From the NCBI RefSeq assembly GCF_000258515.1, contig NZ_AJLF01000001.1:744001-808000 (forward strand): a DNA stretch of 64,000 bases, read 5' to 3'. The DNA comes from Thermococcus zilligii AN1 (lineage in GTDB: Archaea; Methanobacteriota_B; Thermococci; Thermococcales; Thermococcaceae). Positions 1-64,000 of this stretch are shown one piece after another (within the stretch, counting starts at the first letter, position 1; every line of letters starts with the position of its first letter). A program made the position numbers and the translations under genes. Under the pieces are notes generated by a model that saw only the letters and a program-made list of their open reading frames with translations, was not told the origin of the DNA and did not search any database.

Positions 1-397
1 CACCCGACCAGCGTCCCAAAAGGGAAGCAGCTATCGGTATAATCCCTATTATGTAGCGGGAAACTAAGAGGTTGTTGGCCACCCTGTCGGCTTTCTCTTT
101 AGAGTAAACCTTTGATAACGTTTTCCACTCTTCCCTGTAGATGCTGAGGATTATGGGGGTCATTGCGATTAGCCAGAGTATTCCAAACTTTACACCAACC
201 TCCACCCCATACTTCCCGAAAATAACGACCAAGACCTCACCCGCAACCAGGCGTGTGAGGAAATTGTGTACGAACTTTTTCCGGTCATTGATTCCGGTTA
301 AAGCCTTTGTGAGTGTCGTTTTGCCGTGATCAACGTGACCTGCGGTGCCAATGTTAACCTCATCCTGCTTAAACTCCTTCTTTGTCAGCTCTCTCAC
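1..397 (-). CDS. Chimeric ORF, 3' end outside window: aIF2-gamma N-terminus fused to membrane segment
   Basis: The frame stays open from a GTG at 397 to the window edge (132 codons). Residues 6-36 read like the start of the archaeal translation initiation factor 2 gamma subunit, including the P-loop GHVDHGKT and KALTGI. After that the sequence abandons the GTPase (no WTDTHSEELRRG continuation) and becomes hydrophobic, with likely membrane helices around residues 48-58, 64-75 and 118-127. A GGGTGAGAG motif lies 9 bases in front of a CTG where the factor's ATG would be expected, so the factor's original start may be lost and the GTG start is uncertain. A TATA-like TTAATAAAC lies near 424. Either a gene fusion or a fragment of aIF2-gamma captured upstream of a membrane-protein remnant. 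The GTPase identity of the first 36 residues is firm; the function of the whole is not. Confidence 0.5.
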   Translation of the reverse strand, partial: MRELTKKEFKQDEVNIGTAGHVDHGKTTLTKALTGINDRKKFVHNFLTRLVAGEVLVVIFGKYGVEVGVKFGILWLIAMTPIILSIYREEWKTLSKVYSKEKADRVANNLLVSRYIIGIIPIAASLLGRWSG

Positions 398-471
398 CCT
401 TAACCATAGAAAGCGGGGCCGTTTATTAAGGTTATCATGCCCGGAAGAAGAGACAAAAGGAGAGGGCGACA

Positions 472-1210
472 TCACCAGGTCACTTCGTACTCAAACGTTA
501 CGGCCCTGGATTCCCCGGCCGGGACGTTAAGAACAAACTCCACGTGCCACTTTTCCCTCGGCGACCGTATATATGTACCTTGGGGAGACCTCCTGATAGA
601 GCTGGACATCCCCCGAAACCAAAACGACTTTGGCGTTGTCGTACTTCCGTGTGTACCTGCTTCCCCAGCTCATGCCGGAAACGCGGTAGGTTATTTCGAC
701 CGAGTACTTTCCGTCCTTCTCAGCCAGAAAGCTGGCGTAAACGCCGCCCTTCTTCTCTATCCGTGAGGCCTTGAAGTAAACCAGCTCACCCGGGTTCACA
801 GCGCACAGGCCGTCCCCGCTCTGGGTCACGAGCTTTCCGTCCTTCAGGCCCAGGAACTTCCCTTTGATAATATCCCCGTTCGTCGTCTTGACCTCAACGT
901 CGCTGCCAACGTTGGAATCGTATATGTTTTCGCTCGACTGGGCGCTGTAGAGCCCCAAAAACTGGACGCTCGAGTTCAGTGGTCTGACCGTTATTTCCCC
1001 GACGTCAAGCCCGGCCAGTTCTTCCAGCGGGATCCTGTTTATTCCCTTTTCAAGGCTCAGGTTGAGAACCCTGCTCACAACACCCAGGTTCGCGGAGTCG
1101 TAGAGAGCAACCGCAGTATCCGCCCGGGCCGCTCTCGTTCGCCCCGTCCCCGAAAAAATCACCATAATTATCACGACCGCTCCGGCGACCACCTTCCACA
1201 GCTTTTTCAT
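472..1210 (-). pseudogene. Decayed DUF4139-type secreted protein, frameshifted
   Basis: It starts at ATG 1210 behind GGTGATCCGG, with a signal peptide or anchor (residues 1-25), then a beta-rich domain. The stretches SGMSWGSRYT and NAKVVLVSGDVQLY resemble the core of DUF4139 proteins, but they are almost adjacent here, suggesting an internal deletion. The first frame ends at 527. A run of four A on the minus strand (T at 551-554) appears to carry one base too many; removing one restores a typical family ending, KWHVEFVLNVPAGES to FEYEVTW, stopping at 472-474. With the repair the product would be about 245 residues, short for the family. Function of the family is unclear. I call it a pseudogene; a sequencing indel could explain the frameshift but not the missing middle. 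Confidence 0.6.
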
Positions 1211-1349
1211 CCGGATCACCGTGTTTGCTGTATCGCCCCCTACAACCCCACCATGGCTTCGAACCTGGTTGAAGTGATGGGTTGGCAAATGGAAACCCTT
1301 TTAACTGTCTGGGGGGATTGAGCACTGTCAAGCTGATGAGGTGGTTGGC

Positions 1350-2048
1350 ATGGACAGGATTGAAAAGGCCAGGAGGATAATCGAGAAGGCCAAGGCCGAG
1401 AACAGGCCGCTCGTTGAACCCGAGGCCAAGGAGATACTCAGGCTCTACGGCGTTCCGGTTCCGGAGTTTAAGGTTGCCACCAACGAGGAGGAGGCCGTTC
1501 AGTTCGCCAGGGAGCTCGGTTACCCTGTCGTTATGAAGATCGTTTCCCCGCAGATCATCCACAAGAGCGACGCCGGTGGAGTCAAGGTCAACATAAAGAG
1601 CGACGAAGATGCAAGAAAGGCCTTCAAAACCATCATGGAGAACGCGAGGAACTACAAGCCGGACGCAGACCTCTGGGGAGTTATCATATACAAGATGCTC
1701 CCGCTCGGCAAGGAGGTCATAGTCGGCATGATCCGCGACCCGCAGTTCGGCCCAGCCGTAATGTTCGGTCTCGGCGGAATCTTCGTCGAGATACTCAAGG
1801 ACGTTTCCTTCCGCGTCGCCCCGATAAGCAGGGACGAGGCCATCGACATGATCAAGGAGATCAAGGCCTACCCGATTTTAGCTGGAGCACGTGGCGAGAA
1901 ACCCGTTGACATAAACGCCTTAGCCGACATAATCGTCAAGGTCGGCGAGCTCGCCCTCGAGCTTCCGGAGATCAGGGAGCTCGACATCAACCCGATCTTC
2001 GCCTACGAGGATTCAGCCGTTGCCGTTGACGCGAGGATGCTTCTCTGA
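1350..2048 (+). CDS. acdB: Acetyl-CoA synthetase (ADP-forming), beta subunit
   Basis: The 232-residue product matches the small (beta) subunit of the archaeal ADP-forming acetyl-CoA synthetase, which with the alpha subunit converts acyl-CoA, ADP and phosphate to acid, CoA and ATP, the main substrate-level ATP step of peptide and sugar fermentation in Thermococcales. It is an ATP-grasp domain throughout: PVVMKIVSPQIIHKSDAGGV near residues 54-73, the phosphohistidine-loop region GLGGIFVEILKDVSFRVAP, and the C-terminal ELDINPIFAY metal/nucleotide segment. I chose ATG 1350 over GTG 1341 because GAGGTGG sits at the right distance. A TATA-like CCTTTTAACTG lies near 1300. No alpha subunit gene is adjacent, as is usual in these genomes. 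Confidence 0.93.
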   Translation: MDRIEKARRIIEKAKAENRPLVEPEAKEILRLYGVPVPEFKVATNEEEAVQFARELGYPVVMKIVSPQIIHKSDAGGVKVNIKSDEDARKAFKTIMENARNYKPDADLWGVIIYKMLPLGKEVIVGMIRDPQFGPAVMFGLGGIFVEILKDVSFRVAPISRDEAIDMIKEIKAYPILAGARGEKPVDINALADIIVKVGELALELPEIRELDINPIFAYEDSAVAVDARMLL

Positions 2049-2162
2049 GCTTTATTTCTTTCCCCATTTCTGAGCTCCGATGGACATTGTCCTTCGTTGG
2101 TGTTCACTTTTTCTTCCAGGTAACGTTATAAACATCGGGGAGAACCCGTTACGGTGATGCCC

Positions 2163-3332
2163 GTGGCGCTGAGCGACAGGCTCGAGATGGTCAACCCTTC
2201 TGAGATTAGAAAGCTCTTCGACCTGGCCGCCGGAATGAAGGATGTTATCTCACTCGGAATCGGTGAGCCGGATTTTGACACCCCGTCTCACATCAAGGAG
2301 TACGCGAAGGAGGCCCTTGATAAGGGCTATACCCATTACGGGCCAAACGCCGGCCTGCCAATGCTCCGCGAGGCCGTTGCCAGAAAGCTCAAAAATCAGA
2401 ACGGCATCGAAGCGGATCCAAAAACCGAGGTCATGATACTGACCGGTGCAAACCAGGCCTTTCTCATGGGGCTCGCCGCCTTCCTGAGGGACGGCGAGGA
2501 GGTTCTGATACCCTCCCCGATGTTCGTGAGCTACGCCCCGGCCGTTATTCTCGCCGGCGGAAAGCCCGTCGAAGTGCCGACCTACGAGGAGAACGAGTTC
2601 CGCCTCTCCGTTGGCGACCTTGAGAGGCACGTTACCGAGAAGACCCGCGCGCTCATCATAAACACGCCCAACAACCCAACTGGCTCCGTTCTCACGAAGA
2701 ATGACCTCGAGGAGATTGCAGATTTTGCGGTGGAGCATGACCTCATAGTTTTCAGCGACGAAGTTTACGAGCACTTCGTCTACGACGGCGTCAAGAACCA
2801 CAGCATAGCCTCGCTCGACGGGATGTTCGAGAGAACTATCACGGTCAACGGCTTCTCCAAGACCTTCGCAATGACCGGGTGGAGGTTAGGCTTCGTGGCG
2901 GCACCGGCTTGGGTCATCGAGAAGATGGTCCGCTTCCAGATGTACAACTCGACCTGCCCCACAACCTTCGCCCAGTACGCAGCAGCCAGAGCCCTCGACG
3001 ACCCGAGGAGCTGGGAGGCCGTCGAGGAGATGAGGAAGGAGTACGAGAGGAGGAGGAACCTCGTCTGGAAGAGGCTCAGCGAGATGGGCCTCCCAACGCT
3101 CAAGCCCAAGGGCGCCTTCTACATCTTCCCGCGCATCAGAGACACGGGCCTCACCGACAGGGAGTTCAGCGAGCTGATGCTGAAGGAGGCGAGGGTCGCC
3201 GTTGTTCCGGGCTCGGCCTTCGGAAAGGCCGGCGAGGGCTACATAAGGATAAGCTACGCAACAGCGTACGAGAAGCTCGAGGAGGCCATGGACAGGATGG
3301 AAAAGGTGCTGAAGGAGAGGAAACTCGTCTGA
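2163..3332 (+). CDS. Aromatic aminotransferase, class I PLP enzyme
   Basis: The product (389 residues from the GTG at 2163) is a fold-type I aminotransferase very close to the Pyrococcus aromatic aminotransferase: MALSDRLE start, GIGEPDFDTP, THYGPNAGLP, NTPNNPTGSVL, SDEVYEHF, and the PLP lysine in NGFSKTFAMTGWRLG (about residue 232). It should transfer the amino group of aromatic amino acids to 2-oxoglutarate in amino-acid fermentation, making 2-oxo acids for the ferredoxin oxidoreductases and then the ADP-forming synthetase encoded just upstream. Starts at GTG 2154 or ATG 2157 are possible, but the GGTGAT spacing and the family N-terminus favour 2163. A promoter-like GTTATAAAC is at about 2124. 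Confidence 0.9.
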   Translation: MALSDRLEMVNPSEIRKLFDLAAGMKDVISLGIGEPDFDTPSHIKEYAKEALDKGYTHYGPNAGLPMLREAVARKLKNQNGIEADPKTEVMILTGANQAFLMGLAAFLRDGEEVLIPSPMFVSYAPAVILAGGKPVEVPTYEENEFRLSVGDLERHVTEKTRALIINTPNNPTGSVLTKNDLEEIADFAVEHDLIVFSDEVYEHFVYDGVKNHSIASLDGMFERTITVNGFSKTFAMTGWRLGFVAAPAWVIEKMVRFQMYNSTCPTTFAQYAAARALDDPRSWEAVEEMRKEYERRRNLVWKRLSEMGLPTLKPKGAFYIFPRIRDTGLTDREFSELMLKEARVAVVPGSAFGKAGEGYIRISYATAYEKLEEAMDRMEKVLKERKLV

Positions 3333-3341
3333 TCCCTTTTC

Positions 3342-3731
3342 TCATTTTTCCAGGACATGCCTCTCAAGCACGTAGCAGTGGAAAGTCCCCTCGAGGACTT
3401 TCTCGCCTTTCCCGTCGAACACCTCCGCCCTGACGATTTTCTTTCTCCCGAGGTCCTCCTCCACTTTTGCCTCCGCTTTCAGTCTCTCACCGGCCTTCAC
3501 AGGCTTGAGGAACCTGACTTCGGCCTTTCCGAGGACGACGGTGGGCTCGTTGACGGCAAGCATGGCCGCATAATCTGCTAAGCCAAAGGTGAAGCCGCCG
3601 TGGACGAGGCCGTACTCGTCAACGGCCATCTCCCCGGTGGTAACGAGCTCGACTTCGGCCCTTCCCGGTTCAATCTTTAGCGGCTTTCCAACCAGCCTTT
3701 CCGAGGTCAGTCTGTGGGTCCTCTGCTCCAT
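3342..3731 (-). CDS. Hotdog-fold thioesterase (PaaI-like)
   Basis: A single hotdog domain of about 129 residues. The central helix region VDEYGLVHGGFTFGLADYAA carries the HGG motif typical of PaaI/4HBT-type acyl-CoA thioesterases, followed by the beta strands around VLGKAEVRFLKPVKAGE. Substrate cannot be read from the sequence. ATG 3731 has GGGGTGAG at good spacing, so I prefer it over GTG 3740. It lies 4 bases downstream of the radical SAM gene on the same strand and is probably cotranscribed; it ends 10 bases from the convergent aminotransferase gene across a T-rich spacer. Confidence 0.75.
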   Translation of the reverse strand: MEQRTHRLTSERLVGKPLKIEPGRAEVELVTTGEMAVDEYGLVHGGFTFGLADYAAMLAVNEPTVVLGKAEVRFLKPVKAGERLKAEAKVEEDLGRKKIVRAEVFDGKGEKVLEGTFHCYVLERHVLEK

Positions 3732-3743
3732 CTCGCTCACCCC

Positions 3744-5486
3744 TCACTCCTCTATGAGATCCTTTAAAACACCTCTCACCTCCGGGTCAACCATTTCGAG
3801 GAATGCCTCCCTGGAGAGCGGCCTTTTTGCCAGTATTTTAACGGCCCTCTTCTTCCCTATCCCCGGAATCAGCTGGAGAACCCTGGGGCTCTCGCGGTTC
3901 ACGTTTATAGGAACCGGGATTCCGGTTATGCTCCTGAAGCCGTGGTCCACTATCAAAACGTCGTAGAAGCGGTTCAGGGGGACTTCCTTGGGGATGCCGA
4001 CGATGAGAGGGTAGCTCCCCATCTGCCTCCCGTAGATGAGGCCATTGTCAAAGACCTCCGCGCGGACGTCCCTTAGAACCGTCCCCACCGGGATCAGGCG
4101 CCTGAGCATCGGCAGATCAATCTCGTGCCTTATCTTGTACTTGTAGTGCTGGATCAGGCGCTTGTGCTTCTCGGTCTTGACTTTGTCCCTCATGTGCCAG
4201 AGGGGTGTCCCGGGAAAGACGACTACCTGGCGGATGTTTATGCGCCTGACCATCAGGCCATCGTCGAGGAGCCTTTTGAGGAACTGGAAGGTCAGCTCGT
4301 AGCTCTCCTTCGTCTCGCCCGGGAGGCCGAAGACTATGTTTATCCCCGGCAAAAGCCAGGGCATGCCGTTGTAGCCCCTCCTTCCCCCGACCTCGTTGAG
4401 GATTTTAACGGCCTCGTAGGTTTCCTCGGCAGTGGCGTTCAGGTTGTTGAGCCTGGCAACCTTCGGGTCAGCGTTCTCAAGGCCGAAGGCGACAACGTTC
4501 CCGGGCGTTCCGTACTTGATTAAGGCCTTTGCAATCCTGACGCTCTCCTCGGGGTAGTTCGCTATTACAGCCGGATTGGCGTTGTCCACATGAAGGGTTT
4601 TAACGTCCGGTGCAACCGAGCGTATCCCCGCGAAGAGCCTCTCTAGGGCCTCCGGATTTGGAACAGGAACCCTGCCGTTCGGCTTTGCCATGTATGAAAA
4701 GATGCAGCTCTGCCTCCCGACCCTGAAGTGCCTCACTCCTATATCGTAGAGGGCCTTTACCTCGGCCACAACGTCTTCAACGGGCCTGTCCTCGACAGTT
4801 TTATACCGAGCGGGCTCAGTGCAGAAGGAGCAACCGCCTATACCCATCGCCTTGGGACAGCCGCGCTGGGTCTCGATCTCGACTATTACAAAGTCCGGAA
4901 AGTCCGGGAACTGCTTAACCACTTCCGCCCCAATAACCGCGTAATCCCTTAATTCGTTATAGCTCCTGAAGCGGAAGGGGTCGGCATCCTTAGGGTTGGT
5001 GAGAAAATCGAAGAGGAACGCCTCCAGGTCACCGTAAACGACGTGGTCAAACACGGAGCGGGCCAGCGAAAGCTCATGTGAGGTTATCTTTGTCCCGCCG
5101 GCGTGGGCAGAGCCCATAAAGGCCGGCCCGCCAAGGATTTTGACGCCTTTGAATGGCTTGATGAACCTGGCCACCTCCTCGACCTGGGACGGAACCGCGG
5201 AGAGGTACTTGCCCGGCGTGTGGAGGCCGCCGATGTAAACAATCACGTCGGCCTTTTCCAGTATCTCCCGGGTCTTCGGGAAGTTTGGGGTTTTGTTCTT
5301 CGTGGCGATTCCCTTCTCACCCTCAAAGGTGGCCCTCAGGTCGTCTATGGTGAGGTAAAAGACGCCTGCCTCTTTCCTGGCCTTCTTTATCGCCCCGTAG
5401 GCGTATCGCGGGTAAATTCCGAGGTAAGGCGGAACGCCGAGCCCCGCCGGCTCGTCGGTGTAGCCGTCTATGATGGCAACCATCAT
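3744..5486 (-). CDS. Radical SAM protein with C-terminal helix-hairpin-helix
   Basis: The 580-residue protein has an N-terminal domain resembling the B12-binding-like region of archaeal radical SAM proteins (IIDGYTDEPAGLGVPPYLG, later VYIGGLHTPG and GGPAFMGS). The radical SAM cluster site follows at RGCPKAMGIGGCSFC, an unusual CX8CX2C spacing, with the SAM strands AFGLENADP and GLPGETKESYE downstream. The tail holds a TRAM-like beta region and a helix-hairpin-helix (LIPGIGKKRAVKIL), which suggests a nucleic-acid substrate. The reaction is unknown. Start: ATG 5486 or 5483; no clear ribosome site, but a TATA-like TTTTTTAAG about 20 bases upstream suggests a leaderless message. It follows trmG10 by 80 bases. 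Confidence 0.75.
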   Translation of the reverse strand: MMVAIIDGYTDEPAGLGVPPYLGIYPRYAYGAIKKARKEAGVFYLTIDDLRATFEGEKGIATKNKTPNFPKTREILEKADVIVYIGGLHTPGKYLSAVPSQVEEVARFIKPFKGVKILGGPAFMGSAHAGGTKITSHELSLARSVFDHVVYGDLEAFLFDFLTNPKDADPFRFRSYNELRDYAVIGAEVVKQFPDFPDFVIVEIETQRGCPKAMGIGGCSFCTEPARYKTVEDRPVEDVVAEVKALYDIGVRHFRVGRQSCIFSYMAKPNGRVPVPNPEALERLFAGIRSVAPDVKTLHVDNANPAVIANYPEESVRIAKALIKYGTPGNVVAFGLENADPKVARLNNLNATAEETYEAVKILNEVGGRRGYNGMPWLLPGINIVFGLPGETKESYELTFQFLKRLLDDGLMVRRINIRQVVVFPGTPLWHMRDKVKTEKHKRLIQHYKYKIRHEIDLPMLRRLIPVGTVLRDVRAEVFDNGLIYGRQMGSYPLIVGIPKEVPLNRFYDVLIVDHGFRSITGIPVPINVNRESPRVLQLIPGIGKKRAVKILAKRPLSREAFLEMVDPEVRGVLKDLIEE

Positions 5487-5565
5487 GTGTCTGGCTTGGA
5501 GGGTGGGCTTAAAAAACTGAGGGGGCAAAGGTGTGAATTAACGGGGAGCTAAGCCGAACCTAAGC

Positions 5566-6561
5566 TCATTTTTCGAACACGTAGAAGTACCGCTCAAGGC
5601 TTTTGTGCACCCTCTGGTAGTACTTGCCCAAGAGCCTGAAGCCTGCCCTCCCGCCTTCGGCCTCCCCGTCGAAATCGGCTGGAAACGCTATGGCAAGCCT
5701 CCCCCCCTCTTTGAGCACGTTGTACATGCTCTCCAGGGCTTTTCTGTAAAGCTCGTCCCTCTTTCTACCGGCAAGTGTTGCTGAAGTGCCGTAGGGAGGA
5801 TCCGTGGCTATGGCTTCGAACTTCTTGTCCGGGAAAAGCTCTTCCAGTCTGGTAGCATCGCCCAGCCTGAGCTCGTAGTTATTTATCCCGTAATGCCTGA
5901 GGTTTATCTCCGCCCCCCGGACCATCTCCGGCTTTATGTCCACACCGTAGACCTTCAGACCCATTAAGCCGGCCTCGATTAGAATACCTCCTGCGCCCAT
6001 GAAGGGGTCGAGGATTTCCGCCTTTGCCCCGGTGAGGTTCACCAGCGCCCTGGAGAGCCTGGGGGGGAGTGAGATGGGCCTGAAGAAGGGCCTGCGGTGG
6101 GCTTTCTTTTTTTCAAAGTCCTTGGGGTCGAAGAAGTGGAGTCTTATCCCTGCGTAGAGCCTCCCGCCGCAGTAGACCCTGACCAGTGTCTCCGGCTTTG
6201 AGAGGTTCACTCTGAACCCCTGCGCATATATAACTGCCCCGAGCTTCCGCGGGAGGTCTAAGACGTCAAAGCGGCAGTTGGCCATGGTCTCGGTTTCGAC
6301 CTTGAAGGTTCCCCTGATCGGCCACTCCACCTTTCCAGCCTTTTCAAGGAGTTCTTCGACGGAATCCGCCTCAACGATAAGCTCCCCGTACTCATGTGCC
6401 AGGCCCAGCCTGTTGAGGTAAGGGAAGGCTTTTTCATCAGCGTCTATCTTCAGAAACAGGTAGTCCTGGCCAGTTATCTCTCCGCCCGCAAGCTCAAGCA
6501 TGGCCCTGACTTCGTCCCTGGCCATCTCCGGTATGTTCCCGAGGATTTCGACGTAGAGCAC
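5566..6561 (-). CDS. trmG10: tRNA (guanine-10-N2)-dimethyltransferase
   Basis: A 331-residue protein with an N-terminal THUMP domain (about residues 40-150) and a C-terminal Rossmann methyltransferase: SAM motif [15 protein letters not shown] near residue 186, and the catalytic NPPY-type motif as [20 protein letters not shown] near residue 255. This is the archaeal Trm-G10 enzyme, which makes N2-methyl and N2,N2-dimethyl guanosine at tRNA position 10. The start is GTG 6561 with GAGGTGG. It follows queE by 10 bases, so two tRNA modification genes share an operon. Confidence 0.92.
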
Positions 6562-6570
6562 CCGACCACC

Positions 6571-7332
6571 TCACAGCACGTTGAGATATTTATGAACCTG
6601 GAAGCTGAGCCCGACGTTCTTTCTGCCCATTATTTTGGCGGCCTCGCGGTAGAGCTCCATCAGCTGTCTCTGGGATATCTCAATCGGCTCCCTCGGCTGT
6701 ATAACGAGGGGCGCCAGGCCCTTCAGCAGTTCAGCGTACCAGCGGACGTTTTCGGGCTTCGTTTCGGAAGTGACGACGAGCTTTACGTATGTCTTCGCGC
6801 CGGCCTCCTTCAGAATCCTCGTGCTCTCAACTTCTCTGAGAACAAGGCTTTTCCAGTCCTCCGTTGCCCTGGCTGTCTCGTCTTTTATGTCAACGCTCGC
6901 GTAATCCGTGAGGTGGGCCACCTCTTTGATGAGCTCCGGGAGGCCGCCGTGGGTTTCGAGGAAGTTGTCAAAGCCGAGCTCCTTCATGCGCCCCATCATG
7001 GCCTTCAGCGGCTTCACCTGAAGCGTCGGCTCGCCGCCGGTGTAGCTTATCGAGTGTATATCACCGGTGTCAAGCCTTAGAACGGCATCGATGACTTCAT
7101 CGAGCGAAGCGGGGTTTTGCCTGTACTCGAACTTCCAGGTGAAGGGTTCCACTTCATAGCGCCAGCGCGAAACGCGGGAGGCATCTATGTATTCCTTTGA
7201 GTCGCACCATACGCAGCGAAGGTCGCAGCCGGCGAATCTGACAAAAATCTGCCTCCTGCCGAAGGCACTTCCCTCCACGCTCCCGCCCTCACCCTGCCAG
7301 CTACTGAAGACCTCAGCCATTACCACCTTCAT
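6571..7332 (-). CDS. queE: 7-carboxy-7-deazaguanine synthase (QueE)
   Basis: A short radical SAM enzyme (253 residues) with the cluster motif CDLRCVWC (CX3CX2C) near residues 35-42, the substrate and SAM signatures SWQGEGG, ISYTGGEPTLQ and ETHGGLPE, and the QueE-type ASVDIKDE segment. It converts 6-carboxy-tetrahydropterin to 7-carboxy-7-deazaguanine, the precursor of archaeosine at tRNA position 15. The start ATG 7332 has GAGGTGG. It lies between a small unknown gene and trmG10 with 10-base gaps, and is probably one operon with them. Confidence 0.92.
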   Translation of the reverse strand: MKVVMAEVFSSWQGEGGSVEGSAFGRRQIFVRFAGCDLRCVWCDSKEYIDASRVSRWRYEVEPFTWKFEYRQNPASLDEVIDAVLRLDTGDIHSISYTGGEPTLQVKPLKAMMGRMKELGFDNFLETHGGLPELIKEVAHLTDYASVDIKDETARATEDWKSLVLREVESTRILKEAGAKTYVKLVVTSETKPENVRWYAELLKGLAPLVIQPREPIEISQRQLMELYREAAKIMGRKNVGLSFQVHKYLNVL

Positions 7333-7341
7333 CCGACCACC

Positions 7342-7602
7342 TCACAGCTCTTCTACACTAAGCCCTTTTATCCTGTCGCTCACGAACCCTTCGAGTATTT
7401 CAACCCTTACGCTCCTTTTATCACCCGTCATGTCCGCCATGAGCTGAACCGCCCTCGCGTAGTCCCAGAGCCTCCTCTTCGCCCCGTCGGTAACTTCCCC
7501 GGCCATGACTATCAGCTCCCTCTCCTCCGGGTGGGAACCCATCCACTCCACGACTTTCCTCGCGTCTTCCTCGGTGAAGGTGCCCTTCTTCCTGAAGAGC
7601 AC
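7342..7602 (-). CDS. Small conserved-looking unknown protein (86 aa)
   Basis: I do not recognise the family. The 86-residue product is soluble and charged, with no membrane segment or metal motif: an N-terminal alpha region (EEDARKVVEWMGSHPEE), a short hydrophobic strand (ELIVMAGEV) and a helix (KRRLWDYARAVQLMADM). The start is GTG 7602 with a clear GGGGGTGG site. It sits 14 bases after the upstream unknown gene and 9 before queE, so it is likely cotranscribed with the tRNA modification genes. Confidence 0.7.
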   Translation of the reverse strand: MLFRKKGTFTEEDARKVVEWMGSHPEERELIVMAGEVTDGAKRRLWDYARAVQLMADMTGDKRSVRVEILEGFVSDRIKGLSVEEL

Positions 7603-7616
7603 TTTTCCACCCCCGC

Positions 7617-8117
7617 TTAAATGTACCGGAGAAGCAATTCAACGCTCCTCTCGAAGACCTCCCGATCTTCCCCCTCGAGGATACCGTCAAGGTACTGGAG
7701 GTTTACGAGGTTAAGGACGATGTAAGCGGTGTTCCTGTCCAGACCGAGGTCGTAGGCGTCGTAAACAACGATCTCCTTTCCCAGGGCGTCGTTTATCAGG
7801 TCAACGAAGTGGGCTATGTCCTCAACGCTCAGCTCGTCCCACTTGCTTTCCATTTCATCAAAATACTCCTCAAGAACGCGGATCGTCTCCAGGTCAAGCT
7901 CCAGCGTGCCTTCAACAAAGGGAAACTCCCCAACGCGGAACACTTTCAGCCCCACATTGTCCCTGATCCCTATCTGATCCCACAGCACGATCCCCTCAAC
8001 GGGGTTGTGGCCGTATCTGCTCGCAAGGTATGAAAAGCCCTCGAGGGCTGAATCGATTACCTCAATGAACTCCTCCTCATCCTGAAAGCGGATTATCTTG
8101 CTCACTGTTCTCGCCAT
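7617..8117 (-). CDS. Unknown acidic protein (166 aa), first gene of the queE operon
   Basis: No family recognised. The protein is acidic and alpha-helical with no membrane segment. ATG 8117 is preferred over 8144: a TATA element (CTTATAACC, about 8145-8153 on the minus strand) lies about 30 bases upstream of it, and GCAGAGG precedes it, whereas 8144 would overlap the TATA box. It heads a minus-strand run of five or six closely spaced genes that includes queE and trmG10. Confidence 0.65.
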   Translation of the reverse strand: MARTVSKIIRFQDEEEFIEVIDSALEGFSYLASRYGHNPVEGIVLWDQIGIRDNVGLKVFRVGEFPFVEGTLELDLETIRVLEEYFDEMESKWDELSVEDIAHFVDLINDALGKEIVVYDAYDLGLDRNTAYIVLNLVNLQYLDGILEGEDREVFERSVELLLRYI

Positions 8118-8202
8118 CCTCTGCACCGTTAAAGGTTGGGCCAAGGGTTATAAGGCTTTGCGGGAAATCATCAACGCCCGACGAGTAGCGGGTTGCGATG
8201 AC

Positions 8203-8263
8203 GTCGGGACCCCCAGGGGGCCGACATCCCCAAAGGCCCCCAAACTTTGACAAAACAAAGTTT
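8203..8263. repeat. Two inverted repeats upstream of topA
   Basis: The first (8203-8225) pairs GTCGG with CCGAC and, inside, CCCC with GGGG, leaving a two-base GA bulge. The second (8242-8249 with 8256-8263) is a perfect 8-base repeat AAACTTTG / CAAAGTTT around ACAAAA. Both lie between the divergent unknown gene and the topA TATA box (TTTTTATAACC, about 8274). They could be operators or part of a short RNA; the sequence does not decide. Confidence 0.45.
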
Positions 8264-8312
8264 CCCCCGCAGGATTTTTATAACCTCCCCCCTAATCGCT
8301 CAAGGTGCCACC

Positions 8313-11300
8313 ATGGTAACGCTCATCATCGCCGAGAAGCCCAACGTTGCCAGAAAGATCGCCCACGCCTTGGCAGAAGGCAAACCCGTGAGAAAATCGA
8401 TCGGGAAGGTGAGCTATTACGAGTTCACCCGCGACGGGAAGAGGATCATCGTCGCCCCAGCGGTTGGACATCTCTTCTCCCTTGCACCCAGAGATAAAAC
8501 CTACGGTTACCCGGTCTTTGACATCGAGTGGGTTCCCGTTTACGTCGCCGAGAAGGGAAAGGGCTATGCGAAGGACTACATAAGGGCCCTCGCGGTCCTG
8601 GCAAAGCAGGCTGACGAGTTCATCGTTGCGTGTGACTACGACACGGAGGGAGAGGTGATAGGTTACACCGCCCTCAAATACGCCTGCGGCGTCGACCCTT
8701 CAAAGGCAAAGCGCATGAAGTTCTCTGCTCTGACAAAGAAGGACATCCTCAACGCCTGGTACAACCTCGAACCGACGATAAACTTCGGCATGGCCGATGC
8801 GGGAATAGCGCGCCACGTTCTTGACTGGTACTGGGGCGTCAACCTTTCGAGGGCTTTAAGCTCGGCCATAAAACGCGCCAGCGGCAAGTGGATGGTTCTC
8901 TCGACGGGAAGGGTCCAGGGGCCGACGCTGAAGTTTCTTGTTGAGAGGGAGAAGGAGATTCAGAGCTTCACGCCGACCCCCTACGGGGTCATCAAAATGC
9001 TCCTCGAGAAGAACGGGGAACAGCACACCGCGAGCTATGAGAAGGAGCGCATCCTTGACGAGGAGGAAGCCAGGAAAATCGTCGAGGAGGCAAAGAAGGG
9101 GCCTGCGTTCGTTGAGAAGGTTGAAGTGAAGCAGCAGCAGAGAAACCCGCCGGTCCCCTTTGACCTCGGAACCCTCCAGAGGGAGGCCTACTCGGCGTTC
9201 GGCTATTCCCCGAAGAAGACTCTGGACATTGCGCAGAAGCTGTACGAAAAGGGATACTGTCTCCACCCTGATTCTCTCATACCTACCCCGGAGGGGATAA
9301 AGAAAATCAAAGAGCTACCGAAGGAAGGCGAGGTATTTGCCCTTGACTTTGACCTCAAACTGTCGAGGGCGAGGTACAGGCTCCTTGAGAGGGACGCGGA
9401 TGAGCCTATGTATAAGGTTGTCCTTGGCGATAGAACTGAGCTCTACCTCACCGGGGATCATCCGGTTCTGGTTTATCGGGATGATCGGCTGATATTCGTG
9501 CCCGCCGGGGAGCTCAGGGATGATGACCAGGTGGTGTTTTTCATAAACCGTGGGGAGCTTCGGAGCCTACGTAAAGCTCCACGGCTCCTTGAGTTCATCC
9601 TCAGAAACGCCACGTCAATGAAAGACTACATTCTTTACGAACCCCCTTTTGGCGGCATTTTGAGGGAAAGAATCAAGCAAGCCGGGTTAAAGGCGGAAAT
9701 CCTGCGGAGGTTCAAAATCAAGGAGCCAACTTACTACAAATACCTCAGGGGCAAAATGCCAGTTCCGATGGTGAAGTTCCTCGTTGAGAGAGGCGTTATC
9801 CCCATGGAAGAGCTGAAGGGTATCTTCCTTGGGTTTTCCTATGGCACATCTTTGTCCCCAGTAAAATTCGAACTTGGCGAGGAGTTTTGGTACCTATATG
9901 GGTTCGTCCTTGGAGATGGCCACTTGGAGAAAAAGGGCACCATAACGATATCCGCAAAAGAACGGGAGGAGGAAACTCTAAGGGCAATCCGAGAAGTTGC
10001 CGATGCACTTGGTGTCCCCATCTCATACGACAGGAAATATCGGGTAATAACCCTTCGCAGTAAGTCCTTAACCCGGCTCTTCGAGCTCCTTGGATGTCCC
10101 TACGGCAATAAGACTGAGGTTTTCAGAATTCCTGGTTTAGTGATGTCAAAACCCGAGTGGATGGCCTCGTTCCTTGCCGGTTACTACGACGCCGATGCCC
10201 ATATTGGCACGAAACCGACTGGAAGTAAAAAGTCAATGTCTCCACAGATTGTCCTGACGTCCAAGAACCGGCAGGCGATATACACCGTCAAACTCATGTG
10301 GCAACTCCTTGGAGTCGGTACATACCTCTGGGAGAAAAAGGAGGGGCAGGGCAATTTTGTGGCCTACGAGCTTAAGGTCTACTCGCGCGATGCGCTCCGG
10401 TTTTATGAGATTATGCGGAAATACCTGAGGGTAAAGAGACAGGACCTTGAGAATGTTCGGGAGGTTGCAATCAGAAAAAGGAAGTCCTACTCTCACCATT
10501 ACAGCGTTCTCAGGGTTAGAAACTGGAGAGGGAAGTTGAAGACCGATAGGGCTTTCTGGAAAAAGTTCGATATGTCCAATCAGACGGCCCCTGGGAGCGG
10601 GATAAGTCTCGACAAGCTGGAGCGGATTGGGGACTACCTGATCAACGAAGACCTCCGCAGGATTGCGACTGGGGACGTATACATCCTTCCAATAAAGGAA
10701 ATCAAAAAGTTCCACTATCGCGGTAAAGTCTACGACCTTGTCGTCGATGGGTATCACAACTTCATAGCTAATGGCGTCGTTGTCCATAACTGTTCATACC
10801 CGAGAACTTCATCCCAGAAGCTCCCCAAGAACCTCAACTTCAGGGGCATAATCCAGAACCTCGCGAAGCTTCCCGAGTACAAGCCCTTCGCCCACGAGCT
10901 TTTGGGCAGGGGGGAACTCAAGCCCGTCGAGGGCAAAAAGGAAGACCCCGCGCATCCTGCCATCTACCCGACGGGCGAGTTACCCAAGCCAGAAGAGCTG
11001 ACGAAGGACGAGCAAAACCTGTATGATCTGATAGTAAGGCGCTTCCTCGCCCTCTTCATGGAGCCAGCGGTTAGGGAGACGATGAAAGTTGTCATAAACT
11101 CCAACTCCCACCGCTTCATCCTGAGCGGTGCGAGGACACTGAAGGAGGGCTGGCTGAGGGTTTACGGGAAATACGTAGAGTTCGAGGAGGTTGTTCTTCC
11201 TCCCTTCAAAGAGGGCGAGCCCGTAAACGTTCTCCAGATAAAGCGCGAGAAGAAAATGACGAAGCCTCCGGCGCGCTATTCTCCAGCGGCGGTGATAAAG

Positions 11301-12014
11301 AAGATGGAAGACCTTGGCATAGGTACGAAAGCAACGCGCGCCCAGATACTCGAGACGCTCTACCAGAGGGGCTACATCGAGGGGAAAAGGAAGATAAAGG
11401 TGACTCCCCTGGGAATGCGCGTTTTGGAGGCCCTGGAGAAGAACGTGCCAGACATAGTCAGCGTGGAACTCACCAAAGCCTTCGAGGAGAAGATGGAAGA
11501 CATAATGGCCGGAAAGGCGAAAAGGGATGAGGTCATCGAGGAGAGCAAGGAAGAGCTGGTAAGGATTCTCAGGGTCTTCAGGGAGAAGGAGCTCGACATT
11601 GGGAGGATGCTCCTTGAGAGCACCGGGACCGGTGTTACCCCCTCCAAATCTTCTGCAAGGAAGGCAGGCGCGGTCAAAGAGGGCGAGGAAGAAGAGATGG
11701 GGGCCGCTCCCGGGGAAGCCGGTTCCGAGAGCGAGGAGAGCAAAGAACCCGAGAAAAAGCCCCTCGTCATCGGAAAATGCCCCAAATGCGGTGGAGATCT
11801 AGTAGTTCGCTACAACAGGAAAACCGGGAAGCGCTTCGCTGGCTGTTCAAACTGGCCCAGGTGCGACGTGACCTATCCCCTCCTCCAGCGCGGGGAGATA
11901 GTCCCCACCGATAAGACCTGCTGCAACGGTGCCCCCGTCGTCAAAATCCGCGAAGGAAAGAAGGAGTATGAGGTATGCCTCGACATGAACTGCAAAGAGC
12001 GGGAAAATAGCTAA
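8313..12014 (+). CDS. topA: DNA topoisomerase I (type IA) precursor with intein
   Basis: The 1233-residue precursor becomes a 722-residue type IA topoisomerase after removal of the 511-residue intein. The TOPRIM domain is at the N-terminus ([17 protein letters not shown]; acidic triad region [11 protein letters not shown]), then [17 protein letters not shown] and, after the intein, the catalytic tyrosine in CSYPRTSSQ (mature residue 318). The C-terminus has a Cys4 zinc ribbon (CPKCGGDL...CSNWPRC) and a second cysteine cluster (KTCCNG...CLDMNCKE). It relaxes negative supercoils by transient single-strand breaks. The start ATG 8313 lies about 34 bases after a TATA box; the upstream in-frame start at 8247 is in front of that TATA and is rejected. 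The stop overlaps the convergent membrane gene by 4 bases. Confidence 0.95.
9258..10790 (+). mobile_element. Intein in topA, with LAGLIDADG homing endonuclease domain
   Basis: The intein begins at Cys ([13 protein letters not shown], block A) and ends VVVHN, followed by a Cys nucleophile of the C-extein. Block B has TGDH at about residues 65-68, and block F ([17 protein letters not shown]) precedes the penultimate His and terminal Asn. Two dodecapeptides are present, [12 protein letters not shown] and [13 protein letters not shown], each with the catalytic acidic residue, so the endonuclease looks intact. It is inserted two codons before the catalytic tyrosine, so the enzyme should be inactive until splicing. 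TopA inteins are known in Thermococcales. Its 511 residues are on the long side, with an extra alpha-helical stretch (about residues 100-190) between block B and the first dodecapeptide. Confidence 0.95.
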
Positions 12015-12397
12015 AGGGCCGCCATAAGGGAGAGGCCAACGATCACAGCCAAAATGAGCACTGTGATGATCACCACCACGATGGTCATTAGCCAGGCCAG
12101 GAAGGCCTTCAGCCAGTCTGTGTTGAAGACGGCCTTTATTACCCATACGTAGCCCATTATGCCGAGCAACCATCCTATCACCGGAATAATCGACAGTATC
12201 CTTGCCAGTATGCCGCCGCCCAGGACGGCTATCATGGCCCTACCGATGGTTGCATCTTTAATGCCAACCAGCCTGGCTCCGAAGTAGAGGAAGAGCCCTG
12301 CAATAAGCAGTGCTATCAGCAAGACGAGTGCTCCAAGGGCTCCGATGGCTCCGAGAACTCCAGGCCTCAAAACACCCATCCCTACGCCAGCGGGCAT
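12011..12397 (-). CDS. Small multi-pass membrane protein (128 aa)
   Basis: Four predicted membrane helices: [54 protein letters not shown] and a long C-terminal one beginning [15 protein letters not shown]. The glycine-rich, small helices resemble Yip1-type membrane proteins, but I cannot assign a function. The start ATG 12397 has a strong GGAGGTG. It overlaps the end of convergent topA by 4 bases and seems to be a single-gene unit. Confidence 0.7.
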
Positions 12398-12467
12398 CGA
12401 GACACCTCCAGTCTTTCTTGGCGCCAGTGCTTATTAAACTTCTGAAAAGAAAAGAGGAATCCCAGCC

Positions 12468-13658
12468 TCAGAGGAGCTCCTTGAGGAGGCTCAGCCTTCT
12501 CCTGCTCATGAGGACCTTCGGGTGCGTGAGGAGGGCCTTTATAACCTCGACGTAGTCTCCTCCGGCTATCTTCTCCGCGTCCGCACCGCTGAGGATCTGG
12601 ATGAAAAGATCCAGGTCTTCGTCAGTGAGCTTCTCCGTGACCCTTCTGACCCTGAGAACCCCCTCAAGCCTCTTTCCGTCCTTCTCCCACCACTCAGCAG
12701 TGTAGTTCTGAAGCAGTGAGAGGTTCTCCTCCTCGAGGGCCTTCACAATCCACTTGCTCGCTATCGTTCCAGCCTCCATCGCCTCGGCCATTCCCCCGCC
12801 GTGCATCGGGTTGACCTGCCTTGCCGCGTCGCCGACAACCAGCACGTTTTCCTTCACCAGCTCCTTCACGAAGCCGCCGACAGGGACGAGCCCGACGTTG
12901 ACCTCGAGGATTTTCTTCATTGGGATGTTGTTCTCCTTCAGCCATTTGTCGAGGTAGTACTTGGCCGTTTGCGGGTGGTCCGAGGCGATCCCTATTCCCA
13001 CGTTGGCCCTGTCCTCGTCCTTCGGGAAGACCCAGACGTAGCCCCTCGGGGCAACCTCGTTGCCGAACCAGAGGTGGATGAGATCAGGATCAAAGCCCTC
13101 GATGAGCATTTCGTACTCGTAGCTTGAATCAAACTCGTGGGGAGGGGCGTAGGTGTTTATTCCGGCTTTTCTCGCGACGGTGCTCTCAACCCCATCCGCG
13201 GCAACTATAATGTCGGCGTAAATCTCGACCGGCTCATCCTCGTGCTTGGCCTTGATTCCAGCCACCTTTCCGTCCTTCCTTATGACGTCGAGGGCCTCAG
13301 TCCTCGCCAGCACGTCCGCACCCGCTTTGGCCGCGTAGTAAGCCAGCATCTTGTCGAAGACCTTCCTCTCGAGGATCACACCGCTCACTTCATTATAGCG
13401 CAGCTCAAGTTCGTAACCGCTCGGAGAGTAGATCCTGGCACCGTAGATCTCGCGGTTGATATAGCGCCTGTCGTAGGGGATGTCGTACTTGTCGAAGACC
13501 TTTATGCTTATTCCTTCAGCGCACTGCTTCGGGCTTCCGATGGCGGGCTTCTTGTCGATGAGCAGAACCGAGTAACCGGCCTTGGCAACGTTTCTGGCCA
13601 CAATTGGACCAGCAATTCCCGCACCGACGACGACAACGTCGTACTTCATCTCGCTCAT
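12468..13658 (-). CDS. Geranylgeranyl reductase family flavoprotein
   Basis: A 396-residue FAD protein: the N-terminal dinucleotide site [20 protein letters not shown], a CAEGIS motif near residue 46 as in archaeal digeranylgeranylglycerophospholipid reductases, the middle motif [17 protein letters not shown], and the C-terminal FAD motif [19 protein letters not shown]. It probably saturates the isoprenoid chains of membrane lipids. The start ATG 13658 (GGGGGTGAAAG site) overlaps the ferredoxin stop by 4 bases, and the ferredoxin is a credible electron donor. Both belong to the surR operon. Confidence 0.85.
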
Positions 13659-13858
13659 TCTTTCACCCCCAGCGGCTCGGCGCTGAGCGCCCCAACGGGG
13701 CAGGCGTTGATGCATATCCTGCAGCCTATGCACCTGTCCTGGAAGAACTCCCAGCCGCTCGCGTGAACCTCTATAGCGAGGGCAGGACAGACGCCGGCGC
13801 AACCACCGCAGAGGTAGCAACGGTCTTCGTTAACGACGACCCTAATCTTCTCCGGCAT
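13655..13858 (-). CDS. Two-cluster 4Fe-4S ferredoxin
   Basis: A 67-residue bacterial-type ferredoxin with two binding motifs, [12 protein letters not shown] and [12 protein letters not shown], each CX2CX2CX3CP, so two [4Fe-4S] clusters are expected. ATG 13858 with GGTGAAAACG is preferred over GTG 13867. It overlaps the end of surR by 17 bases and the start of the flavoprotein gene by 4, indicating translational coupling. Likely role: passing electrons to the geranylgeranyl reductase. Confidence 0.88.
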
Positions 13859-14558
13859 CGTTTTCACCGCCGATCCTTTGTTTCAGCCTTTCTTCGTCAA
13901 TCTTGATGACCCCTTCTTTTATCCTTAACGGTATAAACCTGTCCAGTTCCTGCGCCTTTACGAGGACTTCCCTCTCCTTGAGGTTGAGCCTGTCGCTGAG
14001 CTCGTCCACCGTCACTTCCCCGTTGAGGAGGACGTAGTGGAGTATGGCCAGCTGGGTCATGTCGCCTATCTCCCTGAGGTAGGTCTCTTTAATCCGGGCC
14101 ATGAGCCTGTTCCTCTTGTGCTCCACAGCCTGGAGAAGGGAGAGGATTTTATTGAGCTCCCTGCTCAGCTGGAGAAAGCCCTCCACCTGGGCGTAGAGGT
14201 CGCCGCTCTCTGTGTTCACGGCCGATAGGTCGATGGTGGCCTTTTCCGCGGGGGCCCCATTGAGGTCAAGCCCCCTGTACCAGAATATGTGGGGGGTTAC
14301 GGTCGTCACGAAGGTCTTTGAGATGTTGATCTCGTAGTACTTCCTTGAAGGCCCGATGAAGGGCCCCTCCTTCTCATATGAGCGGAGAATGCCTTCCCTT
14401 TCCATGATTTTGAGGTGCTTGGCAACGGCGGTTGAAGAAACGTTGACTCTACTGCTCAGAAAACTGAAATAGCACTCGCTACAGGTCAGATGGCTAAGCA
14501 GATCCCTCCTCACCCTGTTCCCTAAGATATAGAACACATCCAGCTCGGCCCCACCCAT
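13842..14558 (-). CDS. surR: Sulfur-response transcription regulator SurR
   Basis: The 238-residue protein matches Pyrococcus SurR: start MGGAELDVFYILGNRVRRD, an ArsR-type winged helix (SSTAVAKHLKIMEREG), and the redox switch CSEC at about residues 23-26. In the known system, oxidation of this CXXC by sulfur releases DNA, switching from hydrogen production to sulfur reduction genes. A second winged-helix-like region (LNGEVTVDELSDRLNLKERE) lies at the C-terminus. A much longer in-frame extension upstream has no support. The gene is divergent from pdo, with SurR-type sites between them, so autoregulation is likely. Confidence 0.94.
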   Translation of the reverse strand: MGGAELDVFYILGNRVRRDLLSHLTCSECYFSFLSSRVNVSSTAVAKHLKIMEREGILRSYEKEGPFIGPSRKYYEINISKTFVTTVTPHIFWYRGLDLNGAPAEKATIDLSAVNTESGDLYAQVEGFLQLSRELNKILSLLQAVEHKRNRLMARIKETYLREIGDMTQLAILHYVLLNGEVTVDELSDRLNLKEREVLVKAQELDRFIPLRIKEGVIKIDEERLKQRIGGENDAGED

Positions 14559-14585
14559 GACCCTCACCACCCAAATCTGTAACGC

Positions 14586-14669
14586 AAAGCTTATATAGTG
14601 AACATTCAACCTTAGGTTGCAAACCGGAGATTTAACTCCGGAATAGAGTGTGTTCAGAGCGTTATAAAC
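14586..14669. promoter_or_regulatory. Divergent surR/pdo promoter with SurR-type sites
   Basis: The published SurR recognition core is GTTnnnAAC. Two exact matches are present: GTTGCAAAC at 14616-14624 and GTTATAAAC at 14661-14669, the latter preceded by another GTT half-site (14652-14654) six bases earlier. A TATATAAG element facing surR lies at about 14590-14597. For pdo, TTTAAC near 14630 or TTATAAAC at 14662 could be the TATA box; the second would place the operator on the core promoter. The arrangement fits control of both genes by SurR. Confidence 0.7.
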
Positions 14670-14693
14670 CTTTGGATAAGGAGGTGTTGAGAA

Positions 14694-15374
14694 ATGGGAC
14701 TGATTAGCGATGCCGACAAGAGGGTAATAAAGGAGGAGTTCTTCTCCAGGCTGACCAACCCCGTCAAGCTCATGGTTTTCACAGGCAGGGAGCACTGCCA
14801 GTACTGCACCCAGCTCAAGCAACTCGTTCAGGAGCTCAGCGAGCTCACAGACAAGCTCACATACGAGTTCCACAACTTCGACACGCCAGAGGGCAAGGAG
14901 ATCGCCAGGAAATACAGGATAGACCGCGCCCCCGCCGTCACCATAACCCAGGACGGAAAGGACATGGGCGTCCGCTACTTTGGCCTCCCGGCCGGCCACG
15001 AGTTCGGTTCCTTCCTTGAGGACATAGTGGACGTCAGCAACGGCACCACCGACCTCATGCCCGAGAGCAAGAAGGCCCTTCACGGGATCGAGAGGGACGT
15101 CAGGATACTCGTCTTCGTTACCCCAACCTGCCCCTACTGCCCGCTGGCGGTTAGGATGGCCCACAAGTTCGCCATAGAGAACGCCATTGCCGGAAAGGGC
15201 AGGATTCTCGGAGACATGGTCGAGGCGATTGAGTACCCGGAGTGGGCCGACGAGTACAGCGTTATGGCCGTTCCGAAGATAGTCATACAGGTCGACGGCG
15301 AGGACAGGGTTGAGTTCGAGGGCGCTTACCCGGAGAAGATGTTCCTCGAGAAGCTTTTGGCGGCCCTCGAGTGA
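14694..15374 (+). CDS. pdo: Protein disulfide oxidoreductase (glutaredoxin-like, two domains)
   Basis: A 226-residue protein with two thioredoxin folds, each with its own CXXC: CQYC near residue 35 and CPYC near residue 146; each fold has the usual cis-proline segment (RAPAVTI, AVPKIVI). It matches the archaeal PDO that makes and shuffles disulfide bonds in the cytoplasm of hyperthermophiles and acts with the thioredoxin reductase-type enzyme; in Pyrococcus it lies beside surR. AAGGAGGTG precedes ATG 14694. A T-rich stretch follows the stop. Confidence 0.94.
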   Translation: MGLISDADKRVIKEEFFSRLTNPVKLMVFTGREHCQYCTQLKQLVQELSELTDKLTYEFHNFDTPEGKEIARKYRIDRAPAVTITQDGKDMGVRYFGLPAGHEFGSFLEDIVDVSNGTTDLMPESKKALHGIERDVRILVFVTPTCPYCPLAVRMAHKFAIENAIAGKGRILGDMVEAIEYPEWADEYSVMAVPKIVIQVDGEDRVEFEGAYPEKMFLEKLLAALE

Positions 15375-15386
15375 TTTTTCTCTTTT
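15375..15386 (+). terminator. T-rich terminator after pdo
   Basis: TTTTTCTCTTTT directly follows the pdo stop codon, the usual form of an intrinsic archaeal terminator, with the next gene's promoter region starting shortly after. Confidence 0.55.
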
Positions 15387-15440
15387 AAAATTCTCAGCAA
15401 ACGTTAAAAGCCGACCCGCCATGTTTCCATGGGAGGGGCC

Positions 15441-16409
15441 ATGATCCTGAGTGTTGCAGGGGTCAACGTAAAGTTCACCGGCTTTTTGGACGACGGGTTC
15501 AGGGAGGCTTTTCTCGGGACGTTTGCGAGGCGCTACCTTCCCGACGTGTTCCCCTCGGAGGATGGTCCAGACATAATTCTGGAGCGCTTTAAAGGGGACA
15601 GCTTTCGGGTTTTCAGCGCAATCTACGACCACAATGGGGTTGATTCTTACAAGATTGAATCCTCGGTTCCATCCGCCTACGGGAACGAGGCCCCCGTGTT
15701 CTTTCTTCTCCAGGCGGTCGCCAGGGCCGGCGCAAAGAAGGGTCGCTTTATCATTACTGATTCCGTTAGCGTGGTTCTCCCCTCGGGGAAGGCAGTCCTT
15801 TTCGTTGGCTACCCGCATACGGGAAAGAGCACGATCTCTGCCATAGCACTGGGCAGCGATCTGCCCGTTTTGAGCACCGAGAATACCGTACTCGAGCTGA
15901 GGCAGGAAAAACTTTTCGTAGTTGGGGGCACCGACGTTCTGGTCTACGATCCCGAAGTAGAAGGGATTTACGGGATAAAGATCCCCTACGACGACGTGAC
16001 CAAAAGCGGGTACAGGATAGCTGACCTTAGAGGGGATTCAACGCGGAGGGCCCTCCTGCGCGGGGGCGTTGAAGTTGAAACGATTGTGGTCCTCCACGCC
16101 GCCTTTAACTGCAGTCAGGCCAGTTTCGCAACCATCAGGGGAAGAAAGATCAGGAAAACGCTCTGGTATTTTGCAACCGCCCTTTTGAAGGGCCTCGACT
16201 ACTATGAACCCCTGCCGCTCCACATGCCCTTGAGTGAAGAGATATCGGACAACCTCCGGGAGTTTCTCAAGGTGGCATCCGAATCCTACTCCGGGAGGAT
16301 GTACGAAGCGTTTGGCAATCACCGGGCCATCTTTGAGGGCGTTGTCGGGGGATCTCCCCAGAAAGAGGAAAACACCGAAAATCAAAGCCCGAACTTCTCC
16401 TCGATGTAG
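15441..16409 (+). CDS. HprK-like P-loop protein
   Basis: The 322-residue product has one Walker A motif, VLFVGYPHTGKST (about residues 122-134), in the second half of a beta-rich protein, resembling the HPr kinase/phosphorylase-like ATPase fold found in stand-alone archaeal proteins. A Walker B is not obvious; the segment VLSTENTVLEL may serve. No HPr or phosphotransferase system is visible, so the substrate is unknown. The start ATG 15441 has GGGAGGGGCC. The last 28 bases overlap the convergent M42 peptidase gene. Confidence 0.6.
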   Translation: MILSVAGVNVKFTGFLDDGFREAFLGTFARRYLPDVFPSEDGPDIILERFKGDSFRVFSAIYDHNGVDSYKIESSVPSAYGNEAPVFFLLQAVARAGAKKGRFIITDSVSVVLPSGKAVLFVGYPHTGKSTISAIALGSDLPVLSTENTVLELRQEKLFVVGGTDVLVYDPEVEGIYGIKIPYDDVTKSGYRIADLRGDSTRRALLRGGVEVETIVVLHAAFNCSQASFATIRGRKIRKTLWYFATALLKGLDYYEPLPLHMPLSEEISDNLREFLKVASESYSGRMYEAFGNHRAIFEGVVGGSPQKEENTENQSPNFSSM

Positions 16410-17401
16410 GCCCTTATAAGCTCCTTCGTTGCCAGCAGGCCTTTAACGTGTGTCCTCTCCATGCCGTGGCTCGCGTGAACCCCCGGGCCAATGAGGGCAA
16501 CGCGGAAGTCCCAGCCGGCCCTTAAGGCAGCGGAACCATCGGAGCCGTAGTAGGGGAAGACGTCAACGACGTGTTTTATTTTTCTCCTCTCGGCGAGCTC
16601 TATGAGCTTGCCCGTCATCTCGTAGTCGTAGGGACCGGTTGAGTCCTTCGCCGCTATGGAAACGGCCGTCTCCATTCCAGAGACGCCTTCACCGACGACG
16701 CCCATGTCAACTACGAGGAGCTCTTTGGTGCCTGGTGGGTAGCCTGCCGAGCCGCCGTGGCCGACCTCCTCGTAGGGCGAGAAGAAGAACGCAACCGGGA
16801 GCTTCTCCAGCTTCTCCGCCCCGAGTTCCAAAAGCAGGTCAATCATAACCGCAACGCTCGCCTTGTCGTCTAAAAAGTGGGCCTTGACGAAGCCTTTCAC
16901 GTACTCGAACTTCGGGTCAAAGGCTACGAAGTCGCCGGGCCTTATTCCGAGCTTCTCCGTGTCCTCTCTCTTCTCGACTTCCTCGTCAAGCCTTATGTAC
17001 ATGTTCTCCTCGGTTCTCTCCTTCTTTCCGGCGTCTTTGTTCACGTGGGCACTCGGGTTCCTGAGGAGGAGCGTCCCCCTGAACCTCTTCCCGGAGCGGG
17101 TGATTACCGTGCAGTATTCGCCCTCAAAGGTCGGCAGGAGCAGGCCTCCGATCGGGGTGAAAGAGAGGTGCCCGTCCGGGAGAATCCCCCTGACCATCGC
17201 TCCGAGGGTATCGACGTGGCCCGCTATCACAAGCTCCGGCTTTGGATGGTTGCCCGCTATCAAAGCCCCTTTGTTGGTGTAGTAAGTCCTAATGCCCTCT
17301 TCGCCGAGTTTCCTTTCGATGTGGGCTAAAACCTCCCTCGTGTAGCCAGTGGGAGAGGGCACCCCAAGTATCTCCCTCAGGATCTCGACGACGCGCTCCA
17401 T
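16382..17401 (-). CDS. M42 family metallo-aminopeptidase
   Basis: A 339-residue M42 (TET-type) peptidase. The di-metal ligands are visible in order: AGHVDT (His, about residue 61), FLDDKAS (bridging Asp, about 178), SPYEEVGHGG (catalytic Glu plus ligand, about 209), LVVDMG (Asp), and the last His in HASHGMERTH. Such enzymes form large dodecameric aminopeptidases that trim peptides left by the proteasome. The start ATG 17401 has GGTGATAAC. The 3' end overlaps the HprK-like gene on the other strand. Confidence 0.9.
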   Translation of the reverse strand: MERVVEILREILGVPSPTGYTREVLAHIERKLGEEGIRTYYTNKGALIAGNHPKPELVIAGHVDTLGAMVRGILPDGHLSFTPIGGLLLPTFEGEYCTVITRSGKRFRGTLLLRNPSAHVNKDAGKKERTEENMYIRLDEEVEKREDTEKLGIRPGDFVAFDPKFEYVKGFVKAHFLDDKASVAVMIDLLLELGAEKLEKLPVAFFFSPYEEVGHGGSAGYPPGTKELLVVDMGVVGEGVSGMETAVSIAAKDSTGPYDYEMTGKLIELAERRKIKHVVDVFPYYGSDGSAALRAGWDFRVALIGPGVHASHGMERTHVKGLLATKELIRAYIEEKFGL

Positions 17402-17446
17402 GTTATCACCTTTCGAAAATTCCCCGGGGAGCTAAAAAGGCATCGG

Positions 17447-18325
17447 TCAGAGGAGGGCCTTCAGCGCTATGAAAAGCGCGATGACGAGCAGGGTGAGCAC
17501 GAACGTGGCGCTTATCGCTTCCTCGGCCCTCAGTTTGTACTGGGCTAAAATGGCGTTGGCCGCTATGGCAGGCGGCATGCTGGCCTCCACCAAAACCGAG
17601 TAGAATACCTCCCTGCTTGCCCAGCGGAGGGTCAGGAAGACGAAGATGAAAGGAATCGCAATCCTGAAGGTTCCGACCTCAAGGAGCTTCCTCCACTCGA
17701 GCCTGCTGAGGCTTATCCGCGAGCCGAAGTAAACCAGGAGAAGCGGGATGCTCCACCAGCCGAGGGTTCCAACAGGCCCAATGAACCAGCCTGGCAGTTT
17801 GATTCCCAAAATAACGAGGCCAAGCGCGAAGAGGTTTGCAAGCGTCGGCGGGAACTTTAAGGCCCTGAGAAAGCTCCCCCTAACGCTCGCGCCGCCGCTC
17901 GAGTAGTGGGCCGCTATGAACGTCACTATGGGGATTACGATCATCGAGTTCGTGGTTGAGTAGAGGATCGCCGGCGTTACGTCGCTCAGGAAGAGGCCAG
18001 CTATGGGAAAGCCAAGCGCCGCGGTGTTCGGGTAAACCGAGAGGACCATTAAAGCTCCGGCCCAGGGGTCGTTTTTGAGGACAAACCTCCCGTAGAGGTA
18101 GGAGAAGCCCAGGCTTATGGCGATTATGATGAAGACGTAGAGGAAAACGGTCTTTATGCTGAGCAGGTAAGCCAGATCCTTGCTCGCAACGTTGCCGAAG
18201 ACGAAGAAAGCCAGAAGAATGTCATTGGTGATAAAGCGCAGCCAGTCGAAGGGCCTTTCGTCCTTTAGGGTGAGCCTTAGAATGTAGCCGAGCGCTATGA
18301 GGGCGAGCATCTCGACGATGTTCAT
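17447..18325 (-). CDS. AEC-family transporter (auxin efflux carrier-like)
   Basis: A 292-residue membrane protein with about ten hydrophobic segments and the AEC/BASS-type pattern: a central helix-breaking motif VYPNTAALGFPI (about residues 101-112) and in the second half EASMPPAIAANAILAQY, the repeated conserved loop of this family. Substrate is unknown; relatives export or import organic acids such as malate. It is 45 bases upstream of the peptidase start on the same strand, so cotranscription is possible. Confidence 0.8.
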   Translation of the reverse strand: MNIVEMLALIALGYILRLTLKDERPFDWLRFITNDILLAFFVFGNVASKDLAYLLSIKTVFLYVFIIIAISLGFSYLYGRFVLKNDPWAGALMVLSVYPNTAALGFPIAGLFLSDVTPAILYSTTNSMIVIPIVTFIAAHYSSGGASVRGSFLRALKFPPTLANLFALGLVILGIKLPGWFIGPVGTLGWWSIPLLLVYFGSRISLSRLEWRKLLEVGTFRIAIPFIFVFLTLRWASREVFYSVLVEASMPPAIAANAILAQYKLRAEEAISATFVLTLLVIALFIALKALL

Positions 18326-18437
18326 GGTTTAACCAACGGTCTCACCGTTTAAAAGGGTGTCGAGTGGGTTCAGTCAGCCAATGCACCGGAGTGATTAGAG
18401 GTTTTTCCCTGTGGGCTTCGCCACCCAAACCGATAAA

Positions 18438-18495
18438 CTTATATATACCCACAGCCCAAATTTAGTACAGAAAAATGTACTATAAAAATCTGTAC
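18438..18495 (+). promoter_or_regulatory. Promoter and operator of the ArsR operon
   Basis: A TATA box TTATATATA lies at 18439-18447. Downstream, at the predicted transcription start, GTACA (18465-18469) and TGTAC (18476-18480) form an inverted repeat with a 6-base AT-rich spacer, and a third TGTAC lies at 18491-18495. A repressor bound here would block initiation, and the first gene encodes an ArsR-type protein, so autoregulation is the simple reading. Confidence 0.65.
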
Positions 18496-18506
18496 CCGGT
18501 GGTAGC

Positions 18507-18917
18507 ATGGAGGACCTCAAAGCCCAGCTTGAGGAGCTGAAGAAGAGGCTGGAGGTGCTCGAGGAGAACATAGACCCGGTAGACGAGGTCATGCTCTCCA
18601 TAAAGGCCCGCCTGCGGAGGAAGCTTGAGGGGGGAAAGCTCCCGGAACTCGACGAGGAGAAAGCCGCAAAGACCCTCAAGGCCCTCGCAAACCATGACAG
18701 GATAAGGATACTCAAGATGCTCTCCGAAAATCCGATGGGCTTCAAGGAGATAAAGGAAGCCCTCGGCGTCGAAAGCCCGACGGTTTCCCACCACCTGAAG
18801 CTCCTCACGAAGACAGGAATGGTGAAAAGGGGTAAAGGGTACGAGATCTCGCCCAACGGGCGTTTGTTTTTGCGCCTGCTTGAGATAATAACTGCCCTTG
18901 AGGAGGTGGAAGAATGA
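18507..18917 (+). CDS. ArsR-family regulator with N-terminal coiled coil
   Basis: The 136-residue protein begins with a heptad-like helix (LKAQLEELKKRLEVLEEN, residues 4-21) and then carries a winged-helix domain: KTLKALANHDRIRILKML, the recognition helix region VESPTVSHHLKLL, and a wing at VKRGKGYEISPNG. No metal-binding cysteines are present, so the signal is probably not a metal. GGTGG precedes the ATG. Its stop overlaps the next gene start (ATGA), and a matching operator lies just upstream. Confidence 0.85.
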   Translation: MEDLKAQLEELKKRLEVLEENIDPVDEVMLSIKARLRRKLEGGKLPELDEEKAAKTLKALANHDRIRILKMLSENPMGFKEIKEALGVESPTVSHHLKLLTKTGMVKRGKGYEISPNGRLFLRLLEIITALEEVEE

Positions 18918-20242
18918 GCAACCCGTGGGTTTATGGTTATCCCGAGGAGGGTCTGAGGTTTAGGGTGGCCGATTTCCTGAAAAAGGTGACTGCCCTCCTG
19001 ATACTCGCCTGGATATTCAGGGGGCCGCTCAGGCTTGAGGCCTACCTGGAGTACATAGTCTGGGCCATAATAGGCCTTATCTTCGCCTGCGAACTCCTGA
19101 GTGCCGGGAAGTGGCTCGGAGTTAGCCTGTCGGGGGTTATCTTCGCCTTAGCCAGGGCTTTCCTCTGGGTCTCGGTCCTGCTCTTCGTCGGGGGCGAGTT
19201 AATAGGACTGCCGGAGAGCCTGAGCGGTGAGAAAGCTTTCCTCACTGCGGGGACTGCCTTTGCTTATTTCCTCGTGCTCTCAATAGCTGGCCTTCTCGTG
19301 GGGAGCACCCCGTTCAGGGGCTCCAGCTCGAAGTGGTTTACCGTTGAAAAGAAAGCCTATTCATTCAGCGGGGCCGACTTTGGGGACGTCAGGCTGAGCG
19401 GGAGCGGGAAGGCCTACCCCGTCAGGGCTGGAAGAAAGACGGTCGGCTGGGTGATTGACAGAGAAGTCGAGGTTGAGGCCGAGACGCCGCTGGGCAAGGT
19501 CAGGAAGCTTCTATCTCCCCCTGTTGTAGTCTGGACATCAAGGAAGCTCGGCGGTGCAAAGGAGGAGGCAGACCATGCCTTCGTCGAGAGGGTTCAGGCC
19601 ATGCTCGACCCCGACAGGCTTTACAGGGGCAAGGAGCGCGCAAAGATTGTAGACCTCGGCGTTATCAAGGTCTACGAGGGGGACGGCTTCCAGTATGTCA
19701 AGCTGCCCTTCATCGAGGTCGTTGAGACGCCCCACGGCGAGAGGGTGAAGGTCGGCCCGATACATGTTCACGAGGGCAAACCTGTGAGTCCACCCGGGGA
19801 CATGGTGACGATAAGAGAGCTTGGAAACGGCTTCCAGCTCACCAGGGCCGGCGACAGGCTCGCCATAGAGACGGAAGAATACAGCATCGAGGTTATTGGA
19901 GCGTCGGTCACCTACAGGAGCGGGGGAGAGGCGCTGAGGCTTTCGGGTGACTACGTCTCCCTAAAAGCGGGTGAGCTCTCGATAACGGTTGGGAAGAAGG
20001 GGGCAAAGCTCAGGATAGAGGACACGGTTATCACGGCCTCGGACGGGAAGGTGAGGATAAGGGTCGGCGGCAAGAGCTACACGATAGAGAGCCAGGAGGC
20101 CTGCCGGCTGGTCATGGAGCGGGCGAAGGAGATAGTCGAGGAGCAGAGCGCCGAGCTAATCGAGGGCTTCGGCGTGGACAGGGTTGCCCTCAACGCGCGC
20201 GTTAAGGAGCTGATTGAGCAGCTGATGGCATACCTCGGGTGA
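18914..20242 (+). CDS. Membrane protein with large beta-rich soluble domain (unknown)
   Basis: The 442-residue protein has four hydrophobic segments in the first 140 residues (starting near LLILAWIF, IVWAIIGLIFAC, VSLSGVIFALARAF and FAYFLVLSIAGLLVG), then about 300 residues rich in short beta strands with repeating ITVGKKGAKLRIEDTVITAS-like patterns, and a C-terminal alpha helix. I do not recognise the family. Genes overlapping it on both sides (ArsR regulator and DUF4097-like protein) imply a common envelope-related function under that regulator. Confidence 0.7.
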   Translation: MSNPWVYGYPEEGLRFRVADFLKKVTALLILAWIFRGPLRLEAYLEYIVWAIIGLIFACELLSAGKWLGVSLSGVIFALARAFLWVSVLLFVGGELIGLPESLSGEKAFLTAGTAFAYFLVLSIAGLLVGSTPFRGSSSKWFTVEKKAYSFSGADFGDVRLSGSGKAYPVRAGRKTVGWVIDREVEVEAETPLGKVRKLLSPPVVVWTSRKLGGAKEEADHAFVERVQAMLDPDRLYRGKERAKIVDLGVIKVYEGDGFQYVKLPFIEVVETPHGERVKVGPIHVHEGKPVSPPGDMVTIRELGNGFQLTRAGDRLAIETEEYSIEVIGASVTYRSGGEALRLSGDYVSLKAGELSITVGKKGAKLRIEDTVITASDGKVRIRVGGKSYTIESQEACRLVMERAKEIVEEQSAELIEGFGVDRVALNARVKELIEQLMAYLG

Positions 20243-20247
20243 TGGGG

Positions 20248-20907
20248 ATGATCTTTGAAAACGTGAAGGAAATCGAGATAAAGGCCGTGAACGGAAGGCT
20301 GAGCATCGAGGGCTGGGGAGGGGAAGTGGAAGTTGACTATACCAGGCACGGCGAGGTTGAGGTGGAGGTCGAGCAGAGCGGGGAGAGGTTGATCATCGAG
20401 GAAAAGCCCAGAACCAGGAAGGTTCTCGGGGTATTCTCCAAATCCCCGGAGGGGTGGGCAGAGATAAACCTGAAGGTGCCCGATGTTGCCATTGTAAGCG
20501 CTAAGAACGTGAACGGCGAGATTATAGCCAAAGGCGTGCGCTTTGGGGAAGTAACGACGGTTAACGGACAGATCAGCCTTGAGAACTGCTGGGCGGAGAA
20601 GCTCTCCAGCGTGAACGGCAGGATAAGGGCCCACCTGAAGGTCGCAGGCCCCCTCAAAGCCTCAACCGTCAACGGGAAGGTTGAGATAACGCTGGACGAC
20701 CTTGAGGGCGATGTTAGTATCAGCACCGTCAACGGGGGCGTAACACTCCGCCTTACAGAATTCTGCGACGCGAGAATAACGGCAAAGGCTGTAAACGGCG
20801 GGGTTCACTTCGCCGGTATCGACCCGGAGAACCCCGTTATCGGAACGGGTAACTACGAGGTCAGGGTCAGTACCGTCAACGGGAGCGTGAGGGTGGAACT
20901 TGTCTGA
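20248..20907 (+). CDS. DUF4097-like beta-helix protein
   Basis: A 219-residue protein made almost entirely of short beta repeats in which a VNG turn recurs: AVNGRLSIEG, NVNGEIIAKG, TVNGQISLEN, SVNGRIRAH, TVNGKVEIT, TVNGGVTLR, AVNGGVHF and TVNGSVRVE. This is the DUF4097/adhesin-like pattern, predicted to form a right-handed beta solenoid. No signal peptide is visible, so it may work on the inner face with its membrane partner. I chose ATG 20248, preceded by GGGTGATGGGG; it overlaps or abuts the upstream gene end. Confidence 0.75.
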   Translation: MIFENVKEIEIKAVNGRLSIEGWGGEVEVDYTRHGEVEVEVEQSGERLIIEEKPRTRKVLGVFSKSPEGWAEINLKVPDVAIVSAKNVNGEIIAKGVRFGEVTTVNGQISLENCWAEKLSSVNGRIRAHLKVAGPLKASTVNGKVEITLDDLEGDVSISTVNGGVTLRLTEFCDARITAKAVNGGVHFAGIDPENPVIGTGNYEVRVSTVNGSVRVELV

Positions 20908-20941
20908 GCTTTTCCATTTTTGCAGAATTATGTGATTATTG

Positions 20942-20953
20942 AATTAGCTAATT
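20942..20953. promoter_or_regulatory. 12-base perfect palindrome before the MFS gene
   Basis: AATTAGCTAATT is a perfect palindrome in an AT-rich gap, just upstream of a TATA-like TGAATAAA (20954-20961) and 21 bases before the MFS start. Position and symmetry suit an operator; no regulator can be named. Confidence 0.5.
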
Positions 20954-20974
20954 GAATAAACGCGGGGAGAGAAA

Positions 20975-22228
20975 ATGAGCCTCAACAGAAACTTCTGGCT
21001 CTTCGCGGTGGGCCGCTTCGTGTCGCAGCTCGGCTGGGCGGTGCAGGACGTCGCTTTGCCCCTCTACGTGCTTGACCAGACAAAGAGCGGCTCCGTCATG
21101 AGCCTTTTCATCATAGCCGAGATACTCCCAAGGGCACTGCTCTCGCCGATAGCGGGTGTAATAGGCGACCGCTACAACAGGAAGAACCTCATGGTGTGGC
21201 TGGACATAGCCAGGGGAGTTCTCCTCTTCGCGGTCATTGCCTTTGACCTGCTCGAGATAAGGGAGCTCCTCGTCGTCCAGGTCGCTATGAGCATCATGGG
21301 GACTTTCTTTGGCGCGGCTACAGGGGCTATGTACCCTGACCTCGTGAAGGAAGAAGAGCTCGCCATCGCGAACTCACTCCTCCAGAGCTTTGACGTTATA
21401 GCGAGGATAGCCGGCCCTGCCCTCGGTGGAATCATCTATGCCTTTGGCGGAGTAAAGCTCGCGATACTCATAAACGCGGCCAGTTTCTTCGGTTCTGGCC
21501 TGTTTGAGGTTTTCATCCGCTACGAGTGGACTTCCAGGAAAATAGAGTCTCCCGGAGAGGTTATCGGCGACATAAAAGAGGGCATCGCCTTCCTCCGCTC
21601 GAGCAAGTACCTGACCGTTATACTCAGCTACGCCCTCTTCATAAACTTCCTCCTCAACCCGGTTTTCGCCGTGGCCCTCCCCTACGTTTACAGGGTGGAG
21701 CTGGCCTTTTCGAGCCAGTGGTTCGGCTTCCTCCAGACGGCGTTCATGGCGGGCATGCTCCTGGGGAACGTCGCGATAATGGCGAAGCTCGGCAGTAGGG
21801 CTGAGAGCATGCTCTTCCGCGCGCTTTTTGTGCAGTTAGGCATCGTCCTCGTGTTAGCCATCCTCATATCGCCCCTCCCCAGCATGAGCGCCTCTACACT
21901 CTTCGTCATCTTCATGGGCCTCAACGCCGTCGACGGCTTCTTCAACGCCCTGGTGAACGTCCCGATAGTTACAAAGCTCCAGAGGGCGATACCCAGCGAG
22001 CTGAGGGGAAGGATTTTCTCCGTCTTCGACCTCACAATGGGCATGACAATCCCGCTAAGCATGGCACTCGTCGGCTTTGCCCTTGACTACGTCCCGACAT
22101 GGGTTCTTTTTGCCGTTTCGGGGTTCCTGGGGATTGCTGTTACCGCCTACTACTACCTCCGCTACGGCGGCCTCCTTGAGGAGCACATAGAGGCTGAGGC
22201 AATCGGATTAGAGCAGGGGATTGCCTGA
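20975..22228 (+). CDS. MFS transporter, drug/siderophore exporter type
   Basis: A 417-residue, roughly 12-helix carrier of the MFS_3 (enterobactin or macrolide exporter-like) group: FAVGRFVSQLGWAVQDVALPLYV in helix 1, GVIGDRYNRKNLMVWLD as the loop 2-3 signature and ELRGRIFSVFDLTMGM in the second half. GGGGAGAG precedes the ATG. It is separated from the DUF4097 gene by 67 bases with its own palindrome and TATA-like element, so it may be transcribed independently. Substrate unknown. Confidence 0.85.
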   Translation: MSLNRNFWLFAVGRFVSQLGWAVQDVALPLYVLDQTKSGSVMSLFIIAEILPRALLSPIAGVIGDRYNRKNLMVWLDIARGVLLFAVIAFDLLEIRELLVVQVAMSIMGTFFGAATGAMYPDLVKEEELAIANSLLQSFDVIARIAGPALGGIIYAFGGVKLAILINAASFFGSGLFEVFIRYEWTSRKIESPGEVIGDIKEGIAFLRSSKYLTVILSYALFINFLLNPVFAVALPYVYRVELAFSSQWFGFLQTAFMAGMLLGNVAIMAKLGSRAESMLFRALFVQLGIVLVLAILISPLPSMSASTLFVIFMGLNAVDGFFNALVNVPIVTKLQRAIPSELRGRIFSVFDLTMGMTIPLSMALVGFALDYVPTWVLFAVSGFLGIAVTAYYYLRYGGLLEEHIEAEAIGLEQGIA

Positions 22229-22245
22229 AGCGCTGGATTAAAAGG

Positions 22246-22761
22246 TCACCTGACCTCCTTCAACTTCCCCTCCCTCTTCTCTATCACCCTCGCCATTATG
22301 AAGAGCAGGTCGCTGAGCCTGTTGAGGTAAACGAGGACGTTGCTTCCGAGGCCGTAGTCGAGGAGGAGCTTTGCAACCTTTCTCTCGGCCCTCCGCGCTA
22401 TGGTCCTGCACACGTCAAGCTTTGCGCTCGCCACCGTTGAGCCGGGCAGAACGAACCCTCCCAGCTGAACCTCCCCCTCGTACTTATGGATAAGCCCTTC
22501 GAGCCACCTGACCTCTTCCTCCCCGATCTTCGCGTACTTCCCCTTGCTGGCGAGCTCCGCCATAATGTCGTAGAGCTGGACCTGTATCCTCTCCAGTATC
22601 CCTGCCATCTCCCCTGGCAGGTAGTGCTTGGCCTCCCCTAAAAAGCTGTCGAGCTCGTCTATCGTCCCGTTGGCTTCCATTATCGGGGAGTACTTCACGA
22701 CGCGGTCGCCGGTGAAAAGGCCGGTCAAACCCCTGTCCCCGGTTTTCGTGGTGATGGACAT
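22246..22761 (-). CDS. Cob(I)alamin adenosyltransferase (PduO type)
   Basis: The 171-residue helical protein begins MSITTKTGDRGLTGLFTGDRV, the ATP-binding start of PduO-type adenosyltransferases, followed by NGTIDELDSFLGEAKH and the conserved LPGSTVASAKLDVCRTIARRAER and YLNRLSDLLFIMAR. It attaches the adenosyl group of ATP to cobalt to make coenzyme B12. Two starts are plausible: ATG 22761 (GGGGGTGATC) and ATG 22776 (GGAGGAGG); the family N-terminus favours 22761. Confidence 0.9.
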   Translation of the reverse strand: MSITTKTGDRGLTGLFTGDRVVKYSPIMEANGTIDELDSFLGEAKHYLPGEMAGILERIQVQLYDIMAELASKGKYAKIGEEEVRWLEGLIHKYEGEVQLGGFVLPGSTVASAKLDVCRTIARRAERKVAKLLLDYGLGSNVLVYLNRLSDLLFIMARVIEKREGKLKEVR

Positions 22762-22854
22762 TTTGATCACCCCCATGTTTCCTCCTCCGGCCTTTATTGG
22801 CTTTTGGGGGAGGGTTTTTATACCCGGCGATCCCCTCTCAGGCCGGTGAGGAGG

Positions 22855-23148
22855 GTGGAGATAAAGGAGTTCCAGGAAATGATCAAAGAGATTTACCTCC
22901 ACAAGGACTCCAGGCGGGGTGTTGAGAAGACCTTCCTCTGGTTCGTTGAGGAGGTCGGGGAACTGAGCGAGGCGATAAGGAAGCACGACCGTGAAGCCAT
23001 GGAGGAGGAATTTGCAGACGTCTTAGCCTGGCTTGCCAGCCTGGCGAATCTCCTCGGGATAAACCTGGAGGAGGCGGCGAAGAGGAAGTACCCCAGTGTC
23101 TGCCCCTACTGCGGGAAGAACCCCTGCGAATGCGAGGAGAAGTTTTAG
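22855..23148 (+). CDS. MazG-like nucleotide pyrophosphohydrolase
   Basis: The 97-residue helical protein has the MazG metal-site signature: WFVEEVGELSEAI (EEVGE) followed by EEEFADVLAWLASLA (EXXD). Such enzymes hydrolyse non-canonical or excess nucleoside triphosphates. The tail CPYCGKNPCECEE adds four cysteines that could bind zinc. I placed the start at GTG 22855 because the family begins at this residue; GTG 22846 is possible and lies about 27 bases after a TATA box, as in a leaderless message. The divergent partner is the cobalamin adenosyltransferase. Confidence 0.82.
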   Translation: MEIKEFQEMIKEIYLHKDSRRGVEKTFLWFVEEVGELSEAIRKHDREAMEEEFADVLAWLASLANLLGINLEEAAKRKYPSVCPYCGKNPCECEEKF

Positions 23149-23421
23149 AGCCCGGGATTTACCTCAAAGCCCGAGCTCTTCCTTGCCCTCTTCCCGGGCG
23201 TTCTATCCTCATGAAGTCTTCAAGCTCTCTCCTATCTTGTCCATTTTTTTGCATAAACGGGTTATTCTTAAGCAAAGAAGGTAATCTCTTCCATTCAATT
23301 ACCCAATCCAAACTGAAAGAGGTTTCAACCAGTTGACAATCTCGTGTATAAAAAACTATTTAAACTGGAAGCCTAAATAATTTTGCCCCGTATACTGGGG
23401 CAACGAGTAGGGGGAATGCAG
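23149..23421. other. Non-coding gap with hairpins and promoter
   Basis: I see no gene here. GCCCGGG at about 23151 and CCCGGGC at about 23196 could pair after the MazG gene. A TATA-like GTATAAAAAAC is at about 23346. Directly before the next gene, TTGCCCC (23383-23389) and GGGGCAA (23397-23403) form a 7-base inverted repeat around GTATACT, which could be an operator or a leader hairpin. The DNA is AT-richer than the flanking genes. Confidence 0.5.
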
Positions 23422-23744
23422 ATGCGAAAGTTAAAAACCCTATTCGTGACTTTGTTTCTCCTCTCTGGAATGATAGAGACAGTGAGTGCAAGTGGAGAAA
23501 ACTGGGTAATGATGCAAAATACGGGATTATTAAGGATCAGCTAACTTTAACTGGAGCTCTGAACTGGGCAAACTCCCACGACACTGGCTACAGTGATTGG
23601 ATAAACTTTGACGCTAAGTATACAGTGGAAGCGGGCTACACCTATATTGGCCCCGGTATGGACATTCCAGTGTACGTACCCGTTACAACAGACAATGCAA
23701 TAATGCTCCCAATAGTAAATGTTAGGGTTGAGCTAGTACCATAA
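23422..23744 (+). pseudogene. Small secreted protein, frameshifted
   Basis: ATG 23422 (GGGGG site) opens a signal peptide, MRKLKTLFVTLFLLSGMIE, with cleavage likely after VSA. The frame stops after 40 codons. The next frame continues as a credible mature protein (NDAKYGIIKDQLTLTGALNW to VNVRVELVP, stop 23742-23744). Adding one G to the GGG at 23504-23506 joins them into a smooth 107-residue protein. No family recognised; its place at the head of an ABC-type locus suggests a secreted component or cargo. Whether the missing G is a mutation, a phase switch or a sequencing error cannot be told here. Confidence 0.55.
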
Positions 23745-23753
23745 GGAGGGGTC

Positions 23754-24682
23754 ATGGTGGATGCAAAGAAAGGTGCTTCCCTCTTTATCCTTTTCCTTTT
23801 AGCTTCAGCTGTAGGTTACATAGCCTTCAACGTGATTAAACCTGAACCGGATCACCAGGTTAGCCAATCACCTCCCGACGTCTACCACTCCCCCAGTCCT
23901 TCCAAATACGCAGAGCTGTTTGGCGATATAATCAGAAATTACTCAACCTATTACTTGATGGAAAGTGCCCTCTACGGGGAGTACCTCTGGGACGGGTTGA
24001 ATCAGGAGACATACAACTGCACCTTAACTAAGAATGCCACCATCTTAAAGGAAAGAGTTAATAACCTCGTCTCCATGTATAAAAACCTCTCAAAGCGTGA
24101 AGTCTCAGAGAGAAGCGTAGTGGGGGTTCTTCTCCTGGGGATCTTGGATTTGGTATTTCCTCCCTCTCCTCAGAGGGGGAGGAGCAGTTGCGGCGGGACT
24201 TGGGTGAGATATGCATACTCGAGGGTAGGTTAACGAACTTTGATTCTTTTAAGAAGAGGGCAGTGGAGGTTTACGGTGAGCCCTCCTTCTCCTATGAAAA
24301 GCTTTCAAACCTCAGCTCGCGCCTTGAGAGGGAGGTAAGCAGGACTTATGGGATACCCTTCAGCGGTGAATGGCCCGTGGAAACCCGCTTCGCACTCCAG
24401 CATTTTGTTTACATATTGTCCCAAAACAGCACTCTTTTGGATTCATTCCTGAACGGTTACGACCCCGAAAAAAGCTACAACCTGCTGAAGACGCTCCTCG
24501 GAGAACTGGACGAAAACCCGTACGCTAAGGCGCTGTTTAAGCCATCTATAGTCTATCTTTCCGAGTTATGGCGTGAGGAATACGTTTTGTCACAGAACAA
24601 GGCCGCTGTTGATGACCACTACCTCAGGGTTTTCTGGGCCTGGTATCAGCTCGTAAAGCCCGAGCAGTTCATTGGGCGATAG
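23754..24682 (+). pseudogene. Membrane-anchored extracellular protein, frameshifted
   Basis: ATG 23754 (AAGGAGGGG site) starts a protein with one N-terminal membrane helix (ASLFILFLLASAVGYIAF) and an extracytoplasmic helical domain with several NXS/T sites. The first frame ends at 24233 and the second resumes by 24188. Restoring one G to the GGGGG run at 24122-24126 gives a continuous product of about 309 residues through SERSVVGGSSPGDLGFG to LVKPEQFIGR. No family recognised. It is followed 2 bases later by the four-helix protein, so it belongs to the same unit as the permease and ATPase. Confidence 0.6.
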
Positions 24683-24684
24683 CG

Positions 24685-25059
24685 ATGGACAGATGGATAA
24701 AGCTACTGTTCCTGGTCTTCTTTCTCCTGGTTTTAATAGGGGACTTAATATCCCTCATAGGCTTTTACCTTATGGGACCGGCCCAAAGGAAGCTTATTTT
24801 GAACGTCCTGCCCCCAGTGTACTGGGGCCTTAAAGCCCTTGAAATTCTGGTTTCGGGTCTTTACATCTTTGGTATCATAAATAGCTTCAACAGGAAGAGC
24901 ATGGCTGGTTTGGCCTTTATATTCACACTCCTTAGACTGCTTTCGGTTGGAGTCTTAAGCGGCGTTGAGACGGTTATAACGTGGAGGCTCCTGGTTCAGC
25001 ACTCCGTTTTCTACGTGGCGGGTATCATAACAGCGTACCACCTGAAGGAGGGGATGTAA
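24685..25059 (+). CDS. Four-helix membrane protein of the ABC-type locus (unknown)
   Basis: A 124-residue protein with four membrane helices (LLFLVFFLLVLIGDLISLIG, LKALEILVSGLYIFGII, AGLAFIFTLLRLLSVGVL, SVFYVAGIITAY) and very short loops. No family recognised. It begins 2 bases after the frameshifted anchored protein and its stop codon directly abuts the permease start, so a structural role with the permease is likely. Confidence 0.7.
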   Translation: MDRWIKLLFLVFFLLVLIGDLISLIGFYLMGPAQRKLILNVLPPVYWGLKALEILVSGLYIFGIINSFNRKSMAGLAFIFTLLRLLSVGVLSGVETVITWRLLVQHSVFYVAGIITAYHLKEGM

Positions 25060-27120
25060 ATGCTGGAGCACTTGATCAAAATCATGGTCAGGAGGATGAG
25101 CTTCTTCCTTCTCATATTGATGTCCTTTACGGTCTCCCTCATGATCTTCGGCATCGTGGGGCAAGTGGGTCAACTCGTTGATGAGAACGTGGAGTACGCG
25201 TTTACCCACTACCGCCCGCAGGCCGTTTACTCATTGGACTTTGATTTTGAGAGGAACCTCACTCCCTCCGCTGTGCATTTTGAGGCCGTGAATGTTATGG
25301 AAGCACTCGAAAAAGAACTCACAAAGGAGAACCTGAGCACCGGTTTTCTCGTGGCCCTTCCCGTTGCTTACATAAAACCCCTCCAGATTAAAGGCCATAC
25401 TGTGTACTTCCAGGCATATTTCTTCAGGGATATCGGGGACGTTGAAGAGTTTGGATTCAGGTTTGACCCGCCGGGAAATAACTTTATCCTCCTGAGCTAC
25501 AACCTGTCAGGGGATTTAACTCCCGAGACTGTCTCAGAATATTTCTTTGGTGAGAACGCCCCCCTTGTTAAAGCATACGGGGTTTTTATGGAATACCCCC
25601 TCGGCCACTTATCCAACGTTGAGTACGTTCAAGTCGCGGTACCTCTTACAAATAAAACGCTTGCCGAATACTTCAGATGGTTAAACCGTGATCTCTTGGA
25701 CTCATCCGGGCTTAAGGTGAACCTGTACGTGGCACTTAATATCAAAAACCCCGTCAGAGACCCCTACGTAATCGAGAGCTTCGTAACCTCAAAACTGCCC
25801 CGGAGTATGGTTGCAGGTGTCACCAATTTCTATACTATGAAATACGGAAACGAGGGGGTTAAATTTTACATCATGAACAGCATTAACGGTTCCCATTTGG
25901 TGTACTTCAACGGAACCTGGATCGACCCAAAACGTGACGAGGAATACCTGATAAGGGTAATCAACCGGAACCAAGGCATTAGATTGGTTTCGTTTGGCGT
26001 CTCCCTAAGCCAGGCCGACATAGTTGACCTGGTAAAGGACGCAGGAACGCAAACTGTAAGGTTCTTTGGGAAGTACGCAGGGCTTCTTGTTGTTATCTAC
26101 CTCCCCTTCTTCCTCTTAGTTTTGTACTCCTCCTCTACGGTGTTCAGAGACCTGCGCAATGACCTTGAGGTTCTTGAGCTTAGAGGGATACAGAGGAACG
26201 TGAAAGTTTTCCAGGAGTTCTTTATTTTCCTGATGGCCGGATTGGCCTCAACCGCTGCCTACACTTTTCTCATCGTACTTTCAGACTACTCCTTATCCCC
26301 TATCACATTCGTTGGCGTTGTGGGGCTCGTCTATCTGGCCATGCTGGTAGGCAGAAGGGGGGACACCTGGAGATTGGGCAGGGGCTCCATGCTTTCTTTA
26401 GCTGCATTCCTTGCGGCCTTTCTTATACTCGGTTACATGAGGGTGAACGGGCTGGTTCTCCTCAGCAGGGGATACGAGGCTTTAATGTTGCTTTTCTCTC
26501 TCCTCATGGCCTTAATCCCAATCCTGGGGATTTTCGTAGGCTACCTCTTTCACAGGGCATGCGGCAATCTAATACGGCTTTTGGAACGGATTTTCGACGT
26601 GAGGTACTACCTGAGGGCTCTGGAGGGATATTCGTACGTTCTAACTTTCTCGGTTTATTCCTTGGGCCTGTACCTACTTCCTAAGATTGTATCCATCGAC
26701 AGGGTGGTTAACGCCATCCTTGAGAATAATGGCTACAGTGCCATGGTTGAGTACAGTGACGTAACCTCACTCGGTCTTTTGGCTGCCTACTTGGACAAGT
26801 TAAGCCGGGGCTTTGGTGTCATGGGATTACTCGCAATCTCCCTGATTTTCATCGTCGCTTTGAGGAAATACCAGTCCGTAAGGGGATACTCAGCCCTCAG
26901 GGGAGGCGACTTAACTGCTGTCCGGAAAAGCTTTCTCAAGTTCCTGTTTTTAAAAATCGGCCTGGTAACGGTTATGTCTATAGCGGTAGCACTGTTCCTG
27001 GCGGTTTTCCTCGATGCATACATCGGCCTCACGTACACTTCAGGAAAACTCCTGGTTGAAAGTGGAAAGCTCGCCCTTAAATTCCTCTTTAAACCACCTC
27101 ACGTGCTCATATGGGGGTGA
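25060..27120 (+). CDS. FtsX-like ABC permease (686 aa)
   Basis: A long permease: one N-terminal helix (SFFLLILMSFTVSLMIFGIV), about 300 residues of extracytoplasmic domain, then some eight to ten more helices from about residue 345 onward. The single helix, large outer domain and later helix bundle recall FtsX/MacB permeases, which move no substrate across the bilayer but act mechanically on envelope lipids or proteins; this one has extra helices. The ATPase gene follows with overlap. Several NXS/T sites in the outer domain could be glycosylated. Confidence 0.7.
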   Translation: MLEHLIKIMVRRMSFFLLILMSFTVSLMIFGIVGQVGQLVDENVEYAFTHYRPQAVYSLDFDFERNLTPSAVHFEAVNVMEALEKELTKENLSTGFLVALPVAYIKPLQIKGHTVYFQAYFFRDIGDVEEFGFRFDPPGNNFILLSYNLSGDLTPETVSEYFFGENAPLVKAYGVFMEYPLGHLSNVEYVQVAVPLTNKTLAEYFRWLNRDLLDSSGLKVNLYVALNIKNPVRDPYVIESFVTSKLPRSMVAGVTNFYTMKYGNEGVKFYIMNSINGSHLVYFNGTWIDPKRDEEYLIRVINRNQGIRLVSFGVSLSQADIVDLVKDAGTQTVRFFGKYAGLLVVIYLPFFLLVLYSSSTVFRDLRNDLEVLELRGIQRNVKVFQEFFIFLMAGLASTAAYTFLIVLSDYSLSPITFVGVVGLVYLAMLVGRRGDTWRLGRGSMLSLAAFLAAFLILGYMRVNGLVLLSRGYEALMLLFSLLMALIPILGIFVGYLFHRACGNLIRLLERIFDVRYYLRALEGYSYVLTFSVYSLGLYLLPKIVSIDRVVNAILENNGYSAMVEYSDVTSLGLLAAYLDKLSRGFGVMGLLAISLIFIVALRKYQSVRGYSALRGGDLTAVRKSFLKFLFLKIGLVTVMSIAVALFLAVFLDAYIGLTYTSGKLLVESGKLALKFLFKPPHVLIWG

Positions 27121-27125
27121 TCAAA

Positions 27126-27806
27126 GTGGGTGTCGTCGAGTTTGAGGATGTCTTTGTGAAGTACGAAACCTACACGGGAAGCGTTTTGGCTTTAAGGGGA
27201 ATAACTTTCTCCCTCGGGGCGGGGGAGACGATCCTTGTAGTGGGCCCATCTGGAAGCGGCAAAACCACGCTTCTCAGGGTTATCCTCGGCCTCGTTCAAC
27301 CCATGCACGGAACCGTCAGGGTTTTCGGAATGGAGCCGCGGGACGGGAAGACAGGACTCGAAATCAGAAGGCGGATAGGTTATCTGACCCAGGAGGGGAA
27401 GATGATACCCGAACTCACGGTGTGGGAGAACATAATATTCTACGCAAAGGGAAGGGGCAGGAAGGTAGACGAGAACCGGGTCAGGGAGCTCGCGAGGGAG
27501 TTAAACGTTGAAGCCGTGCTCAACAAGCATCCAAACCAGCTCAGCGGAGGGGAGCTCAAAAGAGCTGAGCTTCTGATGGTTTTATCGGATGAACCCGAGC
27601 TCCTCCTCCTTGACGAGCCGACGTCGATGCTTGATGCCGAGAACTCCAAGGTGGTCATAGACCTCCTTTCCACATTCAAAGGCAGTGTCCCCATGATAGT
27701 GACATCCCACGACCCGAGGCTGGTTGAAGTCAGCGATAGGATTTTGGAGGTTACCGGTGGGGTGGTAAGAAAACCTGAAGGGACTGCCCGGGGCGGCAAC
27801 ACCTAA
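27126..27806 (+). CDS. ABC transporter ATPase of the unknown locus
   Basis: A 226-residue nucleotide-binding domain with all motifs: Walker A GPSGSGKTT, Q-loop YLTQEG, signature LSGGELKR, Walker B LLLLDEPTS and switch His in VTSHDPR. It is of the LolD/MacB/FtsE type by length and motif pattern. I prefer GTG 27126 (GGGGGTGATCAAA directly before it) over ATG 27111, which would overlap the permease. It powers the adjacent FtsX-like permease. A T-rich stretch follows the stop before the convergent DPM synthase gene. Confidence 0.88.
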   Translation: MGVVEFEDVFVKYETYTGSVLALRGITFSLGAGETILVVGPSGSGKTTLLRVILGLVQPMHGTVRVFGMEPRDGKTGLEIRRRIGYLTQEGKMIPELTVWENIIFYAKGRGRKVDENRVRELARELNVEAVLNKHPNQLSGGELKRAELLMVLSDEPELLLLDEPTSMLDAENSKVVIDLLSTFKGSVPMIVTSHDPRLVEVSDRILEVTGGVVRKPEGTARGGNT

Positions 27807-27820
27807 TTTTTTCTCCCTTA
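27807..27820. terminator. T-rich convergent terminator
   Basis: ATTTTTTCTCCCTT lies between the convergent ABC ATPase and DPM synthase genes and would act for the plus strand. Confidence 0.45.
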
Positions 27821-28915
27821 TTACCCCCACGTAACGCTCCTGCTGAAGAGGAAGCGGACGATAAAGGACGCGCCTATGCCAATAAGATTTGCCACGAGAT
27901 AGTCTATGCCGAGGTAAACGAGCGGGGCGTAAATGAGCCATTGAACTACCGCACCCATCAGTGATGCAATGTGAAAGGTAAAGAGCCTCTTCCAGAGGGG
28001 GGCGGTTCTCAAGTCCCTGAAAGTCCAGAGGTCGTTCAGGAAGAAGTTGTTGAGGATTGCGAGCTCCGTGGCGGGGATATTGGCAACATACTCGTTCATC
28101 CCCAGCCTGGAGACGAAGAACCACAGAAAGCCCTCGTTGACGGCAATGCCCACGGTTCCCACGATGCTGAACTTCACAAGCCTGTCTATCTCGCCCTCCC
28201 ACTTCATGAGCCTGTAAACGTGCTTGAGGTAGTTTACCATGGTTTTTCTGCTCAGCTTGCTCTCTCCGGCCTTTCTAAGGCCGAATGTGAAGGGGACTTC
28301 GACGACCCTGCTGTAGCGCCCCTTTATGAGGATCTCCATCAGGATTTTGAAGCCTATCGGGTTTAGCTCGGCCCCTTCCACGACCTCCCGCCTGAGGGCG
28401 AAAAACCCGCTTACCGGATCCTTAACGTGCCTTATTTTAGGGAGGGCAACGCGGCCTATCATTATGGCCCCCCTGGAGATGAGCTTTCTGTACCAGTACC
28501 AGTTCTCAACAGCTCCCCCAGGAACATAGCGACTCGCTATCGCTATGTCGGCGCCTTTCTCAATTTCCCTCACCAGCTCGGGGATCTTCTCCGGGGGATG
28601 CTGTAGGTCGGCGTCCATTACAACGAAAACGTCCCCCTCTGCCTCTTTAAAGCCCCTGATAACGGCCGAGGATAGGCCTTTCTCATCCGTCCTCCTGATG
28701 ACCTTAACAGGGTAACCCCGTGTTCTGCCGAGCTCTTCGGCGTGTTCCCATGTTCTGTCCGGTGAATCGTCATCGACGATTATGATTTCGTAGTCGTAGC
28801 CCGCTTTCCCCATGGTGTTTGAAATACGCTCGAAGAGTTCCTCAAGGTTTTCCCTTTCGTTATAGGTTGGGATTATTATTGAAACTTTCGGCTTGTTTGA
28901 TCCGCCGCTGTCCAT
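27821..28915 (-). CDS. Dolichyl-phosphate mannose synthase with GtrA-type membrane domain
   Basis: The 364-residue protein has an N-terminal GT-A glycosyltransferase family 2 domain: VSIIIPTYNERENLEEL, the VDDDSPD motif, the metal-binding DADLQHPPEKIPEL and the acceptor-loop SGFFALRREVV. From about residue 230 a GtrA-like domain adds four membrane helices. This matches the Pyrococcus DPM synthase, which moves mannose from GDP-mannose to dolichyl phosphate for N-glycosylation. ATG 28915 has GGGAGGG; an upstream ATG (28936) would fall before the expected transcription start. Confidence 0.9.
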   Translation of the reverse strand: MDSGGSNKPKVSIIIPTYNERENLEELFERISNTMGKAGYDYEIIIVDDDSPDRTWEHAEELGRTRGYPVKVIRRTDEKGLSSAVIRGFKEAEGDVFVVMDADLQHPPEKIPELVREIEKGADIAIASRYVPGGAVENWYWYRKLISRGAIMIGRVALPKIRHVKDPVSGFFALRREVVEGAELNPIGFKILMEILIKGRYSRVVEVPFTFGLRKAGESKLSRKTMVNYLKHVYRLMKWEGEIDRLVKFSIVGTVGIAVNEGFLWFFVSRLGMNEYVANIPATELAILNNFFLNDLWTFRDLRTAPLWKRLFTFHIASLMGAVVQWLIYAPLVYLGIDYLVANLIGIGASFIVRFLFSRSVTWG

Positions 28916-28953
28916 TTTGAACCCTCCCGAGAACATAGGGAAATTCCCGCAAA

Positions 28954-28963
28954 GTTTATAAGC
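28954..28963. promoter_or_regulatory. Symmetric TATA element shared by tRNA-Pro and DPM synthase
   Basis: GTTTATAAGC reads as a TATA box on both strands (TTTATAAG plus, TTATAAAC minus). It is about 32 bases before the tRNA and about 43 before the DPM synthase start, and no other TATA-like element is evident in the gap. Confidence 0.65.
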
Positions 28964-28989
28964 TTTACACAGTCCCTAAACGCGGGCGC

Positions 28990-29067
28990 GGGGCCGTGGG
29001 GTAGCTTGGCCCATCCTGCGGGCTTTGGGAGCCCGTGACCCGGGTTCAAATCCCGGCGGCCCCACCA
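28990..29067 (+). tRNA. tRNA-Pro (anticodon UGG)
   Basis: A full cloverleaf: acceptor GGGGCCG (28990-28996) pairs with CGGCCCC (29057-29063), the anticodon stem CGGGC/GCCCG holds the loop TTTGGGA with TGG at 29026-29028, and the T arm has GGTTCAAATCC. The CCA end is encoded (29065-29067). No intron. truA follows only 16 bases downstream. Confidence 0.97.
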
Positions 29068-29083
29068 GCTTCTGGGTGGGACT

Positions 29084-29893
29084 ATGGGAAAGCTGGCCCT
29101 CAGGATAGCCTACGATGGCACCGCTTTTTACGGGTTTCAAAGACAGCCAGGGGTTAGAACCGTCGAGGATGAGGTCATTCGCGTTCTTCAAAAGCTCGGA
29201 ATAATCCGTGATCCCGTTACTTCTGAGTTCAAAGGGGCCTCAAGAACCGATAGTGGAGTTTCGGCATTTTTCAACGTTGTTTCCTTTGTCCCGGTTCCGG
29301 AAAAGGCCCATCTGGCAACCCCCAGGGTTCTCAACCACCACTTAAAAGACGTCTGGGTCGTCGGGGTTTCTGAAGTTCCAGCCGAGTTCCACCCCAGGTT
29401 CTGGGCCAAGGAAAAAACTTACCGGTACTACCTGATCGATATGGGCCACGACTTTGGGGAAATGGTCAAATGTGCCAGATCATTCATTGGAACCCACGAC
29501 TTTTCGGCCTTTGCCCGACCTGAACCGGGGCGGGATCCCGTGAGAGAGGTGAGGTCAATTGAAGTGATCCCGAGGCAGGGGTATTACATCGTTGAAGTTT
29601 CGGGCAAGTCCTTCCTCTGGGAGATGGTCAGGAGGATCGTCAATGCAATCTCTTACTGCGGCCTTGGGCTTCTTTCGAGAGAGGACGTTGAAAGAATGCT
29701 CTCCGGTGAAGTTGATAAGAAAATCCCCCCGGCCCCCCCGGAGAACCTCGTTCTGTGGAGAATTGAGTACGAGGGGATAACCTTTGAGACCGATGAAGAG
29801 GGTCTGAAAAAGGCCAGAAGTGAGATTTTTTCCCGCTACTCCTCCGCCCTTGCCCGAGCGGCCCTCTTCGGCGACTGGCTTATTTCCCTGTAA
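29084..29893 (+). CDS. truA: tRNA pseudouridine synthase A
   Basis: The 269-residue protein has the TruA start (LRIAYDGTAFYGFQRQ), the catalytic aspartate in GASRTDSGVSA (about residue 52), EKTYRYYL and GKSFLWEMVRRIV. It makes pseudouridine at tRNA positions 38-40. GGGTGGG precedes ATG 29084. It follows tRNA-Pro closely and may be read through from that promoter. The last 58 bases overlap the convergent helicase gene. Confidence 0.94.
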   Translation: MGKLALRIAYDGTAFYGFQRQPGVRTVEDEVIRVLQKLGIIRDPVTSEFKGASRTDSGVSAFFNVVSFVPVPEKAHLATPRVLNHHLKDVWVVGVSEVPAEFHPRFWAKEKTYRYYLIDMGHDFGEMVKCARSFIGTHDFSAFARPEPGRDPVREVRSIEVIPRQGYYIVEVSGKSFLWEMVRRIVNAISYCGLGLLSREDVERMLSGEVDKKIPPAPPENLVLWRIEYEGITFETDEEGLKKARSEIFSRYSSALARAALFGDWLISL

Positions 29894-31245
29894 ACGCGTT
29901 CTAACTCTTTGTCGTAATATTCCCCGTAGTACTGCTTGAGGGCCTTCTGCCTCTCTATGAAGTGCGTGAAGAGGAGGGGGTCATCGTCCTCTACATCAAC
30001 TATAACAGCCTTCATGCCCTTCTTTGGCCTCAGCGCCCTTCCTATTGTTTGTATGGTCATGATGTCACTTTTACCACCGCCGGCGAGGATTATGGCGGAT
30101 ATCTCCGGTATATCAACGCCCTCCTTCAGGAGTGTCGAGACCAGAACCGGGATCCTGCCCTCTTTAAAAGCCTCCAGGATCTCCCACCGGTTGGGGCTCT
30201 GCGAACTTAGAAACTCTGCCAGTACCCCCTCTTTTTCCAGCATTTCCTTGAGTATTTTCCCGTGTTCGAGCCTTTTAACGTCTATTAACACCCTGTGGCC
30301 CTTTTTAACCAGCTTGAGAGCTTTCTTAACTATCGCCTCGTTTCTGGCGGGGTTGTTCATTATCATATCCTCGTAAAGCTCCTTGTACCCCTCGCTGAAA
30401 GATGGCATCGAGGACTCGTATCTTATCACCTCGAAGCGGGGCTTTGCGAGAAAGCCCTCCCTGATTAGATCCTCGGCCTTAACTTCGCAGATTGTCGGTC
30501 CGGCAACGGCCTCTATCTTTATCTCCTCGCCCCTAACACGTCTCCAGGGAGTTGCCGAAAGACCGAAGCGGTAAACCTGGGGCAGCTTAAGCCCGAGCTC
30601 GTAGAATTTTTCTGCTGCAGAAGTCCTGTGGCACTCGTCGAACAGGACTACGCCATAATCTTTCTGGAGATTTTCCGGGCCCCTGGAGAGCAGGGTCTGG
30701 ATCATCGCCACCGTGATTTTTTCCTCTTTCCAGTTGTTGTCCCCAACAATGCCGGCCTCAATACCGAGGACGTCCCTCACCTTTTCGGCCCACTGGTAAA
30801 GGAGTTCTTTGGTGTGGACAACGATGAGGGCCGACAGGTTAAGACGGTGTATTATTGCCAGCCCAACTACGGTCTTACCACTTCCCACCGGAAGGGCCAG
30901 AACTCCCATCTTCTCCTTAACGGCCTTCCTCACGGCCCTTTCCTGGTATTTTCTGAGGACGTATTTTTCATTCCAGCTGGAGTTAAGCGTTTCCCCCCTT
31001 ATCTTCCGCTCGTCCCTGACGCGAACGCCGTATCCTTTTTCCTTCAGGAAACCCCTCACCCTGGGCAACAGGCCGACCGGAAAGCTGTTGGTGTATGGAT
31101 CGTAGAGGCTCTCCGGCTTCTCCCACTTCCCAAAATCTCTCTTGTACGTGAGCAGGCTGTATATCTGGAAATACACCCTGGGCTCCGCCTTCTGAACGTA
31201 CACCTTCGTTGAGCCGTCCGGAATCTTGAGCGTGATCGCTGGCAT
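29836..31245 (-). CDS. XPB-like superfamily 2 helicase
   Basis: The 469-residue helicase has Walker [10 protein letters not shown] (about residue 119), DECH box FDECHRT, motif [11 protein letters not shown], and in the C-terminal RecA domain [14 protein letters not shown] and QTIGRALRP. The order and spacing resemble archaeal XPB/Rad25-type helicases used in DNA repair or transcription, though the long damage-recognition region of XPB is not evident. The chosen ATG 31245 follows a TATA box by about 35 bases; the in-frame extension to 31476 runs through the divergent gene and is rejected. Confidence 0.82.
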
Positions 31246-31274
31246 GTTTATCAAACTGGGGATTTTGAGAAAAC

Positions 31275-31284
31275 AATTTATAGG
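31275..31284. promoter_or_regulatory. TATA element shared by helicase and ubiD genes
   Basis: AATTTATAGG on the plus strand and CCTATAAATT on the minus strand. It is about 34 bases from the UbiD start and about 35 from the helicase start, and is the only TATA-like element in the 67-base gap. Confidence 0.6.
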
Positions 31285-31312
31285 CTTTTTGGAAATCTGG
31301 GCAGGTGGTAGG

Positions 31313-32581
31313 ATGCTCGAGGGGATACTGAAGTTGTTTGAAGATGAGCTCGTTGTGGTCAAGGAACCCGTTAGCAAGGAGCTTGAGATAACCAGGTACC
31401 TCCTCAAGTACAGGGACAGGCCGGTTCTATTCGAAGACGTTGAGGGCTGGCGCGTTGCGGGGAACATCTGGAGCACCAGGGAGAGGATAGCCCGCTACCT
31501 GGGGATCAAAAAGGAGGAGATGCTCCACCTCATGGCCGACGCCATGGAGAACCCGTCCCCCTGCAGAACGGTCGAGAGGGCCCCCTTCATGGAGAACTCC
31601 ACCACCGACTTCTCGCTCAGGGAGCTACCGGTTCCAAAGTACTACCCAAAGGACGGCGGCCAGTACTTCACCTCGGCCATGGTTATAGCCAGGGATGAGA
31701 GGGGCTTCGTTAACGTCTCTTTCCACAGGATGATGGTGCGCGACGATAAAACGGCCGCGATAAGGCTCGTCCCGAGGCACCTCTACTCTATGTGGAAGGA
31801 CAGGGCAGACCACGGGGAGGAGCTCGACGTTAGAATAGTGGTCGGAAACCCGGTTCACCTGCTCCTGGCCGGGGCAACGAGCACAGCTTACGGCATCAGC
31901 GAGCTCGAAATAGCCAGCAGGATGAGCGAGAAGGCCTTTGGAAAGCCCGTTGATGTGGTCAACGTTAACGGTATCCCCGTTCCCGTCGAGACGGAGTTCG
32001 TGTTCGAGGCAAAGATAACGCCCGAGCTGGTTGATGAAGGGCCCTTCGTGGACATAACCGGGACCTATGACGACGTCAGGAAGCAGCCGCTGGTGGTCTT
32101 TGAAAGGATGTACCACGTTGATGAGCCAATATTCCACGCCCTCCTGTCGGGTGGCTACGAGCACTACATGCTCATGGGCCTCCCGAAGGAGCCGCAGATA
32201 TACGCGAGCGTCAAGCGCGTCGTTCCAAAGGTTCACGGCGTAAGGCTAACCGAGGGCGGTGCCATGTGGTTCCACGCGGTAGTTTCGATAACAAAACAGC
32301 ACGACGGTGATGGAAAGAACGCTATTTTGGCCGCGTTCACCGGCCACCCCAGTTTGAAGCACGTCGTCGTGGTTGATGAGGACATCAACATCTACGACGA
32401 TAGAGATGTGGAGTGGGCGATAGCGACGAGATTCCAGCCGGATAAAGACCTGGTCGTAGTGTCCAACGCCCGCGGTAGCACCCTTGACCCCTCGGCTGAG
32501 GACGGTTTGACCGCGAAGTGGGGAATAGACGCGACAAAGCCCCTAAAAAGAAAGGAAGAGTTCGAGAGGGCGAAGGTTTAG
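31313..32581 (+). CDS. UbiD family decarboxylase
   Basis: The 422-residue protein has the UbiD pattern: [15 protein letters not shown] at the N-terminus, [23 protein letters not shown] in the prenyl-FMN region, [20 protein letters not shown], and the C-terminal [14 protein letters not shown] and GSTLDPSA. It should need prenylated FMN made by a UbiX protein. In archaea a UbiD homologue works as anhydromevalonate phosphate decarboxylase in the modified mevalonate pathway; this is a possible role. GGTGGTAGG precedes ATG 31313. Confidence 0.88.
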
Positions 32582-33507
32582 CCTTTATTTTTTTCCACCA
32601 GCTCTAAGAAGACCTCTTCGAGGCTTGGAACGCGGACCATCAGCTGGAGTATCTTTGCCCCCTGGTTCCAGACTATCTCGTTTATCTCGGGCCTTATGTC
32701 ACTTGGAGCCGTTATTTTGTACTTTGTCTCGCTGACCTTCTCGATTTTCCAGTCAGTCCCGTCAAAGCTCACCGGCTTGTCCGTCTCGAGGAGGATGAGG
32801 TAACCGACCTTCTTCAGGAAGCTCATCTTTATGTTGTCTATGCTGTCCTCGATGCGGAGTTTTCCCCTGACAATGACCCCGACCGTGTCGCAGACCTCTT
32901 CGACGTGGGCCAATATGTGGCTGGAGAAGAAAACCGTCTTTCCTTCCTTCTTCTGCCGCAGTATTATGTTCTTGAACTCTGCTATCCCCGTTGGGTCAAG
33001 GCCCGTCATCGGCTCGTCGAGGATGAGAAGGTCGGGGTCGTTTATGAGGGCCTGTGCCAGGAGGAGCCTCTGCTTCATCCCCTTGGAGAACTTTCCGACT
33101 TTCTTGTCCCTCACTTCCCAGAGGTCGACGAGCTCTAACAGCTCCCTGGCGCGCTTTGCCCTCTCTTCCCTTGAAAGCCCGAAGGACTCCCCGATTATGT
33201 CCAGGGTCTGCATGGGTGTAAGGAATTCCCAGAGGGTGGCGTTCTCGGGCATGTAGCCTATCCTCGCCTTTGCCTTGACGAGCTGTTTCTCGTTGTACTT
33301 TCCGTCCCTGAACACCTCCTCCTCGAAGAGCCTTATCCTCCCCTTCTGGGGGTAGATGAGGCCGAGGGTGCTGAGTATGGTTGTGCTTTTGCCGGCGCCG
33401 TTGGGCCCTAAGAAGCCGTAGATCTGCCCCTTCTTCACGGTGAGCGTGAGCCCGTCCAGGGCCGTTACGTCCCCGTACCTCTTCACGAGGTTCTCAATTT
33501 CGATCAT
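32578..33507 (-). CDS. ABC transporter ATPase (ABC-2 type)
   Basis: A 309-residue ATPase: Walker [10 protein letters not shown], signature FSKGMKQRL, Walker [14 protein letters not shown] and switch [12 protein letters not shown]. The C-terminal region (about 230-309) is the regulatory tail common in NatA/CcmA-like exporters. ATG 33507 with AGGTGA is chosen. It begins right at the end of the permease gene, with which it forms a two-gene operon. The last 4 bases overlap the convergent ubiD gene. Confidence 0.88.
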
Positions 33508-33512
33508 GTCCA

Positions 33513-34643
33513 TCACCTCAGATCCATGCGGAGGAAGCGGTAGAATCCTATGCCAAGATAAAGGATAAGGATCGCTATCATGACCCCAAGTCTGTCGAGG
33601 TTTCTCTTGATCGAGTAGCCAACTCCCTGGTAGCTCTCAATGGTATAGCAACGTTTCGTGTATTCAACTTCAACGTAAGTCCCGTTTACGAAGTCCGTTC
33701 TACTGCCACCTTCAAAGTCTGCCCCCCGGCAGGGTCCCTCACCAGTGGAGTTAGTTACTTCACTCCCGATTGGATGAGCATAGTCGGGGACTAAGACTAG
33801 CCCCTCATTTTTCATGGGGTAATATGTCTTGTTGGTTACTATCAGGTGAGTCGTTTTGGTCAGGTTGCCCAGGAGGAAGTTTAGCTGGGTTATTGGGTCG
33901 AAGAGTAGATATTTCCTCCTGTACTCCCGAACTAACTTGTCGTGCTGCTTGTTCAGGTAGTCGTAGGGTGACTCTCCCTCCCCAAGGCTGGGGGAATACT
34001 CCCTCTCCCAGTTCGGGCCGAACTTTTCCCTGGTTAGCTCTTCTGCCTTTGAGTAGGCAAAGTATTCGACCAGTATTGGACTCATGAGGGATATCAGGAA
34101 GAGCAGGATTATTGCGACTCCCATTGCAGTCGACGTCGACCTAACGAAAAGGGACACTATGTAGCCCAGCGCCAGGAACTCCACCATAGCCAACAGGATG
34201 GCCAGATTCAGAAGAACGACGTCCAAAATAAGGGCAGAGGTTATGTCAACTCCCATCAGGGCTATTCCTATTAAAGTAACGGCTATTGCAGCCAGGATGG
34301 CTATGAAAAGCGCCACTGTGTGTCCTATAAGCTTTCCCGCTATGTATGCCAGCCTGCTGATCGGTTTGCTTATGGCTATTCTGAGCGTTCCCTCGCTTAT
34401 CTCAGCGTTGATTGCCGTCGCACCGAGCAATATGGCCAGTATTGTGATGAAGAACTTAGCCAGCGATAGAGTCACTGATATTAGGCTCGCTATTATTTCT
34501 GACGGCTGAAATTCCCTTCCGTAGGGTTGCACCATCTTTATGGTGTACAGAACGGGCAGGTAGAGCAGGAGCATCACAATCAGGATGGCCCAGAACTTCT
34601 TTGTCCTGAGGCTTTTTTTAAACTCCAGCTTGAAACCCCACAT
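33513..34643 (-). CDS. ABC-2 type permease
   Basis: A 376-residue permease with an N-terminal helix (FWAILIVMLLLYLPVLYTI), four or five further helices to about residue 190, a long extracytoplasmic region including two cysteines and several NXT sites, and a final helix (GVMIAILILYLGIGFYRFL). The pattern is that of NosY-like ABC-2 permeases. ATG 34643 lies at the right distance from GGGAGGTG; a TATA box is near 34688 on the minus strand. Substrate unknown. Confidence 0.82.
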   Translation of the reverse strand: MWGFKLEFKKSLRTKKFWAILIVMLLLYLPVLYTIKMVQPYGREFQPSEIIASLISVTLSLAKFFITILAILLGATAINAEISEGTLRIAISKPISRLAYIAGKLIGHTVALFIAILAAIAVTLIGIALMGVDITSALILDVVLLNLAILLAMVEFLALGYIVSLFVRSTSTAMGVAIILLFLISLMSPILVEYFAYSKAEELTREKFGPNWEREYSPSLGEGESPYDYLNKQHDKLVREYRRKYLLFDPITQLNFLLGNLTKTTHLIVTNKTYYPMKNEGLVLVPDYAHPIGSEVTNSTGEGPCRGADFEGGSRTDFVNGTYVEVEYTKRCYTIESYQGVGYSIKRNLDRLGVMIAILILYLGIGFYRFLRMDLR

Positions 34644-34780
34644 CAAAGTCCACACCTCCCGTTATTTCATCCCGAACTATTATCTGTGGTATAAAAATCT
34701 TTGCCTTCTCGCGTGGTTGTTTGAAATCAGCACAGTGAGTTAAAAGAGACGGAAGAGCTTAACCCAAAAAGATGTAGCCC

Positions 34781-35584
34781 TCAGAGATCCCTCAGCGTTA
34801 GTACTTTCTCAGCCTTTTCTCCGCAGTGCTTTTTCAGCCTCTCAACAACTTCCCTCTTCCCGCCTAAAACTGGCCACAGGATCGAGTCTATGTGGAGGGG
34901 AGGGATCCCGGTTTTCTCCGCTACTCTGTTCCAGAATCTTACCGGGGGCCCGCTTGTGAACCGCTTTGTGTAGGCCTTTATCCTGACGTCTTCTGGTATT
35001 TCAATGGACATTGGATAGGGAACGAACTCACCAAAGGCGATCCTTCCGGCGTATCCGAACATCTTGACGGCGAAAACTATCGTTTTGGCGTCCCTCCCTG
35101 CGTTCATGGCCTTAGCCAGGTCATCCCTGAGTCTTTCCATCCCAGTGAAGTAGTAGTCCCGGAGGTCTTCCACGGTTAGCCGGGCTAAGAAGGGCTCGAG
35201 CTTCTGGAGCCTCTTCACCTTCCCGGCGGTGAGCCTCCTGTTGGTCCGGGAGCCGGGAAGAAAAAGGGCATAAGCTCTGGCTATGCCTTCCCCGGGAGGG
35301 TTCTCCGAGAAGTAGGCCGAGAACTCCCACCACCAGTCTTCGCCCTTTCCGCTCAGCTGGTAGCTAACTACCGAGTTCGCCACGACGAGCTTCAAAAAAA
35401 GCTCATTATCCCCAAGGTTCTCCCGGAGGTTTTTCAGAGCATCGAACTGGAGGTCAACGCGCTCCTCTATAGTTCTGGCACATTCTATCCCCAGCCCGGA
35501 GAGCGTCTCGATTAGCCGGGAGACCTTCGCTTCCTCCTCCTTAGGGGTGAATTTGATGAAATTATCCAGGGTCAAGTGAATCAC
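34781..35584 (-). CDS. AGOG-type 8-oxoguanine DNA glycosylase/lyase
   Basis: A 267-residue helical protein matching the archaeal GO glycosylase (AGOG), a helix-hairpin-helix enzyme that cuts out 8-oxoguanine and nicks the strand. The catalytic lysine should lie in GKVKRLQKLEPF (about residues 121-132) or nearby, and the aspartate in GRDAKTIVFAVKMFGYA. The GTG start at 35584 overlaps the upstream stop by 4 bases; a TTG 9 bases later with GGTGATT is an alternative. Confidence 0.88.
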   Translation of the reverse strand: MIHLTLDNFIKFTPKEEEAKVSRLIETLSGLGIECARTIEERVDLQFDALKNLRENLGDNELFLKLVVANSVVSYQLSGKGEDWWWEFSAYFSENPPGEGIARAYALFLPGSRTNRRLTAGKVKRLQKLEPFLARLTVEDLRDYYFTGMERLRDDLAKAMNAGRDAKTIVFAVKMFGYAGRIAFGEFVPYPMSIEIPEDVRIKAYTKRFTSGPPVRFWNRVAEKTGIPPLHIDSILWPVLGGKREVVERLKKHCGEKAEKVLTLRDL

Positions 35585-36552
35585 CCCGGGGAGACCGACT
35601 TTATCAGCCTTTCGAGGAAGGCGTTCTGGTTCACAACCTCGGCCCCGCTGTTCCTGGGAACCCCGAGCTCGACCCTCCCCCTCAGCCCGTGTTCCCTCAG
35701 GTAGTCCTTGGCCTCACCGATGAGCCTCTCGCCCTCTTCCCGGAGGATTAGCCCGTAGACAGTAGGCCCCCAGCTGCTTTGGCCATAGCCGTAGGTTTTT
35801 TCTGCCAGAAAATCGATTATAGGTTTTAGATCTTCCCTGAACTCGCCCCCCTGCTGGCTCCCGAAGTGCCTCCCGACCAGCCTCTGTATCTCCGTGAGGT
35901 GCCTCCCGAAGGCCTTTACGTTCCTTTCCACGAGGGCCGGTAAAAGGCCGAGGAGCAGGATGTGGCTTATCTCCCTCGCAACTCCCGGATCCCCCTGAGC
36001 GGACTTCATCACTGGTTCTTCTTCCCTCTCATCGAAACCGGGTTTAAGGTCGGGGGTTATCAGGAGGAACGCCCAGCTCTCCGGGAACTCGTGCCTGACC
36101 ACGAGCGGGGGGACGTCGTCTTTAACGCCCCCGTCCACCACCAGACCTCCGAGCTTGAAGGTGTAGATCCCGGCGCCGCTGTTCTTTCCCCTCCCGAGGG
36201 CCCTTGCCAGCTCTTCTACACTGATGTTGAGGCCGTTCAGTTTCGCTATAGCCATTCCAACCGCGAGGCTCAGCTGAGTTGTTGAGCCCAGCCCTACATG
36301 CCGGGGAATGGCCTTCACGACCTCGATGGAGTAGCCTGTGCCCGTTCCGAAGGAGTGGTTCATGCGGGCGACGGCTTCCCTAATGGTCTCCTCGTCCTTA
36401 CCGGGGGCGTTTATCTTTAACCCATCGCCGGGGGAGACCTTTACCTCGTAGCCGCCTTCAAGGGCGACCCCGATGGCGCCAAAGCGTCTTCCCAGCCCCC
36501 CGGAGGGGTCTATTAAACCGAGGTGGAGCCTCTTCGGCGTGCGGATTATCAT
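35581..36552 (-). CDS. Beta-ribofuranosylaminobenzene 5'-phosphate synthase (GHMP fold)
   Basis: A 323-residue GHMP-superfamily protein: start IIRTPKRLHLGLIDPSGGLGRRFG, the phosphate loop HVGLGSTTQLSLAVG (about residues 85-99) and GRGKNSGAGIYTFKLGG. It matches RFAP synthase, which condenses 4-hydroxy- or 4-aminobenzoate with PRPP at the start of methanopterin-type cofactor synthesis. ATG 36552 with GGTGGTCATC is preferred to GTG 36561. It is divergent from dihydropteroate synthase and shares its promoter; AGOG is coupled behind it. Confidence 0.88.
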   Translation of the reverse strand: MIIRTPKRLHLGLIDPSGGLGRRFGAIGVALEGGYEVKVSPGDGLKINAPGKDEETIREAVARMNHSFGTGTGYSIEVVKAIPRHVGLGSTTQLSLAVGMAIAKLNGLNISVEELARALGRGKNSGAGIYTFKLGGLVVDGGVKDDVPPLVVRHEFPESWAFLLITPDLKPGFDEREEEPVMKSAQGDPGVAREISHILLLGLLPALVERNVKAFGRHLTEIQRLVGRHFGSQQGGEFREDLKPIIDFLAEKTYGYGQSSWGPTVYGLILREEGERLIGEAKDYLREHGLRGRVELGVPRNSGAEVVNQNAFLERLIKSVSPG

Positions 36553-36583
36553 GATGACCACCGCCTTTCTTTAACGAAAGACC

Positions 36584-36594
36584 TTTTTATAACC
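36584..36594. promoter_or_regulatory. TATA element shared by RFAP synthase and folP-like gene
   Basis: TTTTTATAACC on the plus strand, GGTTATAAAAA on the minus strand, central to the 67-base gap and within about 30 bases of either expected transcription start. Confidence 0.6.
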
Positions 36595-36619
36595 AACGCC
36601 AGCACCATACGGTGGTGGT

Positions 36620-37360
36620 ATGAAGTTTGCAGGGGTTGACCTCGGCGAGCCAAGAATAATGGGCGTTATCAACGTTTCGCCCGAGAGCTTCTACGAGGGT
36701 AGCGTCAGAAACGACGAGAAGAAGCTCGTGGAGACGGCGGTTAAGATGGTCGAAGAAGGCGCCTCCTTCATCGACATCGGCGCCAAGTCCACCGCCCCCT
36801 ACCTTGAGACCCGGATCCCCGTCGAAGAGGAGGTAAGGAGAGCTGTTTGGGCTGTGAGGGCCGTGCGCGACAGCCTGGACGTCCCGATAAGCATCGACAC
36901 CACCAGCGCCAGGGTCGCCGAAGAGGCCCTCAAAGCGGGGGCGGACGTAATAAACGATGTTACCGGGCTGAAGGGAGATCCCAGCATGGCGGATGTCGCG
37001 GCTGAGTATGGGGCCCCTGTTGTCCTCTGTGCCCACGGAAGGGTGCGGGACTTCAGCGATCCCCTTCACACGGTCATCGACTTTCTCCAGGAGAGCCTCG
37101 TTATAGCGAGAGAGCACGGGATCGAGGATATCGCAGTAGACCCGGCCATCGGCTTCCTCCGCCCGGAGGTTCCAAGATGGTACGAGTGGGACTCAAAGGT
37201 TCTGGCGAACCTCAACGCCCTCAAAATCCTCGGGAGGCCGGTACTCGTAGGCCTCTCAAGAAAGTCATTCATCGGCGCGATAACTGGGAGAAAGGATCCT
37301 GCCGAGAGGTTGCTCGATGCCGTGAAGATGGCCGCCTTCATTAAGAGGTTCCGGCCATGA
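36620..37360 (+). CDS. folP: Dihydropteroate synthase-like pterin-binding enzyme
   Basis: The 246-residue TIM-barrel shows dihydropteroate synthase motifs: IMGVINVSPESFYEG, FIDIGAKSTAPY, ISIDTTSARVAEEALKAGAD, VINDVTG, DPAIGF and LVGLSRKSFIG. Next to RFAP synthase it probably joins the ribofuranosylaminobenzene moiety or p-aminobenzoate to a pterin for an archaeal one-carbon carrier. GGTGGT precedes ATG 36620. Confidence 0.85.
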   Translation: MKFAGVDLGEPRIMGVINVSPESFYEGSVRNDEKKLVETAVKMVEEGASFIDIGAKSTAPYLETRIPVEEEVRRAVWAVRAVRDSLDVPISIDTTSARVAEEALKAGADVINDVTGLKGDPSMADVAAEYGAPVVLCAHGRVRDFSDPLHTVIDFLQESLVIAREHGIEDIAVDPAIGFLRPEVPRWYEWDSKVLANLNALKILGRPVLVGLSRKSFIGAITGRKDPAERLLDAVKMAAFIKRFRP

Positions 37361-37362
37361 TT

Positions 37363-38349
37363 TCACTTCACCGCGTTTTTCCACTCCTCGATTACCGTAG
37401 TGAGGAGGCCCAGGGAGACAGGCCCTATGATTATCCCGACGAGGCCGAAGGCCCAGAGTCCACCAAATATTCCGAGGAGGGAGATCAGGGCGTTTAACCC
37501 CCTCCTCCTGAGGGTCATCCTTGGGGCCAGGAAGAAGTCGGGGAGAGGTGAGACAAAGGTTGCAGAGTATATTGTGAAGAGAAGTGCCGTTCCCCATTGG
37601 GAATTGTGGGCGAGGTATATTGCCCCGGGAATCCACACCGCCCAGCCGCCGAGGAACGGGAGAAGCTCAAGGAGAACAACAAGGATTCCTAAGGCGATGG
37701 CACCGCTCACCGGAGCTATCCCAAACCCCCAGAAGCCCAGAACTGTGAGGGAACCTTTGATGACGCTGAGGGTGAGCCAGCTTTTAAGGAGTGTGTCCAG
37801 GGTGTTCTTTGCCTCCTCTATGAGGCGCATTACGAACCCTTCGTTCTCAGGGGGAATAAGAGAGTATATGCCCTCTGCTATAGCGTGGGCGTTTATTAGA
37901 CCGCCGTAGTAGACAAATATGAGGACGAACACCTCGAGAGAAAGCTTTGGAATTGAGTAGGTGTAGCTGGCAATGTAAGTCCCCAGTCTGGCCTCAATGC
38001 CCTTCGTTATTTCGGTCAGGGCCTCGTTCACCGTTGGGGACAATACGGTCACGGACTGAAGCCAGCTGAAAAACATCCCCAGGTAGTTTACGAGCTGTTT
38101 TTTAACGTCCGACACCCACAGGACAAAGCCAAAAATGAAGAGAAAGGACAGCACAGCTAAAAGTCCCGTTAAGATCATGGCGGATTTTTTCTCCCCGATT
38201 TTTCCGGACATTCTGCTGTGGAGGGGATAGGTAACGTAAACCAGGGCCAGGGCTATTATTATCGGCGAAAGGAGGGGCTGGACTACTTTCCAGACAAGAT
38301 AGAGGATCACTATCGAAATACCTGCCCAAACAGCCGCTTCAGTCCTCAT
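37363..38349 (-). CDS. AI-2E family transporter (PerM-like)
   Basis: A 328-residue membrane protein with about eight helices. The family pattern is visible: an N-terminal pair (LVWKVVQPLLSPIIIALALVYVTYP), the middle helix pair with NEGFVMRLIEEAKNTL, and the C-terminal EWKNAVK after GLWAFGLVGIIIGPVSLGLLT. Substrates of archaeal members are unknown. The start overlaps the upstream unknown gene by 11 bases, and the stop is 2 bases from convergent folP. Confidence 0.85.
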   Translation of the reverse strand: MRTEAAVWAGISIVILYLVWKVVQPLLSPIIIALALVYVTYPLHSRMSGKIGEKKSAMILTGLLAVLSFLFIFGFVLWVSDVKKQLVNYLGMFFSWLQSVTVLSPTVNEALTEITKGIEARLGTYIASYTYSIPKLSLEVFVLIFVYYGGLINAHAIAEGIYSLIPPENEGFVMRLIEEAKNTLDTLLKSWLTLSVIKGSLTVLGFWGFGIAPVSGAIALGILVVLLELLPFLGGWAVWIPGAIYLAHNSQWGTALLFTIYSATFVSPLPDFFLAPRMTLRRRGLNALISLLGIFGGLWAFGLVGIIIGPVSLGLLTTVIEEWKNAVK

Positions 38350-38809
38350 CGAGCATCCCCAGGTATTTTAGTATCAGCCCCCTGGCGGGGGGCTTGTTAA
38401 AGACGAACAGGACTTTTCTGCTCTCGTCGAGCACAAAATTCTTTCCGAGTGCAAGAAGGCCCGTTTTGAGCCTGTGGACTTCAGCTTCATCAAGTTTGAC
38501 CTCCACCGGCGCCCCGATGTCATTCAAGGCTTTTTCCAGCCTGTCCGCTATGCTCTGTGTTATGAACTTGACCGGACTCGGTTTAAACTCGTCCTCCGTG
38601 ATGTCCCCGGGTTCGAGCGGGATTCCCCAGAACTCTTTGGCACACTCGAATGGATAGACGTATTCCGGCCCATAGTCCGGGAGGTAGAGCTCCCTGATCA
38701 TTGCCAGGAGAACCTTCCTCGCGTCCCTCCCGTAGAACTCTACCCTGAGGTTGAACTTTCCGTCCTCGAAGCCGTTTTCGAACACCTCAAGTTTTTCCTC
38801 GCACAGCAT
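38339..38809 (-). CDS. Unknown soluble protein (156 aa)
   Basis: I do not recognise the family. The product is acidic and has no membrane segment or metal motif; a strand-helix start (LEVFENGFEDGKFNLRVEF) and a C-terminal hydrophobic stretch (FVLDESRKVLFVFNKP). I chose ATG 38809, preceded by GGGTGATGGGT. It sits between sppA and the AI-2E gene with overlaps or small gaps on both sides and is probably cotranscribed. Confidence 0.6.
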   Translation of the reverse strand: MLCEEKLEVFENGFEDGKFNLRVEFYGRDARKVLLAMIRELYLPDYGPEYVYPFECAKEFWGIPLEPGDITEDEFKPSPVKFITQSIADRLEKALNDIGAPVEVKLDEAEVHRLKTGLLALGKNFVLDESRKVLFVFNKPPARGLILKYLGMLDED

Positions 38810-38814
38810 ACCCA

Positions 38815-39798
38815 TCACCCGAGTATGGGCTTTAGGTAGCGGGGATCAAGGTAAAGGGCGGTACTCCCGATGGGGCCGAGGGAGTAGCTTCCCGTGGGTG
38901 AGTCGTACACTCTTATTTCTGCCCCCCTGACTCCCATAAGCTTTTCGAGTTTTTCAACGGCTGTCTGGAAGTTTCCGGTTGAATCGACGAGGCTTCCCGT
39001 GACGTTGATGGCAAACCACGTTCTTCCGCTGGCGAAGTTTTTAACTTCTTCCTCCGTCATGTTCCTTCCGAAGCTCACAACGTCCAGGAAGCTTCTGAAG
39101 TAGGACTGAATCTGGTTCCATATCAGCTCCTTTTCCTCGGGTGTTAGGCCTCTCCACTCCCCGCCCATGTCCTTGTAGGGGCCGGTTTTGAAGACCTCAA
39201 CGCTAATCCCTGTCTGGGCGTAGTTCTTCTCCATGTTGTAGTGGACGTATATGACCCCTATGCTGCCAACCTCCGCCAGGGGATCCGCTATGATTTCATC
39301 GCTGGCCACGGCTATATAGTACCCTCCCGACGCCGCTATTCCGCCGGTGTAGGCTACAACGGGTTTTCTTGTCCTCAGGAGGAGGACTTCCTTGTATATC
39401 TCCCTTACCGGCCCCACGGCTCCGCCAGGGCTCTCTATCCACAGGAGAATCCCGCCTATTGAATCATCTTTGGCCAGCTTTTCAAGCGTTGGGACGACGT
39501 ATAGGGCAGTTTCTGCAGTAATGATTCCGAATATGGGAACAACCGCTATGCTGACGTTCCCGCCTGTAACGTTTCTCCCGAGCTCGATTGCCCTCAGCTG
39601 CGCCTCAAGTTCCGCTATCCTGGCCCTGTACCATTCCTCCTGTGTCTGGTTTACGGTCGTGACCGTGCAGTTGCACTGGGGCGGGGTGTAACTTCCGATG
39701 CCCTGGTTTTGGAGGTAAAGAAGGGCAGTGGAAGTTACGAAAACACCGAGGATCAGGACGAGCATCAGGCTGATGTACTTCCACACTTCACTCTTCAT
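38815..39798 (-). CDS. sppA: Signal peptide peptidase SppA (S49)
   Basis: The 327-residue protein starts with a membrane anchor (ISLMLVLILGVFVTSTALLYL), then a short coiled-coil region and the S49 domain: the catalytic serine in YTGGIAASGGYYIAVASDE (about residue 165) and the lysine in EVFKTGPYKDMGGEWR about 50 residues later, as in the Ser/Lys dyad of the Thermococcus enzyme. It cleaves remnant signal peptides at the membrane. ATG 39798 has TTGGGGG just before it. Confidence 0.9.
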   Translation of the reverse strand: MKSEVWKYISLMLVLILGVFVTSTALLYLQNQGIGSYTPPQCNCTVTTVNQTQEEWYRARIAELEAQLRAIELGRNVTGGNVSIAVVPIFGIITAETALYVVPTLEKLAKDDSIGGILLWIESPGGAVGPVREIYKEVLLLRTRKPVVAYTGGIAASGGYYIAVASDEIIADPLAEVGSIGVIYVHYNMEKNYAQTGISVEVFKTGPYKDMGGEWRGLTPEEKELIWNQIQSYFRSFLDVVSFGRNMTEEEVKNFASGRTWFAINVTGSLVDSTGNFQTAVEKLEKLMGVRGAEIRVYDSPTGSYSLGPIGSTALYLDPRYLKPILG

Positions 39799-39899
39799 CC
39801 CCCAACACCGGCTCAAGTTGACCTTTGGGCTTTTAATCCTTCGGGCAGTCCAACCGGGAAGTTTAAATTGAGTTCCACCCAATATTGCTGGGGATCAAC

Positions 39900-40364
39900 A
39901 TGCAGGTCTGGTACCGCTCCCGCGCCCTTTATGACGCCGTGATGAAGCTTATCTCTTCTGGAAAGTATGGGGACGCAATGAAAATAGCCGGGGAAATACC
40001 CGACGATAAAGTGAGGACGATGGCCTATGCCAGAATAGCCCTTAAACTCGCTGAAAACGGTGGGGACTATCGGGAAGCCCTTGAAAAGGCCATCAACTCG
40101 GCAGCTGATCTTCCGGGGGATGACTCCACCAAGGTTCTGATGGGGATGGCCTTTGACTTCCTCAACGTCGGGAAAGTCGAAGAATCCCTCAGGATAGCCG
40201 GGTACATAACGGATTTAGCGGGCAGGTCAAAGACACAGGCCGAGGTGGCGCTTAAGCTGGCCAGGGAAGGGAGGATAAGCGAGGCGATGGAGATAATAGA
40301 CGACATCCTGGACGAGGACGTTAAAACATGGGCTATGTCCAGAATTGCCGGTGTGCTCCGGTGA
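39900..40364 (+). CDS. Alpha-helical repeat protein, TPR/HEAT-like (154 aa)
   Basis: The protein is built of short helical pairs with the pattern A-x-ALKLA or A-x-KIA-EI: KYGDAMKIAGEIPDD, ARIALKLAENGGDYREALEKA, EESLRIAGYI, EVALKLAREGRISEAMEII. This is a TPR- or Sel1-like array used for protein binding. No partner is known. ATG 39900 has GGGGATCAAC, with a TATA-like TTTAAATT about 35 bases upstream; it is divergent from sppA. Confidence 0.72.
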   Translation: MQVWYRSRALYDAVMKLISSGKYGDAMKIAGEIPDDKVRTMAYARIALKLAENGGDYREALEKAINSAADLPGDDSTKVLMGMAFDFLNVGKVEESLRIAGYITDLAGRSKTQAEVALKLAREGRISEAMEIIDDILDEDVKTWAMSRIAGVLR

Positions 40365-40423
40365 CCGGCCAGGGTAGAGATAGAGTTAAAAAGACTTAAA
40401 ATGAACTTAGCTCGGGTGAGAGC

Positions 40424-41620
40424 ATGGGAAGTCTTGACGAGGTGAAGGGCGAGGAAGTTAATTACGATGACTACGTCACTTTCCTCAAGAGGAGAATTAG
40501 ACAGCTTGAACTCCAGGTGAGAACCCTCGAGGCGGACAAGGAGAGGCTGGAGAGGGAGCTGTCAAGGCTTAGGATGGAGATGTCGAGGCTAAGACAGCCG
40601 CCGGCTTTTGCGGGCAACGTGATAGAGGTTCTCGACGACGACAGGGCAATAGTGCAGAACTACAACGGCCCGCGCTTCGTGGTGAGGATAGCCCCCTGGA
40701 TAGAGCGCGACAAACTCAAACCCGGCTCAAGGGTTGCCCTCGACCAGAGGACGATGGCGGTCGTTGAGCTCCTCCCGAGCGAGAAGGACCCGAGCGTTCT
40801 CGGCTTCGAGGTCATAGAGAGGCCAAACGTTACCTACAATGACATAGGCGGTCTGGAAAAACAGCTCCAGGAGCTTAGGGAGGCGGTGGAACTGCCGCTT
40901 AAACACCCCGACCTCTTCGAGAAAGTCGGCATAGAGCCACCGAAGGGTGTTCTCCTCTACGGCCCACCGGGTTGCGGAAAGACCCTGATGGCTAAGGCAG
41001 TGGCAAGCCAGGTCAACGCAACTTTCATACGCGTCGTCGGTAGCGAGCTCGTCAGAAAGTTCATAGGAGAAGGCGCTCGCCTGGTCCACGAGCTCTTTGA
41101 ACTTGCCAAGGAGAAGGCTCCGACGATAATCTTCATAGACGAGATTGACGCGATAGGCGCGAAGAGGCTGGACGAAACCACCGGCGGCGAGAGGGAAGTA
41201 AACAGGACGCTGATGCAACTCCTCGCTGAGATGGATGGCTTTGACCCGCGCGGAAACGTCAAGGTCATAGCGGCAACCAACAGGCCGGACATACTCGACC
41301 CGGCTTTACTGAGGCCAGGAAGGTTCGACAGGCTGATCGAAGTTCCACTCCCAGACTTCCACGGAAGGCTTGAGATACTGAAGGTCCAGACGAAGAGGAT
41401 GAACCTCAAGAACGTTGACCTGGCCGTTATAGCGGAGCTTACCGAAGGCGCCAGCGGAGCCGACCTTAAGGCCATCGCCACGGAGGCGGGAATGTTCGCC
41501 ATAAGGGACAGGAGGACGTACGTAACCCAGGAGGACTTCCTTAAGGCCGTTGATAAAGTGCTCGGCTCGGAGAAGAGGCTCGCACAGGCGATAGCGATGC
41601 ACGAGGTCATGTACGGCTGA
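40424..41620 (+). CDS. pan: Proteasome-activating nucleotidase
   Basis: The 398-residue protein has an N-terminal coiled coil (about residues 18-58), an OB domain (about 64-115), a AAA+ domain with Walker [16 protein letters not shown], Walker [15 protein letters not shown] and sensor AATNRPD, and the C-terminal MYG tail that opens the 20S gate (HbYX-type). It unfolds proteins and feeds the proteasome. GGTGAGAGC precedes ATG 40424. Confidence 0.95.
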
Positions 41621-41635
41621 TTGGCCGTGTTCAAC

Positions 41636-42139
41636 ATGAGGTGGAGGACTCTCCTTTTAATTGCCCTCATATTGTTTCTCATATCCCTCGCCTTTTACAC
41701 GTTAGTTCCCACTGACTTGGAGGCAACCTACTCAAGCTCGGGTATCCTGAACGGAGTCTCAGTACTGTCCGGTGAAGGAGAAGCCAGGGTGGATTTCGGG
41801 GACATGCTGTCCTTCAACGTCAGGAGAAATGGAAACCTGGTGACTGCCTCCGTTCTGCCCTCCGAACTTTCTCCAGGCTTTATTAAGCTCACCCTTCAGC
41901 CTCCCCGTGGAGGTTCCATCTACTGGAGGGTCGAGCCACCCTGCGAAGTCCCCGTAAAGGTTTACTCTCAGGATGGGAGTTATGTACTTGAGGCGGACGG
42001 GCTCGGTGACTGTGGATCCGGGGAAGTTTCCATGGTCCTGCTTACCGCCGATTTTCCTCTGAGGCTGAGTCTGGAGACAACGGGGAGGAAGGGTCTTCGG
42101 GTATACCGGGCGAGATGGACGTTTCTGGTTGGAGAGTGA
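41636..42139 (+). CDS. Membrane-anchored beta-domain protein (unknown)
   Basis: A 167-residue protein with one N-terminal membrane helix (TLLLIALILFLISLAFYTLV) and an extracytoplasmic beta-rich domain containing two cysteines that could form a disulfide (PPCEVPV and GLGDCGSG). No family recognised. It follows pan by 15 bases with no clear ribosome site; cotranscription is likely. ATG 41636 is chosen over the TTG or GTG just upstream. Confidence 0.6.
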   Translation: MRWRTLLLIALILFLISLAFYTLVPTDLEATYSSSGILNGVSVLSGEGEARVDFGDMLSFNVRRNGNLVTASVLPSELSPGFIKLTLQPPRGGSIYWRVEPPCEVPVKVYSQDGSYVLEADGLGDCGSGEVSMVLLTADFPLRLSLETTGRKGLRVYRARWTFLVGE

Positions 42140-42174
42140 GTGAAACAGGTTTATAACGGGGTTTGCCAGGCGCT

Positions 42175-42196
42175 CGGGAGAGAAATGGTCAGCAAA
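42175..42196 (+). repeat. 22-base direct repeat, left copy (with 43421-43442)
   Basis: Identical to the sequence covering the ribosome site and first four codons of the RIO2 gene at 43421-43442, in the same orientation. Both copies follow a TTTATAA box by 19-20 bases. The MFS gene lies between the two copies. Confidence 0.85.
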
Positions 42197-42250
42197 ATAG
42201 CGATGCATGAATTTACGGCCGACGTCGCCCGCTCTTCTCCCTTACATTGA
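42185..42250 (+). other. 21-codon ORF, mosaic of RIO2 start and possible pan end
   Basis: The left repeat copy opens a short frame, MVSKIAMHEFTADVARSSPLH. The first four codons copy the RIO2 start. The next bases resemble the last codons of pan: ATAGCGATGCAYGA, then TACGGCYGA, with only a few bases of length difference between. TTTATAA and the ribosome site make it expressible in principle. I take it as a rearrangement scar rather than a functional gene. It overlaps the MFS 3' end. Confidence 0.4.
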
Positions 42251-43342
42251 TTCTTCCAGCTTTGTCAGGGCCCACGCCAGCAAGTACATAGCTGGGATGG
42301 AAAGGAACGCCTTCCCATAGCCGAACCTGTCGATAAGTAAGCCGAGGAGGTACGGCCCCACCGTCGCGCCGAAGAAGCCCACCATGTTGACGAAGCCCAT
42401 CACGGAGCCAAGGTTCTCCGGGGTGGCCTTCTCTGAGGCGTACGCGGTCACTATGGCGCCTACGGAGTAGAACGTCAGGCCCAGGGGAATAACAACCCAT
42501 GGTGATGCAGTTACCGCGAGGAGGAACGTGAGAACGGCGTTGAGGCCGAAGACCACCGGGATGCTCCCTTTCCCCATCCTGTCGTAGAGACCGCCGCCGA
42601 GCATGGAGCCAGCTATCCCCACAGCAGAGAGCAGGGAGAAGAGGGCGGAGGCACTCTCGATCGGGACCCCGGAATCCACGAGGAATGACACCAGAAACGT
42701 CAGCAGACCGAAGAAAGCGGCAAGAACAACGAAGTTCGCCGCGCTCAGGAGGAAAACGTTCCCGGGTATTGAGAAGGAAGCCCTCTGCGGCTTTGAGACC
42801 TCCCCGCGCACGGTGACGATTAGAGCAAGGCCGACGAGAAGGCTCATTGCGGAGAGAGCCGCGAAGGCGTAACGCCACTGGAGGGTGAGGGCCAGCGGGA
42901 CGACGATGAGGGGCGCTATTCCGGTTCCCGCAGGGGAACCAATCATGAAGACCCCGAGGGCAGAGCCCTTCCTCTCGCGGTAGACCTCGCTTATTAAGGC
43001 TGTTGCAGGGGCGTAGTAGAGGCCGGAGAAGACCCCATAGAGGGCCCTGACGGCGAGGAGCTCCCAGTACTGTCTCGCAAACACGATGAGTGCCGAAGAA
43101 AGTGAGTAGCCTATTATGCTTATCACGAGGAGGCGCTTCCTCCCCAGCCTGTCGCCTAAATAACCGGCCGGAACCTGGACGAGGGCATAGGGCAGGAGGA
43201 GCGCTGTCATCAGCAGGCCGGCTTCTGCGTTGTTTATCCCGAGCTCTGCCTTTATTATGGGTATCAGCGGCGGAACAGCCATCCTGTGGGCGTAGTTGAA
43301 TATCCAGCCCAGGCTCAGCAGTGCAAGGAGCCCCTTCCGCAT
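42242..43342 (-). CDS. MFS transporter
   Basis: A 366-residue, twelve-helix carrier: PLIPIIKAELGINNAEAGLLM in helix 1-2, the loop signature GYLGDRLGRKRLL, ALYGVFSGLYYAPATALISE in helix 4 and GLYDRMGKGSIP in the second half. Substrate unknown. It is flanked by the two copies of a 22-base direct repeat whose right copy starts the RIO2 gene, which suggests it was inserted between RIO2 and its former upstream sequence. Confidence 0.85.
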   Translation of the reverse strand: MRKGLLALLSLGWIFNYAHRMAVPPLIPIIKAELGINNAEAGLLMTALLLPYALVQVPAGYLGDRLGRKRLLVISIIGYSLSSALIVFARQYWELLAVRALYGVFSGLYYAPATALISEVYRERKGSALGVFMIGSPAGTGIAPLIVVPLALTLQWRYAFAALSAMSLLVGLALIVTVRGEVSKPQRASFSIPGNVFLLSAANFVVLAAFFGLLTFLVSFLVDSGVPIESASALFSLLSAVGIAGSMLGGGLYDRMGKGSIPVVFGLNAVLTFLLAVTASPWVVIPLGLTFYSVGAIVTAYASEKATPENLGSVMGFVNMVGFFGATVGPYLLGLLIDRFGYGKAFLSIPAMYLLAWALTKLEESM

Positions 43343-43420
43343 GGCTTCGATTGATAACTGAGCGTTTAAAAACCTGTCGCAAGAGAACTACCTTTATAAA
43401 TCCCGGGGAATATGACACCC

Positions 43421-43442
43421 CGGGAGAGAAATGGTCAGCAAA
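43421..43442 (+). repeat. 22-base direct repeat, right copy (with 42175-42196)
   Basis: This copy is the functional one: it contains the GGGAGAG ribosome site and first four codons of the RIO2 kinase gene. A TATA box, CCTTTATAAAT, lies at about 43391-43401. The two copies are 1246 bases apart. Confidence 0.85.
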
Positions 43443-44381
43443 CTGTTGGTCCTCGACGCTTATCCGAATCTCCGCGACGTCGACTTCAGGATACTGAGGG
43501 GAGTAGAGCTCAGCATGCGCCGCTATAAATGGGTGCCCCTGGAGGAGATAGCGCGCCTCGCCAGGGTTGACGTTGAGACGGCATCGTTCCGCCTTGGGAG
43601 GCTCGACAACTGGGGCCTCGTTGTAAGGAGGAGCGATATAGGTTATATCGGCTATCAGCTCACGATACACGGCTACGATGCCCTGGCAATAAGGGCCCTG
43701 GCGAAGAAAGGGGTTATAGAGGCCATAAGCACGGCTCAAATCGGGGTCGGGAAGGATGCGGACGTCTACGTCGGGGTGACCCCTTCGGGGGAGAAGGTCG
43801 CGATCAAGTTCAACCGCATCGGGGGCAGGACGGCCTCCAGAAAGGCAACATACCACGGGCATGTCTTCTACGACAAGCACCACACGAGCTGGCTCTACGT
43901 CTCGAGGCTTATAGCGAAGAAGGAGCACGAGGCTTTGACGCTCCTCAGCCCGATAGCCAGAGTCCCCAGGCCAGTAGCGTGGAACAGGCATGTCGTTGTT
44001 ATGGAGTTCATCGAAGGGAGAGAACTTGCAGAGCTTGGGGATACGGACCTAACAAAGGAGGAGGCGGCGGAAATACTGGACAAAGTGCTTGATGAGTACC
44101 TCAGGATAGTCCGCTTCGGGATAGTCCACTCGGACATGAGCGAGTTCAACGTAGTCCTGACCGGGGAAGGGGAAATACTCATAATTGACTGGGCCCAGTA
44201 CATGACAACAGTCAACCCCGAGAGCTACGAGCTGTTGAAAAGGGACATAACCGTTCTGCTGAATGCGTTCGGGAGAAGGTGGGGCGTTAGAAGGGAATTC
44301 GATGAGGTGTGGCCCAGGTTTGAATCGGCCTGGAGGGAAAGCAGGGGGGAGGGGGATGGTAATCAGGTACGAACCCCTTAA
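43431..44381 (+). CDS. rio2: RIO2-type atypical serine kinase
   Basis: The 316-residue protein has an N-terminal winged helix (about residues 9-90; WVPLEEIARLARVDVETASF) and a RIO kinase domain: P-loop region IGVGKDADVYVG, the lysine in KVAIKFNRIG, catalytic loop VHSDMSEFNVV and metal-binding IIDWAQ. It acts in maturation of the small ribosomal subunit. The start is fixed by GGGAGAGAA. It overlaps the next gene. Confidence 0.94.
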   Translation: MVSKLLVLDAYPNLRDVDFRILRGVELSMRRYKWVPLEEIARLARVDVETASFRLGRLDNWGLVVRRSDIGYIGYQLTIHGYDALAIRALAKKGVIEAISTAQIGVGKDADVYVGVTPSGEKVAIKFNRIGGRTASRKATYHGHVFYDKHHTSWLYVSRLIAKKEHEALTLLSPIARVPRPVAWNRHVVVMEFIEGRELAELGDTDLTKEEAAEILDKVLDEYLRIVRFGIVHSDMSEFNVVLTGEGEILIIDWAQYMTTVNPESYELLKRDITVLLNAFGRRWGVRREFDEVWPRFESAWRESRGEGDGNQVRTP

Positions 44382-44847
44382 CAGGAAGGAGAGGATAGCA
44401 AAGCTATTCCGCGAGGCCATCGAAGCGGAGAACCGGAAGGACCTGGAGAAGGCGAAGGAGAAGCTCGATGAGATCCTCCACGAGAGCATGGAAGAAGAGC
44501 CGGAGCTCTACTTTGAGGCCTGCTTCAGGCTGGCTGAAATATTTCTTCAGGAGGACAACTACCGCGGAGCCGTTAAGTGCGCCCTCCGCGCGATAGCCAG
44601 GGCTCCCAACGAGAACCTGTTCAGGCTGGGGTTCAGGAGACTGGGGGACATACTGACGATAATAAGAGAGTCCGGGAAGCTGGAAGAGCTGGGCCGCGAT
44701 GGGGAGAGCTTTTTCCAGCATGCTGGGGAAGACGAGGGCCTCAGGGACTTCGTTGAGGTTATGATGAGAATGGCGAGGGGGGAGAAAGTCGAAAAAGAGT
44801 TCCCGCTCAGGGAGATGAACGAGGCCCTCTCCGTTCTCAGAGGATAG
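44356..44847 (+). CDS. TPR-like helical protein (163 aa)
   Basis: An all-helical protein with TPR-like pairs: AIEAENRKDLEKAKEKLDEI, ACFRLAEIFLQEDNYRGAVKCAL and FRRLGDILTII. No family name can be given. ATG 44356 is preceded by a purine-rich run (GGGGGGAGGGGG) and lies within the last codons of the RIO2 gene, so the two are likely translated from the same message. Its 3' end overlaps the convergent radical SAM gene by 11 bases. Confidence 0.7.
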   Translation: MVIRYEPLNRKERIAKLFREAIEAENRKDLEKAKEKLDEILHESMEEEPELYFEACFRLAEIFLQEDNYRGAVKCALRAIARAPNENLFRLGFRRLGDILTIIRESGKLEELGRDGESFFQHAGEDEGLRDFVEVMMRMARGEKVEKEFPLREMNEALSVLRG

Positions 44848-45790
44848 CTTCTATGATCCTCCCCACGTACTCTTTTTCGGGCTTTACTGGGAAGTTGTAG
44901 GGCTCCCTTTTCGGCCTCTCGTTGTAGTAGGGCCTGTTGCAGCCCGGACAGCCGTGGGTGGCGAAAACCTCCGGCGGGATCAGCTTTGTTAGCTCTTCCT
45001 TTGGAATCCCAAAGCCCGTGAGGTTGCCGCTTTCATCGAACTCAAAGTCCCCGGGGGAAGAAAGGCCCTTTTCGAGGAGGTGTCTCGCCAGCTGTAACCT
45101 GCGGTAGCGCTCCAGGGACGGGGGCCTGGCGTTCTCAAGGCGCGTTCCCTTAATGGGGGTGAAAGCGAAGAGAGAAACCTCGGCCTTCATCCCATAAGCC
45201 CTCGCCATGGCCTCCACCATCTCCCTATCCGTCTCCCCGAGGCCGGCTATGAGGTGGACGAAGGCACTCTTGGGGCCGAAGACATCGACGATGTCCCGGG
45301 TAAATTCCCACATATCTTCCCAGGAGTAGGGGGAGTCCTTCACCTCCCTGTAGACCCGCTCGCTTGCCGCGTCAAGCCCAACACCCACGTAGTCAACCCC
45401 CCTCTCTTTGAACTCCCCCAGCAGTTCTTTTTCAACGGGCGTTATGGAGACCGAAACCGGGAGGTTTAGGGGTGCGAAGGCCCCGAGGAGCTCCAGGACA
45501 TCCTCCACCATCCCGGGGTAGTCTATCGTCTGGAGGCAGATCCGGGAGAAGTTCCCCTTTGGCAGAGCATCCAAAACATCATCCAGCTCGAAGGCCGGCC
45601 AGGTGACGCGGGAAAGCTTCTCAGGGTCAGCTCTGCTCTCCCTCGCCTGGACGCAGAAGGCGCAGTTGTTCCTGCAGTGGCCTGGCCAGTAGGTCATGAG
45701 GTAAGCGGTAGTCGGCTTAGCAAGAGTTTTTCCACTTCTGAGGCCCATCGCAACGGCCGTTCCGTAGGAGACCCTTATGAGTTCAACCAT
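44837..45790 (-). CDS. Radical SAM protein, biotin synthase-like (possible archaeal lipoate synthase subunit)
   Basis: The 317-residue protein has the cluster motif CRNNCAFC (CX3CX2C) near residue 40, SAM-binding strands VSVSITPVEKE and GLDAASERVY, and a second cysteine pair near the C-terminus, THGCPGCNRPYYNERP. The auxiliary cysteines and overall length resemble the two-subunit LipS1/LipS2 lipoyl synthase described in Thermococcus, but I cannot confirm that from sequence alone. ATG 45790 has GGGGATGAAA; it overlaps the end of the upstream MFS gene by 8 bases. Confidence 0.7.
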   Translation of the reverse strand: MVELIRVSYGTAVAMGLRSGKTLAKPTTAYLMTYWPGHCRNNCAFCVQARESRADPEKLSRVTWPAFELDDVLDALPKGNFSRICLQTIDYPGMVEDVLELLGAFAPLNLPVSVSITPVEKELLGEFKERGVDYVGVGLDAASERVYREVKDSPYSWEDMWEFTRDIVDVFGPKSAFVHLIAGLGETDREMVEAMARAYGMKAEVSLFAFTPIKGTRLENARPPSLERYRRLQLARHLLEKGLSSPGDFEFDESGNLTGFGIPKEELTKLIPPEVFATHGCPGCNRPYYNERPKREPYNFPVKPEKEYVGRIIEAIL

Positions 45791-46952
45791 TTTCATCCCC
45801 CGCGAAGTATGCAACGGCCAGTATTAAAAGGGCTATCCCTGCCAGAGCAGGTAGAAACTTCAGAATTCCAGCGTAGCCGAGGCTTTCCGCGGCGTAGCCG
45901 AGGGCGAACTGGCCGCCCATTGTCCCGAGGTCGAAGAACATCGTGTAGACGCTTGAGCCCATCGTCCTTATCCTCTGGGGCAGGTTTCCGAGGGCCATGA
46001 ACTGCATCGCAGGGACTGCCAGACCAAAGCCAGCACCTATGAAAACGGCGCTCGCGTAGGAAGCCGGGGGGAGAGTGGCCCGGATGAGGAGCAGGTAACC
46101 GGTTATAACGGCGAGGAGGCCCGCCGCGGAGACCGGTATCGGCCCCATCCTGTCGGCGCTTTTGCCTCCAATCAATCTGGTGGCGAAGCTCGCTACCCCT
46201 ACAATCATCATATACCTCCCGAAGACCCTCTGTGGGTAGGAGAGCTCCTTGTAGAGGGCGGGGAGGAAGGTGGTCACGCCAGAATAGGAGGCGGAGAAGA
46301 AGAGGAGCGCTACTGACACCGCCACGAAGTGAAGCCTGAGGAGTTCCGAATAGCCCGCTTTCTCACTCTTTTTCCCTGACACGGCGATTTTTCCAACGTC
46401 CCTTCTAACGGGAACCACGAAGAGCGCCCCAATTGCTGAGAAGAGCACCACGAGGAAGAAAGCACCGGCGAAGCCGAAGTAGTCCGAGGCATAGCCCCCG
46501 AGGGCCGGGCCGACTATGTTGCCGAGGGAGAACATCATGCCGCGCCAGCCGAGGGTCTCGCCGACCCTCCCCGCTGGAGCCAAGTCAACTGCCGTCGAGA
46601 GGCTTGAAGGGTAGAATATCCCCATGGAGAAGCCGTGCAGGGCCCTCGTAAAGGCGAAGAGCCAGATATTGCTAACTAAAGCCGAAACAACGTAGAGGAC
46701 ACCGGAAACGAGGCTGAGGATGTTTCCGAGGATCATGGCCTCAAGGCGATAACCCCTGTCCCCAACCAGGCCCCCAACCGGCTTTGAGAACAGGGAGACC
46801 ACCGAGGTTATCCCCGCGAGAACACCGACAATGAAGGGGCTGGCATTGAAAGTCATCGAGAAGGGGGACACTATGGGGTTAAGTGAGCTTGCGCCAAGGA
46901 AGAAAAAGAAGGTCGAGAGGTTGAGGAGCCAGATGTTCCTGCTGCTGTTCAC
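45783..46952 (-). CDS. MFS transporter
   Basis: A 389-residue twelve-helix carrier: SSLNPIVSPFSMTFNASPFIVG in helix 1-2, GGLVGDRGYRLEAM as the loop 2-3 signature, and GGKSADRMGPIP in the second half. The start is a GTG (46952) at the end of the asparaginase-like gene, so the two genes and the radical SAM gene downstream form one unit. Substrate unknown. Confidence 0.82.
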   Translation of the reverse strand: MNSSRNIWLLNLSTFFFFLGASSLNPIVSPFSMTFNASPFIVGVLAGITSVVSLFSKPVGGLVGDRGYRLEAMILGNILSLVSGVLYVVSALVSNIWLFAFTRALHGFSMGIFYPSSLSTAVDLAPAGRVGETLGWRGMMFSLGNIVGPALGGYASDYFGFAGAFFLVVLFSAIGALFVVPVRRDVGKIAVSGKKSEKAGYSELLRLHFVAVSVALLFFSASYSGVTTFLPALYKELSYPQRVFGRYMMIVGVASFATRLIGGKSADRMGPIPVSAAGLLAVITGYLLLIRATLPPASYASAVFIGAGFGLAVPAMQFMALGNLPQRIRTMGSSVYTMFFDLGTMGGQFALGYAAESLGYAGILKFLPALAGIALLILAVAYFAGDENG

Positions 46953-47869
46953 TAGATCCCAGCCTCCGGCTCGTCCATGCCGTCCTTCATGAAGGCGTAG
47001 CTCATATGCTTCGTGTTCCTGGCGAAGCCGACGTTGCCCTTTGAGTCAACCATTATGATGCCCATCGTGTCCGGGCCGAAGTATCTTGTGGCGAGGCTTA
47101 TTGCCGCTTCGCTGGCCGCCCGGGCGTCCATGCCGAGCCTTACAAAGTCGGTCGCGCTTTTGGCCAGGGCGAGCTTTACTGCCACCTCACCGAGGCCAGT
47201 GCAGGAAGCCCCGGCCACCTCGTTGGCGTAGGTTCCTCCTCCAATTATCGGCGTGTCCCCAACGCGGCCGAACATCTTGAGGAAAACTCCGCCCGTTGAA
47301 GTGCCTGCAACGACCTCTTCACCGTCGAAGGCGACCGCACCGACCGTGCTCCTCAGAACCTCGGGGTACTCCTTTATCAGCTCGTTCAGCTTCTTCCAGG
47401 TCGTTTCCCCGCTCTCGATGAGCTTCTTTCTGAGTTCCTCCCACTGCTTCAGCCTCTCCTCCGTTACCGGGTTGTACTCCCCGAAGCCCAAAAGGCGGGC
47501 GAACTTAACTGCCCCCTCCCCCGCGAGGAGGACGTGGTCGGTCTTCTCCATAACCTTCCTGGCGACGCTTATCGGGTTCTTAACCCCCCAGATTCCGGCA
47601 ACGGCACCGGCTTCCAGCGTTTTCCCGCGCATTATGGCCGCGTCCATCTCGACCCTTCCGTCGAGAGTTAAAACGCTCCCCGTTCCCGCGTTGAAGAGAG
47701 GATTATCCTCGAGGACTTTAACGGCTTCCTCGACGGCGTCCAAAGCAGAACCGCGCTTCAGCTCGCGCCAGCCGGTTAAGACGGCTTCCCTGACACCTTC
47801 GAGAACCTTCGGGATGCGCTCCTCGTTTTTTATCGTCCCGGCGCCACCGTGGACTATGATAGCGGCCAT
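46952..47869 (-). CDS. Plant-type asparaginase / isoaspartyl peptidase (Ntn hydrolase)
   Basis: The 305-residue precursor has the family start IIVHGGAGTIKNEERI, NAGTGSVLTLDGRVEMDAAIM, and the self-cleavage site before the nucleophile threonine in LRSTVGAVAFD (about residue 177), followed by AGTSTGG. After autocleavage it should hydrolyse asparagine or isoaspartyl dipeptides. ATG 47869 with GGTGATCCCC is chosen. It heads the asparaginase-MFS-radical SAM unit. Confidence 0.9.
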   Translation of the reverse strand: MAAIIVHGGAGTIKNEERIPKVLEGVREAVLTGWRELKRGSALDAVEEAVKVLEDNPLFNAGTGSVLTLDGRVEMDAAIMRGKTLEAGAVAGIWGVKNPISVARKVMEKTDHVLLAGEGAVKFARLLGFGEYNPVTEERLKQWEELRKKLIESGETTWKKLNELIKEYPEVLRSTVGAVAFDGEEVVAGTSTGGVFLKMFGRVGDTPIIGGGTYANEVAGASCTGLGEVAVKLALAKSATDFVRLGMDARAASEAAISLATRYFGPDTMGIIMVDSKGNVGFARNTKHMSYAFMKDGMDEPEAGI

Positions 47870-47923
47870 GGGGATCACCGCTGGAAAAAGTGCTCGAAAG
47901 GTTAAAAGGGTTATGGAAACGGG

Positions 47924-48793
47924 TCACCCCGTTGAAACGAGGAGTATGCCCAGGATTGCAAGTGCAAGCCCTTCGAGTATCTTCCTGTTCGGCGTCTCCT
48001 TAAGGAAAACCACCGCCATAAGGGAGGCTATGAGCGGGTTTATGGACGAGACCGGGGCCGAGACCTGGGAGCCAACGGCCCGTGTCGAGTAGACGAAGAA
48101 AAACTGGCCGAGGAGGAGACCGCTGAAGGCCGCCCCGGAGAGCAGGGCAAGCTCCCTCAGGTCTGTGCTGAGGAGCTCGTCCCTGTAAGCGGGGAGAAAA
48201 ACCGAAACACCTATGGCCGCGGAGAACATCCTGAGGCCGGCCAGCGTCAGGGGGTTGAAGTGCCCGGTGAGCCAGTCCATCATGGTTATGGCTATGCTCC
48301 AGGAGACGGGGGTTAGTAAAGCGTATACGAAGCCCTTAGGATCTGCATGTTCTTCTTCCTCCGCCCTGCGGACGATTATGATGGCCAAAACTATCAGCAG
48401 AGCCCCCAGGTAGACCCTGGGGCTTACCCTCCTCCCGAGGAAGAGCGACGCCCAGAGGACTGTCCACAGGGGATAGGTAGAGGTGATGGGGACGGTTCTT
48501 GACACGCCCATCCTGTGGAGGGCGTGGAAGTAGAAGTAATCGCCTATGACAAAGCCAAATTGGGCCGAGACGAAGGCAACGGCAAGATAGAGGGGGCTCG
48601 AGCTGAGTATCTCCCCTATTCCGCCCGCTGGGATTAGCACAGCAAGGTACATAAGAGAAACCGCGTAGAGGCGGATCATGTTAACTGCCACGGGGCTCCT
48701 GGACCTCATCCCGGCCTTTACTAAGATAGTTGCAGTCGCCCAGCAGAGTGCCGAGGCCAGGGCGGCAACCACTCCGAGCGCTGTCCCGTTCAT
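47924..48793 (-). CDS. EamA/DMT-type transporter
   Basis: A 289-residue protein with ten helices and two EamA repeats: the first from about residue 7 (VVAALASALCWATATILVKAG), the second from about residue 150 (GFVYALLTPVSWSIAITMM). The pattern VSRTVPITSTYPLWTVLWA in the first half and VSAPVSSINPLIASLMAVVF in the second match DMT exporters of amino acids or metabolites. Single gene; its upstream region holds a guide RNA on the other strand. Confidence 0.85.
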   Translation of the reverse strand: MNGTALGVVAALASALCWATATILVKAGMRSRSPVAVNMIRLYAVSLMYLAVLIPAGGIGEILSSSPLYLAVAFVSAQFGFVIGDYFYFHALHRMGVSRTVPITSTYPLWTVLWASLFLGRRVSPRVYLGALLIVLAIIIVRRAEEEEHADPKGFVYALLTPVSWSIAITMMDWLTGHFNPLTLAGLRMFSAAIGVSVFLPAYRDELLSTDLRELALLSGAAFSGLLLGQFFFVYSTRAVGSQVSAPVSSINPLIASLMAVVFLKETPNRKILEGLALAILGILLVSTG

Positions 48794-48882
48794 GGAGGGA
48801 AAAGGAGGAATTTAGTTTAAAAGTTTAACGTTTCGATGGGCCTCAAAAAAGAAAATTTAAGCCTTCACCGCGAGCGGGGATC

Positions 48883-48940
48883 TGTATGATGAGCTCGGCG
48901 ATGCTGACGAAAGGATGATGACGATCTTGAGTGCTGAATC
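48883..48940 (+). ncRNA. C/D box small guide RNA
   Basis: All four boxes are present with archaeal spacing: C ATGATGA (48886-48892), an 11-base guide, D' CTGA (48904-48907), a 7-base spacer, C' ATGATGA (48915-48921), a 12-base guide and D CTGA (48934-48937). A TATA-like TTTAA lies about 25 bases upstream. By the five-nucleotide rule the guides point to targets CATCGCCGAGC (methylated G at position 5) and CACTCAAGATCG (methylated C at position 5). I could not identify the target RNAs. Both guides are within the usual 10-12 base range. Confidence 0.85.
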
Positions 48941-48942
48941 AC

Positions 48943-49004
48943 GCAGGAAAGGCTACGGGCAATTGGGGGCCCGCTGGGGGTTTGGCAGCCGGGGCACATC
49001 CTGC
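48943..49004 (+). other. Structured segment after the C/D RNA
   Basis: GCAGGA (48943-48948) and TCCTGC (48999-49004) can close a domain of two inner hairpins: CGGGC/GCCCG, then CTG...CAG with a GGGGTTTGG loop, and a GGGGCACA end. It could be a second small RNA or the leader of the MBL gene at 49104; the rest of this gap to 49103 holds no other feature I can support. Confidence 0.3.
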
Positions 49005-49103
49005 ACTTGTCCGGGCGGCCTTCTCTGAACCCGATAAGACCCCTGGGTGGCGACCCCACCAATACCCTTTTAGCCTTTCCGCTCAAACTTCCACGGTGGT
49101 AAC

Positions 49104-49982
49104 ATGGCACTTGGAAAATTTGGTGATTCTGCGTACCTCTACCCGGGGAGCCCCTCGACCCTAATCCGGGTTTTTGAGGGAGGGGCAGTCCTGGTCGACC
49201 CCGGCCACGGGAGCGGACGGCACAAAGATTTGAAAAGGGAAATCAGAAAGCTGAGACTTGATGTCAGGGCCCAGCTGGCGACCCACGGGCATGCAGACCA
49301 CATAGCCGTCGCCCCGGAGATAGGCGCGCCACTTTTCGTCCACCGCTTCGAGTTCTCGATAGCTGAGAGCCCCCTCAACAGGGAGCTTTTAACCTTCGGC
49401 TCAAAGGCACCGGAGGGCTTCCTCGTCTTCCAGTTCCCGGAAGGGGTAAAGGTTAATGCGGTCTTCGAATGGGGCGATGAGCTTTTTGGAACAAAGGCGA
49501 TAGGGCTCAGCGGCCACTCGCCGGGGATGACGGGCTTCCTGGACGATGAAAACGGACTAATCTACGCCGGCGACTCCTTTTTCGGTGAAAAGCTCATCCA
49601 GTCCGTCGGGGTGCCGTACCTCGTCGACCCAGAATTATTTAAGACTTCAATTAAAGAATTGCATAATTATGTAGACAAAGGCTACCTGCTCATCCCCTCG
49701 CACGGGAAGCCCGTTGGGGGAGAGGAAGCGGCGGAGCTGCTTGAGTTCAACCTTAAACGGGTGGATGAAACCGAGTCCCTGATTTTAGATCTCCTGCGAG
49801 ACCCGATGTCCCTTGACGAGCTGGCCTTCAGGATAATGGAGCACTACGGCGTGGCCATAACCCCCCAGAAGCTCGCCCTCAACCTCGTCCCTGTGAGGGC
49901 GTTCATAGCGGAGCTGTACAACAGAGGGGAGATAGACGTCTTTGTGGATGGGGGACTTAAGTGGAGGGCAAAGACCCGCTGA
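49104..49982 (+). CDS. Metallo-beta-lactamase fold hydrolase with C-terminal winged helix
   Basis: A 292-residue protein. The metal motif is THGHADH (residues about 54-60), with LSGHSPGM, AGDSFFGE and IPSHGKP giving the later ligands. Residues from about 225 (LDLLRDPMSLDELAFRIMEHYG) form a helical domain like that of lactonase- or glyoxalase II-like enzymes. Substrate unknown. GGTGGTAAC precedes ATG 49104. Confidence 0.85.
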   Translation: MALGKFGDSAYLYPGSPSTLIRVFEGGAVLVDPGHGSGRHKDLKREIRKLRLDVRAQLATHGHADHIAVAPEIGAPLFVHRFEFSIAESPLNRELLTFGSKAPEGFLVFQFPEGVKVNAVFEWGDELFGTKAIGLSGHSPGMTGFLDDENGLIYAGDSFFGEKLIQSVGVPYLVDPELFKTSIKELHNYVDKGYLLIPSHGKPVGGEEAAELLEFNLKRVDETESLILDLLRDPMSLDELAFRIMEHYGVAITPQKLALNLVPVRAFIAELYNRGEIDVFVDGGLKWRAKTR

Positions 49983-50127
49983 AGCCACAACCCTCCTGAG
50001 GGCACCTCCCCTGACCCCGCGAATCTAAGAATGGCCGGTCTCTTTCCATTTAGCGGGTAACTAAAGCCGTTATGAAAACGGGACTTAAAGGAAGAGTGTG
50101 CCGAAAATGGAAAATTACAAAAAGTGG

Positions 50128-51507
50128 TCAGCCGAAGAGCCACAGAACCGCTCCCGGGAACCTTTTGCCCCAGTAGTATTCCTTGTGATCACCGCCCTCA
50201 TCGATGACTACCCTGATGTTCGCCCTTTCCGTGTAGCCCCTGTTCTTAAGTATCTCGACCATTTTCTCGGCGCCGCTGATTATGTCCTGTGACTCGGCCG
50301 TCCCCCAGTCGATGTATATCTTTTTCGGCCCCCCGCTGGCGTTCTTGACGAAGTCGTAAATCTCCGGATTGAACCAGAACGCAGGGCTCATGGCCCCCAC
50401 GTACTGGAAGACGTCAGGATAAAGAAAACCGGCATAGAATGCCATCAGTCCGCCCAGAGAGGAACCCATGATGCCCGTCTTTTCTGGATCGGTTCTGTAC
50501 TGCTTGTCTATGAACGACTTGAGGTTTTTCACTATGAATTCAAGCGTGGCATTCCCGAGACCGCCCCGCCCGTACTTTTCGTTCACCCACGGAGCGTACT
50601 CGTCGATTCTCCTATCGCCTCCGCTGTCTATCCCGACCACGATTATTGAGAAGTTTTTCTCCCCATAGAGCTTTTCGAGGGCTTCATCGACACCCCACTC
50701 CCTCAGAAAAGCCGTTGCGTTGTCGAAGAGGTTCTGGCCATCGAACATGTAGAGGACCGGGTACCTCTTTCTCGACGAGCTGTAATCCGGGGGAAGGTAG
50801 ACCCATATCCTTCTCGTGTCATTCAGCTGCGAGATGAACATCCTGAAAGTCCTGACGTTGCCCGTTACCGTGTGCTCCTTGCCGGACTCGACGTAGTCGC
50901 GCCAGTTGTGGACGGTGAACTCGTATGTACCTGCCTTTGTGAAAACGAAGCGCCTGTTCGAAATCTCCTCCCCGTTGGGCCCTTTTTCAACAGTTTCCCA
51001 CGAGCCCCTCGTGAACTTAAACTCTATCACCGTCCCGTAGGGAAAGGTCAGGTCTATTGCCCACCTACCGTCCGGGAGCCTCTTCAGCCTGTAACGCTCG
51101 TCTCCGGGGTTCCAGCCATTGAAATCCCCGGCAATATAGACATAATCCCCCTCCGGCGTGTACTCGGGCACCGAGACTACGAAGGTCACGGTTATTCCGT
51201 TGAGGGTGTTGGAGGCTGTTGTCGTGGTCGTTGTAGTCGTGGTTGGCCTGCCGGTGGTTGTGGTAAGTGGAAGTGTAGTTCTGGTTCCGCTGGTGGTGGA
51301 TGTAGTTGTGCCTGGGGTTACATGGACACCGCCTGTGGTGGTTTGGGGAGTGGTAGTCCAGGTCGTTTTGGTGGCAGTGTTGTCCGGACTGGACGTTGTC
51401 CCCGAAGTGTCCCCGCTCTGAACGCCTGATCCATGATTAACACCAAAGTAAAGGCCCGAAAGGAGAAGTATAATGAGCATCAGCGCACCGATCAATCTTA
51501 CGTCCAT
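50128..51507 (-). CDS. Secreted esterase with Thr-rich stalk and carbohydrate-binding-like domain
   Basis: The 459-residue protein starts with an N-terminal anchor or signal (LIGALMLIILLLSGLYFG), then about 80 residues rich in Thr and Ser (51200-51420 region), a beta domain with IAGDFNGWNPGDERYRL typical of glycogen/starch-binding (CBM48/20-like) folds, and an esterase D-type hydrolase: WVYLPPDYSSS, LYMFDGQNLF, and the serine nucleophile in GIMGSSLGGLMAFY. It is likely displayed on the outer face and acts on a glycan ester. The last 4 codons end EYYWGKRFPGAVLWLFG. Promoter not obvious. Confidence 0.85.
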   Translation of the reverse strand: MDVRLIGALMLIILLLSGLYFGVNHGSGVQSGDTSGTTSSPDNTATKTTWTTTPQTTTGGVHVTPGTTTSTTSGTRTTLPLTTTTGRPTTTTTTTTTASNTLNGITVTFVVSVPEYTPEGDYVYIAGDFNGWNPGDERYRLKRLPDGRWAIDLTFPYGTVIEFKFTRGSWETVEKGPNGEEISNRRFVFTKAGTYEFTVHNWRDYVESGKEHTVTGNVRTFRMFISQLNDTRRIWVYLPPDYSSSRKRYPVLYMFDGQNLFDNATAFLREWGVDEALEKLYGEKNFSIIVVGIDSGGDRRIDEYAPWVNEKYGRGGLGNATLEFIVKNLKSFIDKQYRTDPEKTGIMGSSLGGLMAFYAGFLYPDVFQYVGAMSPAFWFNPEIYDFVKNASGGPKKIYIDWGTAESQDIISGAEKMVEILKNRGYTERANIRVVIDEGGDHKEYYWGKRFPGAVLWLFG

Positions 51508-51595
51508 GTTACCACCGGGTAAACTTGTCTGAGGGGCTTTTAGCCTTTTCCGCAACCGTTTTTAGGGGGGTCTCAGAATTTCCACGGTGGTCTCG

Positions 51596-52072
51596 ATGGG
51601 GGAGCTGACCCACGTGGACGAAAGGGGAGTGAAGATGGTAGAAATCGGGCACAAGGATATGGTTTTCAGGAGGGCAGTTGCGAAAGGGAGGATAAGGCTG
51701 AAACCGGAGACCATTCGCCTGATTCTCGAGGGAAAAACCAAGAAGGGGAACGTCATAGCCACTGCCCAGATAGCCGGAATTCTGGCGGTGAAAAAGACCC
51801 CCGAGCTGATTCCCCTCTGCCATCCGATACCCCTCACGGGCGTTGATGTATCCTTTGAGTTCGGGGAGGACTACGTGGAGGCAGTCTGTGAAGTCAGGGC
51901 TTACTACAAGACCGGCGTTGAAATGGAAGCGCTGACGGGTGTTACGGTTGCTCTGCTTACGATCTGGGACATGGTCAAGGCCGTTGAAAAGGATGAGCGG
52001 GGGCAGTATCCGAACACGAGGATCGAGGGAATAGAGGTAGCAGTTAAGGAGAAGGGGGAAGACGTCCCATAG
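51596..52072 (+). CDS. moaC: Cyclic pyranopterin monophosphate synthase
   Basis: The 158-residue protein shows MoaC motifs: [15 protein letters not shown], the [15 protein letters not shown] core with the catalytic His/Pro region, and [19 protein letters not shown]. It forms cyclic pyranopterin monophosphate, the first committed intermediate of molybdopterin synthesis needed for tungsten enzymes in these organisms. ATG 51596 is preceded by GGTGGTCTCG. Confidence 0.93.
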
Positions 52073-52235
52073 GGTTTCGTTCGGCGTGGATTCTTTCTGG
52101 GCATCAGTGCTCAAAACCCCTTTTAATTCCCTACGGTGAGAACTGGAAGAAATTGAAAGGACATTGGTGGCGTTTCCGCAACATTTATTTATCTGCTTTC
52201 CCACTAAACATCGAACTCCCGCTGAGGTGATACGC

Positions 52236-54941
52236 ATGAAATCGAAAAAGGCCGCATTAGTCCTTTTGCTGTTGGGGGCAGTTCTGTTATTTGCCTCTGG
52301 AGCAAGCGCTCAGGAAAGCCCCTACTACTACGTCAAAACCTACGGTGGTTCGGGATGGGACAGCGGTAATGCCATGGCCATAGCCCCAAACGGCGACGTT
52401 ATAGTCGCGGGCTACACGGAGAGCTTTGGCTCGGGCAAAGGCGACGCCCTGATAATGAGGCTTGACCGCCAGGGGAAGGTAAAGTGGGCGAAAACCTACG
52501 GCGGAAGCGGTTACGACTGGATTAACTCGATAGCTGTGGACTCCAGGGGAAACATAGTGGCGGTTGGCTACACGACGAGCCTTGGGGATGGTTCCGAGGA
52601 TCTCTGGATCCTCTATCTGGACGAAAACGGAAGCGTTAAGTGGCAGAAGGCAGTTGGCGGCAGTAAGACCGACGTTGGAAACGCGGTTACCATAGCACCC
52701 AATGGGGATATAATAGTGGTCGGGCAGACTGAAAGCTTCGGTGCCGGCTGGAGTGACCTCTGGGTTCTTCGCTTCGGTGCCGATGGGAGCCTTAAGTGGC
52801 AGAAGACCTACGGTGGAAACGACGACGATGCTGGCACTTCGGTTGTCGTTGCTCCCAACGGGGACATAATCGTTGCCGGCTACACCCTGAGCTTTGGAAC
52901 AGGCTTCCAGGACGTCTGGGTTCTTCGCCTGGATCAAAACGGAAACATCCTGTGGGAGAAGAGCTACGACCTGAACTCCAACGAAGATGCCGCGAACTCC
53001 GTCTCAGTCACTTCCGGCGGCCAGATAATCGTTGCGGGCTACACCTCGGATATTAACGACAAGAATGCCCTTCTAATGAAGCTTGACGGAAACGGGAACC
53101 TCCTGTGGGCCCGCACTTACGGCGGAAACAGGGACGATGAAATTAATTCCATAGCCATTACCCCGGCCGGCGACATATTGGCCGTAGGAGGTACCTACAG
53201 CTTTGGTCTGGGCGGAGAAGATTCCTGGGTTATAATGCTCGACGGAAATGGCTACCTCAAATGGTCAAGGACATACGGTGGGGTTTCGGACGAATACTTC
53301 TCCAGCGTAGCTGTCGAAAACGATTCCACCGCAATTCGTCTCGCTGGAACCACCTGGAGCTTCGGTGCATCCGGCGACATCATGGTTCTTGCCATACCCC
53401 TTGATGGGAACCTTCCGAACTGCGGCTGTGGACTTTCACAGAACCCGCTGCTGGCCAGTGTCCAGCCGAGCCTTGCAACCACGAGGGCTCAGGTTTCAGT
53501 GCCACCGGTGAGCCCCCAGCCCACGGCGGTGGTTCCAAAAGATGTCACCGGGAACATTGGGGTGAACAACCTCTACTCTTCCGCGACGCTTTCAGTTGAA
53601 TCCACTCCCCCTGGGGCAACCGTTTACGTAAACGGAACCCGGATCGGGACAACACCCCTGCAGACGTTCCTCCTCCCGGGAACTTACGAAGTTAGGGTCA
53701 GCATGCCCGAGTACGAGGACTACGTGACCACCGTAACGCTCTATCCCGGTGAGAGCAAGACTCTGAGCGTTACCCTAACGCCGACCTTTGGCTTCCTGAC
53801 GGTCTACTCCAACCCTGCCGGGGCCAGGGTTTTCATCGATGGCTCCTACATTGGAGACACCCCGATTGAGAATTACAAGCTCTCAGTCGGGCAACACTCC
53901 CTGAAAGTGACAAAAGAGGGCTATTATGATTACACGACGACTGTGACGATAAATCCGGGGCAAACTACCACAATCAACGCCCAGCTCAACCCCCGGCCGG
54001 CAAGCTTAACGATAGACTCAAACCCCGCGGGGGCTGAAGTCTATCTCAACGGAACTTACATGGGAACAACACCGCTCAGCATTAATGTCCCCCCCGGAAC
54101 TTATGAAGTAAGACTTAGCATGCCCGGGTACGCTGACTATGTGACCAGCGTGACACTCAACCCCGGGGAGGTTAGAGTGATAAACGCGGCCCTTGTTCAC
54201 TACCCGGTTCTTTCTGTTGAGTCAAACCCAACCGGGGCTCAGGTTTACATCAACGGGTCCTACGCAGGCGATACACCGCTTACACTAACCCTCCTCCCGG
54301 GAACTTACGAAGTTAGGGTCAGCATGCCCGAGTACGAGGACTATGTAACCACCGTAACGCTCAATCTTGGTGAGAGCAAGACTCTGAGCGTTACCCTAAC
54401 GCCGACCTTTGGCTTCCTGACGGTCTACTCCAACCCCGCTGGCGCTGAAGTTTACCTCAACGGCACGCTAATTGGAGCAACCCCAGTTGAAAACTACAAA
54501 GTCCACGTTGGAACCTACGTGCTTAAGGTTGCTAAGGACGGGTACGAGACTTATTACGCGTCTGTAACAATCGAGCCCGGAAAGACTGCGATCGAGAACA
54601 TAACCCTCAAGCCGGTGGGGATCACTACAACGACTACAACTACCACCACAACCGCTACCACAACTCACACGACCACTACTACAACCACAACGACCACATC
54701 TCCAGTTACCACAACCACCACTGCACCCACAACAACTACCACTACGACCCAGCCCACCACCACAACCACTACCACAACTACTACGACGACCACTACAACC
54801 AAGCCAACCACGACTACCACAACGACCACCACTACCACTACGACAAGCAAGGGAGGGGGTGGAGTTGGAACAGCGGCGATAATAGCTGTGGTGGTCATAA
54901 TTGGCCTGGCTGCGGCACTGTTCCTCCTGCGGAGGAAGTGA
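52236..54941 (+). CDS. Surface protein: seven-repeat propeller, five PEGA domains, Thr stalk, C-terminal anchor
   Basis: The 901-residue protein has a signal peptide (AALVLLLLGAVLLFASGASA), then seven repeats of about 52 residues (KTYGGSGYDWINSIAVD type, ending in KW or LW), the number expected for one beta-propeller. Five PEGA domains follow (SNPAGAEVYLNG and LPGTYEVR motifs) to about residue 795, then a Thr-rich stretch of about 75 residues, and a C-terminal helix AAIIAVVVIIGLAAALFLLRRK. It should stand on a stalk outside the cell, possibly glycosylated on threonines, and bind a polymer or another surface protein. GAGGTGATACGC precedes ATG 52236. Confidence 0.88.
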   Translation: MKSKKAALVLLLLGAVLLFASGASAQESPYYYVKTYGGSGWDSGNAMAIAPNGDVIVAGYTESFGSGKGDALIMRLDRQGKVKWAKTYGGSGYDWINSIAVDSRGNIVAVGYTTSLGDGSEDLWILYLDENGSVKWQKAVGGSKTDVGNAVTIAPNGDIIVVGQTESFGAGWSDLWVLRFGADGSLKWQKTYGGNDDDAGTSVVVAPNGDIIVAGYTLSFGTGFQDVWVLRLDQNGNILWEKSYDLNSNEDAANSVSVTSGGQIIVAGYTSDINDKNALLMKLDGNGNLLWARTYGGNRDDEINSIAITPAGDILAVGGTYSFGLGGEDSWVIMLDGNGYLKWSRTYGGVSDEYFSSVAVENDSTAIRLAGTTWSFGASGDIMVLAIPLDGNLPNCGCGLSQNPLLASVQPSLATTRAQVSVPPVSPQPTAVVPKDVTGNIGVNNLYSSATLSVESTPPGATVYVNGTRIGTTPLQTFLLPGTYEVRVSMPEYEDYVTTVTLYPGESKTLSVTLTPTFGFLTVYSNPAGARVFIDGSYIGDTPIENYKLSVGQHSLKVTKEGYYDYTTTVTINPGQTTTINAQLNPRPASLTIDSNPAGAEVYLNGTYMGTTPLSINVPPGTYEVRLSMPGYADYVTSVTLNPGEVRVINAALVHYPVLSVESNPTGAQVYINGSYAGDTPLTLTLLPGTYEVRVSMPEYEDYVTTVTLNLGESKTLSVTLTPTFGFLTVYSNPAGAEVYLNGTLIGATPVENYKVHVGTYVLKVAKDGYETYYASVTIEPGKTAIENITLKPVGITTTTTTTTTTATTTHTTTTTTTTTTSPVTTTTTAPTTTTTTTQPTTTTTTTTTTTTTTTKPTTTTTTTTTTTTTSKGGGGVGTAAIIAVVVIIGLAAALFLLRRK
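53669..53815 (+). repeat. 147-base direct repeat in the PEGA region (with 54290-54436)
   Basis: Bases 53669-53815 and 54290-54436 are nearly identical (about six mismatches in 147), offset by 621 bases, exactly three PEGA units. The other PEGA units are much more diverged, so this is a recent duplication or gene conversion. Confidence 0.85.
54290..54436 (+). repeat. 147-base direct repeat, second copy
   Basis: Second copy of the repeat at 53669-53815. It encodes the end of PEGA unit 4 and the start of unit 5. Confidence 0.85.
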
Positions 54942-55037
54942 ACCTTTCCCTCCTTTTCTTCCATTTAGGGTAACATTTAAGAGGGCAAAACCTTGTAATA
55001 CGGACGGCCTGTTTTAAAGGGTGCCAAGGGTGATAGT

Positions 55038-56183
55038 GTGTTCAACGTACTCGTGGTCAGATACGGGGAGATCGGAACGAAGTTGAGGCAGGCGAGGAGA
55101 TGGTTCGAGAACCTGCTCATGAACAACATCCGCGAGGCCCTGGTTAGCGAGGGGATTGATTTCAAGAAGGTCGAAGCCAAGCACGGCCGCGTTCTGGTGA
55201 GGACGAACAGGGCAGAAGAAGCCGTTGAGGTTCTCACAAGGGTCTTCGGAATAGTCTCGCTCTCGCCGGCAATGGAAGTTGACGCCGAGATGGAGAAGAT
55301 AAACAAAACGGCCCTCAAGCTCTTCAGGAAGAAGAAGCGCGAGCTCGGGCTTGAAAAGCCTAAATTCAGGGTCACCGCGAGGAGGATAACCAAGGAGTTC
55401 CCACTCGAGAGTCCGGAGGTTCAGGCGAAGGTCGGTGAATACATCCTCGAGAACGAGGAGGGCGAGGTTGACCTGCACAACTATGACATCGAAATTGGAG
55501 TGGAGCTGATGGAGGGCAGGGCCTATATCTACGTCGACAAAATCCGGGCCTGGGGCGGCCTGCCGATAGGGACGCAGGGTAAGGTCGTGGCCCTGCTGAG
55601 CGGCGGCATAGATTCTCCTGTGGCCGCTTTCCTCATGATGAAGCGCGGCGTCGAGGTGATCCCGGTCCACATCTACATGGGCGAGAAAACCCTCGAGAAG
55701 GTCAGAAAGATATGGAACCAGCTGAAGAAGTACCACTACGGCGGAAAGAGCGAGCTCATCGTTGTGAAACCAAAGGAACGCGAAGAAATCATCCAGAAGC
55801 TCAGGGAGATGAAAAAGGAGAATTACACCTGCGTCTTCTGCAAGTTCATGATGGTGAGGAACGCCGACAGGATAGCAAAAGAATTCGGCGCCAAAGGCAT
55901 TGTCATGGGCGACTCCCTCGGCCAGGTGGCCAGCCAGACGCTCGAGAACATGTACATCGTCAGCCAGGCGAGCGACCTGCCTGTATACCGCCCGCTCGTA
56001 GGCATGGACAAGGAGGAGATAGTCGAAATAGCCAAGAAAATCGGCACCTTCGAGCTCTCCACCCTTCCCGAGGATGAGATACCCTTCATACCGGAGCACC
56101 CGGTCATAAGGGGCTCGTGGGAGGAGTTTAGGGAACTCTACAAAGCGATATTTGGAGAGGAGCCAAAGAAAAGGGAGTGCTGA
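55038..56183 (+). CDS. thiI: tRNA sulfurtransferase ThiI
   Basis: The 381-residue protein has an N-terminal ferredoxin-like region, a THUMP domain (about residues 60-165) and a PP-loop ATPase domain with LLSGGIDSPVAAF (about residue 188), the cysteine pair CVFCK, and MGDSLGQVASQTLENM. There is no rhodanese domain; archaeal forms use a [4Fe-4S] cluster. It puts sulfur on uridine 8 of tRNA. The GTG start at 55038 has GGGTGATA. Confidence 0.92.
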   Translation: MFNVLVVRYGEIGTKLRQARRWFENLLMNNIREALVSEGIDFKKVEAKHGRVLVRTNRAEEAVEVLTRVFGIVSLSPAMEVDAEMEKINKTALKLFRKKKRELGLEKPKFRVTARRITKEFPLESPEVQAKVGEYILENEEGEVDLHNYDIEIGVELMEGRAYIYVDKIRAWGGLPIGTQGKVVALLSGGIDSPVAAFLMMKRGVEVIPVHIYMGEKTLEKVRKIWNQLKKYHYGGKSELIVVKPKEREEIIQKLREMKKENYTCVFCKFMMVRNADRIAKEFGAKGIVMGDSLGQVASQTLENMYIVSQASDLPVYRPLVGMDKEEIVEIAKKIGTFELSTLPEDEIPFIPEHPVIRGSWEEFRELYKAIFGEEPKKREC

Positions 56184-56192
56184 GGTGGTAAG

Positions 56193-56744
56193 ATGAACTT
56201 CGAAAAGCTGTCCGCTTATATCTCGGTCTTTCTTCCTGTGATATTCCTGGCTGGCCTCACGATCGTGCTGGGCAAAAACCCGTGGTTCTCCTTTACCAGT
56301 AACGCCCTCAGCGACATGGGTTCGCTCAAAAACCCCGAGAGGGGGTACTTCAACGGCTTTCTGATGGCCTTCGCAGTTATAACCCTGATCGCGGCCGTTG
56401 GGGCATTCAGAAGCGGCCTCAGCTACTTGATGATTTTTGCATCGGTTTCTCTCTTCCTCGTGGGCGTTTTCCCGGAGGAGTTGCCCTATCATTCCCCGGC
56501 CGCGGTTCTCTTCTACCTCCTCGCGCTGGCGGATATGGTTATAATGGGGATTAAGCTCGGCCGTTCCGGAGTTTCTCCCGGCTACCTGTGGTCAGTCCTG
56601 GCAATCCTCACGTTGGCTCTGATGCTTTACCTGATAAAAGCTCGCGTCTTCAGGGGTCTGGCCATTCCGGAGATGGTCGGCGCAATAACGATACTCGCGT
56701 GGTTCGTCTACATCGGTCTGCTCAGGCTGTGTTCTCAACCATAG
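56193..56744 (+). CDS. DUF998 family membrane protein
   Basis: A 183-residue protein with six helices. The first (ISVFLPVIFLAGLTIVLG) and the motif NPWFSFTSNALSDMGSLKNP with a later HSPAAVLFYLLAL match DUF998. Function unknown. GAGGTGGTAAG precedes ATG 56193. It lies between the two ThiI-type genes, 9 bases after thiI. Confidence 0.8.
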   Translation: MNFEKLSAYISVFLPVIFLAGLTIVLGKNPWFSFTSNALSDMGSLKNPERGYFNGFLMAFAVITLIAAVGAFRSGLSYLMIFASVSLFLVGVFPEELPYHSPAAVLFYLLALADMVIMGIKLGRSGVSPGYLWSVLAILTLALMLYLIKARVFRGLAIPEMVGAITILAWFVYIGLLRLCSQP

Positions 56745-56786
56745 GTTGGGAAAAACTTCGTATATCCCCCTTTCCCACCCCGGACC

Positions 56787-57380
56787 ATGAAGGCGGTCGC
56801 ACTCCTAAGCTCGGGCATCGACTCACCGGTCGCTATTTACCTCATGCTCCGAAAAGGGCTGGAGATAACGCCCCTTAACTTCAGGCAGAGCCCTAAAAAG
56901 GAGTCCAAGGTGATGGAGCTATACGAAATCCTCAGGCGCTACGGAAAGCTCAACGAGCCCATATTCGTTGACGCCTACGAGGAGCAGGGGCCCGTTTTTT
57001 CAAAGCTCGCCGAGCTGGGAAAGGTCAAGTGGACGTGCCTCTTCTGCAAGTGGACGATGGTGAGAAAGGCCTGCGAGATGGGGCACCAGATTGGGGCGAA
57101 GGCAATAGTGACTGGAGATTCCCTCGGCCAGGTCGCTTCCCAGACCCTCGACAACCTGGCCATAATAAGCTCCGCCAGCGATCTGCCGATACTGAGGCCC
57201 CTCATAGGGATGGACAAGGAGGAGACAGTCCGGATAGCCAAGGAAATAGGAACGTTTGATGTCAGCATAAAGCCTGAAGAGCCGTGCCCCTTCGTGCCGA
57301 AGTATTCCATCGTGAGGGGCTCCCCCGGCGAGTTCCTCAGGATAAAGGAAGGGCTCGTGAGGGAGGGCGTTCTCCGATAA
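56787..57380 (+). CDS. Stand-alone ThiI-like PP-loop protein (no THUMP)
   Basis: The 197-residue protein is essentially a second copy of the ThiI catalytic domain: start ALLSSGIDSPVAIYLML, the cysteine pair CLFCKW, TGDSLGQVASQTLDNL, and LRPLIGMDKEETV, all lined up with thiI one gene upstream. Without THUMP it probably acts on a different substrate or needs a partner. Its TATA-like element is near 56757. Confidence 0.82.
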   Translation: MKAVALLSSGIDSPVAIYLMLRKGLEITPLNFRQSPKKESKVMELYEILRRYGKLNEPIFVDAYEEQGPVFSKLAELGKVKWTCLFCKWTMVRKACEMGHQIGAKAIVTGDSLGQVASQTLDNLAIISSASDLPILRPLIGMDKEETVRIAKEIGTFDVSIKPEEPCPFVPKYSIVRGSPGEFLRIKEGLVREGVLR

Positions 57381-57418
57381 AACCACAAGCTTTTATACCT
57401 CTCCCCCAAACTTACAAT

Positions 57419-57634
57419 GCCCCTGCGCGAGGACCCCGGGGAGAATGAACCGGGGGGCGATGCGGGGGCTACAGCCCGGTCTCAGCGAGGTCCTCGCGGG
57501 AGGGCCTTCCGCGTTACGGAGCACGATGACCGCGGGAAACCCAGACCGGGCACAGTTCTGGCCCGCCTGGGTTAACCCGTCCGATTCTGCCGTCTGGCTT
57601 GGATGAAGGCGGGGGTTACGGGCGGGCCACACTA
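57419..57634 (+). ncRNA. Three-hairpin H/ACA guide RNA
   Basis: Three hairpins, each closed by a perfect stem directly followed by ACA: GCCCCTGC/GCGGGGGC (57419-57426 with 57462-57469, ACA 57471), GCCCGGTCT/AGACCGGGC (57474-57482 with 57543-57551, ACA 57552) and GGCCCGCC/GGCGGGCC (57560-57567 with 57621-57628, ACA 57629). The loops contain kink-turn-like AATGA, GATGA and GATGA. A TATA box TTTTATA (57391-57397) is about 25 bases upstream. A three-hairpin H/ACA RNA is known in Pyrococcus (Pab35 type); this may be its homologue. Target sites not determined. It is convergent to rps27e. Confidence 0.82.
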
Positions 57635-57658
57635 ATCCAAGAGAAAGAAAGAAGAGGG

Positions 57659-57856
57659 TCACTCGAGAACTTCTAATACCTTAGCCTTGACTGTTCCCTT
57701 TCCGCCGGTTGGTTCGACGAGGGTGGCCCCGCAAACAAGGCACCTAACCTGTATCGCCGGGTTGCTGAAGACTATCTGCTCGTTTCCGCAGTCAATGCAC
57801 TTGACGCGGAGGAACCTACTCCTGGGCATGGGTATAAGGTTCTGCGGGAGGGCCAT
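57659..57856 (-). CDS. rps27e: Ribosomal protein S27e
   Basis: The 65-residue protein is a typical S27e: [19 protein letters not shown] and a zinc ribbon with CIDC and CLVC. It is 3 bases after the L44e gene and shares its transcript. Confidence 0.96.
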
Positions 57857-57859
57857 AGC

Positions 57860-58144
57860 TCATTCCTCCGTCATCTCAAACTTCTTAACGCGGAAGCCCT
57901 TTCCTCTCGGGTGGGCCTTGCCGCAGACGGTGCAGACGAACCTGAGGTCGAGCTTTTTGACTGGCTTTTCCCTTCCTGTCGGGTTCGGCCTCGGGAAGCC
58001 GCGGTAACCCTTCAGGATCCTGCGGAACCTCCTTTGACCCTGGCTGAGCTCGCTCCTTGGCCTCTTCTTGACCTTCTCGACCTTGTGGATCGTGTGCTTC
58101 CTACAAAACGGGCAGTAGGTCCTCATCTGCTTTGGGTACTTCAT
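57860..58144 (-). CDS. rpl44e: Ribosomal protein L44e
   Basis: The 94-residue protein is a typical L44e: [18 protein letters not shown], then basic [16 protein letters not shown] and a second pair CTVCGK, giving a zinc finger. GGAGGTGTAAGC precedes ATG 58144. It is the first gene of the L44e-S27e unit and has a long leader. Confidence 0.96.
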
Positions 58145-58255
58145 GCTTACACCTCCAGCGGGGGCCCGGTGGGTTCCTACCTGTTACCTCGGACACCCCC
58201 GAGCCATGAGGCATGATAGCGCCTGCAAACCCGATTGCTTGGAGGCTTTAAAAAG
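58145..58255 (-). promoter_or_regulatory. Promoter and long leader of the L44e-S27e unit
   Basis: A TATA box (CTTTTTAAAG, about 58246-58255) lies about 100 bases from ATG 58144, so transcription near 58224 would give a leader of about 80 bases, long for this group. The leader contains inverted segments such as CGGGGGTGTCCG. It may fold to control translation or hold a small RNA; no guide boxes are visible. Confidence 0.45.
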
Positions 58256-58273
58256 TTTTGCGGATGGAAGAAT

Positions 58274-58612
58274 TCAACGGCTTCCCTTCACCTTCCTGTC
58301 CCACTCCTCCAGCATTGTGTCAAGCGCCAGAAGGCTGTTGAGTCTCAGCCTCACCCTGCCGCTTTCCCAGTCTATAGAGCCCGTGAACTCGTTAAGCAGC
58401 TCGAAGACCTTTTCAGCCTCTCTCTCAGGGAGGTTTTTGCCATAGAACTCCTCGCCGCAGTTGGGGCACTTGAAAGCGAACTCGCGGAGTTCGTTGAGGA
58501 ATCTCTCCCTGTCCGACAGGATTTCCTTCATTTCGTTACCCCTTTTCGCCAGCATCTCCTCAATTAATTCCCCCCAGTCGAGGGACGAGCCGCAAAGCGG
58601 GCACCTGGCCAA
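58274..58612 (-). CDS. Zinc-ribbon protein (unknown, 112 aa)
   Basis: The product has two CXXC pairs, CPLCGSSLDW at the start and CPNCGEEFYG at about residue 49, which could form a zinc site, and helical regions between and after. No family recognised. The start is TTG 58612 with GGGGGTGGATTGAA. It overlaps nothing but lies 1 base after the DHH gene stop, so the two are probably cotranscribed. Confidence 0.65.
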   Translation of the reverse strand: MARCPLCGSSLDWGELIEEMLAKRGNEMKEILSDRERFLNELREFAFKCPNCGEEFYGKNLPEREAEKVFELLNEFTGSIDWESGRVRLRLNSLLALDTMLEEWDRKVKGSR

Positions 58613-58613
58613 T

Positions 58614-59597
58614 TCAATCCACCCCCTTCAAAAACCCCTCGATTTCCTTCAGGATGAGCTTAATGGCCCCATCGAGGTTTTTCTTTCCGTTCGCCCCGGC
58701 GGCCCCCGCGTGTCCGCCACCGGAGCCATCTATAACAGGCCCCACTTTCTCCATGATTCTGCCGAGGTGGAGGCCCCTCTTTACAAGCCCTTCCTTAGCC
58801 CTCGCCGAGATTCTAACGCCCTTTTTCTCGCTCCCCACTATCGCTATATCCGCTCCAAGGCTCAGAAACGTCTTGCAGGCGAGGGACTCGTAGGCGGAAA
58901 CCTTTGAGACCGCTATGATGTACCTGCGGAACTTCTTTATCTCCAGCCTCTGGCAGGCCTTCAGGATAGCCATTCTCTTCGCCTGATCCATGTTCTCGTC
59001 GCTTACTGGCGCGACTAGCTGGAATATCTCCCCCATCTGGAACGGGAAGCGCTCAAGCATCTCCGAAACTGCCTCGAAGGTCTTCGCATTGGCGAAGCGG
59101 AAGTTTGCAGTATCTGTGACGATTCCGGCGAGCAGGGCCTGGACGGCAGTCTCGCTGTAGAAACCGAGGTATTTGAAGAGCTCCCAGACGACCTCGGCCG
59201 TTGAAGTTCTCGAGGAGTCCACCACCGTTACGTCTGCCCTTATCGGGCTGTCCTTCTCAACGTGGTGGTCGATGATTATTACAGTCTTCCCCTCCGGAAT
59301 TTCGATCGGCTCGAGCTGTTCTAAAGAGGACGTGTCGAAAATAACAACGACGTCCTCCTCAACGGAGGGATTTTTCTCAACCGGAACCGGGGAGAAGGTG
59401 AGAAGCCTCTTGGCGTAGGAGGACACGCTCTGGGCGACGCCTATCCTGACTTTCTCAACGCCTGCTGATTTTAGGTAGAGAGCGAAAGCTATGGCTGAAC
59501 CTAAGGAATCAGGGTCGGCGTTGTGGTGGCAGAGGAGGAGGAATGATTTACCCTTTGAGCTTTCAAGAAAGCGCCTGAGCTTTATTTTGCCTTTCAT
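58614..59597 (-). CDS. DHH-family phosphoesterase (NrnA/RecJ-like)
   Basis: The 327-residue protein has DHH motifs: LLCHHNADPDSLGSAIA, VIFDTSS, VIIIDHH, and the C-terminal DHHA1 motif GSGGGHAGAAGA. It is of the size of nanoRNases or pApases, which degrade short oligonucleotides or cyclic nucleotide products, and lacks the extra domains of RecJ. It lies downstream of DUF3194 and prefoldin beta. Confidence 0.85.
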   Translation of the reverse strand: MKGKIKLRRFLESSKGKSFLLLCHHNADPDSLGSAIAFALYLKSAGVEKVRIGVAQSVSSYAKRLLTFSPVPVEKNPSVEEDVVVIFDTSSLEQLEPIEIPEGKTVIIIDHHVEKDSPIRADVTVVDSSRTSTAEVVWELFKYLGFYSETAVQALLAGIVTDTANFRFANAKTFEAVSEMLERFPFQMGEIFQLVAPVSDENMDQAKRMAILKACQRLEIKKFRRYIIAVSKVSAYESLACKTFLSLGADIAIVGSEKKGVRISARAKEGLVKRGLHLGRIMEKVGPVIDGSGGGHAGAAGANGKKNLDGAIKLILKEIEGFLKGVD

Positions 59598-59670
59598 CCC
59601 GGCTCCTCCAGGGCTTTTTCAATCCTCAGCAGAGCGCCGGGCCGCCTCGCCCCATGATCCGGGCCCCTAT

Positions 59671-59985
59671 CTAACCCTTAGCGGCCAGCGCCTTCAGCTT
59701 CTTTTCAACGCTCTCGTAGGCTCTTTCAAGGGCTTCGCTGATCAGGGAATCAACGTCCACCCTGACGAAGACGGGAACCTCGAGATAAACCTCGATTTCA
59801 AGGTCAAGGGTTTCATCCCGATTTATCCTCGTGGTCACCTCTATGTCTTTGACGTCGCTCCTGCTCAGGATATCGAAGATATGCTCTATAATGACCTTTT
59901 GCGCCAGCTCGCCGAGTTCAATCAGTTCCTCCTCGCCCAGCTCCGGAAGGCCGATGTGGATAACTTTCCTCTCACCGCTGTTCAT
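59671..59985 (-). CDS. DUF3194 family protein
   Basis: The 104-residue protein begins MNSGERKVIHIGLPELGEEEL and ends in a helix EALERAYESVEKKLKAL, with a middle of beta strands (VEVYLEVPVFVRVD type). This matches DUF3194, always found behind prefoldin beta in Thermococcales. GGTGGTGG precedes ATG 59985. Function unknown; a link to protein folding is an inference from position. Confidence 0.8.
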   Translation of the reverse strand: MNSGERKVIHIGLPELGEEELIELGELAQKVIIEHIFDILSRSDVKDIEVTTRINRDETLDLEIEVYLEVPVFVRVDVDSLISEALERAYESVEKKLKALAAKG

Positions 59986-60010
59986 GACCACCACCAAAAG
60001 AAAAGAGAAA

Positions 60011-60364
60011 TCAGCCGGCGGTTGGCGGCCTTAGGGCGGACTGTATCTGTGAGGTGAGCTCCTTGAGCTTCTCGTTGAGCTTCTTCTCCTGCCTCTCCAG
60101 GGCGTTGAGGCGGACTTCGAGGGTCTCTACCTTTCCCTTCAGTTCTTCAACGGCCTTGGCCTTTTCCGTTTTAACTATGAGCGTCCCCACCGTCTTGTAG
60201 ATGACCGCATCCTCGGGCAGCTTTTCTATCTCCTCAAGGGCCCTCTTAGCTTCGGTTAGTTCGGCCTGAACACTCTGCTTCTGCTGAACGACGAGCTGAA
60301 GCTGCTGCTGATAGCCCTCAAGCTGACCCAACATGGCCTGAACCTGGGGCGGAATGTTCTGCAT
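60011..60364 (-). CDS. pfdB: Prefoldin beta subunit
   Basis: The 117-residue protein has two long coiled-coil helices (PPQVQAMLGQLEGYQQQLQ and VETLEVRLNALERQEKKLNE) joined by a beta hairpin (EDAVIYKTVGTLIVKTEK), as in prefoldin beta. It forms a hexamer with alpha to carry unfolded protein to the chaperonin. ATG 60364 with GGAGGTG is chosen; a TATA box CTATTTAAAGG lies about 50 bases upstream. Confidence 0.95.
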   Translation of the reverse strand: MQNIPPQVQAMLGQLEGYQQQLQLVVQQKQSVQAELTEAKRALEEIEKLPEDAVIYKTVGTLIVKTEKAKAVEELKGKVETLEVRLNALERQEKKLNEKLKELTSQIQSALRPPTAG

Positions 60365-60445
60365 CCCAAACACCTCCGTAATCGTAATTCCAGCTAAAAT
60401 AAGGGGAGGCCTTTAAATAGTTTGGGTATGGGGAAGTCAGAACCG

Positions 60446-60540
60446 GGACAGTCAGCTGTCCAAAACCCTCTTGAATATAGTTTATCCGGAACTATATGCT
60501 TATTTGTAGGGCTCTATATTCTACTGCGACAATCTTTATA
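60446..60540. promoter_or_regulatory. Control region of the pst operon: several palindromes and TATA box
   Basis: GGACAG/CTGTCC with a 4-base spacer at 60446-60461; a perfect 8-base inverted repeat ATATAGTT/AACTATAT with a 7-base spacer at 60475-60497; and GAATATAG (60473-60480) repeated in inverted form as CTATATTC (60514-60521). The TATA box CTTTATATTT is at about 60534. The arrangement suggests a repressor or activator site array, probably phosphate-responsive. Confidence 0.55.
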
Positions 60541-60573
60541 TTTCTTCCCGGTTAGGAAATAGCGGTGAACATC

Positions 60574-61695
60574 ATGGGGAAAGTAGCCGCGGTATTGTTG
60601 GTATTTCTGCTGGCGATCTCAGTGGCCGTGAGCGGATGCATAACTTCCAAAAGCGATTCCCAGACCACTACAGGTTCCACAAAAAGCGTAACCATCCGCA
60701 CCACGGGAGCGACCTTCCCGCAGTACCAGGTACAGAAGTGGATTCAGATATACATGGAGTCCAATCCCAACGTTATCATCGAGTACGAGGGCGGTGGAAG
60801 CGGACATGGGCAGGATGCCTTCCTCAAGGGATTAACTGATATAGGCAGGACAGATTCACCGGTCACGGAGTCAACTTGGAAAGAGTTCCTCAAGACAGGA
60901 GATCAGCCCCTCCAGTTCCCAATAGTGGTTGGTGCCAATGTCGTTGTCTACAACATCCCTGGCGTTGATGAACTCAAGCTCGACGGCGAAACCCTCGCAA
61001 AGATATTCCTGGGGGAAATAGAGTACTGGGATGACCCGGCAATCAAGGCACTCAATCCCGATGCGAACCTCCCCCACGAAAAGATAATAGTCATACACAG
61101 GAGCGACTCGAGCGGGACGACGGCGATATTTACCACTTACCTCAGCCTCGTGAGCAGGGAGTGGGCCGAGAAGGTCGGGGCTGGAAAGACCGTTGACTGG
61201 CCCGTGGACAAGCTCGGGAGAGGTATAGGTGGAAACGGCAACCCTGGGGTTGTCTATGCCCTCAAACAGACTAAATACAGCATAGCCTATACCGAGCTGT
61301 CCTTTGCCATAGAGGAGAACCTGAAGATGGTTGCGCTCAAGAACAGGGACGGCTACTACGTCAAGCCAGACGAAAATAGCATCAAAGCTGCCGTGGCGGC
61401 GGTAAAGACCTACATACCAGACCCTACCGAAGGCTACAAGGAGAACCTGACACAGCTCCTCAACGCTCCTGGAAAGGATTCCTACCCGATGGTGGCCTTC
61501 ACGCACTTCCTCGTGTGGCAGAACAAGGGAGGAAAGCACTACAGCCCGGAAAAGGCGAAGGCCATAAAGGACTTCCTGAGGTGGGTTTTAACTGAGGGGC
61601 AGAAATCCGAGAACATCGCGCCTGGCTACGTCGGCCTTCCGCCAGAAGTGGCCCAGATCGGTCTAAAGGCAGTTGATATGATTCAGACCGGCTGA
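60574..61695 (+). CDS. pstS: Phosphate-binding lipoprotein PstS
   Basis: The 373-residue protein has a signal peptide with a lipobox-like AVSGC (about residues 18-22), a Thr/Ser-rich linker and the PstS fold: TTGATFPQYQVQKWIQIY, GGGSGHGQDAFLKGLTDIGR, HRSDSSGTTAIFTTYL and GNGNPGVVYALKQTKYSIAY. It captures phosphate for the ABC transporter genes downstream. ATG 60574 with GGTGAACATC is chosen over GTG 60565. Confidence 0.93.
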   Translation: MGKVAAVLLVFLLAISVAVSGCITSKSDSQTTTGSTKSVTIRTTGATFPQYQVQKWIQIYMESNPNVIIEYEGGGSGHGQDAFLKGLTDIGRTDSPVTESTWKEFLKTGDQPLQFPIVVGANVVVYNIPGVDELKLDGETLAKIFLGEIEYWDDPAIKALNPDANLPHEKIIVIHRSDSSGTTAIFTTYLSLVSREWAEKVGAGKTVDWPVDKLGRGIGGNGNPGVVYALKQTKYSIAYTELSFAIEENLKMVALKNRDGYYVKPDENSIKAAVAAVKTYIPDPTEGYKENLTQLLNAPGKDSYPMVAFTHFLVWQNKGGKHYSPEKAKAIKDFLRWVLTEGQKSENIAPGYVGLPPEVAQIGLKAVDMIQTG

Positions 61696-61724
61696 TTCTT
61701 CTTCAATTTATTTTGGTGGTCTCT

Positions 61725-62522
61725 ATGAGGTTCGGAGTGAACTCATCCATAGTGAAGGAGATAACCGGAAGGGGCTTTTCCCCCGAAGAACTCGGCGTGG
61801 ATTTTGTTGAGCTTGGCTTCGATGACGTGAAAGTGCTCACTGAGGAAGGTATAGACTGGGAAACCCTCGGGAACCTTGAGGGACTCGGCTTTGATTTTAC
61901 TCTCCATGCTCCGACCTCGGACGGGAGAAACGTGAGCCTCAACCTCGGCGTTTACAACAGGACGAACATCAGTGTTATGGAGAACGTCTTCAGGATCGCA
62001 AATGCTCTCAACGCCGAGGACATTATCATCCACGGCGGCGACATTCACGGGGACTACCACAGGGCCTTCATGAACACCCTCAGGCAGTTCAGGGAAATAG
62101 AGGCTCTGGCTATGGACTACGGGGTACGACTTTTAGTTGAAAACCTTACAGGGGGAAGGATAGGAGCTTTTCCCCACGAACTCATTCCATTTATCGGCGA
62201 GAACTCGGCCGTTTGTCTCGACGTTGGACACGCCTTTTTAACGGCCATGAGATACGGACTTCCACTCCAGGAGTTTGACGTTCTCTCGGGGAGCGCCCGT
62301 GAGTTTCATGTCCATGATAACAACGGAGAAAGAGACGAACATCTCCCGCCTGGCGAGGGCATGATAGGGGTTCGCTATATCCTTAGAATGATTGAGAACT
62401 TCCGCCCCGAGAACGTCGTCTTTGAGGTTAGAAACTATTCAAACCCAATGGGGGTTATTGCCGGGATAAACGCCATCCGGGAGGGTAAAGAGATGAAAAT
62501 CGCAAGGGAGGTGTCCCTATGA
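61725..62522 (+). CDS. TIM-barrel xylose isomerase-like protein in the pst operon
   Basis: A 265-residue protein of the AP endonuclease 2/xylose isomerase-like barrel: FTLHAPTSDGRNVSLNL, IIHGGDIHGDYH, RLLVENLTGGRIG, VCLDVGHAF, FHVHDNNGERDEH and NVVFEVRN, giving metal ligands His, Glu, Asp, His. Substrate unknown; sugar-phosphate isomerase or phosphoesterase are possible. It sits between pstS and pstC with a 4-base overlap to pstC, so it is expected to be coexpressed with phosphate uptake. Confidence 0.75.
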   Translation: MRFGVNSSIVKEITGRGFSPEELGVDFVELGFDDVKVLTEEGIDWETLGNLEGLGFDFTLHAPTSDGRNVSLNLGVYNRTNISVMENVFRIANALNAEDIIIHGGDIHGDYHRAFMNTLRQFREIEALAMDYGVRLLVENLTGGRIGAFPHELIPFIGENSAVCLDVGHAFLTAMRYGLPLQEFDVLSGSAREFHVHDNNGERDEHLPPGEGMIGVRYILRMIENFRPENVVFEVRNYSNPMGVIAGINAIREGKEMKIAREVSL

Positions 62523-63436
62523 AACGGGACGGCTTCAAGGCACTTACTTATCCTGCGGTTTTCTTCGTGTTCATCCTCTTTACTTTGATGCTCCTCGTCT
62601 ACTTTTTCCAATCCAGTCCTGCGTTCCACCGCTTTGGACTGGGAGTTTACACACGGAACATCTGGAAAGCGGCCGAAGAACCGGAGTTAGAAGACTACGG
62701 CCTTCTTGCGGCCATTTGGGGAAGCATCTACACCGCGACCATAGCGACCCTCCTGTCACTTCCGCTGGCGATAGCGTATTCCCTCTTCGTAGTTGACTAC
62801 TCCCCAAAGCGACTTAAAAAGCCCCTGATAGTGATGTCAGACATCATGGCAGGCCTTCCGACTGTGATCTACGGAGTATGGGGTGCAACGTTCCTCGTCC
62901 CGTTCCTGAGGGACTGGGTTATGAAACCACTCCACGACCACCTCTCGTTCATTCCACTCTTTTCCTACCCCCCAGCCACTGGCTACTCCTACCTCTCGGC
63001 CGGTGTGCTCCTGGCAATAATGGTTACTCCCTTCGCCTCGGCCGTAATCAGGGAGGCATACTCGATGATCCCCTTCACCTACCGCGAGGCGGTCTATTCC
63101 CTCGGGGCGACGAAGTTTGAGGCCACGAGAATTCTCCTCGGCTACATAAAGCCCGCCATAGTATCGGGCATGATACTGGCCTTCGGAAGGGCCGTGGGGG
63201 AGACGGTCGCGGTTTCCCTCGTCATAGGCAACGCCTTCAACCTTGAAATTGGGCTCTTTGCGCCGGGTTATACCGTTTCGTCTCTCATCGCCAGCCAGTT
63301 TGGGAACGCCTTCATCTATGGGTACATGACCCCTGTCCTCTTCGCGGCTGGACTAGCACTCTTCGTGGTAGGTCTTGTGGTGAACGTCATCGGGCTGAAA
63401 ATGCTCAAGGGGTGGGAGGAGAATGTTCACCTTTAA
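62519..63436 (+). CDS. pstC: Phosphate ABC transporter permease PstC
   Basis: The 305-residue permease has six helices and the cytoplasmic EAA-type loop EAVYSLGATKFEATRILLGYIKPA, with IMAGLPTVIYGVWG and FGRAVGETVAVSLVIGN characteristic of PstC. GGGAGGTGTCCCT precedes ATG 62519. It overlaps pstA by 14 bases. Confidence 0.92.
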   Translation: MKRDGFKALTYPAVFFVFILFTLMLLVYFFQSSPAFHRFGLGVYTRNIWKAAEEPELEDYGLLAAIWGSIYTATIATLLSLPLAIAYSLFVVDYSPKRLKKPLIVMSDIMAGLPTVIYGVWGATFLVPFLRDWVMKPLHDHLSFIPLFSYPPATGYSYLSAGVLLAIMVTPFASAVIREAYSMIPFTYREAVYSLGATKFEATRILLGYIKPAIVSGMILAFGRAVGETVAVSLVIGNAFNLEIGLFAPGYTVSSLIASQFGNAFIYGYMTPVLFAAGLALFVVGLVVNVIGLKMLKGWEENVHL

Positions 63437-64000
63437 CAGAAAATTAGTTGAGAAGGTCTTCCTGGCCCTAACAGCTACACTCACGGGCCTCGCACTGTTC
63501 CCGCTATTCCACATCATTCTAACTGTCGTAGCGAAAGGCCTGCCCGTTGTGCTTGAAAGGGGTGTCACCTTCCTCTTTGGAACCTTCAAAGAAGGGGGCA
63601 TAGGGCCAGCCATAGCGGGAACCTTTATTCTGACGTTCCTGTCTGCCCTTATCGGGGTTCCGATAGCGTTCCTCGTCGGTCTCTACGCCTATGAATACCC
63701 GAAGAGCACGATAGGGAAGTGGACAAAGGTCTTACTCCAGATAATGATAGAGTTCCCGACGATACTCGTCGGAGTGTTCGTCATGCAGGTTGTCGTAGTT
63801 CCCATGAGAACCTACTCCGCAATAGCCGGAGCGCTCGCACTGGCGATAATACTCACGCCTTATGTTGCAATTTACACCCACGAGGCGATGAGGGAGATCC
63901 CCTTCACCTACCGCGAGGCGGGATTCTCCTTAGGACTGACGAGGGCAAAGGTTCTCTTCAGGGTTTTGGCGCCAATGGCAAAGAAGGGCATCCTCACGGG
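63423..64000 (+). CDS. pstA: Phosphate ABC transporter permease PstA, 3' end outside window
   Basis: The frame is open from ATG 63423 (GGGGTGGGAGGAGA site) to the window edge (192 codons). It has helices VFLALTATLTGLALFPLFHIIL, a PstA-type EFPTILVGVFV and the EAA-like loop REAGFSLGLTRAKVLFRVLAP. It overlaps pstC. The ATPase PstB and any PhoU would lie to the right. Confidence 0.9.
   Translation, partial: MFTFNRKLVEKVFLALTATLTGLALFPLFHIILTVVAKGLPVVLERGVTFLFGTFKEGGIGPAIAGTFILTFLSALIGVPIAFLVGLYAYEYPKSTIGKWTKVLLQIMIEFPTILVGVFVMQVVVVPMRTYSAIAGALALAIILTPYVAIYTHEAMREIPFTYREAGFSLGLTRAKVLFRVLAPMAKKGILT

Follow-up and report, generated by a model that had tools for sequence, protein, structure and literature searches.

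The region at positions 23,149-27,806 of the window (the whole 64,000-nucleotide stretch analyzed, positions 744,001-808,000 of contig 1 of genome G000, which is 1.76 Mb in size) is filled on the forward strand by co-directed genes, comprising the remnants of a first gene (g1), a broken second gene (g2) and the intact genes g3, g4 and g5, which abut or overlap, the start of g5 overlapping the end of g4 (Table 1). The five-gene ABC locus of the original prediction is real, and g3 (the predicted four-helix protein), g4 and g5 are intact, but in the window g1 has been broken by a deletion and g2 is frameshifted. The names given to neighboring genes (MazG-like, DPM synthase and the others used below) come from reading their sequences and not from a family search.

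Table 1. Features of the cassette and its borders in the window.
Feature	Position	Strand	Remarks
Whole inserted block	23149..27820	.	Between MazG-like gene (end 23148) and DPM-synthase gene (27821-28936, - strand)
Candidate archaeal promoter element, BRE/TATA-like, AAAACTATTTAAACT	23352..23366	+	Putative; conserved 5' of g1 in window, L019 and L020
Inverted repeat TTGCCCC-N7-GGGGCAA, near expected transcription start	23383..23403	+	From sequence
g1 remnant, 5' part: Sec signal peptide, then frame lost	23422..23544	+	79% identity to L019 g1 signal peptide
g1 remnant, 3' part: last ~75 residues of secreted protein, different frame	~23520..23744	+	79% identity to L019 g1 C-terminus; DNA alignment
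g2, 5' part: N-terminal membrane anchor and start of extracellular domain	23754..24139	+	Strong ribosome-binding site upstream; no lipobox Cys
g2, 3' part, displaced by 1-nt deletion	24140..24682	+	Single 293-316-aa ORF in relatives
g3, four-helix (4-TM) membrane protein, 124 aa, intact	24685..25059	+	No family match
g4, permease, 686 aa, intact	25060..27120	+	TM1, ~295-aa extracellular domain, ~nine TM segments; best Foldseek match MacB 5gko
g5, ABC ATPase of FtsE/LolD/MacB type, 231 aa, intact	27111..27806	+	FtsE model E 1.5e-38, PF00005 E 3.3e-32

The 'secreted small protein' that had been read at the head of the locus has no intact gene, its signal-peptide ORF and its C-terminal part lying in different frames. 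A DNA alignment shows that about 530 nt of the g1 of cassette L019 are absent between these two parts, and intact g1 in the relatives is one protein of 280-294 aa with a Sec signal peptide; the gap and the out-of-frame tail therefore identify the small protein as the deletion remnant of a protein of about 283 aa, and a sequencing error cannot account for a loss of this size. The predicted anchored extracellular protein, g2, does possess an N-terminal anchor and an extracellular domain, but its gene is disrupted by one nucleotide missing between 24139 and 24140 relative to L018 and L019, which is possibly a sequencing error because it falls at a short G run. The window holds a decaying copy of a five-gene cassette that is exchanged horizontally in Thermococcus.

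Upstream of these lesions, the inverted repeat is a candidate operator or leader hairpin, and in L019 it reads TTGCCTC/GAGGC, both arms having changed correspondingly. As had also been predicted, the DNA is richer in AT than its flanks, with a GC content per kb of 0.47-0.50 compared with 0.53-0.59 in the surroundings and a GC3 of 0.46-0.67 compared with 0.61-0.78, and the related cassettes are likewise AT-richer. A low GC content does not by itself demonstrate a foreign origin, for which the empty site, the synonymous contrast and the mosaic cassette described below are better evidence.

Protein features and the class of the transporter

No family above chance is found for g1 to g4 in Pfam or NCBIfam, and none of the four is matched in PADLOC, in the sequences of the PDB or, beyond chance level, in PHROGs. 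The g1 protein matches PHROGs at chance level only and matches no toxin family, while profile searches of the PDB with the g1, g2 and g4 alignments return nothing significant. In agreement with the expectation that no known system would match, the cassette has no named family and its permease can be placed in no known family of transporters. The N-terminal regions of g1 and g2 contain no Cys, and hence no lipobox. AF2 modeling of g1 (3 sequences) gave a pLDDT of 28 and the model was discarded; the g1 stretch FDAVLSLAGSPIGASWIFDVV, which falls within the part deleted from the window, is the most conserved and, beyond the signal peptide, also the most hydrophobic, as might be expected of a membrane-active segment.

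The permease g4 has about ten TM segments, with a large domain between TM1 and TM2 (residues ~40-335) and a second loop of only ~35 aa. The arrangement of TM1, large extracellular domain and further TM helices is found both by hydropathy in four permease subtypes and in an AF2 model (pLDDT 69), in which the ~295-aa extracellular domain carries beta-alpha-beta units at both ends. In a Foldseek search with this model the top four matches are MacB structures (E 3e-4 to 2e-3, prob 0.97-0.99, TM-score only 0.17-0.21), 5gko being the first (E 3.3e-4), and LolC is fifth (E 0.056). The best model for g5 is FtsE, followed by LolD (E 8e-33) and PF00005, and the equivalog cut-offs of NCBIfam are not reached. 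The cassette resembles MacB, LolCDE and FtsEX in its FtsE/LolD-like ATPase and possibly, by a weak match of the permease model to MacB and LolC, in fold, but differs from them in its unfused ATPase, in the roughly ten TM segments of the permease and in that no HlyD/MacA-type adaptor is detected, g2 having no Pfam match. Of the predicted 'FtsX-like' permease and LolD/MacB-type ATPase, the LolD/MacB-type architecture is retained, on a weak fold match, whereas the Pfam FtsX permease domain (PF02687) is matched by none of the nine permeases. On these models, the type VII 'mechanotransmission' ABC transporters appear to be the best class for g4-g5, by a weak fold match, and mechanotransmission, as originally proposed, would be the expected mode for a LolD/MacB-type architecture. 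Type VII ABC machines perform their work on the outer side of the membrane and do not carry a substrate across it, and the substrates of MacB-type transporters are extracytoplasmic (PMC5985334). What is new here is the protein families and the mode of exchange of the cassette, the machinery probably being a variant of MacB-like ABC systems.

Distribution, chromosomal sites and exchange

The co-occurrence of the five genes extends beyond the window, since they are present, intact and in identical order, in L004 (G000), L019 (G068) and L020 (G021). L004, a second, complete and divergent cassette ~110 kb upstream in the window's own genome, encodes a g1 of 294 aa, a g2 of 303 aa (one ORF, from the likely start), a g3 of 125 aa, a g4 of 685 aa (37% identity to window g4) and a g5 of 223 aa (72% to window g5). 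Other copies are reduced: L018 (G056) lacks g1 except for the residual tail VVVELKP, L022 (G019) and L023 (G033) have g2, g4 and g5, L024 (a second copy in G068) has g2, a frameshifted g3, g4 and g5, L025 (G042) has g2, g3, a frame-broken g4 and g5, and L021, in the sister genome G020, consists of g4 and g5 only. L051 (G021) is g2 alone, L026 (G051) is a partial cassette that ends at a contig edge, and L052 (G000) holds crumbs of g4. A secreted 386-aa protein beside this last remnant (L052:4628-5788) was considered as a diverged g1 and rejected, as it has no profile similarity to g1 and belongs to a family that is present in 45 of 94 genomes and unlinked to the cassette. Altogether g1 is reduced or missing in seven copies (the window, L018 and L021-L025), all of which have the ATPase, and the permease is intact in each of them but L025; g1 has been lost repeatedly with retention of the permease and the ATPase.

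The permease occurs in nine of 94 Thermococcales genomes, all of them members of Thermococcus and dispersed across the tree of that genus, with no further carrier among 115 genomes of the phylum; g2 is found in seven genomes and a full g1 in three. A scan of 84,980 species with two short patterns only gave matches confined to Thermococcus, the named permease carriers being Thermococcus MAGs. No carrier element has been identified, because searches of plasmid and viral-contig collections for relatives of g4 and g2 were empty.

The cassettes occupy four chromosomal sites, of which site A adjoins the DPM-synthase gene, site B (that of L052) adjoins a sugar-phosphate nucleotidyltransferase gene downstream of feoB, site C has a ferritin-like gene on one side and a PRC-barrel gene on the other, and site D is that of L004. 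The MazG-like and DPM genes of the sister genome G020 lie side by side, 20-odd bases apart and with no insert, and the limits originally drawn for the locus agree closely with this empty site; the block in the window is a discrete insertion, missing almost to the base from its closest relative. Site A is also empty in G019, G021, G033 and G042, where the DPM gene abuts pyrG, and in G030 it is occupied by an unrelated ABC pair.

The continuous alignment of the window with L019 through the flanks had suggested simple vertical inheritance, but this is overturned by the contrast in synonymous differences, which between these two copies amount to 34-42% in g2, g4 and g5 and 50% in the short g3, compared with 62-74% in five flanking genes. 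Between L018 and L019 they reach 10% for both g2 and g4 and 22% for the ATPase gene, compared with 59-71% in the genes on either side, and for L022 and L023 they are 18-19% in g2 and g4 and 28% in g5, compared with 31-66% in the flanks. L020, moreover, is a mosaic, in which the segment from just 5' of g1 to the start of g5 matches the site-A cassettes (71% DNA identity) and g5 together with both flanks matches site C (81-88%). Its permease is 65-68% identical to the site-A type compared with 36% to that of site C, whereas its ATPase is 90% identical to the site-C type. AU tests reject the grouping of L020 g4 with site C (p 2.4e-5) and weakly reject that of its g5 with the A clade (p 0.04).

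Horizontal exchange of the cassette follows from synonymous divergence far below that of the flanks and from this one mosaic, with foreign g1-g4 and a resident ATPase. In a pyrG tree, which represents one gene that may itself have moved, carriers are dispersed among non-carriers and a single carrier clade is rejected (p 6e-7). The original view of the locus as accessory and horizontally moving is thereby upheld by its patchy distribution, the empty site, the synonymous contrast and L020. Whatever the function, the cassette clearly exemplifies the exchange of a module within an operon, in which the specificity genes are replaced and the motor gene stays resident. The genes also remain under constraint, dN/dS being 0.16-0.27 for g4 and about 0.10 for g5 with copies that lack g1 included.

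Possible functions of the cassette

The reading that we tentatively prefer, although it may well be wrong, is that the cassette is a bacteriocin-like module, in which a membrane-active g1 protein is exported by Sec and the cell that carries the module is protected by the ABC pair. This reading accounts together for three facts, namely that a Sec-exported protein heads the operon, that the specificity genes are exchanged in one piece with the resident ATPase being kept, and that g4-g5 remain constrained after g1 has been lost. In such a module g1, secreted through Sec, would act on the membranes or envelopes of related archaea, the membrane-anchored g2 and the 4-TM g3 would serve as adaptors for g4-g5, and ATP hydrolysis would move the extracellular domain so that g1 is stripped or expelled at the outer face, whereby the bearer would be protected; after loss of g1 the ABC pair would be kept as an orphan immunity. 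The type VII class, the toxicity of g1, the protection and the functions assigned to g2 and g3 are parts of the scheme that we infer. On this reading the window copy would be moving toward the orphan-immunity state, g1 lost and the ABC pair kept.

A known parallel in gene order is the lactococcin-972 operon, in which the gene for a secreted bacteriocin precedes two genes of a putative immunity ABC transporter (PMC4055356), and for which TIGR01653, TIGR01654 and TIGR03608 and plasmid pBL1 (NC_004955) served as reference. Common to both is the order of a Sec-type secreted protein, a permease of ~650-690 aa in which TM1 is followed by an extracellular domain and then by several further TM segments, and a LolD-type ATPase; this order is found in L004, L019 and L020 with two extra genes, g2 and g3, interposed, which have no counterparts in the lactococcin operon. 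The secreted protein is also ~283 aa long compared with 66 aa, and the cassette is archaeal. Membership of the lactococcin-972 group is ruled out by sequence: the permease (TIGR01654 / PF07242) and bacteriocin families give no match to the cassette, g5 scores 117.7 bits against TIGR03608 (cut-off 254.85), and a direct comparison with the lactococcin-972 permease, of low power with a single sequence, shows no similarity. It is nevertheless plausible, if short of probable, that the cassette works like this operon without belonging to it. More doubtful is the wider proposition of an undescribed archaeal family of protein bacteriocins, with a Sec-exported membrane-active protein and a MacB-like immunity machine, in which homologous exchange replaces g1-g4 but leaves the ATPase in place, and cassette-free or g1-less strains occur beside producers. 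A literature search found no Thermococcus bacteriocin. Should the bacteriocin reading be true, the cassettes would represent antagonism between hyperthermophilic archaea that is open to experiment in a genus amenable to genetics, and archaeal type VII ABC machines would gain a new task. Against it, g1 is not evolving fast, unlike a fast-diversifying weapon; between L019 and L020 it is the most conserved gene, with 81% identity compared with 67-69% for the others.

This conservation is better suited to g1 being a useful extracellular protein and no weapon, which g4-g5 together with g2-g3 would release, fold or display at the surface, Sec carrying it over the membrane and the type VII machine detaching it as LolCDE and MacB do for their clients. 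The fixed order with g1 first, its Sec signal peptide and the normally extracytoplasmic clients of type VII ABC machines (PMC5985334) are consistent with such a role, but g4-g5 stay constrained where g1 is absent, and we regard it as unlikely, though as a serious competitor; a Lol-type lipoprotein route is unlikely in particular because g1 and g2 lack a lipobox Cys. Just as doubtful, and concerning the window copy only, is that it is a dead remnant with no present function, which would be compatible with any reading of the family. The lesions in g1 and g2 and the further cassette remnant at site B of G000 point in this direction, whereas g3, g4 and g5 are full-length frames with dN/dS of 0.10-0.27 against their relatives, a measure in which the lesions may be too recent to register.

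The bacteriocin reading is further weakened in that loss of g1 with retention of the ABC pair also fits a transporter whose true substrate is not g1. Another proposal is a transporter for detoxification or sensing, working like BceAB or VraFG, the ABC pair removing foreign membrane-active compounds, with g2 and g3 as adaptors and g1 as an accessory scavenger or sensor. The pair g4-g5 stands alone in G020, patchy distribution and exchange would suit a resistance trait, and the topology, in which ~ten TM segments and a single large extracellular domain look like a fusion of two MacB halves, recalls BceB. The large domain lies, however, at TM1-TM2 in g4 and at TM7-TM8 in BceB (PMC5985334), and no histidine kinase or response regulator gene is present in the flanks of the window or of the fetched loci, and this proposal is rather improbable, though likewise a serious competitor. 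The suggestion of an FtsEX-like mechanotransmission system acting on the S-layer or on cell division, in spite of the MacB/LolC-like fold match and FtsE as the best ATPase model, is very improbable, since a permease present in just nine of 94 genomes argues against a core envelope function, S-layer or division genes are not found beside the cassette, none of the findings bears on the S-layer, and exchange and decay are at odds with a housekeeping role.

Among other variable loci of the group, VARTIG and further conflict modules of Thermococcales are likewise specific to this order, variable and exchanged, and encode secreted or membrane proteins, but the cassette has no Ig-domain protein and, according to a text search, VARTIG has no ABC transporter (PMC8416519, PMC4158269). 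Similar in topology are the pairs of an 815-830-aa permease and an ATPase in Thermococcus (L063, L064, L065 and L081), whose ATPases are the nearest relatives of g5 in the five genomes searched. The similarity of their permeases to g4 is insignificant (hhalign probability 0.4%), and they usually comprise two genes only; one such pair occupies the DPM/pyrG site in G030.

A second ABC family in most genomes with the cassette

The 815-aa ABC family comprises a distinct group of permeases of 812-828 residues, each encoded beside its own ATPase (loci L063, L064, L065 and L081), and a Pfam search with these permeases returned nothing significant. In genome G030, one such pair (L081), whose ATPase is broken, lies at the DPM synthase/pyrG site, home of the window cassette. 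Among 94 Thermococcales genomes, 10 carry the family and 9 the cassette, with both present in eight (G000, which is T. zilligii AN1, G019, G021, G033, G042, G051, G056 and G068; hypergeometric p = 4e-9 for the overlap). On the pyrG tree, five of five independent pairs differ in the same direction for the two systems, a number too small to reach 0.05.

Next to the pair in L064, genes for several small secreted proteins stand in line together with a signal-peptidase-like gene; the stretch resembles an archaeal surface-fibre locus and may be one.

Coordinates of the features discussed
Feature	Locus	Position
815-aa ABC family	L081 (G030:C1:1001000-1016000)	2694-5808
815-aa ABC family	L063	6927-9374
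815-aa ABC family	L064 (G000:C3:83000-96000)	7611-10097
815-aa ABC family	L065	3920-6400
Small secreted proteins	L064	2597-6874
Frameshifted g3	L024	about 6425-6820
Frameshifted g4	L025	about 6494-8568
Permease crumbs	L052 (G000:C1:1000000-1010000)	4225-4610
Cobalamin adenosyltransferase-like and MazG-like genes	window	22246-23148
pyrG	G000:C1	613433-615018
Inverted repeat	window	23383-23403

Decay of cassette copies

Decay is common in the cassette family. Frameshifts also interrupt other copies: the four-helix protein gene (g3) of L024, the second, partial cassette of G068, and the permease gene (g4) of L025, from G042. At site B of T. zilligii (L052), downstream of feoB, lie crumbs of a third permease, closest in likeness to L024. 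Two large proteins are encoded after them, and one or both seem to carry a signal sequence; the family of the 386-aa protein of these two is present in 45 of the 94 genomes.

Surroundings of the window cassette

In T. zilligii, pyrG lies away from DPM synthase and cobalamin adenosyltransferase-like and MazG-like genes stand in its place; site A is therefore rearranged on that side. Close to the expected transcription start of g1, the secreted-protein gene, is an inverted repeat, a candidate operator or leader hairpin judging from its sequence; in the complete relative L019 both arms are changed, with the changes matching each other.

Follow-up and report, generated by a model that had tools for sequence, protein, structure and literature searches.

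An HgcG-type three-hairpin H/ACA RNA gene in Thermococcus zilligii and the predicted 23S rRNA targets of its hairpins

The stretch of Thermococcus zilligii DNA analyzed here (64,000 nt, hereafter the window) very probably (we put it at roughly 0.92) carries the archaeal H/ACA guide RNA HgcG as a stand-alone gene; the three hairpins of this RNA have predicted targets in 23S rRNA. The original prediction had proposed a homologue of the three-hairpin RNA of Pyrococcus and had suggested a covariance-model search. In this search (cmscan) the Rfam family RF00064, with a gathering cut-off of 77 bits, matched the locus at 57419-57634 with 202.4 bits and an E value of 2.1e-57 over model positions 1-276 of 276. 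The match spans 57370-57636 on the plus strand; as it starts at 57370, 49 nt upstream of hairpin 1 lie inside the model. At the gathering threshold the only other Rfam match in the window was one tRNA, identified by ARAGORN as tRNA-Pro. The fold of the region 57419-57634 has a stability z-score of -4.1, and none of 200 dinucleotide shuffles was as stable.

Family identity and distribution

The whole-model match supports the suspected homology and identifies the locus as orthologous to the three-hairpin RNA that is known in Pyrococcus as HgcG, Pab40 or Pf7. In genome G004 the RF00064 match lies at 382332-382604, identical to the coordinates of Pab40 in the accessible text of PMC4652768 (382,332-604; the transcript is given as 382,389-622), and for this reason the orthologue L002 was taken as the P. 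abyssi gene. The likeness comprises the whole length of the covariance model, the three H/ACA hairpins and, as far as the targets are described in the accessible literature, the same sites for hairpins 1 and 3. In the accessible parts of two earlier papers, Pf7 is equated with HgcG and edited to three hairpins (PMC2241582) and is described as having three hairpins, each able to guide (PMC2584109). The family HgcG is already known and the RNA of this locus is itself ordinary and documented; the refinement of hairpin 2 described below is the sole part with some novelty. Membership in the family was tested and confirmed, and from it we infer a guide function in T. zilligii.

Of 94 Thermococcales genomes 88 had an RF00064 match above the cut-off, compared with none of 14 control genomes. 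All 74 Thermococcales genomes with a completeness of at least 90% and a contamination of at most 5% had it, and the six genomes without a match have listed completeness values of 61-80%. The 87 orthologues that were fetched and the window together gave 88 distinct sequences for the ortholog alignment; a set of 36, hand-picked from these for diversity, was used for some of the comparisons. Of 21 genomes that belong to the same class but lie outside Thermococcales, none gave a match to separate models of hairpins 2 and 3, which were run without a positive control. Second matches to HgcG below the threshold occurred in 15 genomes. Paralogues of HgcG were considered and rejected for the three of these 15 that were examined (L096, L097 and L098), all of which were HgcE (Pab105); the RF00064 model cross-matches another multi-hairpin H/ACA RNA.

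HgcF (Pab35, Pf6; RF00058) and HgcE (Pab105, Pf3; RF00060) are likewise multi-hairpin H/ACA RNAs of Thermococcales. HgcF, which is also described as three-hairpin in the accessible text of PMC2241582, is encoded by a gene separate from that of HgcG (G000:C1:566452-566623). According to the literature descriptions accessible to us, Afu4.3 of A. fulgidus and the haloarchaeal HP2 are related to hairpin 3, and the haloarchaeal HP1 (Psi2621) is related to hairpin 2.

Architecture and covariation of the three hairpins

As set out in the accessible text of PMC4652768, productive H/ACA motifs follow a '10/5/9' plan with 14-15 nt between GA stem and ANA box. All three motifs of the locus fit this plan, with a lower stem of nine steps, a 3' guide of 5 nt and a GA stem of ten steps that ends in sheared G.A (Table 1). 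In hairpin 1 the nine steps consist of eight plus an unpaired U, the same lower stem as that text gives for Pab40.1. The distance from the first base of the 3' guide to the ANA box was 14 nt in all 88 sequences for hairpins 2 and 3 and in 87 of 88 for hairpin 1, where the remaining sequence had 15. An ANA box was present at all three positions in 88/88 sequences; boxes 1 and 2 were ACA throughout, box 3 was ACA in 50 and AUA in 38. The three stems with a following ACA were located correctly from the start, and only their description as perfect goes slightly too far, since hairpins 1 and 3 each contain a U.G pair.

The kink-turn-like loops noticed at the outset correspond to GA/UGA elements in all three hairpins. 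The K-loop of hairpin 1 read GA-N2-5-UGA in 73 of 88 sequences, the UGA being present in all of them. In hairpin 2 the K-turn had the pairs G.A and A.G in 67/88 sequences, a first pair G.G or A.A in 20 and U.A in one. In hairpin 3 it had G.A and A.G in 60/88 and variants in 28, one of them again U.A. The tenth step of the GA stem is A.G, C.A and A.G in hairpins 1, 2 and 3 of the window, and the seventh is G.A in hairpin 1 and C.A in hairpin 3. The seventh step of hairpin 1 is non-standard in most sequences (G.A in 69/88), which is why only 85.4% of the cells of this GA stem were paired.

Few parts of HgcG are as conserved as the pockets. Invariant in the 88 sequences were 6/6 and 4/5 columns of the 5' and 3' guides in hairpin 1, 9/10 and 5/5 in hairpin 2 and 5/6 and 4/5 in hairpin 3. 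The variable parts are the stretch that leads from hairpin 2 to hairpin 3 and comprises the ACA box (57552-57559, mean entropy 1.10 bits) and the apical loop of hairpin 3 (0.99). By analogy with the known family, L7Ae would bind each K-turn or K-loop, Cbf5, Nop10 and Gar1 would dock on each stem and its ANA box, and each pocket would pair with the 23S rRNA sequences flanking a U, which Cbf5 would isomerize.

Table 1. Features of the HgcG locus in the window
Feature	Position	Strand	Comment
HgcG / Pab40 / Pf7 H/ACA sRNA, whole gene	57419-57634	+	RF00064 match; P. abyssi transcript mapped through alignment
TATA-box-like element TTTTATA	57391-57397	+	Inferred promoter, 22-28 nt upstream of inferred 5' end
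Hairpin 1 (Pab40.1)	57419-57473	+	Predicted target own 23S U2592
Hairpin 1, lower stem	57419-57426/57462-57469	+	8 bp including U.G 57424:57464
Hairpin 1, guides	5' 57427-57432; 3' 57457-57461	+
Hairpin 1, upper stem	57434-57439/57450-57455	+
Hairpin 1, K-loop	GA 57441-57442; UGA 57446-57448	+
Hairpin 1, ACA	57471-57473	+	Preceded by unpaired U after lower stem
Hairpin 2	57474-57554	+	Pab40.2 by inference; predicted target own 23S U2682
Hairpin 2, lower stem	57474-57482/57543-57551	+	9 Watson-Crick bp
Hairpin 2, guides	5' 57483-57492; 3' 57538-57542	+
Hairpin 2, GA stem	57493-57499/57530-57536	+	Covariation; RNAalifold consensus
Hairpin 2, K-turn sheared pairs	57500.57529; 57501.57528	+
Hairpin 2, apical hairpin UUCCG-CGUUA-CGGAG	57507-57521	+	10/15 columns invariant
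Hairpin 2, ACA	57552-57554	+
Hairpin 3	57560-57631	+	Predicted target own 23S U2020 (helix 69)
Hairpin 3, lower stem	57560-57568/57620-57628	+	8 Watson-Crick bp plus U.G
Hairpin 3, guides	5' 57569-57574; 3' 57615-57619	+
Hairpin 3, GA stem	57576-57582/57607-57613	+	57582:57607 C.A in window
Hairpin 3, K-turn sheared pairs	57583.57606; 57584.57605	+
Hairpin 3, ANA box	57629-57631	+	ACA in window

The stems are supported by related genomes, contrary to the refuting case named in the original prediction. Cells in which both sides had changed with the pair being kept were found in all six stems of the 88 sequences: 8 and 78 in the lower and upper stem of hairpin 1, 91 and 38 in those of hairpin 2 and 18 and 43 in those of hairpin 3, and each of these counts was equalled by 0 of 300 column shuffles. 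The number of further pair types clearly exceeded the shuffles only in the upper stems of hairpin 2 (2/300) and hairpin 3 (0/300). It did not do so in the lower stems of hairpins 1 and 2 (300/300 each), the upper stem of hairpin 1 (55/300) and the lower stem of hairpin 3 (82/300), nor for hairpin 2 in the 36-sequence set, where 321 of 500 shuffles were as high. Both measures count sequences, not evolutionary events. In the same 36 sequences 98.4% of the cells of hairpin 2 and 97.8% of those of hairpin 3 were paired, a level reached, like the covariation score, by 0 of 500 shuffles; when the partners were slid by 1-3 columns, at most 57.8% of the cells paired. The pair 57496:57533 was GC in 46 of the 88 sequences, AU in 25, UG in 7, GU in 6, CG in 2 and another combination in 2, which requires 14 changes of pair state on a tree that was itself derived from this RNA.

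Predicted rRNA targets and the fold of hairpin 2

For each pocket, the U residues of 23S and 16S rRNA from the host genome, P. abyssi and a third genome (G092) were scored as potential targets. The top sites were equivalent in all three species, namely U2592 for hairpin 1, U2682 for hairpin 2 and U2020 for hairpin 3 (host, Rfam match numbering), in line with the early suggestion that the RNA could guide several pseudouridines. For hairpins 1, 2 and 3 the observed score was reached by 5, 0 and 1 of 100 shuffles in the host, by 0, 0 and 1 in P. abyssi and by 2, 0 and 0 in G092; these counts are somewhat optimistic because two registers were tried per hairpin and the fitting ones used. Taken alone, the target of hairpin 1 is weakly significant (5 of 100 shuffles in the host). 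The sequences of the target sites are identical in the four 23S rRNAs compared, and the duplex of hairpin 2 with U2682 requires a one-base bulge in the target.

In P. abyssi, the sites of hairpins 1 and 3 have the Rfam positions 2614 and 2042, which with an offset of 26 equal the published 2588 and 2016; the site of hairpin 2 (2704) therefore corresponds to 2678. Hence the predicted sites in P. abyssi numbering are 2588, 2678 and 2016, two of them in domain V and one in helix 69. The site of hairpin 2, a prediction from its conserved pocket, presumably equals H. marismortui Psi2621 and E. coli 2586, a placement that relies partly on the E. coli sequence. For hairpins 1 and 3 the scan agrees with what is accessible of the literature: L2588 is given for P. 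abyssi and U2592 proposed for T. kodakarensis as the target of hairpin 1, and L2016 is published as that of hairpin 3 (PMC4652768, PMC2584109) and was modified in vitro by Pab40 (PMC2584109). T. kodakarensis has a homologue of Pab40, Tko1, and its Psi2592 is reported to be lost without Cbf5, Nop10 or Gar1; U2592 is also the best site of hairpin 1 in the window. Position 2678 had been raised before for Pab40 as an alternative structure, and Psi2678 is reported to be absent in P. abyssi (both in the accessible text of PMC2584109).

Two further complementarities may be mentioned. The 5' guide strand of hairpin 2 from 57483 to 57491, CAGCGAGGU, is a perfect 9-nt complement of 23S 2593-2601, which begins one base after the target U of hairpin 1. 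Other antisense matches of 8-9 nt between HgcG and rRNA exist and were listed without a chance expectation.

Hairpin 2 is the part in which our alignment departs from existing descriptions. Its K-turn stem was paired in 99.2% of the cells of the 88 sequences (with the double-sided changes given above), and the GA stem was recovered unaided in the RNAalifold consensus fold of the 36 sequences. The Rfam fold has two inner hairpins instead, of which P2a was paired in 80.7% and P2b in 68.1% of the cells. In the eight sequences of the P. abyssi genus these two were paired in 39/40 and 70/72 cells, and the K-turn stem in 56/56. We therefore rejected the Rfam fold as the structure of the whole order: its stems are kept within Pyrococcus only, whereas the K-turn fold is kept outside this genus as well. 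In the accessible part of PMC2241582 the Rfam structures of most such H/ACA RNAs are called inaccurate.

Taken as single sequences, 73 of the 88 hairpins 2 form the K-turn stem at minimum energy. For the window alone, the minimum at 37 C was -44.3 kcal/mol with other inner hairpins, versus -34.0 for the K-turn fold. These other hairpins were also rejected; they were paired in 86.4% and 91.5% of the cells of the 88 sequences, with 0 double-sided changes. Our assumption is that what decides the fold is not bare energy but the binding of L7Ae together with selection. The 5' pocket strand of hairpin 1 (57427-57435) can be paired with 57489-57497 of hairpin 2, perfectly so in the window and in 84.6% of the cells of the 88 sequences, but this pairing had 0 double-sided changes and was equalled or exceeded by 300 of 300 shuffles; it was discarded as a consequence of the similarity between the two guide strands.

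Could hairpin 2 be a structural or protein-binding module instead of a guide? In the RNAalifold consensus the two strands of its invariant pocket are predicted to pair (GGU with ACC and one more pair), and these pairs are invariant in 36/36 sequences. The apical hairpin points the same way: UUCCG-NGUNN-CGGAG is nearly invariant in the 88 sequences and shows no covariation, unlike the apical loop of hairpin 3, and such conservation may mean that it does more than hold the K-turn. That Psi2678 is reported to be absent in P. abyssi would fit as well. Yet the spacing, K-turn and ACA box of hairpin 2 are canonical, and the best rRNA score of its pocket was reached by none of the 100 shuffles in each of three species. 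Moreover, guide strands for this site are partly complementary by necessity, because the target flanks GGGUU and GACC are partly complementary themselves. We thus consider a module of this kind unlikely and continue to read hairpin 2 as a guide.

A guide it may be, but the site published for Pab40.2 is another one. The experiments on the motifs of Pab40 are reportedly those of Muller et al. 2008. In the accessible text of PMC4652768, Pab40.2 (Pa40.2) is assigned to L1932 with an unusual guide strand of 23 nt; a footnote to Table 1 there cites in vitro data of earlier work, and the methods split Pab40 into two motifs, yet Pa40.3 is named as guiding L2016. We equate Pab40.2 with hairpin 2 on account of the AACCC guide, which matches the L1932 site, and of the length of the strand. 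If hairpin 2 guided U1932 (P. abyssi numbering) and not U2678, it would do so through another fold with a long unpaired 5' strand. In P. abyssi the complementarity is good on both sides, the 3' guide AACCC matching the GGGUU before U1932 and the 5' strand, up to the base aligned to 57501, forming eight contiguous pairs with the sequence on the other, 3' side. In the other 87 sequences the same register of the 5' strand gives one pair, and at most four are found anywhere in the strand examined. Together with the incomplete pairing of P2a and P2b across the 88 sequences, this makes U1932 a distinctly improbable target for hairpin 2 of the order as a whole. Hairpin 2 of the window lacks the complementarity to U1932 seen in P. 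abyssi, and it retains the G of the K-turn that P. abyssi has lost.

The two differences come together at one position. The base aligned to 57500 is U in P. abyssi (L002) alone and G or A in the other 87 sequences, and this U turns the first sheared pair of the K-turn into U.A. Since both the eight-pair match and the change in the K-turn are confined to P. abyssi, the published target is perhaps real but peculiar to this species and the conserved target perhaps U2678. A possible interpretation, which we hold tentatively and at less than even odds, is that hairpin 2 across Thermococcales is a K-turn guide for P. abyssi position 2678 (E. coli 2586) and that in P. abyssi a single G-to-U change both altered the K-turn and created the 8-bp match to U1932. 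Retargeting in P. abyssi alone would fit the reported absence of Psi2678 there. Its odds are lowered, as regards the K-turn, by the U.A pair that also occurs in one K-turn of hairpin 3 and by first pairs other than G.A being common. In the accessible parts of the open-access literature we found no statement that the match to L1932 is confined to P. abyssi.

Genomic context and implications

The hairpin array begins 38 nt after an ORF on the same strand with a ThiI domain (56787-57380, Pfam PF02568), and a convergent S27e/L44e pair lies downstream of HgcG on the minus strand (57659-58144). For 30 of the 88 loci flanks of up to 1.5 kb per side were compared, and these neighbors were not conserved (L44e at 2/30, S27e at 2/30 and the ThiI ORF at 3/30 loci). 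In 86 of the 88 sequences a loose regular expression detects a TATA-like string 20-34 nt ahead of hairpin 1, and in the alignment the published transcript start of P. abyssi maps to 57419, the first base of hairpin 1. Hence, despite the ThiI-domain ORF just upstream and the convergent ribosomal-protein ORFs beside it, readings of the stems as a transcription terminator, an element of a UTR or inverted repeats in the DNA without relation to H/ACA RNA can be dismissed, being contradicted by the element's own TATA-like string, the unconserved flanking genes, the RF00064 score and the compensatory changes.

According to the accessible literature, transcripts are reported for the orthologues of P. 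abyssi and T. onnurineus, and in the T. kodakarensis transcriptome seven H/ACA RNAs were detected, HgcG not being among the names given in the accessible text (PMC4247193).

Some of the surrounding genes deserve a remark of their own. The ThiI-domain ORF encodes 197 aa with this domain only, and an ORF with a DUF998 domain separates it from a full-length ThiI (55038-56183, plus strand, 381 aa) with ferredoxin-like, THUMP and ThiI domains. Further upstream, an ORF of 925 aa (52164-54941, plus strand) has, by eye, repeated similar segments, a threonine-rich stretch and then a C-terminal hydrophobic segment, as in a surface protein.

If the predictions for the three pockets are true, a single RNA specifies three pseudouridines, all of them located in functional regions of the large subunit. 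It may matter that the fold and the target of hairpin 2 as taken from P. abyssi and from Rfam, whose structure fits only the P. abyssi genus, do not hold for the remaining Thermococcales. Should the retargeting of hairpin 2 be true, the biochemical assignment in the model species would describe a retargeted guide the specificity of which was switched by a single substitution, and P. abyssi would offer a natural example of a guide that acquired a new target in this way.
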